Source of the DNA: Haloterrigena gelatinilytica
GTDB lineage: Archaea > Halobacteriota > Halobacteria > Halobacteriales > Natrialbaceae
DNA: 64,000 nucleotides
Direction: 5' to 3'
Assembly (NCBI RefSeq): GCF_013342145.1
Contig: NZ_JABUQZ010000001.1
Coordinates: forward strand, 2,232,001 to 2,296,000
Shown one piece after another: positions 1 through 64,000 of the stretch. Under the pieces are notes generated by a model that saw nothing but the letters and a program-made list of their open reading frames with translations, did no database searches and had not been told where the DNA came from. Every line of letters begins with the position of its first letter. The stretch's first letter is position 1. The translations under genes and the position numbers were made by a program.

Positions 1-793
1 GGCTGTGGAGTTTGCCGGCCTGGTCGATCAGGTCCTCGGGACCGGCGAAGTAGCCCAGCCGCCAGCCGGTCATCGAGTAGGCCTTCGAGAAGCCGTTGAC
101 CGTGACGGTGCGGTCGGCCATCCCCTCGAGCGTGCCCAGGCTGGTCGGCTCGACGCCGTAGGTGATCTCCTTGTAGATCTCGTCGGAGATCACGGTGATG
201 TCGTGTTCGACGGCCAGATCGCGGACGCCCTCGAGGGCGGCGTCGGAGTAGACGGCGCCGGTGGGGTTCGACGGCGAGTTGACGATCAGCAGTTCGGTCT
301 CGTCGGAGACCGCGGCCTCGAGGTCGTCGAGCGCGGGCTCGAGCTGAAAGTCGGTCTCGGAGAGGTCGACGCGGGTCAGCTCACCGCCGGCCATCTTGAC
401 CATCGCCTCGTAGGAGACCCACGCGGGGTCGAGCAGCGCGACCTCGTCGCCGTCGGCGATCAGCGCCTGGACGATCTCGTACAGCGCCTGCTTCGCGCCG
501 GGCGTGACGATGATCTCCTCGGGGCCGTGGTCGAGGCCGTCGTCGGCGAGTTTCTCCGAGATGGCCTCGCGGAGGTCGATGATCCCCGCGGAGGTGGTGT
601 AGCCGGTGTGGCCGGCGTCCATCGCGTCCTTGCCCGCTTCGACGATGTTCTCGGGGGTCGGGAAGTCGGGCTCGCCGACGGAGAGGTCGACGACGTCGAC
701 GCCGTCGTTTTCGAGTTCGGTGGCGAGCGCGGAGATGGCAAGCGTTGCGGACGGTTCGACTCGGGTCAGACGGTCGGTGAATTCCATGGTCAT
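1..793 (-). CDS. PLP-dependent aminotransferase, class I/II (aspartate aminotransferase type), 3' end cut by window edge
   Basis: A fold-type I aminotransferase that moves an amino group between an amino acid and a 2-oxoacid, acting in the cytoplasm. The visible N-terminal part contains RVEPSATLAISALATEL, then SVGEPDFPTP and YTTSAG, and near the window edge NGFSKAYSMTGWRLGYF, whose Lys is the expected Schiff-base residue. These match the AspB/AspC group. The C-terminal domain lies outside the window. It starts 8-14 bp after ribH on the same strand, so the two are probably co-transcribed. Two in-frame ATGs (ends 793 and 787) are possible. The exact substrate cannot be told from sequence. Confidence 0.88.
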   Translation of the reverse strand, partial: MTMEFTDRLTRVEPSATLAISALATELENDGVDVVDLSVGEPDFPTPENIVEAGKDAMDAGHTGYTTSAGIIDLREAISEKLADDGLDHGPEEIIVTPGAKQALYEIVQALIADGDEVALLDPAWVSYEAMVKMAGGELTRVDLSETDFQLEPALDDLEAAVSDETELLIVNSPSNPTGAVYSDAALEGVRDLAVEHDITVISDEIYKEITYGVEPTSLGTLEGMADRTVTVNGFSKAYSMTGWRLGYFAGPEDLIDQAGKLHS

Positions 794-801
794 CGCTGGT
801 A

Positions 802-1233
802 TTACGCTGAATCTGTAGTCGGATCGGAACCGGGAAGCTGGTCGACGAGGTCGAGCGCGCCGTCGACGGCTTTGCCCGCGTTCTCGACGCGTTCGCGCGC
901 TTCGGCGGCGGACATCCCGGGGCCCGTCACGCCGAGCGTTACGGGTGTATCACGCTCGAGACTGACGTCGGAGAGCCGCTGTGCGGTCGCGTCGGTGATC
1001 ACCTGATCGTGGTCGGTGTCGCCGGTGATGACCGTCCCGATGACGGCCACGGCGTCGACCGCGTCGCGGCGGGCGAGCCGATCCGCGGCCAGCGGCGCGT
1101 CGTACGCGCCCGGGACGCGGACCGTCTCGTACACCTCGGCGCCCGCGGCCTGGGCCGCCTCGAGGGCTTCCTGCTCCATCTGCTCGGTGATCGGCCGGTT
1201 GAACTCCGCGACCACCAGTCCGAGCGTGGTCAT
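802..1233 (-). CDS. ribH: 6,7-dimethyl-8-ribityllumazine synthase
   Basis: Penultimate enzyme of riboflavin synthesis. It condenses 5-amino-6-ribitylaminouracil with 3,4-dihydroxy-2-butanone 4-phosphate. The protein is 143 aa, close to the usual archaeal length. It shows the N-terminal strand LGLVVAEFNRPITEQM, then VRVPGAYDAPLAADRLA, the motif AVAVIGTVITGDTDHDQVI, in which the segment after GTVI and the nearby His match the phosphate-binding and catalytic region, and TPVTLGVTGPGMSAAEARER near the end. It is the first gene of a likely two-gene unit with the downstream aminotransferase. No riboswitch-like leader is evident upstream. Confidence 0.93.
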   Translation of the reverse strand: MTTLGLVVAEFNRPITEQMEQEALEAAQAAGAEVYETVRVPGAYDAPLAADRLARRDAVDAVAVIGTVITGDTDHDQVITDATAQRLSDVSLERDTPVTLGVTGPGMSAAEARERVENAGKAVDGALDLVDQLPGSDPTTDSA

Positions 1234-1361
1234 ACGCCAGCGGTGGAGAGGGGGCCTAAAAGAGGTACCGTTCTCGACCGCTCCGCGACCCGGCGTTCGG
1301 TGTCGTCGCCGTCGAACGGCGACCCGATATGAACGGACCGTCGCGTCTCCCGCGGTCGACC

Positions 1362-3371
1362 CTACTGGCCGGCCGACAGTTCGTGGATCCGATCGGTGAG
1401 TTCGATGACGGCCTGCTCCTGTTTCTCGAACTCGACGACGATTTCGTCCGTCGTCTCCGCGACCGTGTCGGCGTGCCGTTGGACCTCCTTGACCGTGGCC
1501 ATCACCTCTTCGACCGTCGCCGCCTGATCGTCGTTCGCGTTGGCGACCTCCTGGATACCGTCGGCGGCGGTCTGGACGCTATCGGAGATGGTGCTGAACG
1601 ATTGGACCACGTCCCGAATCTCCGACTCGGCGGTGCGAACCTGTTCGTGGGAGGTTTCGACCTCGTCGACGGTCTTGCGGGCCTGCTGTTGGACGTGTTC
1701 GATCCGCGTCGCGATCTCCTCCGTGTGCTCTTGGGTCTCCTCCGCGAGGCGTTTCACCTCGTTGGCGACGACGGCGAAGCCGGCCCCGTCGTCGCTGGCC
1801 TTGGCCGCCTCGATGTTGGCGTTGAGTGCCAGCAGATTCGTCTGGTCGGCGACGTCGGCGATGACCTCGGCGACGTCGCCGATCTCGTCGACCGACTCGT
1901 CTAGCGTCTCGACGGTCTCGACCAGTTCCGCGCTGCTCTCGAGGATCTCGTCGGTGACGTCCGTGGCATCCTCGATGGCCGCGACGCCCCGATCGGCCTC
2001 CGAAAGCGCCTCGTCGGCGGCGTCGGCGACTTCGCCCGAGGACGCCGCCACCTCCTCCATCGTCGCGGAGAACTCCTCGAGTTCCGTGGCGACGGCCTCG
2101 AGGGACTGGTTCTGGCTGGTCACCTGGCCGTCGATCTCGTGGGCGGACTCGGTCGTGCGCTCGATCGAGGCCGCGAGCCCGTCGGTCTGCCGGTTGACGC
2201 GTTCGACGAGTTCCTCGAAGTCGTGGGCCATGTCGTTGACCTCGCCGGTCAACTCGAGGAGCGTCGGATCGACGACCCCGTACTGGTCGTGGAAATCGGC
2301 TCGGGCGGATAGATCGCCGTCGCCGATGCTGCGGAGCGTGCCGGTCACTTCGCCGATCAACTGCTCGACCGATCGCTGGCGGCGCACCGCGTCGGTCCGG
2401 TCGTAGATGAGTTCCAGGACGGTCGCTAGTTCGCCGTCGTCGTCGAACAGCGGCATCGCGAGGAACTCGATGTGGGTCTCCGCGCCCGTGTGGTCTTTCA
2501 TCGTGCTCTGGTCCCCGTAGACGATGCGATCCGCGAAGCCGTAGTCGTCGTCGACGCGTTCGACGTCCCAGGCCGCGTCCGCGTCCCGCGGGTTCTCCGC
2601 GACCTTGTCCGCGAGGGTGTGGTGGCGTCGCCCGTCCGAATACGTCGCCGCGGCCAGGGTCTCGCGGCAGTCGTCGCCGAGGAAGTCGCGGTGATCGGCG
2701 TCCAGATTGAGCAGTCGCCTGTAGGGCCGATTGTAGTACAGCACCGTGTTCTCGTCGTCGATGAGGAAGGCCGGATTCGGAATCGCGTCGAAGACCGTCT
2801 CGAGACCGACCGACTCGAGGCGTTCGTTGTCGGCGTTCTCGTCCGGATCCGACTCGGGCTCCGTCGCGGCGAACTCGTCGACGCCGATCTGGACGTCGAC
2901 CAGCGTCGACTTGAGACCGGCGCGAAGCGTCTCTCGGACGGTCTCGAGGTCGGCGTCCGATTCGTCTTCGCCGTCGATCGACGCGAACGCGTCGTCGATC
3001 AGCCGATCGATCGCGGGCGCGTACGTCGCGACGTACGTCGACGGGGCGATCTCGCGGTCGGCGTGGTCCCTGGCGGCCGCTGCGACGTCTGCCGCCCGGT
3101 CCCCCGCGGTGGGATCGAACAGCCCGGCCGTGAGCTCGGCCTGTGTCGCGACGAGGGAGTCCGGCACGGCCGTCGCCTCGCCGTCGGTGTCGCCGTCGTC
3201 CGCGGCGTATGCGGCCTCGAGATCGGTCGCGGTGACGTCGAGCGTCGGAGATTCCGTCTCGTCGGCGAACGATTCGAGTCGATCGACCGTCTCGGACGTG
3301 TACTCGACCCGTCGTTCGGCCGACTCGGTCCTCGATACTCCGGGTTCATCTCGAGAGATCCGCTGTGCCAT
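1362..3371 (-). CDS. soluble methyl-accepting chemotaxis transducer with PAS domain
   Basis: A haloarchaeal transducer (Htr type) expected to control CheA at a cytoplasmic receptor array. The protein is 669 aa from the ATG at 3371, whose next residues are AQRISRDEP. A longer start at 3422 is possible but adds an unlikely leader. No membrane segment is seen. Residues ~1-180 form an acidic helical region, ~187-325 a PAS domain (FDAIPNPAFLIDDENTVLYYN), ~325-385 a HAMP-like linker, and ~400-669 the coiled-coil signalling domain. The hairpin tip reads TNLLALNANIEAAKASDDGA and is followed by GFAVVANEVKRLAEET. Lack of a sensor membrane domain suggests a cytoplasmic signal, which cannot be identified. 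Confidence 0.9.
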   Translation of the reverse strand: MAQRISRDEPGVSRTESAERRVEYTSETVDRLESFADETESPTLDVTATDLEAAYAADDGDTDGEATAVPDSLVATQAELTAGLFDPTAGDRAADVAAAARDHADREIAPSTYVATYAPAIDRLIDDAFASIDGEDESDADLETVRETLRAGLKSTLVDVQIGVDEFAATEPESDPDENADNERLESVGLETVFDAIPNPAFLIDDENTVLYYNRPYRRLLNLDADHRDFLGDDCRETLAAATYSDGRRHHTLADKVAENPRDADAAWDVERVDDDYGFADRIVYGDQSTMKDHTGAETHIEFLAMPLFDDDGELATVLELIYDRTDAVRRQRSVEQLIGEVTGTLRSIGDGDLSARADFHDQYGVVDPTLLELTGEVNDMAHDFEELVERVNRQTDGLAASIERTTESAHEIDGQVTSQNQSLEAVATELEEFSATMEEVAASSGEVADAADEALSEADRGVAAIEDATDVTDEILESSAELVETVETLDESVDEIGDVAEVIADVADQTNLLALNANIEAAKASDDGAGFAVVANEVKRLAEETQEHTEEIATRIEHVQQQARKTVDEVETSHEQVRTAESEIRDVVQSFSTISDSVQTAADGIQEVANANDDQAATVEEVMATVKEVQRHADTVAETTDEIVVEFEKQEQAVIELTDRIHELSAGQ

Positions 3372-3522
3372 GTGGGTTGGCGGACCAAAGCACCCCTCTG
3401 TAAATTCGTTATTGGCCGCCAAGTGACACGTCGCGGGAACCCGTCGATTCGCCGGGTTCCGCCGGATGCATCGACGGGGCTGCGACCGGCCGGTCAGGAC
3501 CGCGGATAGCGGAGTGAGAACC

Positions 3523-3529
3523 CTTAAGC
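3523..3529 (+). promoter_or_regulatory. TATA box of purK-purE
   Basis: The AT-rich heptamer in CCCTTAAGCG lies 25-31 nt before the purK ATG at 3554, the spacing expected for a leaderless haloarchaeal transcript. Confidence 0.5.
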
Positions 3530-3553
3530 GGAGCGAACGTCAACCGCCGCGCA

Positions 3554-4717
3554 ATGACAACGCTACGGACGCCGGGACCGACGCTCGGGGTCGTCGGCGG
3601 CGGACAGCTCGGACGGATGCTCGCCGAGGCGGCATCGCCGCTGGGGGTCGAGGTCGTCGTGCTCGATCCGACGCCGGACTGTCCGGCGGCGCCGGTCGCC
3701 CGCGACCAGATCGTCGCCGACTTCGACGACGAGGCGGGAATCCGCGAACTCGCCGCGCGCGCGGACGTGCTCACCTTCGAGATCGAACTCGCCGACCAGG
3801 ACGTCTTAGAACGCGTCAGTGAGGACTCCGGAACGCCGGTCCACCCGAAGCCGTCGACGCTGCGAACGATCCACGACAAACTCGTCCAGAAGCGCGAACT
3901 CGAGGCCGCGGGCGTTCCGGTGCCGCCGTTCCGCGAGGTCGAGGACGCCGACGACATTCGCGACGCCATCGACGACTACGGCGCGCCGGTAATGTTGAAG
4001 GCTCGTACGGGCGGCTACGACGGCCGCGGCAACGTCCCGGTCGAGTCGAAAGCCGACGCAGAGGACGCCCTCGAGTCGGTCGCCGGCCCCGCGATGGTCG
4101 AGTCGTTCGTCGACTTCGAGCGCGAGGTCTCGGTCATCGCCGTCAAGGGAGACGACGAGGTCGCGACCTTCCCGCTGGGCGAGAACGTCCACGTCGACGA
4201 GATCCTCCGGGAGACGATCGTCCCCGCGCGCTCGAGCGAGGCCGCAGCCGAACGCGCCTACGACGTCGCGCGGGACGTCCTCGAGGTGATGGACGGACGC
4301 GGGGTGTACGGCATCGAACTCTTCGAAACGCCCGACGGCGAAATCCTGCTCAACGAGATCGCGCCGCGCCCGCACAACTCCGGTCACTGGACGATCGAGG
4401 GCGCCCAGAGCTCGCAGTTCGAACAGCACACCCGCGCCGTGCTGGGCTGGCCGCTCGGTTCGACGAACCTGCGCTCGCCGACCGTGCTGACCAACCTGCT
4501 CGGCGATGTCGACGAGGAACGGCGCGCGGAGTTGGGCGATATCGACCGTCTTCTCGAGACCCCCGGCGCGAACCTCCACTGGTACGGGAAGCGCCAGGTT
4601 CGGCCGCTGCGCAAGATGGGCCACGTGACGGTGTCGGCCGAAGACGAGGACGCCGACGTCGAGGCGCTCTTGGAGACCGCGCGCGAACTCGAGGACGCGG
4701 TCACGTTCCGGAACTGA
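3554..4717 (+). CDS. purK: 5-(carboxyamino)imidazole ribonucleotide synthase (PurK)
   Basis: ATP-grasp enzyme of de novo purine synthesis that carboxylates aminoimidazole ribonucleotide to N5-CAIR using ATP and bicarbonate. The protein is 387 aa. The N-terminus has the glycine-rich GVVGGGQLGRMLAEAASPLG. The ATP-grasp core includes PVMLKARTGGYDGRGN near residue 147, and ELFETPDGEILLNEIAPRPH supplies metal-binding Glu and Asn residues, with NSGHWTIEGAQSSQFEQH after it. The start at 3554 follows a TATA-like box at leaderless distance. purE lies 57 bp downstream on the same strand and performs the next reaction. Confidence 0.95.
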   Translation: MTTLRTPGPTLGVVGGGQLGRMLAEAASPLGVEVVVLDPTPDCPAAPVARDQIVADFDDEAGIRELAARADVLTFEIELADQDVLERVSEDSGTPVHPKPSTLRTIHDKLVQKRELEAAGVPVPPFREVEDADDIRDAIDDYGAPVMLKARTGGYDGRGNVPVESKADAEDALESVAGPAMVESFVDFEREVSVIAVKGDDEVATFPLGENVHVDEILRETIVPARSSEAAAERAYDVARDVLEVMDGRGVYGIELFETPDGEILLNEIAPRPHNSGHWTIEGAQSSQFEQHTRAVLGWPLGSTNLRSPTVLTNLLGDVDEERRAELGDIDRLLETPGANLHWYGKRQVRPLRKMGHVTVSAEDEDADVEALLETARELEDAVTFRN

Positions 4718-4774
4718 ACCGCCGACCGGCTCGTTTACCACCGTTTGAAGTCACCAGCGCGACCATCTCCACCC

Positions 4775-5407
4775 ATGAGCGATAGCGTCAGCGATCTCAT
4801 CGACCGCCTGCACCGCGAGGCCGACCAGGACCGCCCGAACGCGGAGACGCCCGACGTCGGCATCGTCATGGGCAGCGACTCCGACCTCGAGACGATGATG
4901 ACCGGCGGCCGGCGTCGCGGCGCCTACGACGCCTTCGTCGACGAACTCGGCTTCGCCGAGCAGACCGATTACGAGGAACCGCCCGAAGAGCGCTTCACCT
5001 TCGAAACCTACGTCACTTCGGCCCACCGGACGCCGGACTTAATGACCGCTTACGCCGAGACGGCGGCGGACCGCGGCCTCGAGGTCATCATCGCGGGCGC
5101 GGGCGGGAAGTCCGCGGACCTGCCGAACATGACCGCCTCGATCGCCTACCCCCTGCCGGTAATCGGCGTTCCCGTCCAGGAGAAGTCGGTCGACAGCGTC
5201 ATCGGCATGCCGACCGGCGCGCCGCTCGTGGCGGTCGACGCCGGCAAATCGTTCAACGCCGCGCTGTCGGCGGCCCAGATTCTCGCCCGACAGCACGAGA
5301 CCGTCCGCGAGCGACTCGTGGACTACCACGACGGACTCCGAGAGGGTGTCGGCGACGTATCGCGACGGCTGCACGATCAGGGTACCGCGAACTTCTCGAG
5401 CGAGTAA
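4775..5407 (+). CDS. purE: 5-(carboxyamino)imidazole ribonucleotide mutase (PurE)
   Basis: Converts N5-CAIR made by PurK to CAIR in purine synthesis. The protein is 210 aa from the ATG at 4775. It shows GIVMGSDSDLETM, TYVTSAHRTPDLM and IIAGAGGKSADLPNMTA, with PLPVIGVPVQ after, all hallmark PurE segments. Compared with bacterial PurE there is a ~30-aa insert between the GSDSD motif and the SAHRTP motif (residues ~40-75) and an N-terminal extension of ~25 aa, as I recall for haloarchaeal PurE. A run of five T residues at 5455-5459 after the gene could end transcription. Confidence 0.95.
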   Translation: MSDSVSDLIDRLHREADQDRPNAETPDVGIVMGSDSDLETMMTGGRRRGAYDAFVDELGFAEQTDYEEPPEERFTFETYVTSAHRTPDLMTAYAETAADRGLEVIIAGAGGKSADLPNMTASIAYPLPVIGVPVQEKSVDSVIGMPTGAPLVAVDAGKSFNAALSAAQILARQHETVRERLVDYHDGLREGVGDVSRRLHDQGTANFSSE

Positions 5408-5756
5408 TCGGCCGCCGAATCGTACAGCCGTCATTACGGACGGGACGCCGTTCGTTTTTCCACTCAATCATCATTCTGATATCAGATTGGGGGCCGGAAT
5501 AGTGACCGTTTGATCGACTTTGGAGTCGATCGTCAGCCGTTGCTACCGTCGAAAACGACCGCGTCGTCCCTCGAGCGCGATCGGTCGTAATCAGTTACTA
5601 CCGATTCGTACAGCCTACATATGCTGAACTATCACATACGATTCCGATTTGCCGTCGAAATTCATCACGAACGTCGGTGGAGGATGCCTGATTTTGCCGA
5701 AAAACGAACAATCAACCCTTATATGCGTGCGGTTGGAACCCTCGAACGTTACGGAG
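5408..5756. other. intergenic region before the nuo operon
   Basis: About 350 bp without a convincing gene. It holds the probable purE terminator (T-run at 5455-5459) and, at its right end, the TATA box for nuoA. The base composition is more AT-rich than the flanking genes. An in-frame ATG-less extension upstream of nuoA exists but lacks coding character. Confidence 0.6.
5716..5725 (+). promoter_or_regulatory. TATA box of the nuo operon
   Basis: CCCTTATATG lies 32-41 nt before the nuoA ATG at 5757, predicting a transcription start about 5-15 nt before the start codon. Confidence 0.55.
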
Positions 5757-6170
5757 ATGAATGACTGGATCGCTATCGGGGCGCTGGCGCTCGTGGGACT
5801 GTTGATACCGCTCGGAATGATGGCGGTATCCTACCTCCTGCGGCCGACCGTTCCCGAAACGAGCAAACGCGCCACCTACGAGAGTGGCGAGATCCCCACC
5901 GGCGGGACGCGCGTCCGGTTCAACATCCAGTACTACACGGTTGCACTTCTGTTCCTCGTCTTCGATATCGAGACCGTCCTCCTGTTCCCCTGGGCGGTCG
6001 TGTACCTGGATGCCGTCGAATCGGATTCCGTCTCGTTGCTCGAGATTCTCGGGCCAATGTTGCTGTTCGTCGCCATCCTGTTGGTCGGACTCGCGTGGGC
6101 GTGGCGCAACGGCGCAGTACAGTGGGCACAGACACCCCGTCAGGCAGCGGCCGACTCTGACCGACAATGA
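5757..6170 (+). CDS. nuoA: NADH-quinone oxidoreductase-like subunit A
   Basis: Small membrane subunit (137 aa) of the complex I-like respiratory enzyme. Three hydrophobic segments are visible: residues ~4-25, ~60-80 (TVALLFLVFDIETVLLFPW) and ~95-115. The loop TYESGEIPTGGTRVRFNIQYY matches the conserved cytoplasmic loop of NuoA. The ATG at 5757 (MNDWIAIGALAL) is preferred to an upstream in-frame GTG or ATG because it directly begins the first membrane helix. It overlaps nuoB by 4 bp (ATGA), so translation is coupled. First gene of the eleven-gene operon. Confidence 0.92.
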   Translation: MNDWIAIGALALVGLLIPLGMMAVSYLLRPTVPETSKRATYESGEIPTGGTRVRFNIQYYTVALLFLVFDIETVLLFPWAVVYLDAVESDSVSLLEILGPMLLFVAILLVGLAWAWRNGAVQWAQTPRQAAADSDRQ

Positions 6171-6874
6171 GTAGCAACAATCCACGGCAACAGATCCACG
6201 GCAGCACCGCACCGTCGACGGACACCCGCGACTCGCGGATCGGCGAGGGGCCCGACGACCGGTTCAACTCGAAGCTCCGGGAAGCGTTCGGTTCGACGCC
6301 GTTCATCCTCACCAAGTTCGACAAGTTCATGAACTGGGTGCGGGGCAACTCGATGTTCATGCTGCAGTTCGGGATCGCTTGCTGCAGCATCGAAATGATG
6401 CACACCTACGCGATCAAACACGACCTCGATCGCTTCGGCGCCGGCGTCCCTCGCGCCTCGCCGCGACAGGCCGACGTGATGATCGTTCCGGGAACGATCG
6501 TCTCGAAGTTCGGCCCCCGCATGAAGCGGGTCTACGACCAGATGCCGGAACCGAAGTTCGTCGTCGGGATGGGATCGTGTACGATCTCCGGCGGCCCCTT
6601 CCAGGAAGGGTACAACGTCGTCAAGGGCGCCGAGGAGATCATCCCGGTCGACATCCACGTCCCGGGTTGTCCGCCCCGTCCCGAGGCGCTGGTCTACGGC
6701 ATCGCCAAACTGCAAGAGCGGATCCGAAACGGCGAGTCGTCACCCGTCGTCGTCAAACCCTACGAACTCGAGGAGTTCGGCGACCTGCCACAGGACGAAC
6801 TCGTCCAGAAACTCGCGAGCGAGATCGACGAGGAAGACCTCGTCATGCGCTACAACTGGGCTGATTCGCCATGA
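6167..6874 (+). CDS. nuoB: NADH-quinone oxidoreductase-like subunit B (cluster N2 subunit)
   Basis: Peripheral-arm subunit holding the terminal [4Fe-4S] cluster N2, which passes electrons to quinone. The protein is 235 aa with a ~60-aa polar N-terminal extension. Cluster ligands are visible: the paired Cys in [12 protein letters not shown], Cys in [13 protein letters not shown], and Cys in [32 protein letters not shown] is also typical. The C-terminus continues ~45 aa beyond the conserved core and is acidic. ATGA overlaps link it to nuoA and nuoCD. Confidence 0.95.
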
Positions 6875-8529
6875 GCACGGGACTCGAACGCGACCGAGTG
6901 CCGGTCGAGGTCACCGAGGACGACCTCGAGGCGATCGTCGGCGATCGCGCGCTCGCGCGCGACGATCACCTGAACGCGCCCGGATTCGTCGTCCGCCCGG
7001 ACGACGTCCGGGACGTCCTCTCGGATCTGAAAGAGCGGGCCGGGTTCGACCACCTCTCGAACCTGACCGCCCAGCAGTACGAGGATCGGTACGAGTCGAT
7101 CTACCACCTGACCAAGTACGCCGACCGCACCCAGGAGGTCTCGATCGTCGTTCCGACGCCGATCGACGACCCGGTCAGCGAGTCCGCCGCGCCGGTGTTC
7201 TCGACGGCCGACTGGCACGAGCGAGAGGCCTTCGACCTCGTCGGCATCGACTACGAGGGCCATCCGGACCCGCGACGGATCCTCCTGCCGGAAACCTGGC
7301 AGGGACACCCGCTCTCGAAGGATTACGACCAGGAGAAACCGCAGCTGGTCACCCTCACGGACCACGCCAATCCGATCCAGCCGGACCACCACGACGCCGA
7401 GTCGGACACGATGTTCCTGAACATCGGTCCCCACCATCCGGCGACCCACGGCGTGCTTCACCTCGAGACGGTGTTAGACGGGGAGACGGTCGTCGACGTC
7501 GACCCCGACATCGGCTACCTCCACCGCTGCGAGGAGCAGATGTGCCAGAACGGCACGTACCGCCACCAGATCATGCCCTACCCGGACCGCTGGGACTACG
7601 TCTCGGCGGGGCTGTTGAACGAGTGGGCCTACGCGCGCGTCGCGGAGGATCTGGCCGACATCGAGGTGCCCGACTACGCCCAGGTCATCCGAACCATGGG
7701 CGCCGAACTCTGTCGGATCGCCTCCCACATGCTCGCGCTGGCGACGTTCGCGCTGGACGTCTACGGCGACTTCACCGCCATCTTCCAGTACGGGATGCGC
7801 GATCGGGAAGTCGTCCAGGACATCCTCGAGGACCTCACCGGCCAGCGGCTCATGTTCAACTACTTCCGGCTGGGCGGGGTCGCCTGGGATCTGCCGGAAC
7901 CCCGCGACGAGTTCGTCGCGAAGACGCGGGACTTCCTCGACGAACTGCCGGCCAAGGTCGACGAGTACCACGACCTGCTCACCAGCAACGAGATCTTCCA
8001 GGTCCGAACTCACGACACCGGCATTATCGAGCCCGATGTGGCGAAGGACTACGGCTGTACGGGGCCCGTCGCCCGCGGCTCGGGCATCGACTACGACCTC
8101 CGGCGCGACGACCCCTACGGCTACTACGACGAACTCGAGTGGGACGTCGTCACCGAGCCGGGCTGTGACAACTACAGCCGCGTTCTCGTGCGCATGCAGG
8201 AGGTCGAGGAGTCGGCCAAGATCATCGAGCAGTGTCTCGACCTGCTCGAGGACTGGCCCGAAGACGAGCGGGAGATCCAGGCCAACGTGCCGCGGACGCT
8301 GAAGCCGGACGCCGACACCGAAGTCTACCGCGCCGTCGAAGGCGCGAAGGGCGAACTCGGCATCTACATCCGGGCCGACGGCACCGACAAGCCGGCCCGA
8401 TTCAAGATCCGCAGCCCGTGTTTCCACAACCTCTCGGCGCTGCCGGAGATGGCGAACGGCGAGTACGTGCCGGACCTGATCGCGTCGCTCGGTAGCTTAG
8501 ATATCGTTCTCGGGGAGGTGGACCGATAA
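6871..8529 (+). CDS. nuoCD: fused NADH-quinone oxidoreductase-like subunits C and D
   Basis: Fusion of the two peripheral-arm subunits that flank the quinone site. The protein is 552 aa. NuoC-like residues ~1-170 contain EREAFDLVGIDYEGHPDPRR, and NuoD-like residues ~175-552 begin with FLNIGPHHPATHGVLH, a segment that lines the quinone cavity, followed by DIGYLHRCEEQM and later GYYDELEWDVV. It ends with ASLGSLDIVLGEVDR, the usual NuoD C-terminus. The fusion itself is common in archaea and several bacteria. Confidence 0.94.
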   Translation: MSTGLERDRVPVEVTEDDLEAIVGDRALARDDHLNAPGFVVRPDDVRDVLSDLKERAGFDHLSNLTAQQYEDRYESIYHLTKYADRTQEVSIVVPTPIDDPVSESAAPVFSTADWHEREAFDLVGIDYEGHPDPRRILLPETWQGHPLSKDYDQEKPQLVTLTDHANPIQPDHHDAESDTMFLNIGPHHPATHGVLHLETVLDGETVVDVDPDIGYLHRCEEQMCQNGTYRHQIMPYPDRWDYVSAGLLNEWAYARVAEDLADIEVPDYAQVIRTMGAELCRIASHMLALATFALDVYGDFTAIFQYGMRDREVVQDILEDLTGQRLMFNYFRLGGVAWDLPEPRDEFVAKTRDFLDELPAKVDEYHDLLTSNEIFQVRTHDTGIIEPDVAKDYGCTGPVARGSGIDYDLRRDDPYGYYDELEWDVVTEPGCDNYSRVLVRMQEVEESAKIIEQCLDLLEDWPEDEREIQANVPRTLKPDADTEVYRAVEGAKGELGIYIRADGTDKPARFKIRSPCFHNLSALPEMANGEYVPDLIASLGSLDIVLGEVDR

Positions 8530-8531
8530 CC

Positions 8532-9626
8532 ATGGTGGGTGGATACGCGACGGCGCCGCTCCAGAACGGCGACACGATCTTGCTCCCCGAGCGGATCGGC
8601 GAGCTAACGGGGTTAGACGGCTTCGGCGTCGGGGGCGAACTGCTCGCGACGTTCCTCGCCGCGTTCGTCATCGGGAACCTGATGCTGGCGATGACCGGCG
8701 TCGCCGGCCCGTGGGCGAAGCGAAAGATCACCGCCGCGTTCACCGACCGGATCGCGGTCAACCGGCTCGGACCGGGGGGGATCTTCATCATCCTCGCCGA
8801 CGCCGTTCGCCTCCTGTCGAAGGAGTTGGTCGTTCCCGAGAACGCCGACCGACCGGCCTACGACCTCGCGCCGATCGTCGTCGCGGGCTCGGCCCTGCTC
8901 GGCTTCGCCGTGATCCCGATGGGCAGCGGCGTCCACCTCGCCGATCCCGAAGTCGGACTGGCGTACGTCTTCGCCGTCTCGGGGATCGCGAGCCTCGGAC
9001 TGGTGATGGCCGGCTACTCCTCGGCGAACAAGTACTCGCTGATCGGCGGCCTCCGCGCGGTGGCACAGAACATCGCCTACGAGATCCCGCTGGTCGTCAC
9101 CGGGATGTCGGTCGTGATCTTCGCCGGCACCCTCCAGATGAGCGAGATCGTCGCGGCCCAGGCCGAGCCGCTGGTTTCGTTCGCCGGCCTGGACATCCCG
9201 CGGTGGTACGCGGTGGTCAACCCGTTCGCGTTCGTCCTCTTCCTGGTCGCGAATTTCGCGGAAGTCGGCCGTAACCCGTTCGACACGCCGGAAGCGCCGA
9301 CCGAGATCGTCGCCGGGTACCAGACCGAGTACTCCTCGGTCTACTTCGTGCTGATCTACCTCGGGGAGTTCCTCCACATCTTCCTCGGGGGCGGGATCAT
9401 CGCGACGATCTTCCTCGGCGGTCCGGCCGGACCCGGGCCGGCGGAACTCGGCATCGTCTGGTTCATCGTCAAGATCTGGGCGATATTCCTCCTGACCCAG
9501 TGGCTCCGCTCGGCGGTGCCCCGGGTCCGGATCGACCAACTGATCGAGATCGGCTGGAAGGGACTGCTCGTCCTTTCCTTCGCGAACCTCATCCTCACCG
9601 CAGTGATCGTGGGGGTCCTAGCATGA
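8532..9626 (+). CDS. nuoH: NADH-quinone oxidoreductase-like subunit H
   Basis: Membrane subunit (364 aa) at the junction of peripheral and membrane arms, forming part of the quinone entry channel. About eight hydrophobic helices are visible. The conserved loop appears as EVGRNPFDTPEAPTEIVAGY followed by QTEYSSVYF, in which the acidic residues are usually needed for coupling. An in-frame ATG at 8532 follows the nuoCD stop after only 2 bp. The stop overlaps the nuoI start. Confidence 0.94.
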   Translation: MVGGYATAPLQNGDTILLPERIGELTGLDGFGVGGELLATFLAAFVIGNLMLAMTGVAGPWAKRKITAAFTDRIAVNRLGPGGIFIILADAVRLLSKELVVPENADRPAYDLAPIVVAGSALLGFAVIPMGSGVHLADPEVGLAYVFAVSGIASLGLVMAGYSSANKYSLIGGLRAVAQNIAYEIPLVVTGMSVVIFAGTLQMSEIVAAQAEPLVSFAGLDIPRWYAVVNPFAFVLFLVANFAEVGRNPFDTPEAPTEIVAGYQTEYSSVYFVLIYLGEFLHIFLGGGIIATIFLGGPAGPGPAELGIVWFIVKIWAIFLLTQWLRSAVPRVRIDQLIEIGWKGLLVLSFANLILTAVIVGVLA

Positions 9627-10084
9627 TCGGAATTCTCAAATCAATGGCCACGACGATGAAGCACGCACTGGACGGGTCGACCTTCACGGTCGAGTACCCC
9701 GAGACAGCACCGGACGTCTCCCCGCGGTTCAGGGGCGTCCACAAGTTCAGCCAGGAGCGGTGTATCTGGTGTCGGCAGTGTGAGAACGTCTGTCCGAACG
9801 ACACGATCCAGATCGTGACGAACGATCAGCGACAGGGCGAACAGTACAACCTCCACATCGGGCAGTGCGTCTACTGCCGGCTCTGCGAGGAGGTCTGCCC
9901 CGTCGACGCCATCCTGCTGACCCAGAACTTCGAGTTCACGGCGGACACGAAACACGACTTCGTCTACAACAAGGAGCAGCTGAAAGCGGTACCGTGGTAC
10001 AAGGACATCGACCCGCTCGAGTCGCGCGAACCCGACCGGGGCGCGTGGATCGGCGAGGGCGAAGGAGAGGTCGACTACCAGTAA
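9623..10084 (+). CDS. nuoI: NADH-quinone oxidoreductase-like subunit I, ferredoxin-type
   Basis: Peripheral-arm iron-sulfur subunit of 153 aa. Two [4Fe-4S] motifs are clear: CIWCRQCENVCPND around residue 50 and CVYCRLCEEVCPVDA around residue 90, which bind clusters N6a and N6b in known complexes. The start at 9623 (MIGILKSMATTMK) is chosen because it overlaps the nuoH stop. In the absence of NuoE/F/G from the operon, this subunit is the likely entry point for electrons from a soluble donor; that donor is unknown. Confidence 0.94.
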   Translation: MIGILKSMATTMKHALDGSTFTVEYPETAPDVSPRFRGVHKFSQERCIWCRQCENVCPNDTIQIVTNDQRQGEQYNLHIGQCVYCRLCEEVCPVDAILLTQNFEFTADTKHDFVYNKEQLKAVPWYKDIDPLESREPDRGAWIGEGEGEVDYQ

Positions 10085-10086
10085 CC

Positions 10087-10368
10087 ATGTTGGAAACAAT
10101 CGCCTTCGCGGCCTTCGCGTTCGTGACGATCGCCAGCGCGCTGGGCGTGGTCCTCCTCGAGGAGCCCTGGCACGCGGCGTTGTTACTCGGCGTCGCGCTG
10201 ATGAGCATCGCGGTCCACTTCGTGATGCTCGCCGCCGAGTTCGTCGCGATGATGCAGATCCTCGTCTACGTCGGCGGGGTGCTGGTCCTCATCACGTTCG
10301 CCGTGATGCTCACCCAGCGCGAGGAAACGGCGTCCGACTCAGACTCCGACGAGGTGGTGCGGACATGA
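10087..10368 (+). CDS. nuoJ1: NADH-quinone oxidoreductase-like subunit J, N-terminal part
   Basis: A 93-aa membrane protein with three hydrophobic segments, matching the N-terminal half of NuoJ (LGVVLLEEPWHAALLLGVAL; MMQILVYVGGVLVLITFAVM). In most bacteria NuoJ is one ~180-aa chain, while here it is split from the next gene, which covers the C-terminal helices. The split is a known arrangement in haloarchaea. It is joined to the next gene by a 4-bp overlap. Confidence 0.9.
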   Translation: MLETIAFAAFAFVTIASALGVVLLEEPWHAALLLGVALMSIAVHFVMLAAEFVAMMQILVYVGGVLVLITFAVMLTQREETASDSDSDEVVRT

Positions 10369-10835
10369 CGAACCGACCGCGACTCCGACTCGGGAAGACG
10401 CTCGTACCCGGGCTGCTCGCCGTCGGGCTGTTCGCGCTGATGGCGCTGATCGTCCTCAACACGCCGTTCGAGCCGATGGCCGACGGCGGCTTCGAGGCCG
10501 AATCGATCACCGCCGCAATCGGCTACGCGCTGTTCGACCTCGAGGCGCTCCAGCAGGACGCGGGCGTGGTGGGAACCGAACCGTTCCTCGCGGCCTTCCT
10601 GCTGATCGCGGTCGCGCTCGACGCGGCGCTGGACGCCTCCCTGGTCCTCGCGAAACGCGAGGAGTCGGGCGAACCCGTCTCGCCGCTCTCGAGTACGAGC
10701 CCCGACGACGCCGGCACCGGCGCCCGTCCGGCGACCGACTCGAGCGGGTTCGGCGGTTCGGAGCCGACGGCGACCGACGGCGGCCGATCCGAGACCGCAG
10801 CGGACGAGCGCTCGAACGGAGGTGACCGTCGGTGA
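10365..10835 (+). CDS. nuoJ2: NADH-quinone oxidoreductase-like subunit J, C-terminal part
   Basis: A 156-aa protein with two hydrophobic segments (residues ~14-33 and ~70-92). The helix FLLIAVALDAALDASLVLAK corresponds to the last NuoJ helices. The remaining ~60 residues are a disordered acidic tail rich in Gly, Ser, Thr and Asp, not expected in bacterial NuoJ. The assignment rests mostly on position between nuoJ1 and nuoK. Confidence 0.82.
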   Translation: MTNRPRLRLGKTLVPGLLAVGLFALMALIVLNTPFEPMADGGFEAESITAAIGYALFDLEALQQDAGVVGTEPFLAAFLLIAVALDAALDASLVLAKREESGEPVSPLSSTSPDDAGTGARPATDSSGFGGSEPTATDGGRSETAADERSNGGDRR

Positions 10836-11137
10836 CGGTCGCCGTCGAGTACTACGTCCTGCTGTCGATGGCCGTCTTCTGTATCGGGCTCATGGGAGTC
10901 CTGACGCGTCGGAACGCACTGCTGTTCCTGATGTCCGTCGAACTCATGCTGAACGCGGCGAACATCAATCTGATCGCGTTCGCGTTCTACCACGGCAACC
11001 TCACCGGGCAGGTGTTCGCGCTGTTCACCATGGCGCTGGCCGCCGCGGAGGTCGCCGTCGGACTCGGGATCATCCTGGTGCTGTATCGCAACTTCCGTGA
11101 CGTCGACGTCACGGTTCCAACGACGATGAGGTGGTAA
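10832..11137 (+). CDS. nuoK: NADH-quinone oxidoreductase-like subunit K
   Basis: Small proton-channel subunit of 101 aa with three membrane helices. Conserved acidic residues lie within helices in LFLMSVELMLNAANINLIAF and MALAAAEVAVGLGIILVLY, positions known to be essential for pumping. The start is a GTG at 10832, supported by a strong GGAGGTGA ribosome-binding sequence about 7 nt upstream and by the 4-bp overlap with nuoJ2. Confidence 0.93.
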   Translation: MTVAVEYYVLLSMAVFCIGLMGVLTRRNALLFLMSVELMLNAANINLIAFAFYHGNLTGQVFALFTMALAAAEVAVGLGIILVLYRNFRDVDVTVPTTMRW

Positions 11138-11138
11138 G

Positions 11139-13184
11139 ATGGTAGGAACTGGTGCAGGCCCATTCAGTTACGCTCCGGCGATCGCACTGTTCCCGCTCGC
11201 GGCGTTCGTCATCTCGCTCGTCTTCGGCCGACAGCTGCCGAAGAAGGGCGCGATTCCGGGTATCTTCGCGACGGCAGCCTCGCTGCTGTTCTCGCTGTGG
11301 ATGTTCGCGACGGTCGCGGGCGGCGAAACGTATCACGAGACGCTCTACGAGTGGTCGGCCGGCGCGGTCACGACCGAGGTCGGCGCCGAGGAGATCGCCT
11401 TCTCCTTCGGCCTGCTGATCGATCCGCTGTCGGCGCTGATGCTGATCATCGTCTCGCTGGTCGCCTTCCTCGTCCACGTCTTCAGCCTCGGATACATGAA
11501 CGACGAGGGAGAGACCGGGCTGCCGCGGTACTACGCCAGCCTCGGGCTCTTCACCTTCAGCATGCTCGCGTTCGTCTACGCGGACAACCTGCTGATGGCG
11601 TTCATGTTCTTCGAACTCGTCGGCCTCTGTTCGTACCTGCTGATCGGGTTCTGGTTCCGGACGAAGTCGGCCCCCTCGGCCGCGAAGAAGGCGTTCCTCG
11701 TCACCCGCTTCGGCGACTACTTCTTCCTGATCGGCGTCGTCGCCATCGCGTCGACGTTCGGGACGGTCGCCTTCGCCGGCGAGGAGTCGTTCGTCGCCGC
11801 CGCCGAGACGGCCATCGAGGACGGAACGACGCTGTTCGGCTTCGACGCCCAGACGTGGGTGACGATCACCGGGCTGCTCGTGCTCGGCGGAGTCATCGGC
11901 AAGTCCGCGCAGTTCCCGCTGCACACCTGGCTGCCCGACGCGATGGAAGGCCCGACCACCGTCTCCGCGCTCATTCACGCGGCGACGATGGTCGCGGCCG
12001 GCGTCTATCTCGTGGCGCGGATGTTCGGCTACTACGCGCTCTCGCCGACCGCGCTGTCGATCATCGCCTTCGTCGGCGGCTTCACCGCCTTATTCGCCGC
12101 GACGATGGGCGTCGTCAAGGACGACATCAAGCAGGTGCTGGCGTACTCGACGATCAGCCAGTACGGCTACATGATGCTGGGGATGGGCGTCGGCGGCTAC
12201 GTCGCCGGGGTCTTCCACCTCATGAACCACGCCTTCTTCAAGGCGCTGCTGTTCCTCGGCTCCGGCGCCGTCATCGTCCTCATGCACCACGAACAGGACA
12301 TGTGGAAGATGGGCGGCCTGAAGGACAAGGCGCCGATCACCTACTACACGTTCCTCGCGGGCGCGCTCGCGCTCGCGGGAATCGTCCCGTTCTCCGGCTT
12401 CTGGTCGAAAGACGAGGTGCTGTTCGACGCCCTGATCGTCGGCTTAGAGGAGCCCGTCATCCTCGCGGCCTACGCGATGGGACTGCTCGCCGTCTTCTTC
12501 ACCGGGTTCTACACCTTCCGGATGGTCTTCCTGACCTTCCACGGCGAACCCCGCACCGAGACGGCCGAGGATCCACACGGCGTCGGCTGGTCGATCAAGG
12601 CGCCGCTGGTCGTCCTCGGACTCCTCGCGGCCCTCGTCGGCTTCGTCAACCTCGCGCCGATCGCCAAGGTCGCGGGGATGGACATCACGTTCCTCGAGTA
12701 CTGGCTCGACGGTGAGTACGGCTACGTCGAGGGACTGACCTACCACCACTACCACGAGATGGTGGCCTTCGAAGAGGGGTACATCGGCTCCGAGACGACG
12801 ACGATGCTGCTCAGCGCCGGCCTCTCGCTGGGACTGGCGCTGGCCGGCGCGTTCGCGGCGCACACGCTGTACAACGTCCCCGAACCGAAGCGACACACGA
12901 CGAAAATCGGCGGCGCCTACACCGTCCTGCGGCACAACTACTACCAGGACGAGTACCAGGTCTGGCTCGCCGAGGGACTCACGCTGCCGCTTGCCCGGAC
13001 GGCCGATCTCTTCGACCGGTCGGTTATCGACGGCGCCGTCAACGGCGTCTCGGGCGCCAGCCTGTTCGGCAGTAGCTGGGTGAAACGCATCCAAACGGGG
13101 CTCGTGACGAACTACGCGGCACTGATCGTGGCCGGGTTCATCGCGTTGCTCCTCGGTCTCGGACTCTACGGAGGGTGGTTCTGA
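11139..13184 (+). CDS. nuoL: NADH-quinone oxidoreductase-like subunit L (antiporter-like)
   Basis: Largest membrane subunit (681 aa), a Mrp-antiporter-like proton channel at the distal end of the membrane arm, with a C-terminal lateral-helix region. Motifs include FMFFELVGLCSYLLIGFW, SAQFPLHTWLPDAMEGPTTV and KQVLAYSTISQYGYMMLG, plus HAFFKALLFLGSGAVI. The Glu in the first and Lys residues in the others are the proton-path residues of this family. The three antiporter-like subunits L, M and N follow in the usual order. Confidence 0.95.
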   Translation: MVGTGAGPFSYAPAIALFPLAAFVISLVFGRQLPKKGAIPGIFATAASLLFSLWMFATVAGGETYHETLYEWSAGAVTTEVGAEEIAFSFGLLIDPLSALMLIIVSLVAFLVHVFSLGYMNDEGETGLPRYYASLGLFTFSMLAFVYADNLLMAFMFFELVGLCSYLLIGFWFRTKSAPSAAKKAFLVTRFGDYFFLIGVVAIASTFGTVAFAGEESFVAAAETAIEDGTTLFGFDAQTWVTITGLLVLGGVIGKSAQFPLHTWLPDAMEGPTTVSALIHAATMVAAGVYLVARMFGYYALSPTALSIIAFVGGFTALFAATMGVVKDDIKQVLAYSTISQYGYMMLGMGVGGYVAGVFHLMNHAFFKALLFLGSGAVIVLMHHEQDMWKMGGLKDKAPITYYTFLAGALALAGIVPFSGFWSKDEVLFDALIVGLEEPVILAAYAMGLLAVFFTGFYTFRMVFLTFHGEPRTETAEDPHGVGWSIKAPLVVLGLLAALVGFVNLAPIAKVAGMDITFLEYWLDGEYGYVEGLTYHHYHEMVAFEEGYIGSETTTMLLSAGLSLGLALAGAFAAHTLYNVPEPKRHTTKIGGAYTVLRHNYYQDEYQVWLAEGLTLPLARTADLFDRSVIDGAVNGVSGASLFGSSWVKRIQTGLVTNYAALIVAGFIALLLGLGLYGGWF

Positions 13185-14710
13185 TGATGATCGAAGCACT
13201 GATCGCGGTCGCACTGATCGGCGCGCTCGTCACGTTCGTCGCGCCGAATCGCGTCGCCGGGAAACTGGCCTTCGCCATCAGCCTCGTGCCGGCCGCGCTC
13301 AGCCTGTGGATGTTCACCGCCTTCGACGGCAGCGGCAACGCCCTGCTCGACGGTAGCCTCGCCTTCGAATCCCACCTCGAGTGGATCCAGCTGGGCGAGT
13401 ACTCGATCGAGTGGTTCGTCGGCCTCGACGGCATCAGCCTGCCGCTCGTGGTCATGACGACGATCCTCTGCTCGCTGGCGATCCTGAGCTCGTGGACGCC
13501 GATCGACAGCCGCGAGTCCCAGTTCTACGGGCTCGTGCTGTTCATCGAGGCGAACCTGATCGGCGTCTTCTCGGCGCTGGATTTCTTCGTCTGGTTCATC
13601 TTCTGGGAGGCCGTCCTCATCCCGATGTACCTGCTGATCGGGGTCTGGGGCGGTCCGGACCGGAAGTACGCCGCGATCAAGTTCTTCGTCTACACGAACG
13701 TGGCGTCGCTGCTGATGTTCGGGTCGTTCATCGCGCTCGTCTTCGGCCTCGGCGACGCCGTGACGAGCTTCGCGCTGCCGGACGTCGCCGACGCGATGGT
13801 CAACGGTGGCGTCCAGTCGAGCGTCTTCGGTATCGATCCGGGCACGTTCACGGCGCTCGTGTTCATCGCGCTGTTCCTCGGCTTCGCCGTGAAGGTGCCG
13901 GTGGTCCCGTTCCACACGTGGCTGCCCGACGCCCACGTGCAGGCCCCGACGCCCGCCTCCGTGCTGCTCGCGGGCGTGCTCCTGAAGATGGGGACCTACG
14001 CCCTGCTGCGGTTCAACTTCACGATGTTCCCGGAGCAGGTCGAGACCTACGCCGTGCCGATCGCGGCCGTCGCGGTCATCAGCGTCATCTACGGCGCGAT
14101 GCTGGCGCTGGCCCAGACGGACCTAAAGCGGATCGTCGCCTACTCCTCGGTCTCCTCGATGGGGTACGTGATCCTCGGACTGATCGCCTACACCCAGTTC
14201 GGGGTCGGCGGGGCGACGTTCCAGATGGTCTCCCACGGGCTGATCTCCGGACTGATGTTCATGTCGGTCGGCGTCATCTACAACGTCACGCACACCCGCA
14301 GCGTCGAGGAGATGTCCGGGCTGGCCGACCGGATGCCGATCGCCGTCGGCATCCTCGTCGCCGGCGCCTTCGGCTACATGGGGCTGCCGCTGATGTCCGG
14401 CTTCCACGGCGAGTTCACCATCTTCTTCGGCGCCTTCCAGGCCGACTTCGCCTACGCGCCGCTGTTTACGGCGCTTGCGATGTTCGGCATCGTCATCGTC
14501 GCCGGCTACCTGCTCTTCGCGCTCCAGCGGACCGTCTTCGGCCCGTATCACCTGGAAACCGACTACGACGTGGGCCGCGCGCCGCTGCACGACATCGCGC
14601 CGATGTTCGTGTTGCTCGCGCTCATCATCGCCCTCGGCGTAGCCCCCGAACTGATATTCGACATGATAACCGACGCAGTCGATCCGATCCTGAACGGAGG
14701 TGACCTGTAA
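13184..14710 (+). CDS. nuoM: NADH-quinone oxidoreductase-like subunit M (antiporter-like)
   Basis: Antiporter-like proton-channel subunit of 508 aa. Typical segments are FFVWFIFWEAVLIPMYLLIG, VPFHTWLPDAHVQAPTPASV and KRIVAYSSVSSMGYVILG. The ATG at 13184 overlaps the last bases of nuoL, so it is preferred to a GTG nine bases upstream. At least twelve hydrophobic helices are apparent. It ends one base into the nuoN start. Confidence 0.95.
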   Translation: MMIEALIAVALIGALVTFVAPNRVAGKLAFAISLVPAALSLWMFTAFDGSGNALLDGSLAFESHLEWIQLGEYSIEWFVGLDGISLPLVVMTTILCSLAILSSWTPIDSRESQFYGLVLFIEANLIGVFSALDFFVWFIFWEAVLIPMYLLIGVWGGPDRKYAAIKFFVYTNVASLLMFGSFIALVFGLGDAVTSFALPDVADAMVNGGVQSSVFGIDPGTFTALVFIALFLGFAVKVPVVPFHTWLPDAHVQAPTPASVLLAGVLLKMGTYALLRFNFTMFPEQVETYAVPIAAVAVISVIYGAMLALAQTDLKRIVAYSSVSSMGYVILGLIAYTQFGVGGATFQMVSHGLISGLMFMSVGVIYNVTHTRSVEEMSGLADRMPIAVGILVAGAFGYMGLPLMSGFHGEFTIFFGAFQADFAYAPLFTALAMFGIVIVAGYLLFALQRTVFGPYHLETDYDVGRAPLHDIAPMFVLLALIIALGVAPELIFDMITDAVDPILNGGDL

Positions 14711-16245
14711 TGGCGGTCTATCAACTCCCACAGTGGGCCGCGCTGGCCCCGGCGCTAATCTTGGCGCTGACCGGGCTGGTGTTGTTCCTCGTGGACAGCA
14801 TCTCGCCGCGGTCGACCGACCGAACGCTGCTGGCCGGCACCGCGGCCGTCGGCGCGCTGGCCTCGCTCGGCGTCGCCGTCTGGTTTACCGCCGCCGGCGT
14901 CGGCACGCCGACCATCGACGGCGGCGAGGGCGTCATCGAGGTCTTCGACGGCCAGTTCGTCGTCGACCAGCTGGCGCTGTACTTCACGATCGTCGTCACC
15001 ATCGTGACGGCGCTGATCGTCGTCGCCAGCTACGACTACCTGGCGGGTCACACCTACCAGGCCGAGTACTACTCGCTGGTCGTCCTCGCGTCGACCGGGA
15101 TGGCGACCGTCGCGGCCGCCAACAGCCTCGTGACGATCTTCATCGCCCTCGAGCTGACGAGTCTGCCGTCCTACGCCCTCGTGGCGATCTTGAAGGACAA
15201 CCGCGGCAGCGTCGAGGCCGGGCTGAAGTACTTCCTGATCGGCGCGCTCTCCTCGGCGATCTTCGTCTACGGGATTTCGCTGGTCTACGGCGCGACCGGC
15301 GTTCTCCAGTTGGACAGCATCGCAGAAGTTATCGCCGACGGCGGCGCCGACGGCTTCGGCGGCCTGCTCGGACTGGGCATCCTCATGTTGCTCGGCGGGA
15401 TCGCGTTCAAGACCGCCAGCGTGCCGTTCCACTTCTGGGCGCCCGAGGCCTACGAGGGCGCCCCCGCACCGATCAGCGCGTTCCTTTCCTCGGCCTCGAA
15501 GGCCGCCGGCTTCGTGATCGCGTTCCGCGTGTTCAACGTGGCCTTCCCGCTGGGCGAGATCGGGAGCGTGATCGGCTTCGACTGGACGGTCGCCTTCGTC
15601 GTGCTCGCGATCGTCACCATGACGGTCGGGAACTTCGCGGCGGCGACTCAGGAGAACGTCAAGCGGATGCTCGCCTACTCGTCGATCGGCCACGCCGGCT
15701 ACGCCCTGATCGGGCTTGCGGGCCTCTCGGCCGACGGCGGCGAACTCGTCATGGGCGCGGCGCTGATGCACCTGCTCGTCTACGGCTTCATGAACACGGG
15801 CGCGTTCCTGTTCGTCGCGCTGGCCGAGCACTGGGGCGTCGGCCGCACCTTCGAGGACTACAACGGCCTCTCGTCGCAGGCGCCGGTCGCCTGCACGGCG
15901 ATGGCCGTCTTCCTGTTCAGTCTCGCCGGGATTCCGCCGTTCGGCGGCTTCTTCAGCAAGTACTTCCTCTTCACCGGCGCCCTCGAGGCGGCGACGGCGA
16001 ACGCGGCGATGCTGGCCGTGGCCGCCGCGCTCGTGGTCAACAGCGCGCTCTCGCTGTACTACTACTCGCGGCTGGTCAAGGCGCTGTGGATCGAGGACCC
16101 GCCGGCGACGCGCGATCGGCTCGGACAGCCGACGGGGCTCTACGCGGCGATCGTCGTCGCCGCCGTGATGACGATCGTCATCCTCCCCGGCTTCGGTCCG
16201 GTCGCCGAGGCCGCCACCGGAGCCGCGGAGGCGCTCGTCAACTGA
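14710..16245 (+). CDS. nuoN: NADH-quinone oxidoreductase-like subunit N (antiporter-like)
   Basis: Third antiporter-like proton channel subunit, 511 aa. Visible motifs are IALELTSLPSYALVAILK, ASVPFHFWAPEAYEGAPAPI and KRMLAYSSIGHAGYALIG. The start overlaps the nuoM stop and follows a GGAGGTGA sequence ending about 8 nt upstream, a near-perfect match to the 16S rRNA tail complement. Last gene of the operon; the next gene begins 60 bp later with its own possible promoter. Confidence 0.94.
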   Translation: MAVYQLPQWAALAPALILALTGLVLFLVDSISPRSTDRTLLAGTAAVGALASLGVAVWFTAAGVGTPTIDGGEGVIEVFDGQFVVDQLALYFTIVVTIVTALIVVASYDYLAGHTYQAEYYSLVVLASTGMATVAAANSLVTIFIALELTSLPSYALVAILKDNRGSVEAGLKYFLIGALSSAIFVYGISLVYGATGVLQLDSIAEVIADGGADGFGGLLGLGILMLLGGIAFKTASVPFHFWAPEAYEGAPAPISAFLSSASKAAGFVIAFRVFNVAFPLGEIGSVIGFDWTVAFVVLAIVTMTVGNFAAATQENVKRMLAYSSIGHAGYALIGLAGLSADGGELVMGAALMHLLVYGFMNTGAFLFVALAEHWGVGRTFEDYNGLSSQAPVACTAMAVFLFSLAGIPPFGGFFSKYFLFTGALEAATANAAMLAVAAALVVNSALSLYYYSRLVKALWIEDPPATRDRLGQPTGLYAAIVVAAVMTIVILPGFGPVAEAATGAAEALVN

Positions 16246-16305
16246 TCGCCGGGCCGTCGCTGGCGACCCGGTAGCTTTTCCCGCTCGGAATCGCAACTGC
16301 GATAC

Positions 16306-17847
16306 ATGGTTTTCCGGCTCGTGCTCGGCTGTGGAACGGTCGGCCGACAGGTCGTCGAACGGTTCCCCGAGCGCGACGCACGTACCGGCGATCGCCTGCT
16401 CGTCGTCACCGACGACGAGAGCGTCGCCGAAACGCTTCGCGACGAGAGCCTCCCGGCGCGGCGGGCCGATCCGACCGACCCGTCCGTGATCGCGAACCTC
16501 GAGACGCCGGACGTGATATTCGTCGCCGGCGACCGGACCGATCGGAACCGGCTCGCGCTCGTCCGGGCCCGGGAGCGGTTCCCGACGAGTTCGATCGTCG
16601 CCTACATGGGCGGGAACGCGACCGAAGCGGACCGAACGCGGTTCGAGGAACTCGCGAATTATGTCGTCGACGCCCGGCGGTCGATGGTCGATCACATCCT
16701 CGAGGGGACCGTGAGTCCGTCGGCCGGCGCCGCGATCGGACTCCGGAAACAGCTGGCGGAAATCGACGGTCGGCTGGCGGTGGTGATGCACGACAACCCC
16801 GACCCGGACGCGATCGCAAGCGCCGTCGCGCTGGTCGACATCGCCGCGGAGATGGGCGTCGACGCCGACGCCTGCTACTTCGGCGAGATCTCCCACCAGG
16901 AGAACCGCGCGATGGTCAACCTGCTCGATCTCGACCTGCGAAACCTCTCGCCGTCCGACTCCCTCGACGACTACTCGGCCTTCGCGCTGGTCGATCACTC
17001 CCGACCCGGCGTCAACGACCAACTACCCGAGGGACTCCACATCGACATCGTCATCGACCACCACCCGCCACGGGGTCCGGTGCCCGGCGAGTTCGTCGAT
17101 CTGCGCGAGGGAGCCGGAGCGACCAGCTCGGTGCTGACGGAGTATCTCGACCGGTTCAGTCTCGAACCGCGGCGGCCGACGGCGACCGCGTTGCTGTACG
17201 GGATCCGGATCGACACGAACGACTTCACCCGCGAGGTCTCCCCGGCGGATTTCAACGCCGCCTCGGTGCTGTGGCCCCACGCCGACACGTCGATGCTCGA
17301 GCAGATCGAGCAGCCGACGGTCGAAGGAGACACGCTCGAGACGATCGCCCGGGCGATCAAGAACCGCATCCAGCGGGACTCGGTCGCCGTCGCGAGCGTC
17401 GGCGAGATCACCAACCGCGACGCCCTCCCGCAGGCGGCCGAGCAGTTGCTGTCGATGGAGGGGATCGAAACGACGCTCATCTTCGGTTTTCGCGACGAGA
17501 TGGTCTTCGTCTCCGCGCGCTCGCGGGCGGCCGACGTCGACCTGGGCGAGACGGTCCGGGACGCGTTCGATCGGATCGGCAGCGCCGGCGGCCACGCCGA
17601 TATGGCCGGCGCCCAGCTCGAGCTCGGCATCCTCGGCAACGCCGACGACGCCGACGAGGTCGAATCGATCGTCAGCGTCGTCGAGGAGGTCATCACGAAC
17701 CGGTTCTTCGAGGCGATCGACACCGGTCCGGGAACGCCCGTCGGCGTCTACACCCAGACCAGCGAGCGGCTGTTCTCGGTCGACGACGAGTCCGAGTCTC
17801 CCTCGAGGAACCGAACGTCGGCCGACGAGAACGGGGAGTCGGTCTAG
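16306..17847 (+). CDS. DHH/DHHA1 phosphoesterase with N-terminal Rossmann (TrkA-N-like) domain
   Basis: A 513-aa protein. Residues ~1-135 resemble a nucleotide-binding TrkA-N/RCK fold (LVLGCGTVGRQVVERF, LLVVTDDESVAETL). Residues ~155-300 form a DHH phosphoesterase with metal-binding motifs HDNPDPDAIAS and FALVDHSRPG, plus IVIDHHPPRG, and ~430-480 a DHHA1 domain (IGSAGGHADMAGAQL). Relatives of this fusion are seen in haloarchaea, and the DHH domain suggests hydrolysis of a nucleotide or oligonucleotide phosphodiester. Substrate is unknown. The following gene is a CBS protein on the same strand 91 bp away. Confidence 0.85.
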   Translation: MVFRLVLGCGTVGRQVVERFPERDARTGDRLLVVTDDESVAETLRDESLPARRADPTDPSVIANLETPDVIFVAGDRTDRNRLALVRARERFPTSSIVAYMGGNATEADRTRFEELANYVVDARRSMVDHILEGTVSPSAGAAIGLRKQLAEIDGRLAVVMHDNPDPDAIASAVALVDIAAEMGVDADACYFGEISHQENRAMVNLLDLDLRNLSPSDSLDDYSAFALVDHSRPGVNDQLPEGLHIDIVIDHHPPRGPVPGEFVDLREGAGATSSVLTEYLDRFSLEPRRPTATALLYGIRIDTNDFTREVSPADFNAASVLWPHADTSMLEQIEQPTVEGDTLETIARAIKNRIQRDSVAVASVGEITNRDALPQAAEQLLSMEGIETTLIFGFRDEMVFVSARSRAADVDLGETVRDAFDRIGSAGGHADMAGAQLELGILGNADDADEVESIVSVVEEVITNRFFEAIDTGPGTPVGVYTQTSERLFSVDDESESPSRNRTSADENGESV

Positions 17848-17938
17848 GGTCTGGGGTCGTCCCGAGACCACCGCCCCGCGAGGGGGCCGAGCGGTCGCGG
17901 AAGACACGTTTTTGCGCGCGCGGCTCGTTGGCCCGTCT

Positions 17939-18745
17939 ATGGAGGTCCTGTCGGACCGGAGCAAGCCGAAGGTCAAGGAGTACATGACGCGCGACGTCGC
18001 GACGGTCGCTCCCGACGAAACCGTCGGCGACGTCGCCACGCGGATCGCCGAGAGCGAGGAGCACAGCGGCTTTCCCGTCTGCGAGCGGCGCCGCGTGGAG
18101 GGCTTTATCAGCGCCCGCGACCTGCTGCTGGCCGACGACGACGATCCGATCTTCAAGGTGATGGCCACCGACCTGCTCGTGGCCCATCCCGATATGAAGG
18201 TGACCGACGCCGCCCGCGTCATCCTCCGGTCGGGCATCCAGAAGCTCCCCGTCGTCGACGACGCCGGCAACCTCGTGGGGATCATCTCGAACGCCGACGT
18301 CATCCGCAGCCAGATCGAGCGCGCCACGCCCGAGAAAGTGGGGAAACTCGTTCGGACCCTAGAGGAGATCCACGACACCCACCTCGAGCAGGAGCGCCGA
18401 ACCGTCGCCCTGGCGGAGCTGACGCCCACGCAGGGCCGGGTCTACGCCGACGAACTCGAGGGTCGGCGGTACGAACTCGAGCACGGGCTGGCCGAGCCGC
18501 TGGTCGTCATCGACAACGGCGGCACGCTGTTGCTGGCCGACGGCCACCACCGCGTGCTCGCGGCCGATCGGCTGGGGATCGACGAGATGGACGCCTACGT
18601 CATCGTCGTCGATCAGACGATCGAGCTCGGGATGGCCAAGACCGCGGAGAAGGAGAACCTAGAGCGGATCGACGACATCGAGGTCGTCGACTACGCACAC
18701 CACCCGCTCGTCCAGACGACCGAGCGGCTGCAGTCCGACAACTGA
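17939..18745 (+). CDS. CBS-domain pair with C-terminal ParB/sulfiredoxin-like domain
   Basis: A 268-aa protein. Residues ~14-66 and ~77-132 are two CBS domains (VKEYMTRDVATVAPDETVGD; KLPVVDDAGNLVGIISNADV), which normally bind adenosyl ligands. Residues ~145-245 resemble a ParB-like domain, with GGTLLLADGHHRVLAADRLG as its core motif. The start at 17939 (MEVLSDRSKPKVKEYM) is chosen over one 27 bp upstream because coding character begins there. A fusion of nucleotide sensing with a ParB-like enzyme or binding fold is plausible; its target is unknown. Confidence 0.85.
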   Translation: MEVLSDRSKPKVKEYMTRDVATVAPDETVGDVATRIAESEEHSGFPVCERRRVEGFISARDLLLADDDDPIFKVMATDLLVAHPDMKVTDAARVILRSGIQKLPVVDDAGNLVGIISNADVIRSQIERATPEKVGKLVRTLEEIHDTHLEQERRTVALAELTPTQGRVYADELEGRRYELEHGLAEPLVVIDNGGTLLLADGHHRVLAADRLGIDEMDAYVIVVDQTIELGMAKTAEKENLERIDDIEVVDYAHHPLVQTTERLQSDN

Positions 18746-18845
18746 GGGCGGCCGGCGGCTCGCCGCAGATCGACTCCGATCGGCGTATCAGATCTGATAG
18801 CTGCGGCTGAATAGTTACAAGTACAGTGGGAAAAGACCGGGATAT

Positions 18846-19253
18846 ATGACAACGAAGGTAGTAGAACGGACGGACGACTACACCGTGGAACTGGAGCCGG
18901 AGCTCGGTATTCCGGTTTTCACGTACAATCGGTTCGTCACGGGCGAGGAGTTACGGGAGGCCGCGCTCAGGTGGGCCGAGGTTGTCGAGGCGGAGGGCGC
19001 CGACCGCTACGTCGTGAACACGGCGGAGTTCATGGCGCACAAGGACGAGGATAAGAAGTGGCTCGCGGAGACCTGGATCCCGAAACTGCTCGATCTCGGC
19101 GTTCGGGTGGGGGCCGGCGTACACGCGGACTCGGCCGTCGCGTCGCTCGAGAAGCGACGCATCGAGACGGCGCTGAACGAGATCGATCCCCGATTCGAGT
19201 ACCGCACGTTCACGAGCGACGCGGACGCGCTGGCGTGGCTGGCCGAGCAGTAG
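18846..19253 (+). CDS. STAS/SpoIIAA-like domain protein
   Basis: A 135-aa soluble protein without membrane segments. The pattern of an N-terminal strand pair (YTVELEPELGIPVFTYNRFV), helix (EELREAALRWAEVVEAEGAD), strand, helix and C-terminal helix ending in DADALAWLAEQ matches the SpoIIAA-like (STAS superfamily) fold, in which the last helix often carries WL. These small proteins are of unknown role. It stands alone, between the CBS-ParB gene and a zinc-ribbon gene, with a TATA-like AT-rich stretch (ATAGTTACAA) about 30-40 nt before the ATG. Confidence 0.6.
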   Translation: MTTKVVERTDDYTVELEPELGIPVFTYNRFVTGEELREAALRWAEVVEAEGADRYVVNTAEFMAHKDEDKKWLAETWIPKLLDLGVRVGAGVHADSAVASLEKRRIETALNEIDPRFEYRTFTSDADALAWLAEQ

Positions 19254-19362
19254 CGGACGTCCGGCCGCCAATCGAGTCGCCTCGAGTCCCAGTCCGTCGA
19301 GCGCGGACCCACTGTGTTTTGGAGACGGGTTCAACCCTGACTGGACCCTTCGAGCGGATACG

Positions 19363-19518
19363 ATGAAACGCGCAAACGTCCAGCGGAAGACCGCCGTTCG
19401 GTGTGGCGACTGTCAGTCCATCTTCACGGCCGAAATCGAAGACGACGGCGCGGTCTTCCTGATCGGGATGGGCGACCGCTGTGGCTGTGGCGGGACCGAA
19501 TTCTCGAGTTTCGCCTGA
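19363..19518 (+). CDS. small zinc-ribbon microprotein
   Basis: A 51-aa protein with two cysteine pairs: VRCGDCQSIF at residues ~13-21 and DRCGCGGTEF at ~39-47, a layout of a minimal zinc ribbon. The start ATG at 19363 has an AT-poor upstream region and the stop is at 19516. It aligns along its whole length with the zinc-ribbon protein at 60145-60333 (shared C-x2-C, DGA/T, IG, CxCG-S/G-T-x-F). Function unknown; haloarchaea encode many such microproteins. Real coding is supported by the codon choice and the paralogue. Confidence 0.7.
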   Translation: MKRANVQRKTAVRCGDCQSIFTAEIEDDGAVFLIGMGDRCGCGGTEFSSFA

Positions 19519-19630
19519 TCGGTCCGTCCGGAGCCGAACACAGCCGTCCGCGGTCGCTCTCGCGACCCGCTTCGTCACACGCTACCATTCCCCGGAATCC
19601 TTAATGCCGCGTCCGGCAAATCGTGTGCGT

Positions 19631-21328
19631 ATGTACGACGAGGAGGACCTCGAGTCGATCCGGGAGGCCACGGACGAGTGGGAACGGGAGACGCTCGAGC
19701 CGGCCCTCGACGCCCACGGAGAGCGCAGCGAGCGGTTCGCGACCGTCTCGAACCTCGAGGTCGACCGGCTCTATACGCCCGAGGACGTCGCCGATCTCGA
19801 CTACCTCGAGGACCTCGGCTTTCCGGGCGAGGAGCCGTACACCCGCGGCCCGTACCCGACGATGTACCGCGGGCGGACGTGGACGATGCGGCAGTTCGCG
19901 GGCTTCGGGACGGCCGAGGAGACCAACGAGCGCTTTCACTACCTGATCGACGAGGGCCAGACCGGCCTCTCGACGGCGTTCGATATGCCCTCTCTGATGG
20001 GACTCGACTCGGACGATCCGATGAGCGAGGGCGAGATCGGCAGGGAAGGGGTCGCGGTCGACACGCTCCGCGATATGGAGATCCTCTTCGACGGGATCGA
20101 CCTGGCGGAGATCTCGACCTCGTTTACGATCAACCCCTCCGCGCCGGTGATCTACGCGATGTACGTCGCGCTGGCCGACCAGCGGGGCGTCCCCCGCGAG
20201 AAGCTCCGCGGGACCCTCCAGAACGACATGTTCAAGGAGTTCATCGCCCAGAAGGAGTGGGTGATCCCCCCGGAGCCGTCGCTCGATCTCGTCACGGACG
20301 TCGTCGAGTTCAGCACCGAGGAGACGCCGAAGTTCCACCCCATCTCGGTCTCGGGCTACCACATCCGCGAAGCCGGCTCGACCGCCGTCCAGGAACTGGC
20401 CTTCACCCTCGCGGACGGCTTCGCCTACGTCGAGGACGCGATGGAGCGAGGGCTCGACGTCGACGAGTTCGCGCCGCGGCTCTCCTTTTTCTTCAACTGC
20501 CACAACTCCTTCTTCGAGGAGATCGCGAAGTACCGGGCCGCTCGGCGGATCTACGCCCGCGTGATGGACGACTGGTACGACGCCGAGGCCGACGAGTCCA
20601 AACGGCTCAAGTTCCACACCCAGACCGCGGGCCAGTCGCTGACGGCCCAGCAGCCGCTGAACAACGTCGTTCGAGTGACGATCCAGGCGCTTGCGGGGTA
20701 CTGGGCGGCACGCAGTCGCTGCACACTAACAGCTTCGACGAGGCGCTGGCGCTCCCTCGGAGAAGGCGGTCCGGTCGCCCTGCGCACCCAGCAGATCATC
20801 GCCGAGGAGTCCGGCGCGGCGGACATCGTCGACCCGATGGGCGGCAGTTTCGCCGTCGAGGCGCTGACCGACGAAACCGAGCAGCGCGCCATGCGCTACA
20901 TCGAGGAGATCCGCGAGATGGGCGACGGCTCCGTCCGGGACGGCGTCTTAAAGGGCATCGAGGACGGCTACTTCCTGCGGGAGATCCAGGACGCCTCCTA
21001 CGAGTACCAGGAGCGCGTCGAGCGCGGCGAGGAGGTCGTCGTCGGCGTCAACGAGTACACCTTAACGGAGGACACCAGCCCGGACATCCTCCAGATCGAC
21101 GAGACGACGGCCGAACGGCAGCTCGCGCGCCTCGAGGACGTCAAGGCCGACCGCGACGACGCGGCCGTCGAGGACGCGCTCGAGGCGCTCCGCGAGGCGA
21201 GCGAGCGCGGCGAGAACGCGATACCGTACATCGTCGACGCGGTGAAGGCGTACGCGACGATGGGCGAGATCATGCAGGTGTTCGAGGAACAGCACGGCGC
21301 CTACAGCGAGGAGATCGGACTGGCGTGA
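19631..21328 (+). pseudogene. methylmalonyl-CoA mutase large subunit, active-site segment frame-scrambled
   Basis: B12-dependent isomerase of methylmalonyl-CoA and succinyl-CoA; the catalytic (TIM-barrel) chain, without the B12 domain, which haloarchaea encode separately. The 565-aa frame starts with MYDEEDLES and shows YTRGPYPTMYRGRTWTMRQF, GQTGLSTAFDMP and SISGYHIREAG-like (SVSGYHIREAGSTA) motifs. Between 20696 and 20775 the expected VLGGTQSLHTNSFDEALALP segment is absent from this frame but is present one frame over. Three single-base losses (in a G run at 20695-20698, near the CCC at 20754-20756, and near CCGG at 20771-20774) add up to -3 and keep the frame open. Either the gene is inactive or the assembly has homopolymer errors. 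Confidence 0.85.
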
Positions 21329-21365
21329 GCGGCGCCCGAACCGGGAGTCGGGTCGCGGCGGCCCC

Positions 21366-22196
21366 TCAGAGCAGGAACGTCGACACCAGACCGACGATCC
21401 CGGCGAGCGTAAAACCCAGTCCCGGGATCGCGACCAGCCCGCCGAAGATCACGTAGAGCGAGCCCGATCGGTGCCGGTCGGGGATCACCGTCGACCGCTC
21501 GCCGGCGGACACCTCGAACCAGTCGTCGCCGCCGACGGTGACGGGAGCGTCGTCCATGTGGCTTCGAGCGTCGTCGACGACGGAGCCGCCGAAGACGTGG
21601 ACGTCGGTCCCGGGCTCGAGGCGAAGCTCGCGGTACTGGGTGAGCGCGTCGCTCGCGGCGGACGAGTCGGCCGTCGACTCGGCGTCCGTACCGGGGAGAC
21701 CGACCGCCGCGAGCCGATCGCGCGCGTCGGCCGAGAGATCGGCGCGGTCCGTCCACGCCGTCGCGTCCGGCTCCCAGTCGGCGAGCGAGAGGACGGCGTT
21801 GCTCGGGTCGACCGCGACGCGGTCGCCGCCGTCGGCGACCACGAAGGGGACGCCGGCCGAGACGCGTCCGTCGTGGGTCCACGTCTCGTCCGCGTCCGCA
21901 TCCACGTCCGCGTCGGCGCGAGTCCGGGAGCGAGACTGCACCGCGTAGGCCAGACAGTCGGTTTCGGAGAGCGGCGCCTCGAGGGCCCCCTCGGCGCCCG
22001 CTCGCGCGATTCCGTCGAACGCGACGAGTCCAGTCGCGTCGGGAACCTCGCTGATCGGCGTCGGCCCGGCCTGCCGAAGCCGTCGGGCGAGCCGGACGCG
22101 GCCGACGCCGATCGACGCGATGAACAGCCCGGCCCCGAGGATCCCCAGTCCGACCAGTAGCGCTCCGCTCATGACGAGCAGATTCGTCGGCGGCAT
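21366..22196 (-). CDS. GIDE-like membrane protein of unknown function
   Basis: A 276-aa protein with hydrophobic segments at the N-terminus (residues ~8-30, LLVGLGILGAGLFIASIGVG) and at the C-terminus (~250-274, IFGGLVAIPGLGFTLAGIVG). The soluble middle contains APLSETDCLAYAVQSRSR and LEPGTDVHVFGGSV, resembling the GIDE domain found in mitochondrial MULAN and many prokaryotic membrane proteins. Such proteins have no settled function in archaea. It is convergent with the mutase gene, 37 bp apart. Confidence 0.65.
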   Translation of the reverse strand: MPPTNLLVMSGALLVGLGILGAGLFIASIGVGRVRLARRLRQAGPTPISEVPDATGLVAFDGIARAGAEGALEAPLSETDCLAYAVQSRSRTRADADVDADADETWTHDGRVSAGVPFVVADGGDRVAVDPSNAVLSLADWEPDATAWTDRADLSADARDRLAAVGLPGTDAESTADSSAASDALTQYRELRLEPGTDVHVFGGSVVDDARSHMDDAPVTVGGDDWFEVSAGERSTVIPDRHRSGSLYVIFGGLVAIPGLGFTLAGIVGLVSTFLL

Positions 22197-22316
22197 ATCG
22201 GTCGATTGCGGAGCTGGAAGGATAATACCCGCGACCCGTCGGCTCTTCCCCTACGCGCGGCGTCCTAGAGGGACGGCGAACCCGCGAAACCGCCGGACGG
22301 GACGCCGACAGGGGAA

Positions 22317-22325
22317 CGTTTATCC
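22317..22325 (+). promoter_or_regulatory. TATA box of acetyl-CoA synthetase gene
   Basis: GTTTATCCC lies 28-36 nt before the ATG at 22353, the usual distance for a leaderless or very short leader. Confidence 0.45.
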
Positions 22326-22352
22326 CGATCTTGTCCGATGGTAGCAGTGTTT

Positions 22353-24542
<2,190 letters not shown>

Positions 24543-24559
24543 GCGAATCGCGGCCGCCG

Positions 24560-24826
24560 TCACACCGCGTTTTCGTCGAAGCGCGAGACGAACTGGACGA
24601 CCAGGAGGAACGTCACCAGAAAGACGCCGACGGTCACGCCGCCGTAGAGGGCGAACGTGGCCGGCGTGACGGGAACGACCACCTCGAGGACGGTGATCTC
24701 CTCGAGGTCCGTCATAACCGGCAGGGCGTAGCCGAGGATGGCGCCGAAGGTGGCGGTGGCGGCGATCAGTACGAGACAGAGGCCGCCGACCACGCGGCGA
24801 CCGCCCAGTCGTCGATCGGCAGTCAC
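24560..24826 (-). CDS. small two-helix membrane protein
   Basis: An 88-aa protein starting at GTG 24826 (VTADRRLGGRR). Two membrane segments are visible: VVGGLCLVLIAATATFGAIL at residues ~12-32 and ALYGGVTVGVFLVTFLLVVQ at ~57-77. A longer frame upstream is open but has biased non-coding composition, so the short start is chosen. It ends 17 bp after the convergent acs gene. It resembles, from memory, small hypothetical proteins found near terminal oxidase genes in haloarchaea, but no oxidase gene is in this window. Confidence 0.65.
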   Translation of the reverse strand: MTADRRLGGRRVVGGLCLVLIAATATFGAILGYALPVMTDLEEITVLEVVVPVTPATFALYGGVTVGVFLVTFLLVVQFVSRFDENAV

Positions 24827-25195
24827 GGTCGCCCGTTCGCGGCGCGTCCCCGAGGTCCTTGCGCTTCGTCTCGAGCAGCGCGAGCGCGTTCGATCGTCGC
24901 CTCGAGGCACGCTGATCTCGCGGACCCAAAATTGTTTGGCCGCACTTGTTTCGACGATGTCGTCGTACGAACGCGTACGGCAGGGTCGTCGACACCGGAC
25001 CCCCCGTGTCGGGCCCTGCCGTCGCATCCCCACTCCCATCCCATCCCACCCCATCCCATCCACATCCCCCACTGCCCGTGTCGCGCCGACCGCTGCCGGC
25101 GCGACACCGCCGATCCGCGCGAACGACGTCGGCGCGTTCGCATGCCACCACTCGTTTTTTACCCGGCGTCGTCGTACGCTCGAAGCAACGTAGCC
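24827..25195. other. intergenic region with simple-sequence repeat
   Basis: About 370 bp between divergent small membrane protein genes. It contains the CCATC-type microsatellite at 25031-25068 and no recognisable gene. Several long frames cross it but consist of repeats of Pro, His and Ser or Arg-rich shadow sequence. Confidence 0.55.
25031..25068. repeat. CCATC-type microsatellite
   Basis: Imperfect tandem copies of the 5-mer CCCAT/CCATC (CTCCCATCCCATCCCACCCC and onward). It lies in the spacer between divergent genes and has a strong strand bias: almost no G on the plus strand. Confidence 0.7.
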
Positions 25196-25351
25196 GTGGA
25201 CTCCGAACCGACCGACGCTACCGGACCCGACGCCACCGCCGACACCGACGAGTCGCAGCGACGGCTCGCCGAGAAGGAACTGTTCCTGTTGCTACTCGTC
25301 GGTATCGCCCTCCTGATGGCGCTGCTGGGGTTCATGCTCATCGTCACCTGA
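25196..25351 (+). CDS. single-helix small membrane protein
   Basis: A 51-aa protein starting at GTG 25196 (VDSEPTDATGPDATADTDE). An acidic cytoplasmic N-terminus is followed by one strongly hydrophobic helix at residues ~29-50 (LFLLLLVGIALLMALLGFML). Divergent from the gene ending at 24560 and convergent with the one at 25399. Probably membrane-embedded, function unknown; similar to the tiny membrane proteins seen beside oxidase genes. Confidence 0.55.
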   Translation: MDSEPTDATGPDATADTDESQRRLAEKELFLLLLVGIALLMALLGFMLIVT

Positions 25352-25398
25352 GGATCGCGTCGAGAACGGCGGCCGCGGGCCGATATCGGCCGTCGGGG

Positions 25399-25662
25399 TC
25401 AGTCCTTCTCTTGGTCGATCGTCGTCGTATCGTGATACGTGCGGTCGTCCCGTTCGATCACGCGCGCCGCGTAGTAGGTGACGAAACCCAGCGTCGCGAT
25501 CATCGACAGCAGGATCGCGAACTGGATCGTCGACTGCAGCGGTTCGATCCCCCACGGGTTGAACACCGCGAAGAGCGCGACGAAGAACACCATGATCGCG
25601 AGGGGAATCAGGTTGACCGCGAGATCGAGCGTGATTTCGGCGTCGAATGCGCGTCGGCTCAT
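25399..25662 (-). CDS. small two-helix membrane protein (DUF6684-like)
   Basis: An 87-aa protein with helices at residues ~14-34 (AVNLIPLAIMVFFVALFAVF) and ~45-65 (IQFAILLSMIATLGFVTYYA), with polar ends. The motif FNPWGIEPLQ sits between them. This pattern matches small haloarchaeal proteins that I associate with the cytochrome oxidase cluster, but I cannot verify family membership. The ATG at 25662 follows closely after the next gene upstream (9 bp), suggesting co-transcription with 25672-26073. Confidence 0.65.
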   Translation of the reverse strand: MSRRAFDAEITLDLAVNLIPLAIMVFFVALFAVFNPWGIEPLQSTIQFAILLSMIATLGFVTYYAARVIERDDRTYHDTTTIDQEKD

Positions 25663-25671
25663 GGATATCTG

Positions 25672-26073
25672 TTAGCGGCGTCGGTAGTGGACGATCACCG
25701 TTCCGACGACCGTCACGATGCCGGCGATCGCGATCGCGAGGCCGCGGGTGGTGAGCCCGGTCAGTCCGTCGGTCGCTGCGGGGGCGACGGCGTCGGTTCC
25801 GAGCGCGTACAGCACGCCGCCGCCGAGCGCGAAGACCGCGCCGAAGCCCATCGCGACCGGCAAGGGGTCGGCGACGTGGTCCGACTCGGCGAGGATCCCC
25901 GCGACGCTGGCGGCGAACAGCACGAGCCCACCGACCGCGACCGGGAAGAGATCGACGACGATGCCGACCTCGGATCCCGCGAGTCCGATCGCGACCAGCA
26001 CGGGCCACGGGCTCGCCGTCGGCCGCTCGCGATCGCGCTCGCCGCGGTCGTTCGCACTCGAGTGATCGACCAT
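25672..26073 (-). CDS. four-helix small membrane protein
   Basis: A 133-aa protein with about four hydrophobic segments: WPVLVAIGLAGSEVGIVV, FPVAVGGLVLFAASVAGILA, PVAMGFGAVFALGGGVLYAL and GLAIAIAGIVTVVGTVIVHY, ending with basic YRRR. The N-terminal ~25 residues are polar. It is the first gene of a likely two-gene unit with the DUF6684-like gene. Function unknown. Confidence 0.65.
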   Translation of the reverse strand: MVDHSSANDRGERDRERPTASPWPVLVAIGLAGSEVGIVVDLFPVAVGGLVLFAASVAGILAESDHVADPLPVAMGFGAVFALGGGVLYALGTDAVAPAATDGLTGLTTRGLAIAIAGIVTVVGTVIVHYRRR

Positions 26074-26226
26074 CGACGAACGGCTACCACGTCCCGCTAG
26101 TAGTAGCTAGGGTCGTCCGTCGGAACCGGAGACAGTCACCGAAACCGATAGAACGAGGGGCTCGAGACGATGCTGCGATTGGGACGTGCCGGGGCGAGAC
26201 ACCGTCTGTCCGACTAGTCTCGCCGC

Positions 26227-27291
26227 TCACTCCTCGCGCTCGATGACGAACTCGGTGAACTCGTGGAGTTTCCGAGTCGTCTCCGCGTCGAACTCGAGGC
26301 GGTCGACTTCCTCCCGGGCCCGGGCGGCCAGCTCGAGGGCGCGCTCGCGGGCGTACTCGAGGCTGCCGGCGTCCTCGATGATCGCGAGGGCCTCGGCGAT
26401 CTCCGCGTCGGTGTTGGACGCCGCGGCGAGGATGTCCCGCAGTCGTCGGGCCCGCTCGGGATCGCTCTCCCGGATCGCGTGGATGACCAGCAGCGTCTGC
26501 TTGCCCTCGCGGATGTCGTTGCCGAACTCCTTGCCGAAGTCGCCGGCCCGGCCCAGCGAGTGCTCGACGTCCAAGATGTCGTCGCCGATCTGGAAGGCGA
26601 CGGCGGTCAGCTCCGCGTACCGCGCGACGGCCGCCTCGACGTCGTCGGGTCGGTCGGTGATGATCGCCGCGAGTCGAGCCACGATCCGGGCGAGACAGCC
26701 CGTCTTGCACGCGCACATCTCGAGGTACTCGTCGGTGGTAACCCGCACGTCGTCCTCGTTGTGCCAGCGGATGTCCATCCCCTGGCCGAGGTGCGTGCGG
26801 TTGAGTTCCGCCACCAGCATCTCGTAGGCGGCGAGCCGTCGCTCCGCCGGGAGGTCGGCCGGGTTCTCGGCCAGGATCTTCAGCGGCAGGAAGTACATCG
26901 CGTTGCCGACGTTGAGCGCGATGTCACGCCCGTAGACGCGGTGGAGCGCGCGTTCGCCGCGGCGGATCGTCGCCTCGTCCTCGACGTCGTCGACGATGAT
27001 CGTCCCGTTGTGGAGGATCTCCGGGATGCAGGCGTAGTCGACGTACGCCGCCGGATCCTCGCCGAATCCCTCGACGAAGACGAGAAAGAGCACCGCGCGC
27101 CACCGTTTCCCGCCGCGGTCGAGGAGGTCCCACAGCGGCGTCGACAGCGCCCGCTGGATGGCGTCGGGATCGTACTCGTAGGTCGGATCGCCGAAGAACG
27201 ATGCGAGGTAGTCGGCGTCGATTTCGCGTGGGACCAGATCGGCGATCGCCTCGTCGATGGCCGGCCGCCACTCGGCAAGCGTCTCCCGCAT
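26227..27291 (-). CDS. polyprenyl (geranylgeranyl/farnesyl) diphosphate synthase family protein
   Basis: Trans-isoprenyl diphosphate synthase that chains C5 units into the precursors of archaeal lipids. The protein is 354 aa. The first aspartate-rich motif is IIVDDVEDEATIRRG near residue 100 and the second is QIGDDILDVEHSLG near residue 236. GKRWRAVLFLVF holds substrate-binding Lys and Arg residues. The product length cannot be read with confidence; residues before the first motif (PEILHNGTII) suggest a short-chain enzyme. The gene is divergent from the M28 peptidase gene. Confidence 0.87.
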   Translation of the reverse strand: MRETLAEWRPAIDEAIADLVPREIDADYLASFFGDPTYEYDPDAIQRALSTPLWDLLDRGGKRWRAVLFLVFVEGFGEDPAAYVDYACIPEILHNGTIIVDDVEDEATIRRGERALHRVYGRDIALNVGNAMYFLPLKILAENPADLPAERRLAAYEMLVAELNRTHLGQGMDIRWHNEDDVRVTTDEYLEMCACKTGCLARIVARLAAIITDRPDDVEAAVARYAELTAVAFQIGDDILDVEHSLGRAGDFGKEFGNDIREGKQTLLVIHAIRESDPERARRLRDILAAASNTDAEIAEALAIIEDAGSLEYARERALELAARAREEVDRLEFDAETTRKLHEFTEFVIEREE

Positions 27292-27433
27292 ACTCGTTCC
27301 GAGAGGGAGGGGCGTGAAAAAGATTCGCAGTTTGTCTTGTCAACTTCGAAAGGATGAGTCGCTCTCGTTCGCTCCCGGCACGGGTCGGGACTCGAGCGGT
27401 ACAGTTTCCCGGCCGGCAGTCCACAGCGGAGGT

Positions 27434-28753
27434 ATGACCGACTGGATCGGAGACGTCTTCACGAGCGACGTCGGGTGGACCCACCTCGAGCGCCTCGTCG
27501 ATATCGGAACTCGGATGGCCGGTAGCGACGGCGAGCGCGAGGCCGCCGAACTGACCCGCGACGCGCTGGCCGACGCCGGCGCCCGAAACGCCCGCCTCGA
27601 GTCCTTCGACATCCAGGGCTGGACGCGCGAGGGGAGCGAGATCGCCGCGGGCGAGACGAGCCAGAACTGCATCGCCCTGCCGCGCAGCCCCGCCGACCGC
27701 GCGGCGGCGCCGCTGGTCGACCTCGGCTACGGGCTCCCCGCGGACTTCGAGGCGGCCGACCTCGAGGGGAAGATCGCGATGGTCCGCAGCGACGTTCCGG
27801 ACTACTACGATCGCTATCTCCACCGCCGGGAGAAGTACTATCACGCCGTCGAGAACGGCGCCGCGGGGTTCGTCTACCGGAACCACGTCGAGGGCTGTCT
27901 GCCGCCGACTGGAAGTGTTGGAACCGACGAGGACCCCATCGGCGAAATTCCGGCCGTCGGCGTCTCGAGCGAGGTCGGCGCGCGACTGGCCCGCCGGTTC
28001 GACGGCGAGGAGGTCGAACTGACCGTCGAGGCCGACATCGGCCCGGCGACGAGCCAGAACGTCCACGCCGAACTGGGGCTCGACACCGACGAGCGCGTGC
28101 TGGTGACGAGCCACGTCGACGCCCACGACATCGCGGAGGGCGCCGCGGACAACGGCGCCGGGACCGCGATGGTCGTCGAACTCGCGAACGCGCTGGCCGC
28201 CCGCGAGGACGACCTCGAGACCCGCGTCGAGTTCGTCGCCTACGGCGCCGAGGAAGTCGGGCTGGTCGGTTCGAACGATCACGCCGAGCGGGCGGATCAC
28301 GACGCGATCAGAGCCGTCGTCAACAACGACGGCGTCGTCAGCGATCGGACGCTGTCGCTGACGACCCACGGCTTCGACGGCCTCGAGGCGGCCGCCGACG
28401 AGATCGCCGGTCGCTACGACCACCCGATCGAGACGGTGCCGAAGCTCGGCCCCCACAGCGATCACTGGCCGTTCGTCCAGTGGGGCGTCCCCGGCTATCA
28501 CGTCAAATCGACGTCGGACGAGGTCGGCCGCGGCTGGGGCCACACGTTCGCCGACACGATCGAGAAACTCGAGCCGCGGACGCTCCGCGAGCAGGCGATC
28601 CTCCTGACCGACCTCGTCGTCGAACTCGCCGGCGAGGACGCGACCGTCGAGCACCGCGATCCCGAGGCGATCGCCGCCGACCTCGAGGCCCAGGACCTCG
28701 CGGACGGAATGCGGATCACGGGCGACTGGCCCTACGACGAGCGTTCCGACTGA
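27434..28753 (+). CDS. M28-family zinc aminopeptidase
   Basis: A 439-aa metallopeptidase expected to remove N-terminal residues using two zinc ions. Metal ligands are visible: His and Asp in TSHVDAHDIAEGAADNGAG, Glu pair in AYGAEEVGLVGSNDHA, Asp in VVNNDGVV and His in KLGPHSDHWPFVQWG. A PA-like domain (VDLGYGLPADFEAADLEGK) is inserted around residues 90-190. There is no signal peptide, so it probably acts in the cytoplasm. The start at 27434 follows CGGAGGT within 5 nt. Confidence 0.85.
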   Translation: MTDWIGDVFTSDVGWTHLERLVDIGTRMAGSDGEREAAELTRDALADAGARNARLESFDIQGWTREGSEIAAGETSQNCIALPRSPADRAAAPLVDLGYGLPADFEAADLEGKIAMVRSDVPDYYDRYLHRREKYYHAVENGAAGFVYRNHVEGCLPPTGSVGTDEDPIGEIPAVGVSSEVGARLARRFDGEEVELTVEADIGPATSQNVHAELGLDTDERVLVTSHVDAHDIAEGAADNGAGTAMVVELANALAAREDDLETRVEFVAYGAEEVGLVGSNDHAERADHDAIRAVVNNDGVVSDRTLSLTTHGFDGLEAAADEIAGRYDHPIETVPKLGPHSDHWPFVQWGVPGYHVKSTSDEVGRGWGHTFADTIEKLEPRTLREQAILLTDLVVELAGEDATVEHRDPEAIAADLEAQDLADGMRITGDWPYDERSD

Positions 28754-28865
28754 CCGATTCGCGCCGACGCCCCGGTCGCACGACGGTCGTTCGATCGGGG
28801 CGGTGACCGTCGGCGGCGACGAGAGAACCCCACGTCTTTTTTCGCACCCGCGCCAACGGGCCGAC

Positions 28866-29822
28866 ATGGACGCCGCGTGGTTCGTTGACGAGGAGCCGGT
28901 CGTCGGTATCGTCGACGCGAACGCCGACACGGGATCGAGAGCCGACGCCGCCGACGACTCGCTCGCAGACGCGCTCCGACCGACCGTCGCGGATCGCGAC
29001 GCGACGGCCGTCAGCGGCGACGTAGACGACGTTCTCGCCGCGACGCCCTCGGTTCTCGTGGCGGCCGGCGACGGCGACCTCTCGGCGATCGCTCGCGCCG
29101 GCGCCGACGCTCCCGCCCTCCCGGTCGGCGACGTCACCGGTATCGACGCCGTCGACCGGGCGCGGGCGCCGGCGGCGCTCGAGGCCGTCCTCGACGGCGA
29201 GGCAACCGTCCGTCGACACGCGATTTTGGAACTCGAGGTCGCCGATCGCGGCCGTACCGGCGACGCCGTCGGATACGATGGCGTGGACGTCGACATCGAC
29301 AGCGATTCCGACGGCGCCGAGTTCGACGCCCGCGGCGCCGATACTGACGGCAACTCCGCTGAGACGAACGCGGATAGCGGCGACGCCGGAGCCGACGCCG
29401 TCCGCGACCGCGCGCTGTTCGACGTCGCGCTCGTGACCGACGAACCGGCGCGGATCTCCGAGTACGGCGTCGCGAGCCGCGGCGACTCCGTCGCGAGGTT
29501 CCGGGCCGACGGCGTCGTGGTCGCGACGGCGGCCGGCAGCGACGGCTACGCCGGCGCCGTCGACGCGCCCTCCCTCTCGACCGCCGTCGACGCGGTCGCC
29601 GTCGCGCCCGTCGCGCCCTTCGTCACCGACACGCGCCGCTGGGTGCTTCCCGACGATCGACTCGAGCTCACGGTCGAACGCGACGAAGGTCCGATCGCGC
29701 TCGTCGCCGACGGCCGGCGCGTGACGTCGGTCGGCGTCGACGCGCGGATCGCCGTCTCGGTCGAGGACTCGCTCGAGACCCTCTCCGTCCCCGACGGGGC
29801 GCTCGAGGGGCGATGTCGATAA
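28866..29822 (+). CDS. NAD-kinase-like protein with degenerate motif
   Basis: A 318-aa protein resembling the NAD/diacylglycerol kinase fold. The N-terminus has AWFVDEEPVVGIVDANADTG, and SVLVAAGDGDLSAIARAG replaces the canonical GGDGT motif. VVVATAAGSDGYAGAVDAP matches the conserved TPTGSTAY-like strand of NAD kinases. Residues ~135-190 are a low-complexity Asp, Ser, Gly insert. The altered GGDG motif makes catalytic activity uncertain. It could be a second NAD kinase-like paralogue or a regulatory homologue. Confidence 0.65.
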   Translation: MDAAWFVDEEPVVGIVDANADTGSRADAADDSLADALRPTVADRDATAVSGDVDDVLAATPSVLVAAGDGDLSAIARAGADAPALPVGDVTGIDAVDRARAPAALEAVLDGEATVRRHAILELEVADRGRTGDAVGYDGVDVDIDSDSDGAEFDARGADTDGNSAETNADSGDAGADAVRDRALFDVALVTDEPARISEYGVASRGDSVARFRADGVVVATAAGSDGYAGAVDAPSLSTAVDAVAVAPVAPFVTDTRRWVLPDDRLELTVERDEGPIALVADGRRVTSVGVDARIAVSVEDSLETLSVPDGALEGRCR

Positions 29823-29847
29823 ACGGGTCGAGAAAAAGCGGCCGGTT

Positions 29848-30294
29848 TCAGGCACGCGCGCCGACTCGGTCGGGTGCGTCAGCCTTGTTGTTCGCGTACG
29901 CGTTGTACGCCGAGAGGACGGCGATGGCCAGCCCGGAGGCCGCGGTCCCGGTCGCCAGCGTACTGCTCCCCATCTCGATCACGGCGGGCGAGACGAGCAG
30001 CCAGAGGCCGAGCAGGACGGCCAGCGACGCGACTCCGACGCTCGCCAGCCGATCCCGCGAGAGGCGGACGAAGTTATAGCCCGCCAGCAGGAAGATCCCC
30101 GTCCCGACGAGCGTGTCGTTCCAGATCGCCTGGTCCGTCGCCTCGAAGATGAACGGCGAGGCGACGACGTAGAGCCCGATGATCGCGACGAGGGCGCTCA
30201 GCCACTGCATCGTGTCCGTGTTGAGGGTGTTTCGGTGGTCCGCTCGCTCGGCTGCGGTACTGTCTCGGTTCGTATCGGTCGGTGTGTCGCTCAT
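29848..30294 (-). CDS. SPW-repeat membrane protein
   Basis: A 148-aa protein with four hydrophobic segments. Two copies of the SPW repeat, each a helix pair with a Ser-Pro turn, are seen in VASPFIFEATDQAIWNDTLV and LLVSPAVIEMGSSTLATG. The N-terminus (~45 aa) is polar and acidic. The ATG at 30294 starts MSDTPTDTNRDSTAAERAD; a longer frame begins 63 bp upstream. Function unknown, common in haloarchaea and actinobacteria. Confidence 0.8.
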   Translation of the reverse strand: MSDTPTDTNRDSTAAERADHRNTLNTDTMQWLSALVAIIGLYVVASPFIFEATDQAIWNDTLVGTGIFLLAGYNFVRLSRDRLASVGVASLAVLLGLWLLVSPAVIEMGSSTLATGTAASGLAIAVLSAYNAYANNKADAPDRVGARA

Positions 30295-30558
30295 GTCTCC
30301 ATCGGAGGTAGCCGGTACCCGTGCAAAGCGGCCGTGCCTGCGGTTGTCGGTAACCACGGATACCGACCAGTCATCGATCGAGACGTCCCAGAGACGCCGT
30401 TTCAGCGCGGCCGAGACGCCACTCGAGGGCGTTCGAGGACGGCTCTCAGCGACGAGCGAGCGAAAAACGTGCGAGTACCGGCGGTGACGGCGGGTCGTCC
30501 CGAGCTGTCTCGTCTCGAACGGTCGGAAACGGCGCGGTGCGCTCGCGACCGGTCGAGC

Positions 30559-30804
30559 CTAGCTGTTGTACGGCTCTTCGTCCCGGTGGTGGTCCGGGTT
30601 CTCCTGCTCGAGGGCGTCGTCGACCCGGTCGTCGGACTTGTGTTCGATGTCCTGGCGTCGCTGCTCCTCGTCCTGTCGTTCGCGGGCCTCCTTCTCCTCT
30701 TCGGTGAGTTCCTCTTCCTCGGCTTCGTCTCCCGTGTCTTCGTGAGCCAGTTCGACGTCCCGCCCGTGCTCGTCTTTGCCGGTCTCGTCAGTGTTGTCGG
30801 ACAT
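30559..30804 (-). CDS. highly charged acidic small protein
   Basis: An 81-aa protein made mainly of Glu, Asp, Arg, Lys and His, with one long predicted helix (EEEELTEEEKEARERQDEEQ). No domain or membrane segment is seen. The amino-acid bias is extreme, but the frame has good coding character and a typical haloarchaeal N-terminus (MSDNTDETGKDEHG). Function unknown. Confidence 0.6.
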   Translation of the reverse strand: MSDNTDETGKDEHGRDVELAHEDTGDEAEEEELTEEEKEARERQDEEQRRQDIEHKSDDRVDDALEQENPDHHRDEEPYNS

Positions 30805-31052
30805 ACTGATCCCGACTGAGGCTACCGTCGAACCGCGAAAAGGCGTTGGGCTTGCGAAGGTCGGCTAGTTGATTTCGGTCCGTTCGGTGGCGTTCGTCTC
30901 GGTGACTGGTCAATCGCTCCGACGAGATACCTCGAGAAGACGGTAATCACTCTGCTATCGTGGCAACGGGGATTTTCACTCCCTCTCCAGCCGATTCGTT
31001 CGCTGTCCGAGGGGCTCACGCCGTTCACCCCTCGCATCGCTCACTCATCCAC

Positions 31053-31072
31053 TGTCAGAACAAGTTCTGACA
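31053..31072. repeat. perfect 9-bp inverted repeat
   Basis: TGTCAGAACAAGTTCTGACA: 9-bp arms separated by AA. It lies 130 bp beyond the nth stop and could be a hairpin terminator or a regulator-binding site. Confidence 0.75.
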
Positions 31073-31075
31073 CGC

Positions 31076-31098
31076 CTTCGTTCACTACGCTCACGAAG
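31076..31098. repeat. REP-like imperfect hairpin
   Basis: CTTCGT and ACGAAG arms enclose TCACTACGCTC. A related GTCC-TCACTGCGCTC-GGAC structure occurs at 58809-58827, sharing the loop core TCACT-x-CGCTC. It may be a dispersed palindromic repeat. Confidence 0.5.
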
Positions 31099-31203
31099 AC
31101 CTCGCACAGTGTTATCGATCGCCCTCACTAGCGTTCGGACGATCGACGGTGCGCGCCACCGCTCGGTGAATAGCCGGGTCCGGAGCGCGACCGACATCTC
31201 CCC

Positions 31204-31887
31204 TCACCACGGCTCGCCCGAGGCGAGGTCGATCTCGCTATCGCCCTTCTCGGAGGGACAGATATCGGCCAGCACGCAGTCGCTGCAGTCGGGGTTGCGG
31301 GCGGTGCAGGTCGCGCGGCCGTGGTCGATACAGAGGTGGGTGAACTGCTGCCAGTAGCCCTCGGGGACAATTCCCATCAGGTCCCGCTCGATCGCCTCGG
31401 GGCGCTCCTCCTCGGTCAGGCCGAGCCGGCGGGAGAGCCGCTGGACGTGCGTGTCGACGACGATTCCCTCGACGACGTCGTGGCCGTGCTGGAGCACGAC
31501 GTTGGCCGTCTTCCGGCCGACGCCCGACAGCGCCGTCAGCTCGTCCATCGTGTCCGGCACCTCGCCGTCGTGCTCCTCGAGGATCGTCTCGCAGGAGCTC
31601 TTGATGTAGCCCGCCTTGCTGTTGTAGTAGGTGATCGAGTTCAGGTCCTCCGCGAGTTCGTCTTCCGGCGCGTTGGCGTAGTCCTCGGCGCCGTCGTACT
31701 TTTCGAAGAGGTGCTCCGTCTCCTTGTTGACGCGCTCGTCGGTACACTGCGCCGAGAGGATCACCGCGATCAGCAACTCCAGTCGGTTCGAGTACCGCAG
31801 CGAGATCGTCGAGTCCGGATACGCCTCCTCGAGGCGGTCGACGACCTCTTCGGCCTGCGCCTCGCGGCTCTCGAGTGGGGTTCCCAT
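31204..31887 (-). CDS. nth: endonuclease III (DNA glycosylase/AP lyase)
   Basis: Base-excision repair enzyme that removes oxidised pyrimidines and cuts the abasic site. The protein is 227 aa from the ATG at 31887. The helix-hairpin-helix with catalytic Lys is LSGVGRKTANVVLQHGHD, the catalytic Asp lies in GIVVDTHVQRLSRRLGL, and the [4Fe-4S] ligands appear as C-x6-C-x2-C-x5-C (CTARNPDCSDCVLADIC plus an upstream Cys). Both catalytic residues are intact. It is divergent from the coiled-coil microgene at 31967. Confidence 0.94.
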   Translation of the reverse strand: MGTPLESREAQAEEVVDRLEEAYPDSTISLRYSNRLELLIAVILSAQCTDERVNKETEHLFEKYDGAEDYANAPEDELAEDLNSITYYNSKAGYIKSSCETILEEHDGEVPDTMDELTALSGVGRKTANVVLQHGHDVVEGIVVDTHVQRLSRRLGLTEEERPEAIERDLMGIVPEGYWQQFTHLCIDHGRATCTARNPDCSDCVLADICPSEKGDSEIDLASGEPW

Positions 31888-31966
31888 CGAGCGTTCGTTG
31901 CGAGAGCGTCCATTTGAGGTGTTCGGTTCGCGCCGATCGGATCCGCGGATCGACGACCGACGACAT

Positions 31967-32080
31967 GTGAAGACGCTGTCGACCGACGTCGACGCGCTCG
32001 AGACGCAACTGGCGGCCCTCGAGCGGGACCTCGAGGCCATCCGGGAGTGGCGCCGGTCGATGCAAGAGACGTCTCAGTGA
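31967..32080 (+). CDS. small coiled-coil protein, start uncertain
   Basis: A 37-aa reading frame from GTG 31967 (VKTLSTDVDALETQLAALER, then acidic helix with REW). The heptad-like spacing of Leu and Ala over residues 8-32 suggests a coiled coil, as in several haloarchaeal small proteins. The frame is open further upstream on the plus strand, over the nth gene. The ATG two bases earlier runs into a stop at once. Coding is likely but unproven. Confidence 0.4.
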   Translation: MKTLSTDVDALETQLAALERDLEAIREWRRSMQETSQ

Positions 32081-32160
32081 GGCGTTCGTCCGAATATCGG
32101 TGAACTGTCGGTACCCCGCCGACGTCGACTCGTCGCGCGTCTCCGATCGGATGCCGTGAC

Positions 32161-32168
32161 CTTTAAGC
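32161..32168 (+). promoter_or_regulatory. TATA box of mvaD
   Basis: CTTTAAGC lies 24-31 nt before the ATG at 32192, matching a leaderless transcript. Confidence 0.5.
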
Positions 32169-32191
32169 GGTCTTCATCCGCCTATCCGGGT

Positions 32192-33175
32192 ATGAAAGCC
32201 ACCGCCATGGCCCACCCGATTCAGGGGTTGGTCAAGTATCACGGGATGCGAGACGAAATCGAGCGGCTCCCGTATCACGACAGTATCAGCCTCTGTACGG
32301 CGCCCAGCCACACTCGAACGACCGTCGAGTTCTCGATGGACTACGAGGAGGACACCTTCGTCGTCGACGGCGAGGAACTCGACGGCCGGGCCTACGAGCG
32401 CGTCGAGGCCGTCGTCGAGAAGGCTCGTTCGAAGTCCGACGCGGCCCACACCGTCTACCCGGTTCGCCTCGAGAGCGAGAACAGCTTCCCCTCTAACGTC
32501 GGTCTGGGCTCCTCTTCTTCGGGCTTCGCCGCTGCCGCGATGGCGCTGGCCGAGGCCGCCGAACTCGACGCTTCGCGCCAGGAGATTTCGACGATCGCCC
32601 GCGTCGGCTCCGCGTCGGCCGCCCGCGCGGTCACCGGCGCGTTCTCGCAGCTGCACACGGGTCTGAACGACGAGGACTGTCGCTCGCGGCGCATTCCGAG
32701 CGACCTCCACGAGGACCTGAAGATCGTCGTCGGCCTCGTTCCCTACCACAAGGAGACCGAGGACGCCCACGAGGAGGCCGCCGACAGCCACATGTTCCAG
32801 GCTCGCAACGCCCACATCCACGGCCAGATCGCCGAGATGCGCGACGCCCTGCGGAACAACGAGTTCGACCGCGCCTTCGAACTCGCCGAACAGGACTCCC
32901 TCTCGCTGGCCGCGACGACGATGACCGGCCCGTCCGGGTGGGTCTACTGGCAGCCCGCCACCCTGAAGATCTTCAATACAGTGCGGGAGCTCCGCGAGGA
33001 GGAGGATATCCCCGTCTACTTCTCGACGGACACCGGCGCCAGCGTCTACGTCAACACCACCGAAGAACACGTCGACGAAGTCGAAGAGGCCGTCTCGGAC
33101 TGCGGCGTCTCCACCACCGTCTGGGACGTCGGCGGGCCCGCGAAGCTGCTGGACGAGGAAAAGCACCTGTTCTAG
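32192..33175 (+). CDS. mvaD: phosphomevalonate decarboxylase (archaeal MvaD type)
   Basis: GHMP-kinase superfamily enzyme of the archaeal alternative mevalonate pathway, which converts phosphomevalonate to isopentenyl phosphate; the Haloferax volcanii homologue has been assigned that way. The protein is 327 aa. The phosphate loop is FPSNVGLGSSSSGFAAAAMA and the candidate catalytic Asp is in YFSTDTGASVYVNTT. The N-terminal KATAMAHPIQGLVKYHG is characteristic. It is monocistronic with its own promoter. Diphosphomevalonate decarboxylase activity remains an alternative. Confidence 0.9.
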   Translation: MKATAMAHPIQGLVKYHGMRDEIERLPYHDSISLCTAPSHTRTTVEFSMDYEEDTFVVDGEELDGRAYERVEAVVEKARSKSDAAHTVYPVRLESENSFPSNVGLGSSSSGFAAAAMALAEAAELDASRQEISTIARVGSASAARAVTGAFSQLHTGLNDEDCRSRRIPSDLHEDLKIVVGLVPYHKETEDAHEEAADSHMFQARNAHIHGQIAEMRDALRNNEFDRAFELAEQDSLSLAATTMTGPSGWVYWQPATLKIFNTVRELREEEDIPVYFSTDTGASVYVNTTEEHVDEVEEAVSDCGVSTTVWDVGGPAKLLDEEKHLF

Positions 33176-33297
33176 GCGCGGCGATCCGCGGCGGTGCCCG
33201 CGGTTTGCGTGGCGCCGGGCGATCGAGCGTTCTCTCGAGCGAACGGCGTTGAAAGAGTCATATACTGCGTCGAGGTAGTGCGTCGATAGTGACACCT

Positions 33298-33774
33298 ATG
33301 GTCGACCTCGACAGAGACGATCTGGCGATCCTTCACGTCCTGCAGGACGACGCCCGGAACGCGACGACCGAAGAGATCGGCGCGGAAGTCGGCCTCGCGG
33401 CGAGCACCGTCGCGTCGCGGATCAACGACCTCGAGGACCGCGGCGTCGTCACGGGGTATCGGCCCGCGATCGATTACGAGAAAGCCGGATTCGAACAGCG
33501 AACGCTGCTCGTCGGCACGATCACCGACGAAGACGACGAGGCGGCGATCGTCGGGGACGTAAGCGAGGTGGAGAACGTCGTCAGCGTCAGGCGGTTGCTG
33601 GCCGACGAGACCGACCTCCACGTCGAACTCCTGACCGACACCCAGCAGCGGGTGGAGGAAGCCACCGACGAACTCCACGAACTCGGCGTCGAAATCGTGC
33701 GGACGAACGTTATCGTCGAGGAGCGTACGCGGCCGTTCGACCAATTCGGGAAGAAGTATACGACCGACGGCTGA
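33298..33774 (+). CDS. Lrp/AsnC-family transcriptional regulator
   Basis: A 158-aa regulator with an N-terminal winged helix (LAILHVLQDDARNATTEEIG, helix-turn-helix AEVGLAASTVASRINDLE) and a ligand-sensing RAM-like C-terminal half. The start at 33298 (MVDLDRDD) is preferred to an in-frame GTG nine bases earlier. It is related to the Lrp-type gene at 63346-63873 by layout: DDARNAT, then SPSTV/ASTV, then YEKAGF. Target genes are unknown. Confidence 0.88.
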   Translation: MVDLDRDDLAILHVLQDDARNATTEEIGAEVGLAASTVASRINDLEDRGVVTGYRPAIDYEKAGFEQRTLLVGTITDEDDEAAIVGDVSEVENVVSVRRLLADETDLHVELLTDTQQRVEEATDELHELGVEIVRTNVIVEERTRPFDQFGKKYTTDG

Positions 33775-33898
33775 CTTTCGGGACGTTCGTTCCGAAACGG
33801 GTCCGTTTTCCGATGAGTGTCGCGCGGGATTGAAGGTGCCGCGGAAAACCGTCCGATCTGCAACGTGCTTTAGGGTCGGTGACCGATAGCCCGACGCG

Positions 33899-34186
33899 AT
33901 GTCTGATCAAGTTGGTTCTCCCGACGACCGTCGTCCGCCGAGCGAGAGAGTCGTCGAAGCGGTCGCGGCCGCGTCCGGGACGTCGCCGCTGGATTTCGAA
34001 CCGACGCTCTACGACGCAGTCGACCCCGAGGCGCTCGATTCGCTCGTTCGATCCGGGTCGGACGAACTCCGGATCCGATTCCGATACGGCGACCGTTCCG
34101 TCCTCATTACCGGAAACGGCCGCGTCGACGTCTCGGCGCCGAGCGAGGACGATCCCTCGAGCGAGTGGATTATCTTCGACGAGTGA
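33899..34186 (+). CDS. HalOD1 output-domain protein
   Basis: A 95-aa single-domain protein. VVEAVAAASGTSPLDFEPTL and LYDAVDPEALDSLVRSG begin the HalOD1 domain, a haloarchaeal output domain often attached to response regulators. The C-terminus contains RFRYGDRSVLITGNGRVDV. Stand-alone copies are common and their role is unknown. A CTTTAG sequence near 33868 lies at promoter distance before the ATG. A second HalOD1 gene is at 61763-62125. Confidence 0.8.
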   Translation: MSDQVGSPDDRRPPSERVVEAVAAASGTSPLDFEPTLYDAVDPEALDSLVRSGSDELRIRFRYGDRSVLITGNGRVDVSAPSEDDPSSEWIIFDE

Positions 34187-34246
34187 CACAGTTCTCGCGA
34201 GCGGCCTCGCCGTGCACCTATCCCGCTCGAAGCCGTAGCCGCCGTC

Positions 34247-35404
34247 ATGCACGTCGTCGTCTGCGGCGCGGGCTACGCGGGGCTGACCCTGACGAAGCGA
34301 CTCGAGTCGTCGCTTCCGTCCGACGTCGACCTCACGCTGGTCGACGAGTCGCCGGACCACCTCGTCCAGCACGAACTCCACCGGGTGATCCGCCGGCCCG
34401 GCGTGGCCAACGAGATTCGGCTCTCGCTGCCCGGCGCCTTAGAGCGGGCGACGGTTCGCGTCGCGCGCGTCGAGGCGATCGACGGGGACGAACGCGTCGT
34501 GTCGCTCTCGGACGGTCGCCTCGAGTACGATATCGCGGCGATCTGTCTCGGCGCGCGGACGGCGTACTACGGGCTCGAGGGGGTGTCTGAACACGGAATT
34601 CCGCTGAAGCGGCTCCCGCACGCGCGCCGGATCCGAAAGCGAGCCCGCGAAGCGCTGCGGGCGGACGACGGTGGTCGAATCGTCGTCGGCGGAGCCGGCC
34701 TCTCCGGCGTGCAGGTCGCGGGCGAACTCGCCGCGCTGGCTCGCGAGGAGTACGGCTCGGCGTCGATCGCGCTCCTCGAGCAGCGGGCGCGGGTCGCGCC
34801 GGGCTTCCCTGCCGACTTCGGGGATGCAGTCGCACGCGCGCTCGAGGACTCCGGAATCGAGATCCGAACGGGGACGGCCGTCACCGGAGCCGACGCGGAC
34901 GGCGTTCGACTCGAGTCGGGCGAGCGAGTTCCGTTCGATCTGTTCGTCTGGACCGGCGGCATTCGCGGCGCGGACGCCCTCGAGGGCGAGCGGCCGACCG
35001 TCAAAGCGGACCTGCGACTCGACGATCGGACGTTCGCCCTCGGTGACGCCGCGCGGGTCGTCGACGCCGACCGGGAGGCGGTGCCGGCGAGCGCGCAGGC
35101 GGCCGTCCGCGAGGCTCGGACGGCGGCCGAGAACATCGAACGGCTCGTCGAGGCCCGTCGTGACGGCGTCGAGACGTTCGACCCCGACCTCGAGTCGTTC
35201 CGGTTCGAGTCGCCGGGCTGGGTCGTCAGCGTCGGCGACGACGCCGTCGCGACGGTCGGCTCGCGGGTCCTCACGGGACGGGCGGCGAAGGCGCTGAAGG
35301 CGAGCGTCGGCGTCGGCTACCTCTCAGACGTCGGCGACGCCGGCAGCGCCGGACGGTTCGCCTATCGGGAATTCGTTCCGGAACGGTTCCGGCGGGACCG
35401 GTGA
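34247..35404 (+). CDS. NAD(P)/FAD-dependent oxidoreductase (type II NADH dehydrogenase-like)
   Basis: A 385-aa flavoprotein with two Rossmann motifs: VVCGAGYAGLTLTKRLESS at the N-terminus for FAD and VVGGAGLSGVQVAGELA near residue 145 for NAD(P)H. FALGDAARVVDADR is the usual third FAD motif. The layout matches type II NADH:quinone dehydrogenases, which would feed electrons to menaquinone and might partner the NADH-module-free Nuo complex. It lies convergent with the MDR dehydrogenase, 18 bp apart. Confidence 0.82.
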   Translation: MHVVVCGAGYAGLTLTKRLESSLPSDVDLTLVDESPDHLVQHELHRVIRRPGVANEIRLSLPGALERATVRVARVEAIDGDERVVSLSDGRLEYDIAAICLGARTAYYGLEGVSEHGIPLKRLPHARRIRKRAREALRADDGGRIVVGGAGLSGVQVAGELAALAREEYGSASIALLEQRARVAPGFPADFGDAVARALEDSGIEIRTGTAVTGADADGVRLESGERVPFDLFVWTGGIRGADALEGERPTVKADLRLDDRTFALGDAARVVDADREAVPASAQAAVREARTAAENIERLVEARRDGVETFDPDLESFRFESPGWVVSVGDDAVATVGSRVLTGRAAKALKASVGVGYLSDVGDAGSAGRFAYREFVPERFRRDR

Positions 35405-35422
35405 CGGTCGGCCGGTCGAGCG

Positions 35423-36442
35423 TTACTCGAGCGAGATCACGACCTTGCCCTGGTGCTCGCCGGCCTCTACGTACCGGTAGGCCTCGCGGACCTCGTCGAA
35501 GTCGAAAGTGCGGTCGATCACCGGCTCCATCTCCGCGGCGGCCATCGCGCGGTTCATCCGATCGAACATCGCGCGGCTGCCGACCCCCATCACGCCTTCG
35601 ACGGTCAGCGCTTTGTGGAGCATCGGTCCGGGATGGACCCGTCCGTCCTGGCCGCTGAGAACGCCGATGAGGTGGACGTGGCCGTTGACCGCCGCGGCCT
35701 CGAGCGAGCGCTCGAGCGTACCGGGACCGCCGACCTCGATCACGTGGTCGACGCCGCCGTCCGTTCGCTCGCGGACGGCCTCGCCCCAGTCGGGCGTCTC
35801 CTCGTAGTTGAGCGTCCACTCGGCGCCCAGGTCGCGGGCGACCTCGAGTTTCTCGTCGCTCGAGGAGGTGACGAAGACGTCGGCGCCCTGCAGCGTCGCG
35901 AACTGAAGGGCGAAGGTGGAGACGCCGCCGGTGCCGAGCGCGAGGACGGTCTCGCCGGCGGTGAGGTCGCCGTCCTCGACGAGCGCGCGCCACGCCGTGA
36001 GGCCGGCACACGACAGCGTCGCTCCCTGCTCGTAAGAGAGGTGGTCGGGCAGGACGGCGAGGCTCTCGGCCGGGAAGACGGCGTACTCGGCGAGCGCGCC
36101 GTCGACGTTGCCGCCGGTGGTTCGGGCCATCTTCTCGCGCGTGCCCTCCCCCGCGATCCAGTCGGGCGCGAAGGGCGTCGCGACGCGGTCGCCCTCGGCG
36201 AGGCGATCGACGTCGTCACCGACCGCGACGACCTCGCCGGCGCCGTCGGAAAGCGGGACGACCGGAAGCGAGGCGCCCGGATAGGCGAGGTCGGCGTTCG
36301 CGATCGCCAGATCGCGGTAGTTGAGCGAGGCCGCCCGGAGGCGGACGAGCGCCTCGTCGGCGCCCGGTTCGGGGCGCTCGCGGTCGACCTGCACGACTCC
36401 CTCGTAATCGCTCGTGGCGGTCTGGACTTCGTAGGCTCGCAT
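35423..36442 (-). CDS. medium-chain NAD(P)-dependent dehydrogenase, quinone-reductase-like
   Basis: A 339-aa MDR-superfamily enzyme. LPVVPLSDGAGEVVAVGDDV and the Rossmann motif LGTGGVSTFALQFATLQGAD are clear. The usual catalytic-zinc Cys is absent (SLNYRDLAIANADLAYPGA), pointing to a zinc-free quinone or enone reductase subfamily. IEVGGPGTLERSLEAA and HLIGVLSGQ complete the nucleotide-binding fold. Substrate unknown. Confidence 0.85.
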   Translation of the reverse strand: MRAYEVQTATSDYEGVVQVDRERPEPGADEALVRLRAASLNYRDLAIANADLAYPGASLPVVPLSDGAGEVVAVGDDVDRLAEGDRVATPFAPDWIAGEGTREKMARTTGGNVDGALAEYAVFPAESLAVLPDHLSYEQGATLSCAGLTAWRALVEDGDLTAGETVLALGTGGVSTFALQFATLQGADVFVTSSSDEKLEVARDLGAEWTLNYEETPDWGEAVRERTDGGVDHVIEVGGPGTLERSLEAAAVNGHVHLIGVLSGQDGRVHPGPMLHKALTVEGVMGVGSRAMFDRMNRAMAAAEMEPVIDRTFDFDEVREAYRYVEAGEHQGKVVISLE

Positions 36443-36601
36443 CGCTCGAGCCGAGGCGCTCTCGAGCCTTCGGTCCTGCGCCCGGCGACCGTGTTACCGC
36501 AACTGGGTGCTACCGGCAAGCGAAACGGGTGATCGTCGGCCGTCGGCGGGATCCGCTCGGCGGTCCAGACCTTTTAGTCGTCGGCCGAGTAGAGGGGAGC
36601 G

Positions 36602-39523
36602 ATGAGCGACGAGGTCGAACGAACCGACCGGCGACGCGCTTCGGATCGGGAACCGAGACTCGAGGCGCCGGATCAGGGGTCCGCGTTTCGCGGGCCGGTC
36701 GGGTCGACTGACGGTCGCACCCGCTCGCACGACCACCTCGCGCTGCTCTACGAGAGCCGCGACGAGCAGTTCGACGCCGTGATTCCGTTCGTCCGGCGTG
36801 GACTCGAGGACGGCGAGCGGTGTCTGTACCTCGCCGACGAGACCGGCCGGGACGAGATCTGCGACGCGCTTCGCGACGCCGGCGTCGACGTCGACGAGGC
36901 GCTGGAATCCGACGCGCTGGTGCTCTCCGACGCCGAAGACGCCTATCTGCGGGACGGCTCGTTCGATCTCGAGGCGTCGCTGGAGCTGCTCGAGACGTTC
37001 GTCGCGGAGTCGACCGTCGATTTCGAGGGGGCGCGGGTGACCGCCGAGGAGACGTGGCTGTTGCGAGCGATCGAGGACGCCGACGAGTTCGTGGCGCTGG
37101 AAGCGCGGATGAACGACCGTCTCCGCGGCGAGAACTGTACCCTTCTCTGTCAGTACGACCGCGAGCGGTTCCCCGCGCCCGTCCTCGAAGACGTCATCAA
37201 GACGCACCCCTATCTCGTCTCCGGCGGGACGGTTTCGGAGAATTTCTACTACACGCCCCCCGAGACGTTCTTCGACGGCGAGAAGCCGGCGGCGACGGTC
37301 GACCGGATGATCCGGACCGTACACGAGCGCACCGACGCGAAGACGGCGGTCCGCGAGCACCGGACCTACCTCCGCGAACTCTACGAGACGACGGCCGACG
37401 CCGATCTCTCCTTCGAAGAACGGGTCGAGCGACTGCTGGAACTGGGCTGCGAGCGGTTCGACCTCAGGGGCGGCGCGCTGGCTCACCTCCCGACCTGGGA
37501 CGACAACTTCCGGGCGGAAGTGACGGTCGGCCCCGACATGGGCGACCTCGAGGGGGAGTTACCGATCCAGCCCACCGACGGGAACTTCTGCCGGAAGGCC
37601 ATCGACTGGGACGAGCCGACCGCCGTTCCCGACGTCGTCGCCGCCGGCTGGGACGACGACCCCGTCTTCGAGGAGTTCGGTTTCGCGACCTACTTCGGCA
37701 TCCGCGTCACCGCCGGCACCGAACCCTACGGCACGTTCTGGTTCTACGATACGGAGCCGCGCGACCGGCCGTTTACCGACGCCGAGCGGACGTTCCTCGA
37801 GTTGATGGGCCAGTGGATCAGCACCGAACTCGAGCGCCGCCGGCGCGAGGAGTTTCTCCGCACGAGCTACGAGATCACGTCGGATCCCGACCTCGCCTTC
37901 GCGGAGAAGATCGAGCGACTGCTCGAGCACGGCCGCGAGTGGTTCGGCTGCGACGTCGGCTACTTCACCGCCGTCGAGGCCGAGACCGATCGCTTCGAGA
38001 TCGTCGAGGCGGTCGGCTCCCACGACCGGATCCGGACGGGCGGCGGTGGTTCGCTGTCGGGAACGTACTGCAAGAAGGTCGTCGACGCGGGCGAATCGCT
38101 GGGCGTCCACGACGCCGCCGACGCGGGCTGGGAGGGCGATCCCGCCTACGACACGTACGGGCTCGACGCCTTCCTCGGGACGACGCTGGAGGTCGACGGC
38201 GAACAGTACGGAACGCTGTGTTTCGGATCGGAAACGCCCCGAGAGGGGCCGTTCTCCGAGACGGAGTACACGTTCATCGACCTCATCAGCCAGTGGGTCA
38301 GCACCGAACTCGAGCGCCGGCGGGACGAGCGAACCCAGCGGGAACTGTACGAGATCACCGCCGATCCGGACCGATCGTTCGACCAGCAGCTCCAGGCGGT
38401 CCTGGACCTGGGCTGTGAGCGGTTCGACATGGAACTGGGCGGGGTCGCGATGGTCGACCCGGCGGCCGATCGGTTCGAGGTCGAGACCACGAACGGCGAT
38501 CACGAGTACCTCACGCCGGGCGAGCCGTACCCCCTCTCCCAGACGTACTGCGAGGCGCCAATCGACGAGGAGGGAACCCGTACGATCACCGATCCCGTCG
38601 AGACGGGATTCGACGGCAAACTGTGCTACGAGCGCTTCGGCGTCCGGGCGTATCTCGGCACCCACCTCGAGATCGAGGGGAGCCCCGACCGGACCTTCTG
38701 GTTCGTCTCGACCGAGCCCCGCGAGGAGTTCTCGGAGGCCGAACGCACGTTACACCACCTGATGGGACAGTGGGTGAAGTACGAACTCGACCGCCGGCAG
38801 TACGAACGGGACTTAGAGGAGACGGTCGATCGGCTCCAACAGTCCAACGATCGGCTCAAGCAGTTCGCCTACGCCGCCTCCCACGACCTCCAGGAGCCCC
38901 TGCGGATGGTCTCGAGCTACCTGCAACTGCTCGAGAACCGGTACAAGGACGACCTCGACGGCGAGGCCCGGGAGTTCATCGACTTCGCGGTCGACGGCGC
39001 CGACCGCATGCGCGAGATGATCGACGATCTGCTGGCCTTCTCGCGGGTCGAACACGCCGACGGCGAGTTCGAGCCGGTCGACTGTACCGAAGTGTTGGAT
39101 CGCGTCCAGGACGACCTGCAGCTACGGATCGCGGAGAACGACGTCGAGATCCTCGTCGACTCGCTGCCGACGGTCCGCGCCGACGGCGACCAACTCGAGC
39201 AACTGTTCAGCAACCTCGTTTCGAACGGGATCAAGTACAACGAGAGCGCGGTCCCCCGGGTCGAGGTGAGCGCCGCGGACCGGGACGACCGCTGGGAGTT
39301 CGCGGTCGCCGACAACGGAATCGGCATCGATCCGGAGAAGACCGATCGCATCTTCGAGGTGTTCAAGCGCCTCCACCACGACGACGAGTATCCGGGCACC
39401 GGGATCGGCCTCTCGCTGTGCCAGGAGATCGCCGACAATCACGGCGGCGATATCCGCGTCGAGTCCGAACCCGGCGCGGGGTCGACGTTCTACATCACGC
39501 TCCCGAAACGGAACCTCGAGTGA
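36602..39523 (+). CDS. MEDS-GAF3 sensor histidine kinase
   Basis: A 973-aa soluble hybrid-free histidine kinase. Residues ~40-235 form a MEDS domain (HDHLALLYESRDEQFDAVIP; SENFYYTPPETFF). Three GAF-like repeats follow, starting near residues 257, 420 and 580, each with the pattern ELGCERFD...GGxA and a closing SxELERRR helix. The phospho-acceptor is His761 in ASHDLQEPLRMVSSY, and the ATP domain has NGIKYN, DNGIGIDP and GTGIGLSLCQEI. Gene 41248-44631 is a longer paralogue. No response regulator is adjacent, and the signal is unknown. Confidence 0.9.
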   Translation: MSDEVERTDRRRASDREPRLEAPDQGSAFRGPVGSTDGRTRSHDHLALLYESRDEQFDAVIPFVRRGLEDGERCLYLADETGRDEICDALRDAGVDVDEALESDALVLSDAEDAYLRDGSFDLEASLELLETFVAESTVDFEGARVTAEETWLLRAIEDADEFVALEARMNDRLRGENCTLLCQYDRERFPAPVLEDVIKTHPYLVSGGTVSENFYYTPPETFFDGEKPAATVDRMIRTVHERTDAKTAVREHRTYLRELYETTADADLSFEERVERLLELGCERFDLRGGALAHLPTWDDNFRAEVTVGPDMGDLEGELPIQPTDGNFCRKAIDWDEPTAVPDVVAAGWDDDPVFEEFGFATYFGIRVTAGTEPYGTFWFYDTEPRDRPFTDAERTFLELMGQWISTELERRRREEFLRTSYEITSDPDLAFAEKIERLLEHGREWFGCDVGYFTAVEAETDRFEIVEAVGSHDRIRTGGGGSLSGTYCKKVVDAGESLGVHDAADAGWEGDPAYDTYGLDAFLGTTLEVDGEQYGTLCFGSETPREGPFSETEYTFIDLISQWVSTELERRRDERTQRELYEITADPDRSFDQQLQAVLDLGCERFDMELGGVAMVDPAADRFEVETTNGDHEYLTPGEPYPLSQTYCEAPIDEEGTRTITDPVETGFDGKLCYERFGVRAYLGTHLEIEGSPDRTFWFVSTEPREEFSEAERTLHHLMGQWVKYELDRRQYERDLEETVDRLQQSNDRLKQFAYAASHDLQEPLRMVSSYLQLLENRYKDDLDGEAREFIDFAVDGADRMREMIDDLLAFSRVEHADGEFEPVDCTEVLDRVQDDLQLRIAENDVEILVDSLPTVRADGDQLEQLFSNLVSNGIKYNESAVPRVEVSAADRDDRWEFAVADNGIGIDPEKTDRIFEVFKRLHHDDEYPGTGIGLSLCQEIADNHGGDIRVESEPGAGSTFYITLPKRNLE

Positions 39524-39603
39524 AGCGACGCCGATCGGTCGGCGAAACGGGAGCAATCGGGGGTCAGGGGACGAACGCGACGAGCGATTCGTCCCGCGAC
39601 ACG

Positions 39604-39900
39604 TCACGGCGCTCGAACGGAGCGGACCGCTCGCATCGCCGCGCTCATGGCGATGAGCGCGACCACGGCGATCGCGATCCACTGGCCGGTCTGGGTCGCG
39701 AGCGCGGCGGCGGTCATGCCGAGGAGGTCGATGCCGAACGCTCGACTCAGCGCGTACAGGACGACGGCGAGACCGACGACGGCGACGACGGTCTGCAGGA
39801 CGGTCGACAGCAGCCATCGCCCTGGTGGGGGTGCGGTCTCACCCGGTCGCGTCGATCGATCGCCACCTCGGGATCGGTCGCCATCGGGCTGTCGTGACAT
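39604..39900 (-). CDS. small two-helix membrane protein
   Basis: A 98-aa protein with a polar Arg/Asp/Gly-rich N-terminus (~28 aa) and two hydrophobic segments (STVLQTVVAVVGLAVVLYAL; GQWIAIAVVALIAMSAAM) ending in basic residues. Antisense to and convergent with the kinase gene, and upstream of fen by strand. Function unknown. Confidence 0.55.
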   Translation of the reverse strand: MSRQPDGDRSRGGDRSTRPGETAPPPGRWLLSTVLQTVVAVVGLAVVLYALSRAFGIDLLGMTAAALATQTGQWIAIAVVALIAMSAAMRAVRSVRAP

Positions 39901-39984
39901 GGGGTATCACCCGTTTCGTCGTAGCCCGGCGTCGGCATTTATTATCCGGAGCATACCACGATACGGGTGAGGGATCGGTCGGCG

Positions 39985-40962
39985 TCAGGTCCAGCGATCC
40001 AACCCCGTCTGCGTGACGCTCTCCTCGATGCGCTCGAAGCCGCGCTCGACCTCGTCTTCCGCGACGCGCCACTCCTCGCAGACGAACTCGCGGGCGGCCT
40101 CGAGGTCCGGATCGAGGTCGGTGTCGAACTCGTAGTCGTCGGTCACGTCGGGGTCGCGGAACAGCTGTCTGACCCGATCGCCGTACTCGATGTGGGCGCC
40201 TCGCTCTTCGAGGACGCTCCAGAGGTCGCCGTGCTCGGTGATGGCTTTGATAGCGGTCTTCGGGCCGATCCCCGAGACGCCCTCGTTGAAGTCCGTCCCG
40301 ATGAGGATCGCCGCGTCGATTAGCTGTTCTAGGGTGAGGTCGTGGTGCTCGAGGGTCGCCTCGAGATCCATCAGTTCGGGATCGCCCTTGCTCGTCAGTT
40401 GGCGCAGCGTGAGCGGGGAGCCGAACAGCAGGGCGTCGTAGTCCTCCGACCCCACGTAGTCGGCGTCGCCGCGGCGAACCATGTGGGCCGCCTGAGCCTC
40501 CCCCTCCGCGGGCGCCTCGACGATCGGCACGTCGAGCCGTCGGAGCAGTTCGCGGCTGGTCTCCTGGATCGTCGGCGTCAGCCGCTGGGTTCGGGACTCG
40601 AGTTGCGCGACGGCGACCTGATCGCCCTCCTCGCGGGCGACCTCGAGTTGCTCCTCGTAGGTGCGACGCTGGTCGCGGCGGGACTCGATCTCGTCTTCCT
40701 TGAGCTCGGAGGGGCCGCCGTCGAAGACCATCACCGGCGTGATGTCGTTCTCGAAGAACTTGGGCAGCCCCTGGACGATGCCGACGAGGTTGGCGACCTC
40801 GGTGCCGTCGGACGTCGTGTACACGTCGCTGTCCGTCCACTTGACCGTCGTCGTCAGATAGCGGTAGAGCCAGTTGTGAGCGTCGACGGCGACGACGCCC
40901 TCGATCTCGGAGAAGGGGAGCTCCTCGATGACGGCGATGTCGCGGAGTGCTGCGTTTCCCAT
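39985..40962 (-). CDS. fen: flap endonuclease 1
   Basis: Structure-specific nuclease that removes 5' flaps in Okazaki fragment processing and repair. The protein is 325 aa. The N-terminal and internal nuclease domains contain [51 protein letters not shown] and [14 protein letters not shown], with active-site Asp and Glu residues. The helix-hairpin-helix [14 protein letters not shown] follows GTDFNEG. The C-terminus QTGLDRWT fits a PCNA-binding motif. It sits between two paralogous histidine kinase genes. Confidence 0.95.
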
Positions 40963-41247
40963 TACCGATCCCTTGGGAGGACTGGGATTTGTATCATTGG
41001 CTTCCGAGCGACCCGCCGTTCGGTTCCGACCGGCGGGCGTCGGTCCGATCGCGGCGCTTCGGACTACCGCGTCGCGCTGTGGGGATCGCGGCCGCGTCCC
41101 CTCGTCGCGAATCGATCGCGGTCCGCGATAATCTTTTCACTCTCGCCCTCATCTCTTCGGTCGACATACCGAATTCGGATCTCGACGACATCCGGTCCCG
41201 AAGCCGGGGGATTCCGATTATCAGACCGGATGCTCAGGGGGTAATCC

Positions 41248-44200
41248 ATGAGTAAACATCTATCAGACCACACCATCCAGCGGCCGTCATCTGATTTCGA
41301 GGGCAGGTTCGACTCCTCGCGGTCGACGTTCGATATCCGCGGTCCAATCGACCCGAACGAGGACCACGAACACACCGATCACTTCGCGCTCATTTACGAG
41401 GACCGCGCCGAGCAGTTCGACGCGGCCGTCCCGTTCATCGAAGAGGGACTCGAGCGCGGCGAGCGGTGCGTCTACGTCGCCGACGACAACACCGTCGACG
41501 AGGTGCTCGCGGCGATGCGATCCCGCGGCGTCGACGTCGACGCGGCGCTCGAGTCGGGGGCGCTGTCGGTACACACGGAAGCGGAGACCTATCGACGGAC
41601 CGGCGAGTTCGATCGCGATGCGATGCTTTCGTTCTGGGAGGAGACGCTCGCCGACGCGACCGACGACGAGTTCACGGGGCTCAGAGCCGCCGCGGAAATG
41701 ACGTGGGCGCTCGAGGCCGACGACACGGGGTTCGACGACCTCTGCGAGTACGAGGAGCTGCTCAACCCGCTCTACAACGACGACGACTACGCCGTCCTCT
41801 GTCAGTACAACCGCGACCGATTCCCCGCGGAGATTCTCCACGACGTCCTCAAGACCCATCCGTTTCTCGTCCACGACGACACCACCGTCTGTCAGAACTT
41901 CTACTACACGCCCCCCGAGGAGTACTTCGGTCCCGATCGGCCGTCGCAGGAACTCGACCGGAAGCTGGCGACGCTGGTCGATCGGACCGACGCGCGGACG
42001 ACGATCGAGACCCACGAGCGCTACCAGCGGGAACTGTACGAGATCATCGCCACGCCGCACGCGTCCTTCGACGAGAAGATCGCGGGACTGCTGGAACTGG
42101 GCCGCGAGCGACTCGGCCTCGAGATCGGCTACTTCACGGAGACCCTCGACGAGAACACGTTCGAGATCGTGGACGCGGTCGGCGCACACGAGAACATCCG
42201 TCCGGGAGTCACCGATTCGCTCTCCGAGACGTACTGCGAGAAGCTCCTCGCGTCGCCCGGACGCATCGCCGTGCGGGACGCGGCCGAGGCGGGCTGGACC
42301 GACGACCCCGCCTACGAGCGGTTCGGACTGGACGCCTACTTCGGGACGACGATCCACGTCGGCGGCGAGACGTACGGGACGTTATGTTTCGGCTCCGAGA
42401 CGACCCGGGAGGCGCCGTACACGGACGCCGAACGGACGTTCCTCGATCTGATGGGGCAGTTAGTGGAGTACGAACTCGAGCGACAGCGCCGCGAGCGGTT
42501 CCTCCGGGAGAGCTCCCAGATCACGTCCGATCCGAACCTCGACTTCGAGGAGAAGCTACAGGCGCTGTTCGAACTGGGCTGTGAGCAGTTCGGCCTCGAA
42601 CTCGGGGCGATGGCCAAGGTCGATTCCGACGACGACCGGTTCGAGGTCGAGTACGTGAGCGATACGTACGACGGCTTCGAACCCGGGCTCGAGCTTCCCC
42701 TGTCCGAGACCTACTGCGCCACGGTCGCCGGATGCGGCACCGTCGGAAGCGTGGACGATCCCGTCGAGGCCGGCTACGACGACCTCTACGTCTACCGGGA
42801 GCTCGACATGAAGACGTACCTCGGGACGTACATCGAAGTCGAGGGGGACGTCGACCGAACGTTCTTCTTCGTCTCCGAGGAGCCCCACGACGGCGAGTTC
42901 TCGGACGACGAACGGACCTTCCAGCGGTTGCTCGGGCAATGGGTGAAGTACGAACTCCAGCGCCGGCAGCGGGAGGCGTTCCTCCAGGAGAGCTACCGGA
43001 TCACGGCCGACCCCGACCGCGACTTCGACGAGAAGCTCGAGGAGCTGCTCGAACTGGGTCGGGAGTGGTTCGGCCTCGAGATGGGCGGGCTGAACCACCT
43101 CCCGGCGCGGGGCGGCGAGTTCCGTCTGGAGAAGGGGATCGGCCTCGGCGTCGACGACGACGACGAGCTGTGGTCCGATCCGGGGTACGGATGCTTCTGT
43201 CGGCGGACGATCGAAGCCGACGACCCCGTCGCGATGACGGACGTCCACGGCACCGACTGGCAGGACGACGCGATCCACCGGGAGTTCGGACTGACGAGCT
43301 ACCTCGGAACGCGGGTGACGAACGGATCGACGCCGTACGGGACGTTCTGGTTCGGGAGTACGGACCCCCGCGATCGGCCGTTCTCCGAGACCGAGCGGAC
43401 GTTCATCGAGTTACTGGGCCAGTGGATCAGCTACGAACTCGAGCGCGAACAGCGGGAACACCACCAGCAGACGCTGAGTCGGATCGCCGCCGATCCCGGT
43501 CGATCCTTCGAGGCGAAGCTGGGAGATCTGTTCGAACTGGGCTGCGAACGGTTCGACCTCGAGATGGGCGGACTGGCGAAGATCGATCCGGCGTCCGACT
43601 CGTTTACGGTGCAAGCGATACACGGCGATCACGAGCAGCTACGGCCCGGCGCGGAGGCGCCGCTGTCGGAGACGTACTGCCGGGCCACGGTCGACGACGA
43701 GACGGTCGCCGACATCACCGATCCCGAGCGGGCCGGGTTCGGCGACAGCATCGCCTACGAGGAGTTCGGCGTCGAGACGTACCTCGGCACGCGGATCGAA
43801 CTCGAGAACGAGCCCGATCGGACGTTCTTCTTCGTCTCGACGGACGCCCGCGACCGGGAGTTCACGCAGGCCGAGCGGACGTTCCTCCACCTCATGTCCC
43901 AGTGGATCGCGTACGAACTCGAGCGAACCCAGCGGGAACGGGCCCTCGAGGAGTCCAACGAGCGCCTGGAGCAGTTCGCGTACGCCGCCTCCCACGACCT
44001 CCAGGAGCCCCTGCGGATGGTCACCAGCTACCTCCAGTTGCTCGAGAACCGCTACGGCGACGCGTTCGACGAGGACGGCGAGGAGTTCCTCGACTTCGCG
44101 GTCGACGGCGCCGACCGCATGCGCGAGATGATCGACGGCCTGCTCGAGTACTCCCGCGTCGAAACGCAGGGCGACCCGTTCGAACCCGTCGACCTGAACG

Positions 44201-44631
44201 CCCTGCTCGAGGACGTACGCGAGGACTTGCAGATCCAGATCGAGGAGACCGACGCGACGATCGCGACCGACGGACTCCCCCGCGTGTCGGGCGACGCCAG
44301 CCAGTTACGGCAGGTCCTGCAGAACTTGCTCGAGAACGCGATCCAGTACAGCGACGACACCCCGCCGCGCGTTCGGATCGACGCGACCCGCCGCGGACGG
44401 GAGTGGGTGATCTCGGTCGAAGACGACGGGATCGGGATCGATCCGGACGATCAGGACCGCGTGTTCACCGTTTTCGATCGGCTCCACAGCCGCGAGGAGT
44501 ACGACGGGACCGGCATCGGACTGGCGCTCTGTCAGCGGATCGTCGAGCGCCACGGCGGCGACATCTGGGTCGACTCCGAACCCGGTGAGGGCTCGACGTT
44601 CTCGTTTACGCTCCCCGCGGTTCGCGAGTGA
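41248..44631 (+). CDS. MEDS-GAF4 sensor histidine kinase
   Basis: An 1127-aa soluble histidine kinase. Residues ~45-240 form a MEDS domain (HFALIYEDRAEQFDAAVPF; CQNFYYTPPEEYFG). Four GAF-like repeats follow (starts near residues 265, 420, 580 and 735), each ending in an ELERxxRE helix. His916 in ASHDLQEPLRMVTSYLQLLE is the phospho-acceptor. The ATPase domain shows ENAIQYSDD, EDDGIGIDPDDQD and GTGIGLALCQRI. It is a longer paralogue of 36602-39523 with one extra GAF. No partner regulator is adjacent. Confidence 0.9.
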   Translation: MSKHLSDHTIQRPSSDFEGRFDSSRSTFDIRGPIDPNEDHEHTDHFALIYEDRAEQFDAAVPFIEEGLERGERCVYVADDNTVDEVLAAMRSRGVDVDAALESGALSVHTEAETYRRTGEFDRDAMLSFWEETLADATDDEFTGLRAAAEMTWALEADDTGFDDLCEYEELLNPLYNDDDYAVLCQYNRDRFPAEILHDVLKTHPFLVHDDTTVCQNFYYTPPEEYFGPDRPSQELDRKLATLVDRTDARTTIETHERYQRELYEIIATPHASFDEKIAGLLELGRERLGLEIGYFTETLDENTFEIVDAVGAHENIRPGVTDSLSETYCEKLLASPGRIAVRDAAEAGWTDDPAYERFGLDAYFGTTIHVGGETYGTLCFGSETTREAPYTDAERTFLDLMGQLVEYELERQRRERFLRESSQITSDPNLDFEEKLQALFELGCEQFGLELGAMAKVDSDDDRFEVEYVSDTYDGFEPGLELPLSETYCATVAGCGTVGSVDDPVEAGYDDLYVYRELDMKTYLGTYIEVEGDVDRTFFFVSEEPHDGEFSDDERTFQRLLGQWVKYELQRRQREAFLQESYRITADPDRDFDEKLEELLELGREWFGLEMGGLNHLPARGGEFRLEKGIGLGVDDDDELWSDPGYGCFCRRTIEADDPVAMTDVHGTDWQDDAIHREFGLTSYLGTRVTNGSTPYGTFWFGSTDPRDRPFSETERTFIELLGQWISYELEREQREHHQQTLSRIAADPGRSFEAKLGDLFELGCERFDLEMGGLAKIDPASDSFTVQAIHGDHEQLRPGAEAPLSETYCRATVDDETVADITDPERAGFGDSIAYEEFGVETYLGTRIELENEPDRTFFFVSTDARDREFTQAERTFLHLMSQWIAYELERTQRERALEESNERLEQFAYAASHDLQEPLRMVTSYLQLLENRYGDAFDEDGEEFLDFAVDGADRMREMIDGLLEYSRVETQGDPFEPVDLNALLEDVREDLQIQIEETDATIATDGLPRVSGDASQLRQVLQNLLENAIQYSDDTPPRVRIDATRRGREWVISVEDDGIGIDPDDQDRVFTVFDRLHSREEYDGTGIGLALCQRIVERHGGDIWVDSEPGEGSTFSFTLPAVRE

Positions 44632-44698
44632 ACGACGGACCGCGTCGCACGCCGCCCACCGCGGCGCCACCCGCCGGCGAACCGCTGCGTCCGCCGCA

Positions 44699-45253
44699 TT
44701 ACGACTCGAGCGTCGGCGGTTCGCTCCCCTCTCGAGACTCGAGAAATTCCGCTTCAGCGTCGGAGAGATCCCGTTCGCGGAACTCCTCGAGGCCGGCCTG
44801 ATAGCGCGCTTTCGCGTCCGGTTCGCCGTCGAAATCGCCCTCGTCGTCGACCGGCGCCGGATGCTCGAGGACCAGTTCGGCGATCCCGGTCGTCTCGCCG
44901 GTGTAGGCGAAGCCCGTCCGGTAGAGCGCCTCGTAGGCGAAGGGGTTGTTGACGGCGATCCGGAGCCGGTCGTAACCCCGCTCGAGGGCGCGGTCGCGGA
45001 CGCGGGCGAGCAGTTCGGGACCGATCCCCTCGCCGCGCCGATCGCGGGCGACGGTCACGTAGCGCAGCCACAGCGTCGACGCGTCGGTGCGGTCCTCGTT
45101 GAACGCGACGGCGGCGACGATCTCGTCCTCGTCGGTTCGGGCCACCGCCTTCCCCGTGTTAGTCATGACGAACTTGCCGGCGTAGCTGAACCGCTCGTAG
45201 TCGAGTCGGAGCGTGGGGCCGTCGGGCGGCCAGCCCAGGAGGTCGTACTCCAC
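44699..45253 (-). CDS. GNAT-family acetyltransferase
   Basis: A 184-aa N-acetyltransferase. The acetyl-CoA-binding motif is VTVARDRRGEGIGPELLARV, followed by DRLRIAVNNPFAYEALYRTG and FAYTGETTGIAELVL. The C-terminal ~35 residues extend past the usual domain and are acidic. Acceptor substrate unknown. It is convergent with the kinase gene. Confidence 0.85.
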   Translation of the reverse strand: MEYDLLGWPPDGPTLRLDYERFSYAGKFVMTNTGKAVARTDEDEIVAAVAFNEDRTDASTLWLRYVTVARDRRGEGIGPELLARVRDRALERGYDRLRIAVNNPFAYEALYRTGFAYTGETTGIAELVLEHPAPVDDEGDFDGEPDAKARYQAGLEEFRERDLSDAEAEFLESREGSEPPTLES

Positions 45254-45482
45254 GTCCGCCAGTTCGAGCGCCGACCACTAAGGTTCCGGCGACTGCGCCC
45301 CGAATCGGCGTTCTGGCCGCGACCGACGGCGTCCGTCACCGGGTTGCCCGCACCAACGATGGGATACGGCCTCTCGAGAACGGTCAGAAAGCGGTCCTCG
45401 AGCGTCCCCGGCGAACGCGCGGCGCGGAGCACGGTGGCGTTGCCAGTCGAACCCTTTTGCCGTCGATCCGCCTAGCCCGGAT

Positions 45483-46040
45483 ATGAGTGCCGAGTCAAAC
45501 ACGAATACGATCGCGACGGCCGGGCTGAGCGGCAGCATCGGCTGGCTCGTCGGCGGCGCCCTCGGCGGCGCGGTCGGCGCCGCCGCGTTCGGACTCCTGC
45601 TGTGGCTGTTCGATCCCGGAATCCTCGAGGGAACGATCCCGGCTATCTACGGCCTCGAGGCGGCCGGCCTCGTCGGCTGGCTGATTCACCTCGCACACGG
45701 CGTCGTCCTCGGACTCGCGTTCGGCCTCCTCGTCACCCGCGATCGCGTCTTCGGGGTCCTCCGGACGAACGCCGAAACCGAGGCGCTGTCCGGCGCCGGC
45801 ATCGCCCTCCGACTCGTCGGCGCCGGCTTCGTCTTCGGGCTGACGGTCTGGGCGATCCTCCCGGTGCTCGTCCTGCCCGTCTGGACCGGGGCGACGGGGA
45901 CCGGCGGCGCCGGCGAGTTCCCGATAGTCGGCATCGAGAGCCTCCTGGGACACCTCGTGTTCGGGACCGTTCTCGGACTCGTCTTCGCCGCAGCCGTCGA
46001 CCTGCGGGGGGTCTCGACCGACCGTCGCCTCGGCGACTAA
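45483..46040 (+). CDS. membrane protein of unknown function (4 helices)
   Basis: A 185-aa hydrophobic protein with four to five membrane segments: GWLVGGALGGAVGAAAFGLL, AAGLVGWLIHLAHGVVLGLA, RLVGAGFVFGLTVWAILPVL and LLGHLVFGTVLGLVFAAAVD. A short acidic N-terminus (MSAESNTNTIATAG) precedes. There is a TATA-like CCTTTTG near 45449. Looks like a haloarchaeal histidine-kinase-free integral membrane protein; no function inferred. Confidence 0.7.
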   Translation: MSAESNTNTIATAGLSGSIGWLVGGALGGAVGAAAFGLLLWLFDPGILEGTIPAIYGLEAAGLVGWLIHLAHGVVLGLAFGLLVTRDRVFGVLRTNAETEALSGAGIALRLVGAGFVFGLTVWAILPVLVLPVWTGATGTGGAGEFPIVGIESLLGHLVFGTVLGLVFAAAVDLRGVSTDRRLGD

Positions 46041-46127
46041 CCCGCTTCTTCGATCCCAGCCGACGACTCGGGGCACCGTTCGATGGTACTGCGTTCGACT
46101 CTTCGTCGCCCGAGTCCGCGTTCATTA

Positions 46128-46142
46128 CACACGGATTGTGTG
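46128..46142. promoter_or_regulatory. inverted repeat before the wHTH gene
   Basis: CACAC-GGATT-GTGTG, perfect 5-bp arms, about 67 bp before the ATG at 46210. Could be an operator for the wHTH product or another regulator. Confidence 0.35.
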
Positions 46143-46209
46143 CGGCAGATATTACCGATACAAACAGGGGAAAGAGATAACATGGCAATCCCGAGTAGCA
46201 TTCACGAGC

Positions 46210-46575
46210 ATGGATCCCGAACAGTCGCCGGCCGAGCCGACCGCGAGTCCGGATCTGCTCGACGACGCCTTTCTGGCGCTTCGCGAGCGGGATCGTCGAC
46301 TCGTCCTCTACTTTCTGCTCGAGCACGAGACGGCGTCGCTGTCGGAGCTCGCCGACGTGGTCACCGCCTGGAGCCACGCGGGCGACAGTCGGGTCATCGA
46401 GCCTCGGTGTCGGAACCAGCGGTATCTGCGGTTGCGGCAGGTCCACATCCCGAAGCTGGTCGACGCCGACATCGTGACCCACGACGAGGAAACCGGTCGG
46501 GTCTCCCTCGCGTCCTGTCCCGAGCCGATCCGAGAGCTGGCGGCGCGAGCCTGCGCGGCGGAGGCCGATCCGTGA
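46210..46575 (+). CDS. winged-helix (DUF7344-like) regulator
   Basis: A 121-aa DNA-binding-type protein. LLDDAFLALRERDRRLVLYF, then LLEHETASLSELADVVTAWS and RLRQVHIPKLVDADIVTHDE form the wHTH of the haloarchaeal DUF7344 type, in which HIPKL/HVPKL is a signature. The ATG at 46210 is preferred to an upstream ATG in a Cys-rich unlikely leader. It lies 58 bp before a DICT-domain gene and the two may be co-transcribed. Related proteins here are at 61327 and 62891. Confidence 0.75.
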   Translation: MDPEQSPAEPTASPDLLDDAFLALRERDRRLVLYFLLEHETASLSELADVVTAWSHAGDSRVIEPRCRNQRYLRLRQVHIPKLVDADIVTHDEETGRVSLASCPEPIRELAARACAAEADP

Positions 46576-46633
46576 GGGGGCAACTCGGAATCGAGGCGCG
46601 AGGACGCACGACGCTGCCGCTCGAACGCCACCA

Positions 46634-47395
46634 ATGACGCTCTCGGACTACTTCGACCGACTCGAGGCGCCCGCGCGAACGGTTACCGTCTACGCACCCC
46701 AGCCCCGCCCCGCGATCGCCGACCGGATCGAGACGGAGACGGGAGTCGACACCGTCGACTACCGCTCGCTGCCGGCTGGGGCCGCGGCCGAAGAGGGGTT
46801 TCTCGTCGTCCGCGAAGGCGCCGAGAAAACGAGCGATGAACCCGCGAGCGGCGAAGACGGCGAGTTCGTCGCCGCGATCGGACTCGCGGCCGCTCGGGAG
46901 TTTCTCGAGCCGCCGATCGTCGCCCCCTGGGCCGAGACGGACGACGGCGCTTATCGCCGCGTGATCGAGGTCTTCGAGGCGACGGTCTGGCAGGCGCTCG
47001 ATCGACGACAGCTGCTCGCGATCAGCCGCGAGATCGAGACCCGCGCCTGGCGCGTCGGCAGCGGCACCCTGCGGGTCAGCTTCCAGCGAGCGGCCGCCCT
47101 CGAGGCGATGGCACCGGTGTACGTTCGCCTCGCCGGCGAGTCGACGCTGGACGTCCACGCCTACGTCGCCGACGAGTGGGATCGGCCGTCGATCCCCGGC
47201 GTGACGATCCACGCCGACGCCGGCCCGGAGATCGGGACGTTCTGGGTACTCGCTTTCGACGGCGGCGGCGACGAACTCCGGACCGGCGGCCTGATCGCCC
47301 GGGAACGAGCGGACGGGACGTTCGAAGGGTACTGGACCGACGACGCAACCCTCGTCGCGGAGCTAGAGGACGCGCTTCGGGACAGCGTGGACTGA
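46634..47395 (+). CDS. DICT-domain sensory protein
   Basis: A 253-aa soluble protein with a DICT domain (sensor of diguanylate cyclases and two-component systems) in residues ~100-245: VSFQRAAALEAMAPVYVRLA, HAYVADEWDRPSIPGVTIHA and GTFWVLAFDGGGDELRTGG, with GTFEGYWTDDATLV at the end. The N-terminal ~100 residues include TVTVYAPQPRPAIADRIE. It lies after a wHTH gene, so the pair may form a signal-to-transcription unit. Ligand unknown. Confidence 0.78.
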   Translation: MTLSDYFDRLEAPARTVTVYAPQPRPAIADRIETETGVDTVDYRSLPAGAAAEEGFLVVREGAEKTSDEPASGEDGEFVAAIGLAAAREFLEPPIVAPWAETDDGAYRRVIEVFEATVWQALDRRQLLAISREIETRAWRVGSGTLRVSFQRAAALEAMAPVYVRLAGESTLDVHAYVADEWDRPSIPGVTIHADAGPEIGTFWVLAFDGGGDELRTGGLIARERADGTFEGYWTDDATLVAELEDALRDSVD

Positions 47396-47520
47396 GGGGT
47401 CGAGCCCGTCGGTGGATGGCTCGAGGCGAGACGATAGAGAGACAACGAGGGACGGCAGGGAGACGACGAGGGAACGAGAGAGGGAAGACAGGGGACGGAG
47501 CGCGTCTAGAATCGATTTCG

Positions 47521-47991
47521 TCACCGCCGGGTCCGCAGGACTTCGTCTTTCATCGCCGAGCAGAGCTGTTTCGCTCGCTCCGCGTCGAACTCGTCGGTCA
47601 GGTCCTCGGCGCACTCCTCCCAGGAGCCGCCGATCGACGACCAGTACTCGAGGACGCTGTCCCGGTCCCAGCCCTCCGGCAGGTCGTCCAATCCGTTGAC
47701 GTCCTCGTCGACGACGTCGGTCACCGCGTCGCCGTCGGTCGATTCCGTGGCGTCGTCGTCCTCGAGATCGCTGGTCTCCAGACTCGAGGCGCGGTAGACG
47801 GCCGAGCCGACCCGCTCGAGGCCGACGACGTACGCCGGCCGGTCGTCGCCGGCCTCGACGGCCGCGTAGTCGTCCTCGCCGCCGCCCTGCGGGAACTCGA
47901 CGTCGTCGGTCAGGACGGCCGCCACGACGCCGCGGCCGTCGGGAGTCGCTACCGCGTCGCCCGCCGAATATCTGGTCGCGGACTCGCTCAT
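47521..47991 (-). CDS. haloarchaeal hypothetical protein
   Basis: A 156-aa soluble protein. The N-terminus SAGDAVATPDGRGVVAAVLT looks like a small beta domain (KOW/SH3-like) and the C-terminus WSSIGGSWEECAEDLTDEFD then AKQLCSAMKDEVL is helical, separated by an acidic linker. I recognise no named family. The start at 47991 (MSESATRYSAGDAV) is chosen because the upstream frame is Arg/Pro-rich shadow. It follows the radical SAM gene on the same strand. Confidence 0.6.
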   Translation of the reverse strand: MSESATRYSAGDAVATPDGRGVVAAVLTDDVEFPQGGGEDDYAAVEAGDDRPAYVVGLERVGSAVYRASSLETSDLEDDDATESTDGDAVTDVVDEDVNGLDDLPEGWDRDSVLEYWSSIGGSWEECAEDLTDEFDAERAKQLCSAMKDEVLRTRR

Positions 47992-48186
47992 AGGCGACGG
48001 GTCGATCGGAAAGCGGGTAGGGACAGTGCACGGATTCGCAAGGACTCGGACGGCCGCAGCCCCGCCGAATCCACCACTGCGTCTCGACCTCGCGGTCGCC
48101 GTGGGCGTCGACCAGTTCTCCGGTCGTCGCCGGAGACGCCTGGTTCTCGAGGGCTTCGTCGACGTCACCGAGTCGATCGCGAGCAG

Positions 48187-49170
48187 TCAGCGCCGAGCCA
48201 GGCGAGCGAGGAGTCCGGGCCGGTTCTCGAGCATCGATCGGTCGAGGTAGAGTCGCTCGAGGCCGACGTCGCGGGCGTGGTCGATCACGGCCTCGTACTC
48301 GTCTCCGGTGATCGACCGGCCGATCTCCTCGTAGAACTCCTCTCCGTCGGCCTTGTAGTGAGGGCGGTACTGAGCCATGATATCGACGAACGTTGCCGGG
48401 GAGACCTCCTCGGCGATGAACTCCAGCACGCGCTCGGCGTTTTCGACGTGGTTGGGCATCACGAGGTGACGAACGAGCAGCCCGCCCGTCGCGAGGCCGG
48501 TGTCGTCGAGTTCCAGATCGCCGACCTGTCGGTGCATCTCCCGTAGCGACTCGGTGACGTTCGCCCAGTAGTTCGGCGCCTTCGAGTATTTCGCCGCGGC
48601 CGCGTCGTCCGACCACTTCACGTCGGGCATGTAGATGTCGACGATCCCCTCGAGTCGCTCGAGGATCTCCGCGCGCTCGTAGCCGCCGCAGTTCCAGACG
48701 ATCGGCAGGTCCAGCCCCCGCTCTTTCGCGATCTTGACGGCTTCGACGAGATGCGGCGAGTGGTGGGTCGGCGAGACGAAATTGACGTTGTGACAGCCGC
48801 GAGACTCGAGCTCGAGGGCCATCTCGGCGATTTCCTCGGCCGTCGCGGGATCGCCCGCCGCCTCGTGGCTGGTCTCGAAGTTCTGGCAGAAGACGCACTT
48901 CATGTTACAGTTCGCGAGGAAGATCGTTCCGCTCCCGTTGCGACCCTTCAGACAGTCCTCCTCGCCGAAATGAGGGAAGTGCGTCGAGACGTACGCGGTG
49001 TCGTCGACCCGGCACGTTCCCTCCTGACCGTCGGTCCGATCGACGGCGCACTCGTAGGCGCAGAGATCGCAGTCGGCGTACCGCTCCCACAGGTCGGTGA
49101 TACGGTCCTCGAACTCCTCGTCCGGGAGGTCGCGGTAGTTAGGCGTCGTTGCCGGAGCATCGGTACTCAT
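48187..49170 (-). CDS. radical SAM protein, pyruvate formate-lyase activase-like
   Basis: A 327-aa radical S-adenosylmethionine enzyme. The [4Fe-4S]-SAM motif is FLANCNMKCVFCQNFETSH (C-x3-C-x2-C). An N-terminal cysteine set (CDLCAYECAVDR, then GQEGTC) could bind zinc or iron-sulfur. VSPTHHSPHLVEAVKIAKER and IVDIYMPDVKWSDD match the activase-like barrel. The N-terminal cysteine layout resembles COG1313-type uncharacterised PflX proteins. Substrate unknown. Confidence 0.88.
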   Translation of the reverse strand: MSTDAPATTPNYRDLPDEEFEDRITDLWERYADCDLCAYECAVDRTDGQEGTCRVDDTAYVSTHFPHFGEEDCLKGRNGSGTIFLANCNMKCVFCQNFETSHEAAGDPATAEEIAEMALELESRGCHNVNFVSPTHHSPHLVEAVKIAKERGLDLPIVWNCGGYERAEILERLEGIVDIYMPDVKWSDDAAAAKYSKAPNYWANVTESLREMHRQVGDLELDDTGLATGGLLVRHLVMPNHVENAERVLEFIAEEVSPATFVDIMAQYRPHYKADGEEFYEEIGRSITGDEYEAVIDHARDVGLERLYLDRSMLENRPGLLARLARR

Positions 49171-49292
49171 ACGCCGACGTTTGCCACACGATACCAAAGA
49201 CCTTGACACCCGACGGAATACTCATTCGAATTTTCGAACTGGTTCGCTTCCGGTGAACGGTCGTTCGAATACGACCGGCGGGTAGTAACGCC

Positions 49293-49418
49293 GTGGGAAC
49301 CAATCCGAGCGTTCGAGACTGGTCGGCACGGGATCGGAACGCGCTCGAGGACGACGCGGCGGTCGACGAGTCCGCCGAGGGCGCCGATCCGACCGTCGAT
49401 ACGGAGACGATCGACTGA
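49293..49418 (+). CDS. short acidic frame, possible remnant
   Basis: A 41-aa frame from GTG 49293 (GTNPSVRDWSARDRNALEDD, then acidic tail ending VDTETID). The composition is typical of haloarchaeal C-terminal tails and the frame is open from 49257 (12 codons further upstream) without a good start. It lies at the change from GC-rich core to AT-rich DNA and may be the cut tail of a lost gene. Confidence 0.35.
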   Translation: MGTNPSVRDWSARDRNALEDDAAVDESAEGADPTVDTETID

Positions 49419-49531
49419 TCGCGGCGGCTGCCGTTAGAGCACTGCATCTCGAGCGCTATCGCAGCAAAACTGCACAGCTCGAAATTCAAGTTTGGCTATT
49501 GGATCAGAATTACTACCATATTCCATACTTG

Positions 49532-49699
49532 TTAAGATAATATATGTGTATGTATGCTGTCTAGAAGTGGGGTGATATCGGTTTCGGCATTTAGAACGCT
49601 TCTGAGACGTATTTCTCCGCTATCGGCTCCTGATTCTTGACTCAGAATACGATCCAGTGTAGCACGGATATTGTACTCCAGTAAGTGTGTAAAACCCAT
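49532..49699 (-). CDS. possible 55-aa protein or remnant
   Basis: An ATG-started frame in AT-rich DNA (MGFTHLLEYNIRATLDRILS, then QESGADSGEIRLRSVLNAET) ending at a stop at 49532. The amino-acid pattern looks natural (amphipathic helices) rather than shadow-like, but no family is recognised and no clear promoter is seen. It may be the end of a degraded gene. Confidence 0.3.
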   Translation of the reverse strand: MGFTHLLEYNIRATLDRILSQESGADSGEIRLRSVLNAETDITPLLDSIHTHILS

Positions 49700-50197
49700 T
49701 ATTAGTGCGTGGTGGGGCGGTTTAGGGATCCTCCTGTACTCACTGATTACATAGGGCTAAAATAGTTCGAATTCTGGTATATGTGTGGATGTATATGAGA
49801 TAGATGATGTTAACTCTCCCGTCTTTCTCGTTCTCGTCTCGAGGTCAGTGGTTCCCTCGCGGAAACGAGATGTGTCGATCCCTCGACGAGCAGGCAGCAT
49901 CGACCTCCCCAAGTCGGTCGATATTCGCCGTAGATCAGTACAAACCCGAACTCCGTACCCTCCCGCGTCACTCACTACGATCCGAGGACGACGGGGCCGT
50001 CCGCCCGGCGAACCGCTCGGCGTCGTGAGATCTTCACCGAAGAGGCTGTATTGGAGCTGCGAGACGCGTTCGCTAGTCGGGCCGTTATCCGCTTCCCGAA
50101 GCCGGGAACACCGGGACCCGTCTCGACGGTAGATGACGGTCGCGTTTCTACTCGGGCGACGACTTTAGGATATCACGATCATCTCCCGATGAACGCC

Positions 50198-50216
50198 GTA
50201 ATTTTGGCTCAATTAC
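50198..50216. promoter_or_regulatory. inverted repeat upstream of IclR gene
   Basis: GTAATT-N7-AATTAC, perfect 6-bp arms around TTGGCTC, about 40 bp before the TATA-like box of the IclR gene. The 7-nt spacing equals that of the TTTG-N7-CAAA sites below, but the arms differ. Confidence 0.4.
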
Positions 50217-50255
50217 AGAACCGACTTCGTTTATAGCCAGGGAAAATACAAATCA

Positions 50256-50263
50256 CTTTAAAC
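50256..50263 (+). promoter_or_regulatory. TATA box of the IclR gene
   Basis: CTTTAAAC lies 21-28 nt before the ATG at 50284, consistent with a leaderless transcript. Confidence 0.5.
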
Positions 50264-50283
50264 ACGGATGCATAGGAGAGAAT

Positions 50284-51084
50284 ATGACCGACTCGTCGAA
50301 CGCGGAACCGCGCCGTATCAAGTCTCTACAGCGGGGCTGCGAGATTATCGAGGTAGTTCAAGAACTGGACGGTGCATCGCTACAAGAGATCGAGAGCCAC
50401 GTCGATCTCTCGCGAGGCACTATTCACACGTATCTGAGCACGCTCGTTGATTGCCGCCTCCTCGTGCGGAACGATAACGTCTATCAGCTCGGATACCGGT
50501 TTATTACGATGGGAGAATACGTCCGGAACACGACCGATATCTATACTGCCGGACAACAGGAAGTCGACAAACTCGCGGAATCGTCGGGCGAATACGTTCA
50601 TCTCGTTATCGAAGACGAGGGGAGAGAGGTAGCGATATACGAACGCCGAGGCCAACAGGCAGTCGGCACCGATTACCACCATAAAATGCGGGAGACGCCT
50701 CAGTACCTCCACGATAGCGCGTCCGGGAAGGCGATGCTCGCCCATCTGCCCGAGGGGCGGATCGAAAACATAATCGATAGACAAGGTCTCGAACGCCAGA
50801 CGAAGAACACTATCGTCGACCGCGATCAGCTGTGGGACGAACTCGAGGAGGTCAAGAAGTGCGGGTACGCGATAAACGATGAGGAAGAGATTCGCGGACT
50901 CCGGGCGGTCGGCGCTCCCATCATCGATAGCGACGAGTCGGTCGTCGGTGCCGTCAGCCTCACTGCACCGACGAGCAGGTTGAAAGGCGACCGATTCGAG
51001 TCCGAAATCCCCGAACTCGTCATGGAAACGGCGAACCTCATCGAAGTGAATCTGGAAACGATGACGTTCGATCGAACCGTATGA
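50284..51084 (+). CDS. IclR-family transcriptional regulator
   Basis: A 266-aa regulator. The N-terminal winged helix is RIKSLQRGCEIIEVVQELDG followed by LSRGTIHTYLSTLVDCRLL, and the C-terminal effector domain includes DSASGKAMLAHLPEGRI and GLRAVGAPIIDSDESVVGAV. IclR proteins usually bind a small catabolite and 15-20-bp palindromes. It heads a same-strand array of catabolic genes (dehydrogenase, arginase, aminotransferase, permease), so it probably controls them in response to an amino acid or its breakdown product. Confidence 0.9.
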   Translation: MTDSSNAEPRRIKSLQRGCEIIEVVQELDGASLQEIESHVDLSRGTIHTYLSTLVDCRLLVRNDNVYQLGYRFITMGEYVRNTTDIYTAGQQEVDKLAESSGEYVHLVIEDEGREVAIYERRGQQAVGTDYHHKMRETPQYLHDSASGKAMLAHLPEGRIENIIDRQGLERQTKNTIVDRDQLWDELEEVKKCGYAINDEEEIRGLRAVGAPIIDSDESVVGAVSLTAPTSRLKGDRFESEIPELVMETANLIEVNLETMTFDRTV

Positions 51085-51095
51085 ATCTCGTCTAC

Positions 51096-51116
51096 CTATT
51101 TGATAATTCCAAATAG
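51096..51116. promoter_or_regulatory. candidate IclR operator 1
   Basis: CTATTTG and CAAATAG arms, perfect 7-bp inverted repeat separated by ATAATTC. Located 12 bp after the IclR stop codon. Shares TTTG-N7-CAAA with 51433-51449 and 55629-55645. Confidence 0.6.
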
Positions 51117-51313
51117 ACGCGCGAGTGTTCGGTCGCGATTACTCGACCACGCTAAGCAACGCCACCGATAGCGGTAAGTAACCGGCAGCTCGATTCGTGA
51201 TACGGCTTCAATTACGAACATACTGCTGTAATCCTTACGCGCGTCGGACGGGCACTCCCTCGTATCCGTGTCGTCTCAGCGTCGCTGTCGGCAGCCTCCT
51301 GTCCGGCGCGACG

Positions 51314-51330
51314 TTTTGATATATGGGAAC
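51314..51330. promoter_or_regulatory. candidate operator half-site
   Basis: TTTTGATATATGGGAAC: the left arm and spacer match site 51433-51449 over 11 bases (TTTGATATATG), but the right arm is changed (GGAAC in place of CAAAG). Possibly a weaker copy. Confidence 0.4.
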
Positions 51331-51432
51331 GAAGTCGAATCGGATACGACGGTCTCAACCGTGAATAATGCGGAAGTTCGCCGATAGGCGCGGTGAACAA
51401 CTAACCTGGCTCCGACCCATCGCGAGAGTGAA

Positions 51433-51449
51433 CTTTGATATATGCAAAG
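51433..51449. promoter_or_regulatory. candidate IclR operator 2
   Basis: CTTTGATATATGCAAAG: perfect 5-bp arms around a 7-nt AT-rich spacer, ending 27 bp before the TATA box at 51477. A position just upstream of the basal promoter would suit an activator. Confidence 0.6.
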
Positions 51450-51476
51450 GACTACGCCCTCGGTACTGTTCACCAA

Positions 51477-51490
51477 TATTTATTAATAAT
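51477..51490 (+). promoter_or_regulatory. TATA box of the microprotein-gdh unit
   Basis: TATTTATTAATAAT lies 27-40 nt before the ATG of the microprotein at 51517, so the transcript should begin close to that ATG. No such box lies at the right distance before the dehydrogenase ATG. Confidence 0.55.
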
Positions 51491-51516
51491 GACGTACTGC
51501 TGAGAAACGCGATCAG

Positions 51517-51621
51517 ATGAGACACCAGTCCCATTGTCCAGTCTGCGGTGTAGAGCTGCGAGCGAACCAGCGATGCCAAAACCGTCCGTGGCAGACGGCG
51601 ATGCGGCAGCCGAGTGATTGA
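51517..51621 (+). CDS. 34-aa zinc-finger-like microprotein
   Basis: A 34-aa frame ([20 protein letters not shown] and 14 more residues) with the CPxCG motif of haloarchaeal small zinc-finger proteins, a third Cys at residue 20, and His at 3 and 6 as possible extra ligands. It begins at the expected transcription start, and its stop is 4 bp before the dehydrogenase ATG, so translation could be coupled. It could be a regulatory leader peptide or a functional microprotein. Function unknown. Confidence 0.55.
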
Positions 51622-51625
51622 ATCC

Positions 51626-52912
51626 ATGAGTCACGTAACTCCGACGGTAGATACCGAACCGGCGACCGAAGAGAGATCGATGCTCGAGACCGTTCACCAA
51701 CACCTCGAACGAGCCGTCTCCGCTCTCGACCTCTCGCCGGACATGGTCGAACAGCTCAGTCACCCGTCGAAGACTATCGAGGTGTCGATACCCGTCCGCC
51801 GAGACAGCGGTGAGGTAGCGGTGTTCACGGGCTGTCGCGTCCAACACTTCGAGATCCGCGGTCCCTTCAAGGGCGGTCTTCGCTACCATCCGGACGTTTC
51901 GACCGAGGAGTCGACTGCACTCGCGATGCTGATGACGTGGAAGTGTGCAGTGATGGACCTCCCGTTCGGCGGGGCGAAAGGCGGCGTCGTCGTCGATCCG
52001 CAGACGCTCAGCGAGGACGAGAGAGAGCGGTTGACACGTCGATTCGCCGAAGAGCTTCGGGATTTCGTCGGACCGACGAAAGACGTTCCCGCGCCCGATC
52101 TGGGAACCGACGACCAGACGATGGCGTGGTTCATGGACGCCTATTCGATGCAGCAGGGAGAGACGGTTCCCGGGGTCGTCACCGGCAAACCGACCGTTAT
52201 CGGCGGGAGTCCCGGTCGGGAAGCGGCACCGGGTCGCGGCGTCGCCGTCGTCGCTCGAGAGACGCTCGATTACTACGATCTTCCGGTCGAAGAGACCACC
52301 GTTGCGATCCAGGGATACGGATCAGTCGGGGCGAACGCGGCGCGCCGGCTCGACGAATGGGGTGCGAACGTCGTCGCCGTCAGCGACGTTACCGGCGGTA
52401 TCTACGACCCGACCGGGTTGGATACGTCCGACGTCCCGTCGCACGACGAGAACCCGCGGGGCGTCTCCGAGTACGACGCACCGCAGCGCATTTCCAACGA
52501 AGAACTGCTCACGCTCGACGTCGACCTTCTGATCCCCGCTGCCGTCGGTGACGTCTTGACGGCTGACAACGCCGACGACGTCCGCGCCGAGATCGTCGTC
52601 GAAGGCGCTAACGGACCGACGACGCCGGCCGCGGACGAGATCTTCGAGAAACGGAACGTTCCCGTGATTCCCGACGTGCTCGCCAACGCGGGCGGCGTCA
52701 CCGTCAGCTACTTCGAGTGGCTCCAGGACATCAATCGTCGGCAGTGGTCCCTTGACGAGGTCCAGTCCGAACTCGATTCCGAGATGATCGACGCGTGGAA
52801 CACCGTTCGTGCGACCGTAGCGGAGCGAGACGTCCGCTGGCGAACCGCCGCCTACATCGTCGCACTGTCACGAATCGGTGAAGCTTTAACTGCTAGGGGA
52901 CTCTGGCCATGA
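51626..52912 (+). CDS. gdhB: Glu/Leu/Phe/Val-type dehydrogenase (glutamate dehydrogenase)
   Basis: A 428-aa NAD(P)-dependent amino-acid dehydrogenase, most like glutamate dehydrogenase, which interconverts glutamate with 2-oxoglutarate and ammonia. The substrate domain has [15 protein letters not shown] and [13 protein letters not shown] with the catalytic Lys, and [20 protein letters not shown] supplies the catalytic Asp. The Rossmann motif is [20 protein letters not shown]. In this cluster a catabolic role, oxidising the glutamate made by the aminotransferase, is likely. It overlaps the arginase start by 4 bp. Confidence 0.9.
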
Positions 52913-53832
52913 CGACGATGCAACTCGAATCCGATTTGCGAGACTCAGCGGTCTCGTCGGACGTCGCAGTCATCGGTGCGCCGATCGATATCGGTGGCAA
53001 CCGTCGGGGGGCCGACCTCGGCCCGGCCGCCATCAGACACGCCGGGCTCGAAGACGCGCTCTCCGAGGCCGGCGTTTCCGTTACCGACGTCGGTGACGTG
53101 TCCGTGTCCGAGGCCGGGACCGAACCGGTCGATGCCATTCAGTCGACGACCGCGGCTATCGCCGATCGAGTGGCGGAGACGCTTCAACAGGGCGCCAGGC
53201 CGCTCGTTCTCGGCGGCGATCACTCGATCGCGATCGGCACCTTGCGCGGCACCGCTCGGAACGCGAAATCCGGCGTCATCTGGTTCGACGCCCACGGCGA
53301 TTACAACACGCCCACGACCTCGCCCAGCGGAAACTTCCACGGGATGCCCCTCGCGGCCGCACACGGGCATCGGGATTTCGCCGACGCGGACTGGTCGATC
53401 GCCCCGTCGATCCCCGAAGAAAACACGGTCCTCGTCGGACTGCGGAGCCTCGACGAGCGAGAGCGCGATGCGTTGCGCCGAGCCGACGTCACCGCCTATA
53501 CGATGGCCGATATCGACGATCGCGGCATCTCGGAGATCGTCGACGAGGCCATCGATATTGCAGCCAGCGGCACCGATGGCGTTCACGTGAGTCTGGATCT
53601 CGATTGGCTGGACCCGCGCGCGGCTCCCGGCGTCGGGACGCCCGTCCCCGGGGGAGCGACCGAGCGGGAAGCACATCTCGCGCTCGAGCGACTCGCCGAA
53701 CGCGACGCCGCCGATGACGTGTTGCGATCGATGGACGTCGTGGAGGTCAACCCGCTTCTCGACGACGAGAACACGACGGCCGAGGCGGCGACGGATCTCG
53801 TCGCGAGCGCGTTCGGGAATCGTATTATCTGA
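52909..53832 (+). CDS. arginase-family ureohydrolase
   Basis: A 307-aa binuclear-manganese hydrolase. Metal ligands are visible in [26 protein letters not shown] and [19 protein letters not shown]. The substrate loop [13 protein letters not shown] is closer to arginase (HG-x-P) than to agmatinase, so arginine to ornithine plus urea is the likely reaction. Agmatinase or formimidoylglutamase activity cannot be ruled out. It is translationally coupled to the dehydrogenase and followed 92 bp later by the aminotransferase. Confidence 0.87.
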
Positions 53833-53889
53833 TACCGCGGATCGTATACCGCCCGTCCCGAGCCGATCGGTGATCTCATAAACGATTCG

Positions 53890-53898
53890 GATATTTTA
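53890..53898 (+). promoter_or_regulatory. TATA box of the aminotransferase gene
   Basis: GATATTTTA lies 27-35 nt before the ATG at 53925. It suggests a second internal promoter in the cluster. Confidence 0.45.
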
Positions 53899-53924
53899 TG
53901 TGGCCCGCGTCGGTGGTACGTGAC

Positions 53925-55244
53925 ATGGACCGTGAGAACACAGTCCCCCGAGTAGCTTCGTTTCCGGGTTCGAAGAGCAAACGATGGGTCGAGTTTCACC
54001 AGAACACGGCGGCACCCAGTACGTACGTCTACGACTTCGTCTGGGACGTAACCGAAGACGCCACGGGGCCGTTCTGTACCGACGCGGACGGAAACGTCCT
54101 CATGGACTTTACGAGTCACGTGGCCGCGGCGCCGCTCGGATACAATCACCCGACTCTCACGGAGCGGTTACGGGAGTTCGATCTCGTCGACCCGATGAAG
54201 ATCGCCGGACAGGACTTCTACGTCAGTACGGGTGGAACGCCCGAGGAGTCCTCGTTACCCGGCCCCGCACACCTCATGGACAGGCTAACCGAGATCAGCA
54301 GTCAGTACGACATGGACACCGTGTTCCTGTCGAACTCGGGCGCCGAAGCGGTCGAAAACGCGATGAAGATTTGCTACGACGACTGTGAGACGCCGAAGTA
54401 CGCCATCACGTTCGACGACGCGTTCCACGGGCGCACGCTCGGCGCGCTCTCTCTGAACCGCTCGAAATCGGTCTACCGACGGAAGTTCCCCGAGATAAGC
54501 GGGGTCCACGACGTCGAATACTCCGAGCACGGACTCGACCGGCTCCGGGCGAAACTCGGGGATCCGGGGCACATTCCTTCGGAAGAGGTCGGATTTCTCA
54601 TTCTCGAGCCCATTCAGGGGGAGGGAGGCTACAACGTGCCGTCCGCCTCGTTTATGTCGGAGCTGGACGACATCTGCTCGACACACGATATCCCGATCGT
54701 CGTCGACGAGATCCAGTCGGGGATCGGTCGCACCGGCGAGATGTGGGCCGTCGACCACTTCGACATCGAACCGGACGTGATCACGAGCGCGAAGGCGCTC
54801 CGAGTCGGTGCGACGATCTCCAGGTCGGACATATTCCCCGACGAGGAAGCCCGACTCTCCTCGACGTGGGGGGCCGGCGATATTCTCGCATCGATGCAAG
54901 GGGCCCTGACGCTGTCGGTCATCGAAGAGGAGAACCTACTGGACAACGCGACGGAGCTGGGAACGTACTTCCGAGATCGACTTCGCGAACTGGCCGAGCA
55001 AACGTCCATTCTGACCGACGTTCGCGGACTCGGACTGATGATCGCCGTCGAGTTCGATACGGCGGATCACCGCGACGAAGCGATGGAAACGGCGCTCCGA
55101 CACGGGCTACTGACCCTCGGCTGTGGAACGAAGACGCTGCGTCTGCTCCCGCCGCTCGACGTCCGAGAGCGCGAAATCGACATCTGCGTCGACATCATCG
55201 ACGACGTCGTCGACGAAGTCGCTGGTCCGGTGTCGTCCGCGTGA
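53925..55244 (+). CDS. class III PLP aminotransferase (ornithine/GABA-type)
   Basis: A 439-aa fold-type I class III aminotransferase. PLP-binding segments are VFLSNSGAEAVENAMKICYD, the Asp in PIVVDEIQSGIGRTGEMW, and the Schiff-base Lys in ITSAKALRVGATIS. AFHGRTLGALSLNRSK is also conserved. With the arginase next door, ornithine-delta-aminotransferase is the best guess; a GABA or lysine-epsilon aminotransferase is possible. The start at 53925 follows an ATATTTTA box by 27-34 nt, so it may also have its own promoter. Confidence 0.85.
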   Translation: MDRENTVPRVASFPGSKSKRWVEFHQNTAAPSTYVYDFVWDVTEDATGPFCTDADGNVLMDFTSHVAAAPLGYNHPTLTERLREFDLVDPMKIAGQDFYVSTGGTPEESSLPGPAHLMDRLTEISSQYDMDTVFLSNSGAEAVENAMKICYDDCETPKYAITFDDAFHGRTLGALSLNRSKSVYRRKFPEISGVHDVEYSEHGLDRLRAKLGDPGHIPSEEVGFLILEPIQGEGGYNVPSASFMSELDDICSTHDIPIVVDEIQSGIGRTGEMWAVDHFDIEPDVITSAKALRVGATISRSDIFPDEEARLSSTWGAGDILASMQGALTLSVIEEENLLDNATELGTYFRDRLRELAEQTSILTDVRGLGLMIAVEFDTADHRDEAMETALRHGLLTLGCGTKTLRLLPPLDVREREIDICVDIIDDVVDEVAGPVSSA

Positions 55245-55724
55245 AGTAACTCGATTCCGACCGCGGACGGAACGCTGCTGCGGCGCTCGAGTTTCGCTCT
55301 GTGGTCCCTTCTCGGAGATTCGGTCGCCGAGCGGAGCGCGACTCGAACTCGTCTCGAGCGTAGCGTCGGGAAACGCGATGGGAACCGAATTCGGATATAT
55401 CATAGACTGATACCGGTGCTATTCAGAAGCCCAGCCGACCGATTCTGACGAGATGACGCCGCCACGATGCCTACAGCGAGAGCCGGAATGAATACTGCTC
55501 CATCGTACGGGGAGGGGTAAGCGAGCGGTCGCGTCGATATTCGAAAACGAGTACCGAGTCTCACGAACCCGTAGCGGTCGTCGAAGCAAATATTTACAAC
55601 CATACTATTGTAACTATCGTCCGATTTCGTTTGTATATTTCAAACCCCGTCTCGACACCTCTCAGGTGTACTTATCTTCATGCTTATCAAAGGATTTATC
55701 ACGGTTTGGAGTAACATACCATCC
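55245..55724. other. intergenic region before the permease
   Basis: 480 bp without a convincing gene. It contains a candidate operator at 55629-55645 and TATA-like sequences near 55631 and 55693. The left half is GC-rich and the right half AT-rich. Confidence 0.6.
55629..55645. promoter_or_regulatory. candidate IclR operator 3
   Basis: GTTTGTATATTTCAAAC: perfect 5-bp arms with a 7-nt AT-rich spacer, the same TTTG-N7-CAAA form as sites 1 and 2. It lies 80 bp before the chosen permease ATG. Confidence 0.6.
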
Positions 55725-57404
55725 ATGTCCGAGTTCGGGATATTATCGATAGGACCGCCATTGCTGGCGATCGTGCTAGCAATCGCAACGAAACGCGTCA
55801 TCCCCTCGCTATTCGTCGGCATCTGGGCGGGCGGAATCATTTATACCGGTAGTTTCGGGATCGCCCAGTCGTTCGATTGGCTGATCGAGGCGATCATCGC
55901 CGACGACGGCTTCCACGCTCAGATACTGGTGTTCACGCTTCTCCTCGGTTCGGGTGTCGCCCTCATCTGGCGACTCGGCGGCGCTATCGCCGTCCGGAAC
56001 TGGGCCGTCGAGCGACTCGAGTCTCGACGGAAAATCGGACTGATGACGTGGATTCTCGGACTGGGAATCTTCTTCGATTACGCGAGCATGGCGATCGTCG
56101 GGAGTACGATGCGCGAAGCATCGGATCGGCTTCGGATCCCTCGCGAGAAACTGTCTTATATCGTCGACTCGACGACGGCGCCCGTCGCGACGATCGGGAT
56201 TTCGAGCTGGGTCGCGTTCCAGCTATCGATGATCAACGAGGGGTTCAGCAACATCGAATCGGAGGGCGCCGCTCAGGCGCCGGACGTGTTCAGCGTCTAC
56301 CTTCATTCGATCCCCTATAACGCATACGCCATCCTCTCCATCGTTATGGTCGGTATTATCGTTACGACGCAGCGAGACTACGGGGAGATGCTCGACGCCG
56401 AACACCGAGCCCAGACGACCGGCGCGGTGAATGCCCCCGATGCCGACCCCTTGCAAGATATGGACGAAAGCCTCAGCGAACCGAACGCCACCCGGCCGAT
56501 GCTCCGGACCTTCCTCCTCCCGATCTCGATGTTACTCGCCGTCACCGTCGGGGGCGCGTTGTGGACCGGGTACGATGGACAGCCCGTACTCGAGCCGCTA
56601 TTCGCTCTCGAAATCACGACCTTCGTCCGAGAGGTGGTCACGATTGCGGCTGACGGTGCGTGGACGACCGCCCTCATGTGGGGGTCGTTCGCGATGGTGA
56701 TGACGGCGATAGCGATCGGACTCGCGTATGATCTCTGTGATCTCGACGAGAGTATCGACGCGATCCTCGAGGGATTCGAGCTCATGTTGACCGCAGTGAC
56801 GATCCTCGTATTAGCGTGGACGATCGGAACCGTCGCCAACGCACTCGGGACCGGGAACTACGTCGCTAGTTTGGTCGAAAACATCCTTTCGCCCGGTGTC
56901 TTCCCGGCTCTCGTCTTTTTAGTCGCAGCGGTAATCTCCTTTACGATGGGGTCGTCTTGGGCGACCATGGGACTCCTGACTCCGACCGCCATCCCGGTCG
57001 CGTTCGAACTCACCGGCGGGTTCGGCTCCACGTCCGTGGTCGTCGGGGCAGTGTTTTCCGGCGCGATCTTCGGCGATCACACGTCCCCGATTTCCGACAC
57101 TACCGTTCTCTCATCGACGTTTACCGGGACTGATCTCATCGCACACGTTCGCACGCAGAGCTACTATGCCGTGACCGTCGCAATTATCTCGATTCTGTTC
57201 TACTTGACGTACGGGTTCTTTGAAACCAGTCCGGTAGCTCTGCTGCCGGCGGGTATGGTCTTACTCGTCGGAGTCGTCTACGGACTTTCGAAATTCGACG
57301 CGAGGAGAAAAGGCATCGATCTGACCTCGATTCGGAACGGTGCCGGCGATTCCACGTACGACTCGTCCTCGGAGAGCACTACTCCCACGGAACGACTGGA
57401 TTAG
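55725..57404 (+). CDS. NhaC-family membrane permease/antiporter
   Basis: A 559-aa integral membrane protein with about twelve helices. NhaC-family marks are IPSLFVGIWAGGIIYTG near the N-terminus, IFFDYASMAIVGSTMREAS, GSSWATMGLLTPTAIP and GAIFGDHTSPISDTTVLSS. The start at 55725 (MSEFGILSIGPP) matches the usual family start and follows GATTTATC by 25-32 nt; an ATG at 55680 in the same frame would add 15 residues. Family members exchange Na+ and H+ or carry amino acids. In this cluster an arginine or ornithine carrier is a plausible role. Confidence 0.85.
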   Translation: MSEFGILSIGPPLLAIVLAIATKRVIPSLFVGIWAGGIIYTGSFGIAQSFDWLIEAIIADDGFHAQILVFTLLLGSGVALIWRLGGAIAVRNWAVERLESRRKIGLMTWILGLGIFFDYASMAIVGSTMREASDRLRIPREKLSYIVDSTTAPVATIGISSWVAFQLSMINEGFSNIESEGAAQAPDVFSVYLHSIPYNAYAILSIVMVGIIVTTQRDYGEMLDAEHRAQTTGAVNAPDADPLQDMDESLSEPNATRPMLRTFLLPISMLLAVTVGGALWTGYDGQPVLEPLFALEITTFVREVVTIAADGAWTTALMWGSFAMVMTAIAIGLAYDLCDLDESIDAILEGFELMLTAVTILVLAWTIGTVANALGTGNYVASLVENILSPGVFPALVFLVAAVISFTMGSSWATMGLLTPTAIPVAFELTGGFGSTSVVVGAVFSGAIFGDHTSPISDTTVLSSTFTGTDLIAHVRTQSYYAVTVAIISILFYLTYGFFETSPVALLPAGMVLLVGVVYGLSKFDARRKGIDLTSIRNGAGDSTYDSSSESTTPTERLD

Positions 57405-58770
57405 TAGCCTCCGCCGCTCGAGGACTGACGTGATATCGTCGCGAATAACTGACCGACCACGGAACGCGCGTCGATCGAGTCGAGCGGACCGGCCTCGAGA
57501 CGACTGTTCGGGGGCTGCCGGAAGGGTATCCCGACCGTCTTCGACCTGCATATTCTCCGGTCGACTGCGGAGGAGCAGCCCGAAAGGACACTTCAACTAC
57601 CCGGAAGCGAACGCGAGGGCACTGGTTCCGTCTTCGCACTCGCTGGAGATACCTGATCGACGAGGCCGCGCCGTTCGTGCCGTTGGACTCGCCGAGAGCG
57701 ATCGACGCGAACCGATCGCTCTCACTGTGAACGCTGTGAGGACTACGGTGTCCGTCCGGTTTGAATTTTGCAGATGAGGATGGACACTGTATCAGCTTGC
57801 GCAGGCAGCATTTGATCCGTTCCTCTTGCCTATCTCTTTGTAACACAATATTGGAAATACACATATTGTTCCAAATAAATATCTACAACTGGCACAAATT
57901 CGATCCCTAGTCCATTGGCGAGATCTCTCTACCCGCGTTGCACTCGAGCAAAGCAGTGACTAAACGTTCAGTATTATGAGTGGATACTGCCATCTGCCCG
58001 AGATAGACAAATCGGCCTATACGGCTCTACTCGACGGATGCGCCCAGAAATGCAGAACAATTTTCACGTGAATCACTCAAGAGTCGTAATTCAGACCAGC
58101 AGCGTTCTCGTCAGTGGGATACATATCTCCAGACATCGCTGCATCGATATGAAGTCGGACTTCGGCACGAAAAACTGGAAATGGCGTCGTTATTCACATA
58201 CTATAGACGATAGGTACTGGTGATTAACAAACATTCGATATCTCAGACAATCCAAACACTGGCAACACATTTATTCGACAGCCGTCGTAATATTCGGAAG
58301 CATCCCACCAGCAAATAGCGCGAATACAGACCGTTATGGTTTAATAATTCCAATGTCGAAATGGAATTGATTCTCCTCAAGAAGCAATACGATGCACTCA
58401 CCTCCCCATTCGACCCTAGGAGAATTCTGTCCGAATAGCATAGTTGCTGTATATACTGCTAGTATTCACCCAGTTCTGTTCTCACAGTTATAAAATCCTG
58501 TCCCTGGTTTCGTCGATTAACGAACCATTATGTCGCGTATTGGCGCGAAGAGAGGGGCGGATTACGAAAGGGTGGCTATTTTAGCTAATCTGCCAACATA
58601 CGGTTTCTTTTAGGTGGTTTTTCCAGCCATAACCAACATTATAAAAATAATTTTACTACAGACCCGGCTTTTCTCTCCTCCTCTAGAATAGTGGCATAAC
58701 ACCAACAAGACTCTTGAGTCAGTAACCTTGGTACGGTCTCTGCAGTTCGTGAAGCCACTCGCAGTAGAAA

Positions 58771-58793
58771 TGCGCGGACCGGGATTTGAATCC
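58771..58793 (-). other. tRNA-Gly 3'-end fragment, short copy
   Basis: The first 20 bp (TGCGCGGACCGGGATTTGAA) are identical to the start of 58892-58934. On the minus strand this is the 3' acceptor strand and part of the T arm of a tRNA. The match stops after 20 bp, so only the last part of the tRNA end is present. Confidence 0.6.
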
Positions 58794-58891
58794 GACTGCG
58801 AGACGATTGTCCTCACTGCGCTCGGACACTGCGACTCGCGCGCTTCAAATCCCTCTTATACATGTACTCCTCACGTCTGTTCGTCGAAAAG

Positions 58892-58934
58892 TGCGCGGAC
58901 CGGGATTTGAACCCGGGCCATGAGCTTGGAAGGC
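58892..58934 (-). other. tRNA-Gly(UCC) 3' half, probable attachment-site scar
   Basis: On the minus strand the sequence runs from the anticodon loop (CTTCCAA, anticodon UCC) through GCTCATGG, a perfect T arm (CCGGG-TTCAAAT-CCCGG), and the acceptor 3' strand TCCGCGCA. The 5' half of a tRNA, which should begin GCGCGGA, is absent from the adjacent sequence; the DNA beyond reads AGAA and then unrelated bases, so the anticodon stem cannot form fully. This is the structure left by a tyrosine recombinase that uses the anticodon-to-3'-end segment of a tRNA gene as its core site. Confidence 0.7.
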
Positions 58935-59410
58935 TTCTATCACAATCCGTGTGATTTCACCCGTCAAACAGGGTTCAATTCGACGTAGAACGACACAGAT
59001 TCAACACCGACTTCGACAGCACCCTGTCTCTGTCTATTCTCCCACGTTAGCGTTCCAGGCTTCCTCAGTTCGTAATACTATCTAGGATATTATAAAGGCC
59101 GGTGTCGTGAGCTTCAGGGCTTACATCCATAACACGTACCATCCGGTCTACCGCCGTTTTCAGCCGGTCGCGATCTCTCGCCGCTGCGGGGGAGGCCTCA
59201 GTGATCGATCCGAACGATTACCCGAACGCGGAGGCAGAGTGCGTGATCGCTGAGCCTGATTTTCCGACCGACGGATGGTGTCATAGAACGGTTCGCATAC
59301 CCTCGCTACCTCATCGTCAGATTCGGTAAATACAGAGCGTGTATGCAGCAGTGGCTAGTCATCGTTTCACGCGAACTGCGAAGGACCCACCGAGAAGCGG
59401 ATAGACAGTA

Positions 59411-59677
59411 TTATCGCGCTGATGGTGTTCGGTATTCGATCGTCTCGGTTAGTTCGTTGAACTCGACGACTCCATTCTCGGCTAGCGTCGGGAGACATAC
59501 GTGTACTACCTCGTAGGAGACTGCTTCTCTGTCAGGTGCGACTGCGTGCGTCTCTTGCTCGATGATGTGTTCGACGAGGTCGTCGAGCGATGCAGTTCCG
59601 TTGTCCGCGTCCGCTAGGTAGTCGACGATTGTCTGCGACCATTCATCTGCGTGGAACTCGCGATCGAACTCGGGCAT
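59411..59677 (-). CDS. small winged-helix-like protein
   Basis: An 88-aa protein starting at ATG 59677 (MPEFDREFHADEWSQTIVDY). ADNGTASLDDLVEHIIEQET and VSYEVVHVCLPTLAENGVVE, followed by FNELTETIEYRT, follow the pattern of DUF7344-type winged helices, with HVCLPTL in place of HVPKL. It stands alone. Probably a DNA-binding regulator of unknown target. Confidence 0.65.
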   Translation of the reverse strand: MPEFDREFHADEWSQTIVDYLADADNGTASLDDLVEHIIEQETHAVAPDREAVSYEVVHVCLPTLAENGVVEFNELTETIEYRTPSAR

Positions 59678-59942
59678 CGGTGGGTGGTGGCTGTTGTGGA
59701 ATACGCGTGCTGTGTGATGCGTCCCGCGTGACGGCCACGCGAGGAGAACGAGGAGACTGCCTGTTCGTCCGGTATCCCGGCTCAAACGCCCCTTCATAAT
59801 CGGGGCACGAATGCATAGTGTGCAGTCGATGGCTCCGTACCTCAACATAGCACCTGAGACGGATAATCCCGTGCTACGTTACACCGTGTTATCAATCGCC
59901 TCAATTTGACCACCCGATTCCACTGCATCTCTATGCCGACTC

Positions 59943-59974
59943 TGCATACGTAGTTGCCACTCAGTACAGGCGAA
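59943..59974. repeat. dispersed 32-bp repeat, copy 1
   Basis: Contains GCATACGTAGTTG followed by CCACTCAGTACAGGCGAA. It lies directly after the stop of the DUF7511-like gene. Shares 13 continuous bases with copy 2. Confidence 0.6.
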
Positions 59975-60148
59975 CTACTGAGCGTCTTCTGAGTGAACAT
60001 ACGCCCCCTCCTTCGCGCGAATCCATTTCCCTTGGAGTTCATCTTCCGTCGCATCTCCCGGAAAAAGGATACACTCATCGGCTTTTCGCAGATTTTCGAC
60101 TACGACGGGAACGAGTTCGGATCGATCCGAAATAGCACTCCTGATCAT
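59975..60148 (-). CDS. DUF7511-like small protein
   Basis: A 57-aa protein starting at ATG 60148 (MIRSAISDRSELVPVVVENL). ADECILFPGDATEDELQGKW ends in WIRAKEGAYV, a pattern I associate with the haloarchaeal DUF7511 family (a strand pair, then W-I-x-A). The start overlaps the stop of the zinc-ribbon gene by 4 bp, so the two are translationally coupled. Function unknown. Confidence 0.65.
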   Translation of the reverse strand: MIRSAISDRSELVPVVVENLRKADECILFPGDATEDELQGKWIRAKEGAYVHSEDAQ

Positions 60149-60333
60149 TTGAGTTCCTCCTCTCGGAGAGCGGCAGTACCCGTCTCTTCCATAACTCGAA
60201 ACTGGGTTGATCCACATTGACACCCCTCTCTCCCAATCGGTTGGATCGTTCCGTCGCTCCATCTTCGAGCTGCATAGGCGGACCCACAGGAGAGGCATTC
60301 AGCGACTGTTCGTTCGATCTCCCCGTCGGACAT
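60145..60333 (-). CDS. small zinc-ribbon protein
   Basis: A 62-aa protein with cysteine pairs in AECLSCGSAYAARRW and EGCQCGSTQFRVM, making a four-Cys zinc ribbon. It aligns with the 51-aa protein at 19363-19518 over ~38 residues, with the DG and IG positions also kept. First gene of a two-gene unit with the DUF7511-like gene. Function unknown; such proteins may bind nucleic acid or a protein partner. Confidence 0.7.
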   Translation of the reverse strand: MSDGEIERTVAECLSCGSAYAARRWSDGTIQPIGREGCQCGSTQFRVMEETGTAALREEELK

Positions 60334-60395
60334 CGTATGTCTGCTGTCGACGGCCAGCGACGTGAGTGTGACTTGGGGCTATACAAAACCCTTTT

Positions 60396-61061
60396 TCAGC
60401 GCCTATCGGTTAGCTGTTCAGTCTCGGAAAGCGTACTCCCGAGGATGTGCTTGATTCCGCGCCGGAGACGAGACGCGACGGCCTGCTGGGAGATGCCGAG
60501 TTCGTCGCCGAGCTCTTCCATCGTCACCTCGCGCGGGGATTCGAAGTACCCGCGCTGGTAGGCGAGCACCAGCGCCTCTTGCTGCGTGTCGGTGAGCGCT
60601 TCCTCAGTGGCCGTCTCGACCGGCGTGAGTGCGTGGATCTCCGTGGGCGTGATCGGGATCTCCTGGTCTCGACAGCGTTGCTGAAAGGCCGCGAGATCGC
60701 TTCGAGCGTCGCCGCGTACCTCGAACGTCCATCGTCGGTTCGTGCCGATCGCTTTGATCAGCGGGATCTCGGTCTCTACCAGCGTACTGAGCACGCCGGA
60801 ATACTCGAGCGCCCACTCGACGCGTAACAGGTACTCGTCTGCGACCGAATCGACGAGGCGAATGTCGTCCACGCCGGGGTGGCCGGTAAACGCGTCCTCG
60901 ATGTCGTCGACCACAGTTCCTCGCACCCAGAAGTACGGTATGACGACGTCCTGTGCCGGGATTATTCGTTCCAGTTCGACGGTCACGTCCGGCAACTGTT
61001 CGAAGACCGTTCCCAAGGGGAACTGATCGGACGGGACCGTAAAGGTGGCCTCGGTAGCCAT
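60396..61061 (-). CDS. bacterio-opsin-activator-type HTH regulator
   Basis: A 221-aa regulator starting at ATG 61061 (MATEATFTVPSDQFPLGTVF). Residues ~1-150 form the N-terminal sensing domain of bat-like proteins (DVTVELERIIPAQDVVIPYF; VRGDARSDLAAFQQRC). Residues ~165-215 form the HTH_10 domain: LTDTQQEALVLAYQRGYFES, then EELGDELGISQQAVASRLRR. The domain order is typical of haloarchaeal HTH_10 regulators. Target genes unknown; nothing bop-related is nearby. Confidence 0.85.
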   Translation of the reverse strand: MATEATFTVPSDQFPLGTVFEQLPDVTVELERIIPAQDVVIPYFWVRGTVVDDIEDAFTGHPGVDDIRLVDSVADEYLLRVEWALEYSGVLSTLVETEIPLIKAIGTNRRWTFEVRGDARSDLAAFQQRCRDQEIPITPTEIHALTPVETATEEALTDTQQEALVLAYQRGYFESPREVTMEELGDELGISQQAVASRLRRGIKHILGSTLSETEQLTDRR

Positions 61062-61291
61062 CAGCCGAATTGTCTCGTTCCGGCGGTAAATAGCCACCAC
61101 AGAGGACTGGGGCCGGAATCGCATTACTTCGAGAGACACTTTCAATGGCACTTGTACTCGAAACAGGCAAAGAATCCTCACTACACTTAGTGGTCAACGC
61201 CGGCGAGTATAGCTCACTCCCCAAAACTCCCGACCAATGATAGATCACGTGGTCTTAACTAGTGAAAATTACCCGATTGTTATGTGAATGA

Positions 61292-61299
61292 GGTTTAAT
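61292..61299 (+). promoter_or_regulatory. TATA box of the wHTH-HalOD1 pair
   Basis: GTTTAATA lies 28-35 nt before the ATG at 61327, matching a leaderless or short-leader transcript. Confidence 0.5.
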
Positions 61300-61326
61300 A
61301 CCCTGCCAGGGGATATCACGCATGAT

Positions 61327-61779
61327 ATGGTTGACGATAGCGAGTGGGACGACGAGGTCGATGCGAGTTCGAGTAGCTCATCGACTGAGGAACGACACCT
61401 CCCCGAAGCGATACTGGAATTAGATCACGTCTACGAGGCGCTGGGCCATCCTCGGCGTCGTTACCTCTGCTACACGCTTCTCGAGGACACGGAGTGGTCA
61501 CTGACCGATCTGGCGGCGAAAATCGCCGCGTGGGAGACCGATACGCCCGAACACGCGGTCACTGAACTCCAACGAGAACGAGTGTACGTCTCGCTCTATC
61601 ACGCTCACGTTCCCAAATTAGTCGACGAGAACGTCATCGCCTTCGACGATGCGACTGAGACCATTACCGCCGCCCGAAACGCTAAGCAAGTCCTGACTGC
61701 ACTCCGAGGAATGGGTGCGAGTCTCGACAGCAATCAAGAAACACACGCACGTGGTGACATGGATGACGAAGAGCAATAA
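61327..61779 (+). CDS. winged-helix (DUF7344-like) regulator
   Basis: A 150-aa protein. LDHVYEALGHPRRRYLCYTL, then LLEDTEWSLTDLAAKIAAWE and VYVSLYHAHVPKLVDENVIA form the DUF7344-type wHTH with the HVPKL signature. The N-terminal 25 residues are acidic and Ser-rich. The start at 61327 is chosen over one 39 bp upstream because of the promoter spacing. Its 3' end overlaps the HalOD1 gene by 17 bp, so the two are probably made together. Confidence 0.75.
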   Translation: MVDDSEWDDEVDASSSSSSTEERHLPEAILELDHVYEALGHPRRRYLCYTLLEDTEWSLTDLAAKIAAWETDTPEHAVTELQRERVYVSLYHAHVPKLVDENVIAFDDATETITAARNAKQVLTALRGMGASLDSNQETHARGDMDDEEQ

Positions 61780-62125
61780 CGGCAGACCCGGTAGCGAAGA
61801 CGACCCGGTCCTCAGCGGAGACACCCGCTGGCGACAGATCACGCAACGACTCTACGAACCCGACCGCGACGGTGATCTCACGACAGCGATCGTATTCGTC
61901 ATCGCAGAAGCCGAGGACGTCTCCCCGAGCGAGGTGAAATCCCCGCCATTGTACGAGGCCGTCGATGTGGCCGGTATCGAAGACGCGTTCTTCGGCTTCA
62001 ACGGCGGGGCCGTGTCTCGACAGGGAACGGGAACTACCGAATTTCGCTACACGGAGTATCTCGTCAAAGTCAGGAGCGATGGCTGGATTCAAGTCTACGA
62101 GCCGACCGAAACTGAGCTTTCGTGA
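61763..62125 (+). CDS. HalOD1 output-domain protein
   Basis: A 120-aa protein. TTAIVFVIAEAEDVSPSEVK and SPPLYEAVDVAGIEDAFFGF match the HalOD1 domain, and EFRYTEYLVKVRSDGWIQVY continues its beta-rich half. It overlaps the preceding wHTH gene. Pairing of a DNA-binding domain gene with a stand-alone output domain suggests a divided regulator; partner not known. Confidence 0.72.
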   Translation: MTKSNNGRPGSEDDPVLSGDTRWRQITQRLYEPDRDGDLTTAIVFVIAEAEDVSPSEVKSPPLYEAVDVAGIEDAFFGFNGGAVSRQGTGTTEFRYTEYLVKVRSDGWIQVYEPTETELS

Positions 62126-62240
62126 ACTCCGGTAGAGACGGCAGACCGGTAGGCAACCCCTCGAACATACTAGGTGCGTTTCTCCTATCTATTCTTTCAT
62201 CCTTGAGATGAAATGCGGAATAAATGGAATACCGATCAGT

Positions 62241-62272
62241 TCGCATACGTAGTTGTCATTCAGTCAGGTGAA
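62241..62272. repeat. dispersed 32-bp repeat, copy 2
   Basis: TCGCATACGTAGTTG then TCATTCAGTCAGGTGAA. It lies between two convergent genes (62125 and 62311). Confidence 0.6.
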
Positions 62273-62310
62273 TCACTTAGTATCGGATGAGCACGTCTAT
62301 ATCGGTCTGG

Positions 62311-62613
62311 CTATCTAATTGCTTGGTAGTACTTTCGAGTACCCTTACCGTCGTCGATCACGCGAGTCTCGATCGCGCCCCGGCGGTAAAGATCGATGAG
62401 AGACACTTTCACTGCGATTATATCGAGTTGGTACTCGCTCAATGTCTCCGATTCGCTTTCCTCCGTCGTCGAGAGAGTGGGCTCGCAAATCTCGGCCGCG
62501 ATTTCCGGGACGGAGAATGCCTGCTGCTCGTGACTGGCTAAGAATTCTCGTACCTCCTCCTCGATGTTCTGTTCTTTCCGTCCTCGCTGAAAGGTTTCGT
62601 TATCGATCGGCAT
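62311..62613 (-). CDS. small winged-helix-like protein, unrecognised family
   Basis: A 100-aa protein. EEEVREFLASHEQQAFSVPE and IAAEICEPTL resemble the first helices of a winged helix; VSLIDLYRRGAIETRVIDD and GKGTRKYYQAIR look like the wing and C-terminal strand, a pattern common in small archaeal transcription factors. No specific family recognised. It is convergent with the HalOD1 gene and has repeats on both sides. Confidence 0.55.
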   Translation of the reverse strand: MPIDNETFQRGRKEQNIEEEVREFLASHEQQAFSVPEIAAEICEPTLSTTEESESETLSEYQLDIIAVKVSLIDLYRRGAIETRVIDDGKGTRKYYQAIR

Positions 62614-62675
62614 ACCGTGTTAGTAGACGTTCTGTAGCGGAATCGGTGTTTCGACGAGATACCTTAAGAGTTCGT

Positions 62676-62708
62676 TCGCATATCTGGTTGCCGTTCAGCA
62701 TAGGTGAA
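62676..62708. repeat. dispersed 32-bp repeat, copy 3
   Basis: TCGCATATCTGGTTG then CCGTTCAGCATAGGTGAA. More diverged than copies 1 and 2. It runs directly into the tandem repeat at 62691-62764. Confidence 0.5.
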
Positions 62709-62764
62709 GAACATACCGTTCAGCAAAGTTACACAAATGCCGGTCAGCGTAGGGAAGAAGCAAC
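62691..62764. repeat. three tandem 24-25-bp imperfect repeats
   Basis: Units begin CCGTTCAGCATAGG (62691), CCGTTCAGCAAAG (62716) and CCGGTCAGCGTAGG (62740), 25 and 24 bp apart. They lie in the spacer between two minus-strand genes. Confidence 0.6.
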
Positions 62765-62890
62765 ACACCAAATATTTTGGGAACAGTAGTTATCCCTTGT
62801 TCAGTCACTTTAACCGATAATGGCAATTAGAGATGGTTGAGGAGTCCTTTCGGGAAGGTGGAGCATATAACATCCCCACAGCGGGCACAG

Positions 62891-63214
62891 TTATACGCTA
62901 GACGATTGAACATTGTGACTGCTTAGCGTGTGTAGGAGTTCCTCACACAGGGGGTTAGGATAGTATCGAATCGTTTCACTCCGCGAATCCCACTCGATCA
63001 GCGTGGACTCATCCAATTTCGGCAGGTGAACGTGATGTAGTTCGCTGGACACGGACGCTCCGTCCTGTAACGAATCCAGATGAGCCAGCAATTCGTCGAT
63101 AGTTGCTGTATTATTCGGTTGCCTCTCAAGGAACCGGAGTGTCTGTCGTCTGTGGTGATGACACAGTAACTGGAGCAAGCGGTCACATCTCTCCGCGTGT
63201 GTTTTGCTGGGCAT
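62891..63214 (-). CDS. winged-helix (DUF7344-like) regulator
   Basis: A 107-aa protein. CDRLLQLLCHHHRRQTLRFL, then NTATIDELLAHLDSLQDG and SSELHHVHLPKLDESTLIEW form the wHTH, with HVHLPKL in place of the HVPKL signature. The C-terminal helix contains NPLCEELLHTL. Probably a DNA-binding regulator. No partner gene overlaps it. Confidence 0.72.
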   Translation of the reverse strand: MPSKTHAERCDRLLQLLCHHHRRQTLRFLERQPNNTATIDELLAHLDSLQDGASVSSELHHVHLPKLDESTLIEWDSRSETIRYYPNPLCEELLHTLSSHNVQSSSV

Positions 63215-63345
63215 TGAAATTCGACCCTTATTCCCTAAAATACGCAGTCACGGATAAGTGTAACTCACATATCAACCTATGAATTGTGAATTTTGCACTC
63301 TCACCCATCAATTTTGTAATTTTCGGTTGCGGGGTGTGATGTTCG

Positions 63346-63873
63346 TTAGTGTGTTTCGTCGGGCTGGAAGTGCCCCCAGGGTTGACTATAGCTTGCGGTG
63401 ATTATTTCGGAACTGTGGATGGTGAGTCCGTACTCGTTCAATTCTTTCGTGAGTCGGATGAGGTCAGTCGTGGATGTCGAAACCGTTTCGATATAGAGAT
63501 TGTGTTCGTTGGTGATCATTTCGGTGACCTGAACGACACCGGTTACGGAGAGAACATTTCTGCTGACGCTCGATCGCTCCTCCGGATCACTCGTACAGAC
63601 GAAAAAGAGCCGGAGGGGAAAGCCGGCTTTTTCGTAGTTGAGTTTGGGTTCGTAGCCTTCGATAACGCCTGCGTCCTCCATGTTATCGATCCGGTTGCGG
63701 ACGGTACTGGGTGAGACGTCCACTTCCTCCGAGATTTCGGTGATCGTCGCATTACGGGCATCGCGTTGAAGCGCAAATAGGACGCCTTCATCGATGGTGT
63801 CGATCTCAAACGGCTCGTCGTTCTCCACGTCTAGATCCGACTCTGCCAGGGAGGAGTCCTCTTCATTAGCCAT
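63346..63873 (-). CDS. Lrp/AsnC-family transcriptional regulator
   Basis: A 175-aa regulator. After an acidic 30-aa N-terminus, IDEGVLFALQRDARNATITE and VDVSPSTVRNRIDNMEDAGV form the winged helix, and PKLNYEKAGFPLRLFFVCTS starts the sensing half. The start at 63873 (MANEEDSSLAES) has a typical acidic haloarchaeal N-terminus. Its layout is like 33298-33774. Target genes unknown. Confidence 0.85.
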   Translation of the reverse strand: MANEEDSSLAESDLDVENDEPFEIDTIDEGVLFALQRDARNATITEISEEVDVSPSTVRNRIDNMEDAGVIEGYEPKLNYEKAGFPLRLFFVCTSDPEERSSVSRNVLSVTGVVQVTEMITNEHNLYIETVSTSTTDLIRLTKELNEYGLTIHSSEIITASYSQPWGHFQPDETH

Positions 63874-64000
63874 AGTGTAGCTACCATGGCTGGACGAAAG
63901 AAGATTGACCCCAAAGACGTGTATTGTTCGTCGCCGTCATTCTCTTACGTACCATCGGCTTCCTGCGGGAAAGGGCTACGACTGATCTAACCGTATTCAT

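Follow-up and report, generated by a model that had tools for sequence, protein, structure and literature searches.

We report that a 121-bp element behind the tRNA-Gly(UCC) end of Haloterrigena gelatinilytica belongs to a conserved, structured family of repeats tied to tRNA genes, and that it is older than the genomic island whose 44-bp attachment scar now lies next to it. The stretch analysed, hereafter the window, is 64,000 nucleotides long and corresponds to C1:2232001-2296000 of the 4.55 Mb genome. Each unit of the family repeats the 3' end of the tRNA that it follows and folds upon that copy. The account as a whole, in which an island scar stands beside an older resident tail-repeat unit that may form a structured tRNA trailer, is in our judgement about evenly poised between right and wrong.

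A 44-bp tRNA-Gly half left by an 18.65-kb island

The features of the site and its left flank are as follows.

55680..57404, plus strand: ORF of 574 aa in the native left flank, syntenic in the genomes with an empty site; Na+/H+ antiporter-like by impression from the sequence
58892..58935, minus strand: tRNA-Gly(UCC) 3' part of 44 bp, supported by 44/44 identity to the intact tRNA and by the empty site in congeners G002 and G004
58936..64000, no strand: left 5.1 kb of the island with HTH/Lrp/BAT-type regulator genes (59411-63873), lying between the scar and the intact tRNA, lower in G+C and absent from G002 and G004

Read on the minus strand, positions 58935-58892 are AGCCTTCCAAGCTCATGGCCCGGGTTCAAATCCCGGTCCGCGCA, comprising the end of the anticodon 5' stem, the TCC anticodon loop, the variable region, the T arm, the acceptor 3' strand and the discriminator A. 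The initial annotation had taken this stretch for a tRNA-Gly(UCC) 3' half without a neighbouring 5' half, and this reading holds: all 44 letters match the intact tRNA-Gly at C1:2309542-2309612, with identity ending sharply on both sides of the alignment, and ARAGORN detected no tRNA in the window, nor does any 5' half adjoin 58892-58935. The common core had been given as 43 bp; the shared stretch is real and its true length is 44 bp. A split or intron-bearing tRNA-Gly was ruled out, the intact gene being present and the fragment beginning within the anticodon stem. When a 23-bp string of the tRNA-Gly end was searched against the genome with up to 2 mismatches, only three sites were found (window 58771, window 58892 and C1:2309542), and the reversed control gave no match in the whole genome.

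An intact minus-strand tRNA-Gly(UCC) with the common core, accompanied by a tyrosine integrase, had been predicted to the right of the window, and both were located: the tRNA gene lies 18.6 kb from the half, and an integrase frame with a PF00589 match (C1:2308321-2308755) begins 153 bp from its 3' end. A single in-frame TGA splits this frame into ORFs of 223 and 134 aa. An unbroken 369-aa homologue occurs in G031, and integrase relatives sought in the contigs of other genomes were not confirmed by the scan. Since the frame is broken the island is probably stuck, with excision predicted to be lost.

Comparison to genomes lacking the insert, suggested earlier as a check, revealed an empty site in two congeners. 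Window 54000-57840 is matched at 93% in G002 (L143) and 55544-57465 at 89% in G004 (L142); the left-flank matches cover 55544-58794 in G004 and 54000-57840 plus 58714-58935 in G002, and to the right, from C1:2309541 on, the match is 92-93% over 5.4 kb in G004 and 3.3 kb in G002. In both congeners the two flanks are contiguous round an intact tRNA-Gly, which demonstrates the 18.65-kb insertion. The island thereby displays the features of a tRNA-targeting tyrosine-integrase element, namely end repeats, an integrase next to the intact tRNA and an empty site in relatives. Given the 44/44 identity, the integrase beside the intact tRNA and the joined flanks of the congeners, 58892-58935 is firmly assigned as the far attachment scar of an island in tRNA-Gly(UCC). 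The island entered the 3' part of the gene and brought its own copy, the original 44-bp part being displaced to the far end. Recombination near the anticodon loop, as first proposed, is not borne out, exchange being possible anywhere in the 44 bp.

The island is in itself ordinary. It extends rightward past the window to C1:2309541, and the regulator cluster of 59-64 kb indeed falls within the element, since it lies between scar and intact tRNA and is absent from G002 and G004. G+C is 54% in the left 5.1 kb, 59.1% in the whole island and 65.5% in the window left of the island. Scanned island proteins comprised GH15 glucoamylase-like, SPW/VKOR, short-chain dehydrogenase, CNNM, universal stress protein and BAT/HTH_10 plus Lrp-type regulators, a cargo of metabolic, stress and regulatory functions; no structural virus genes were seen among them.

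A resident unit rather than a second scar

The 20-bp identical copy described previously at 58771-58790 is likewise real (20/20 identical to the tRNA-Gly end, 22/23 when extended), and its start lies 121 bp from that of the 44-bp half. It forms part of a larger unit with the following features.

58771..58891, minus strand: tRNA tail-repeat unit of 121 bp; the same unit stands behind the intact tRNA-Gly of G002 (L009), and the covariance model matches
58771..58790, minus strand: tail copy, the last 20 nt of tRNA-Gly (T loop, T stem 3' strand, acceptor 3' strand, A73), with 20/20 identity
58791..58843, minus strand: core hairpin with an inner stem and a mini-hairpin carrying a GCA triloop (58812-58824), supported by compensatory changes and homologous cores behind other tRNAs
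58844..58853, minus strand: complementary arm GGGATTTGAA, pairing with TTCAAATCCC of the tail copy, supported by the fold and by covarying pairs 57, 59 and 62
58855..58891, minus strand: short hairpin segment H1, supported by the unit fold and by the same position in G002 (L009)

The match to the covariance model spans 58854-58771 (74.1 bits, E 2.5e-16), a score to be read with the close G002 copy having been in the training set. The 20-bp copy, in contrast to the half, can no longer be read as another attachment scar. In G002 (L009) the unit of 58771-58891 is found directly behind an intact, uninterrupted tRNA-Gly, with about 90% identity over the 222 bp of 58714-58935 and with H1 abutting the tRNA 3' end, and like units lie behind many tRNAs. 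Because G002 carries the unit behind an intact tRNA without an insert, the unit predates the island, and its presence at the empty site places the insertion between the unit and its tRNA. The 121-bp unit thus already stood behind tRNA-Gly when the island entered and left it outside. A conserved position in relatives without any insert, named beforehand as what would speak against a scar, therefore applies to the 20-bp copy only, and the 44-bp half stands. Tandem scars of two elements were ruled out by the unit at the G002 empty site.

The unit is variable in number at this locus. There is none behind tRNA-Gly in G004 (L010) or G001 (L008), the homologous flank of G004 joining the tRNA exactly at the tail copy, and G016 has five tandem units. 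As congeners freely lack it, the Gly unit is not essential in them. Inserts at tRNA-Gly in G031, G025 and G005 have a unit plus half at one end and a unit plus tRNA at the other. The 1.6-kb insert of G005 (L145, 4361-5993) holds a metallo-beta-lactamase-fold-like gene, and a 5.5-kb insert in G009 (L144, 3398-8900) encodes a 1292-aa restriction-modification-like protein; no integrase was seen in either.

Distribution of the units

A copy of a gene's own tail (last 18 nt, at most 4 mismatches, within 300 bp downstream) was detected for 19 of 42 tRNA genes tested in this genome, nine of them exact, as against 0/42 in the upstream control and 24 of 1646 comparisons with the tails of other tRNAs downstream. 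In six other haloarchaeal genomes, a tail copy with at most 3 mismatches follows 10 of 33 tRNAs. Outside the haloarchaea there was none among the sampled tRNAs, the one positive of the phylum sample being the haloarchaeal genome G039. Pooling gave 71 units behind 21 isoacceptors, with most first copies 76-126 nt downstream of the tRNA, and exact matches to a tRNA-Gly tail pair occur in Natrialba, Natronorubrum, Natronococcus, Natrinema and kin.

The covariance model R2 gave 31 matches in the genome at E up to 1. Every one of those at E<0.01 is found behind a tRNA gene or at a stranded tRNA half, unlike a dispersed REP/MITE-like repeat, whose copies would be scattered without regard to tRNA genes. 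Three matches appeared to be orphans: two of them follow tRNA-Pro(CGG) and the intron-bearing tRNA-Trp (two units), neither of which was in the R2 training set, and the third has a tRNA-Val 3' half next to it, at 975 kb and some 19 kb away from tRNA-Val(GAC). Across 120 genomes of the phylum, R2 gave 3-29 matches each in 18 of 19 haloarchaea and, among about 100 non-haloarchaeal members, one marginal match in each of two genomes (E 0.005 and 0.009); these counts are lower bounds because the filters lose weak matches.

No such family is present in Rfam: cmscan of six unit-bearing loci at E up to 1 returned the tRNA and chance matches only, which rules out a known Rfam RNA for the units. In viral contigs a pattern with arms and core gave no match, a loose core pattern was discarded, the matches listed being unspecific, and a third pattern matched 4 contigs. 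The literature searched, in which few subscription papers could be reached, describes tRNA islands and the Methanopyrus kandleri palindrome and gives no account of these units; provisionally, the tail-repeat family is apparently undescribed so far.

Structure, covariation and a shared core

In the sense of the tRNA, the order is tRNA, H1, an arm complementary to the T loop and T stem, the core hairpin and the copied T loop, T stem and acceptor strand. The long hairpin H2 has the last ~19 nt of the local tRNA as its 3' side and a 5' arm complementary to the T-loop part of that copy, examples of the arm pairs being TTCAACTCC/GGAGTTGAA for Lys, TTCAATTCC/GGAATTGAA for Gly(CCC) and TTCAAATCTAC/GTAGATTTGAA for Met. 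With an anchor blind to tRNA-specific letters, positions 57, 59 and 62 were found to covary with the tRNA across isoacceptors above all 500 shuffles (0/500). In alignment A1 (35 units) 93.4% of cells are paired, two-sided changes occur in 11 of 18 pairs, including compensatory changes in the inner stem and the tip, and covariation reaches 0.345; shuffling lowers it to 0.158 (0/500), and sliding the partners to 0.099 or less.

At the tip, most units form a stem of two pairs capped by a GNA loop (GC 18, AU 14), and the strict motif is present in 31 of 51 units. This motif, YGARCGNAGYGAR (a GNA-loop mini-hairpin with GA/GA flanks), has 133 sites in the genome against 38 for the reversed control (~3.5-fold), two of them in the window (31081 and 58812); as it is enriched genome-wide, beyond tRNA flanks too, it is not specific to the units. 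On the tRNA-sense strand G-U outnumbers A-C by 29:13, a modest excess among related, not independent, rows, which points to a single-stranded molecule. GNA triloops are a hallmark of exceptionally stable DNA hairpins (PMC4686876), so that DNA could be the single strand concerned.

The cores are shared between tRNAs, 46 of 51 having at least 70% identity to a core behind a different tRNA (shuffled 0/51); the Gly(UCC) core of G024 and the Gly(GCC) core of the present genome are 94% identical. The core is hence common to tRNAs and the unit ends follow the local tRNA. Together the units constitute a conserved structured family tied to tRNA genes, a conclusion that we regard as firm on computational grounds.

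Relation to known systems

The rtT RNA of Escherichia coli is released from the tyrT transcript. In E. coli K-12 (NC_000913.3) three exact copies of the final 19 nt of tRNA-Tyr (tyrV) are spaced 178 bp apart, each repeat has an arm GGGGAAGGAT facing ATCCTTCCCC (10 nt) that encloses hairpins, and the stretch is annotated as the ncRNA rttR and the protein Tpr. The haloarchaeal units resemble this tyrT (tyrTV)/rttR arrangement in repeating the 3'-terminal ~19 nt of a tRNA behind that tRNA and in having an arm complementary to the tail copy that encloses hairpins. The two differ in arm register, which covers the T stem and acceptor start in E. coli and the T loop and T stem in haloarchaea, and in extent, one tRNA-Tyr operon having been looked at in E. 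coli as against about half of the tRNA genes in haloarchaea. No sequence homology with rttR or its Rfam family was found (cmscan of six loci; R2 against rttR), and the units are therefore said to work like, rather than to be members of, the rttR type.

Among archaea, the GI3 island of Haloquadratum walsbyi lies in tRNA-His with a 43-nt 3' repeat and an adjacent integrase (PMC3119063). The present island shares with such elements an intact tRNA at one end, a tRNA 3' part of ~43-44 bp at the other and a tyrosine integrase beside the tRNA; unlike GI3 it occupies tRNA-Gly(UCC), its integrase is broken and its cargo is metabolic, stress-related and regulatory. In M. kandleri a palindrome, CGTTA-N9-TAACG, lies ~10 bp behind about half of the tRNA genes (PMC5217627). 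The haloarchaeal units are likewise palindromic and lie behind about half of an archaeon's tRNA genes, whereas the M. kandleri palindrome is short and does not repeat the tRNA end. SNJ2-type haloarchaeal integrase sites use a short tRNA 3'-end segment as attachment core (PMC8371274); unlike these, the units are hairpins resident without an element, and none is found on viral contigs with the pattern of arms and core.

The units would represent an order-wide feature of archaeal tRNA genes, a structured element copying the end of the preceding gene, and the E. coli tyrT repeats, long an isolated oddity, would become one case of a design that two domains share. In haloarchaea a partial tRNA 3' end is not in itself proof of an integration scar, which bears on the prediction of islands and proviruses from tRNA fragments. 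The units would also connect tRNA transcripts, integration sites and small RNAs in a way that can be tested.

Proposed role and alternative explanations

Our best guess is that the units may function as structured tRNA trailers. They would be transcribed as trailers of tRNA transcripts and act as structured RNA, a role also supposed for the E. coli rttR (tyrT) repeats. The arm would sequester the copied tail and so, we propose, keep it from competing with the T and acceptor strands of the tRNA itself; the tail copy and the T-rich letters after it could provide an additional 3'-end or processing site, and recombination between tail copies could alter the number of units. Several points stand against this proposal. 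Transcription could stop ahead of the unit at the T-rich letters right after many tRNAs, units are missing from about half of the tRNA genes, the stranded unit of this genome retains tail and arm 18 kb from its tRNA, and E. coli rttR is not matched by the covariance model.

The tail copies might instead be attachment sites or scars, that is spare attB sites (lightning rods) kept to divert elements from the tRNA, or remnants of serial integration. Integrases are known to target a short segment of the tRNA 3' end (PMC8371274), unit presence or absence is exact at the tail copy, the G009 insert with its restriction-modification gene is flanked by a 3' half and by the tail copy of the outermost unit, and the small inserts of G031, G025 and G005 have a unit at each end. 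Since these inserts are bounded by units, tail copies may sometimes serve as attachment sites, though this is suggestive only. Scars would not, however, yield tRNA-specific arms, compensatory changes, a shared core and near-constant spacing behind 21 isoacceptors; the pattern of arms and core is absent from viral contigs, and in the present genome and in G015 the element used the tRNA itself. We consider this explanation unlikely.

We would also give a low probability to functionless birth-and-death repeats, in which one tail duplication was followed by slippage or gene conversion between tail copies and the hairpins are a by-product of palindrome-prone copying. The range of 0 to 5 copies at one locus, varying within a genus, fits this explanation, as do the divergence of the present and G002 units, which is about that of their flanks (about 90% identity), and the several differences between the two that on inspection break pairs. 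It fails to account for the strong two-sided covariation seen in the arms as well as in the inner stem and the tip, for arms that track the T loop of each tRNA and for the occurrence of units in several haloarchaeal families.

A haloarchaeal self-propagating hairpin module confined to tRNA 3' flanks, with a mobile core and ends rewritten to the local tRNA, and with E. coli tyrT as an independent bacterial instance, seems to us quite unlikely. Least probable, and very unlikely in our estimate, is a module acting at the DNA level, moving as single-stranded DNA between tRNA genes and adopting the 3' end of the tRNA at its landing site: the homologous cores with different tRNA ends (46/51 vs 0/51), the GNA-loop mini-hairpins, exceptionally stable in DNA (PMC4686876), and the restriction to tRNA 3' flanks would suit it, but there is no linked enzyme, no unit was found away from a tRNA, and slow gene conversion between tRNA loci via the common T loop would also account for the shared cores.

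Other loci

In Natronorubrum bangense the tRNA-Gly(UCC) end and the same unit occur on the chromosome and on an 828-kb plasmid record (L151, L158); a plasmid-borne attP with a unit was ruled out, as the record (L158) holds the full tRNA-Gly start and gene neighbours. To the right of the intact tRNA-Gly of the present genome lies an operon-like set of three genes (L006, 746-7673; C1:2309746-2316673), whose products give the impression, from sequence, of a 738-aa repeat membrane protein, a GTPase-like protein and a 1086-aa tubulin/FtsZ-like coiled-coil protein. A second island with the same geometry is present in this genome, with a unit and tRNA-Val 3' half at 975.5 kb (L176, about 1500-1660; C1:975417 onward), tRNA-Val(GAC) at C1:994797-994871 and integrase-domain matches at 977 and 991 kb.
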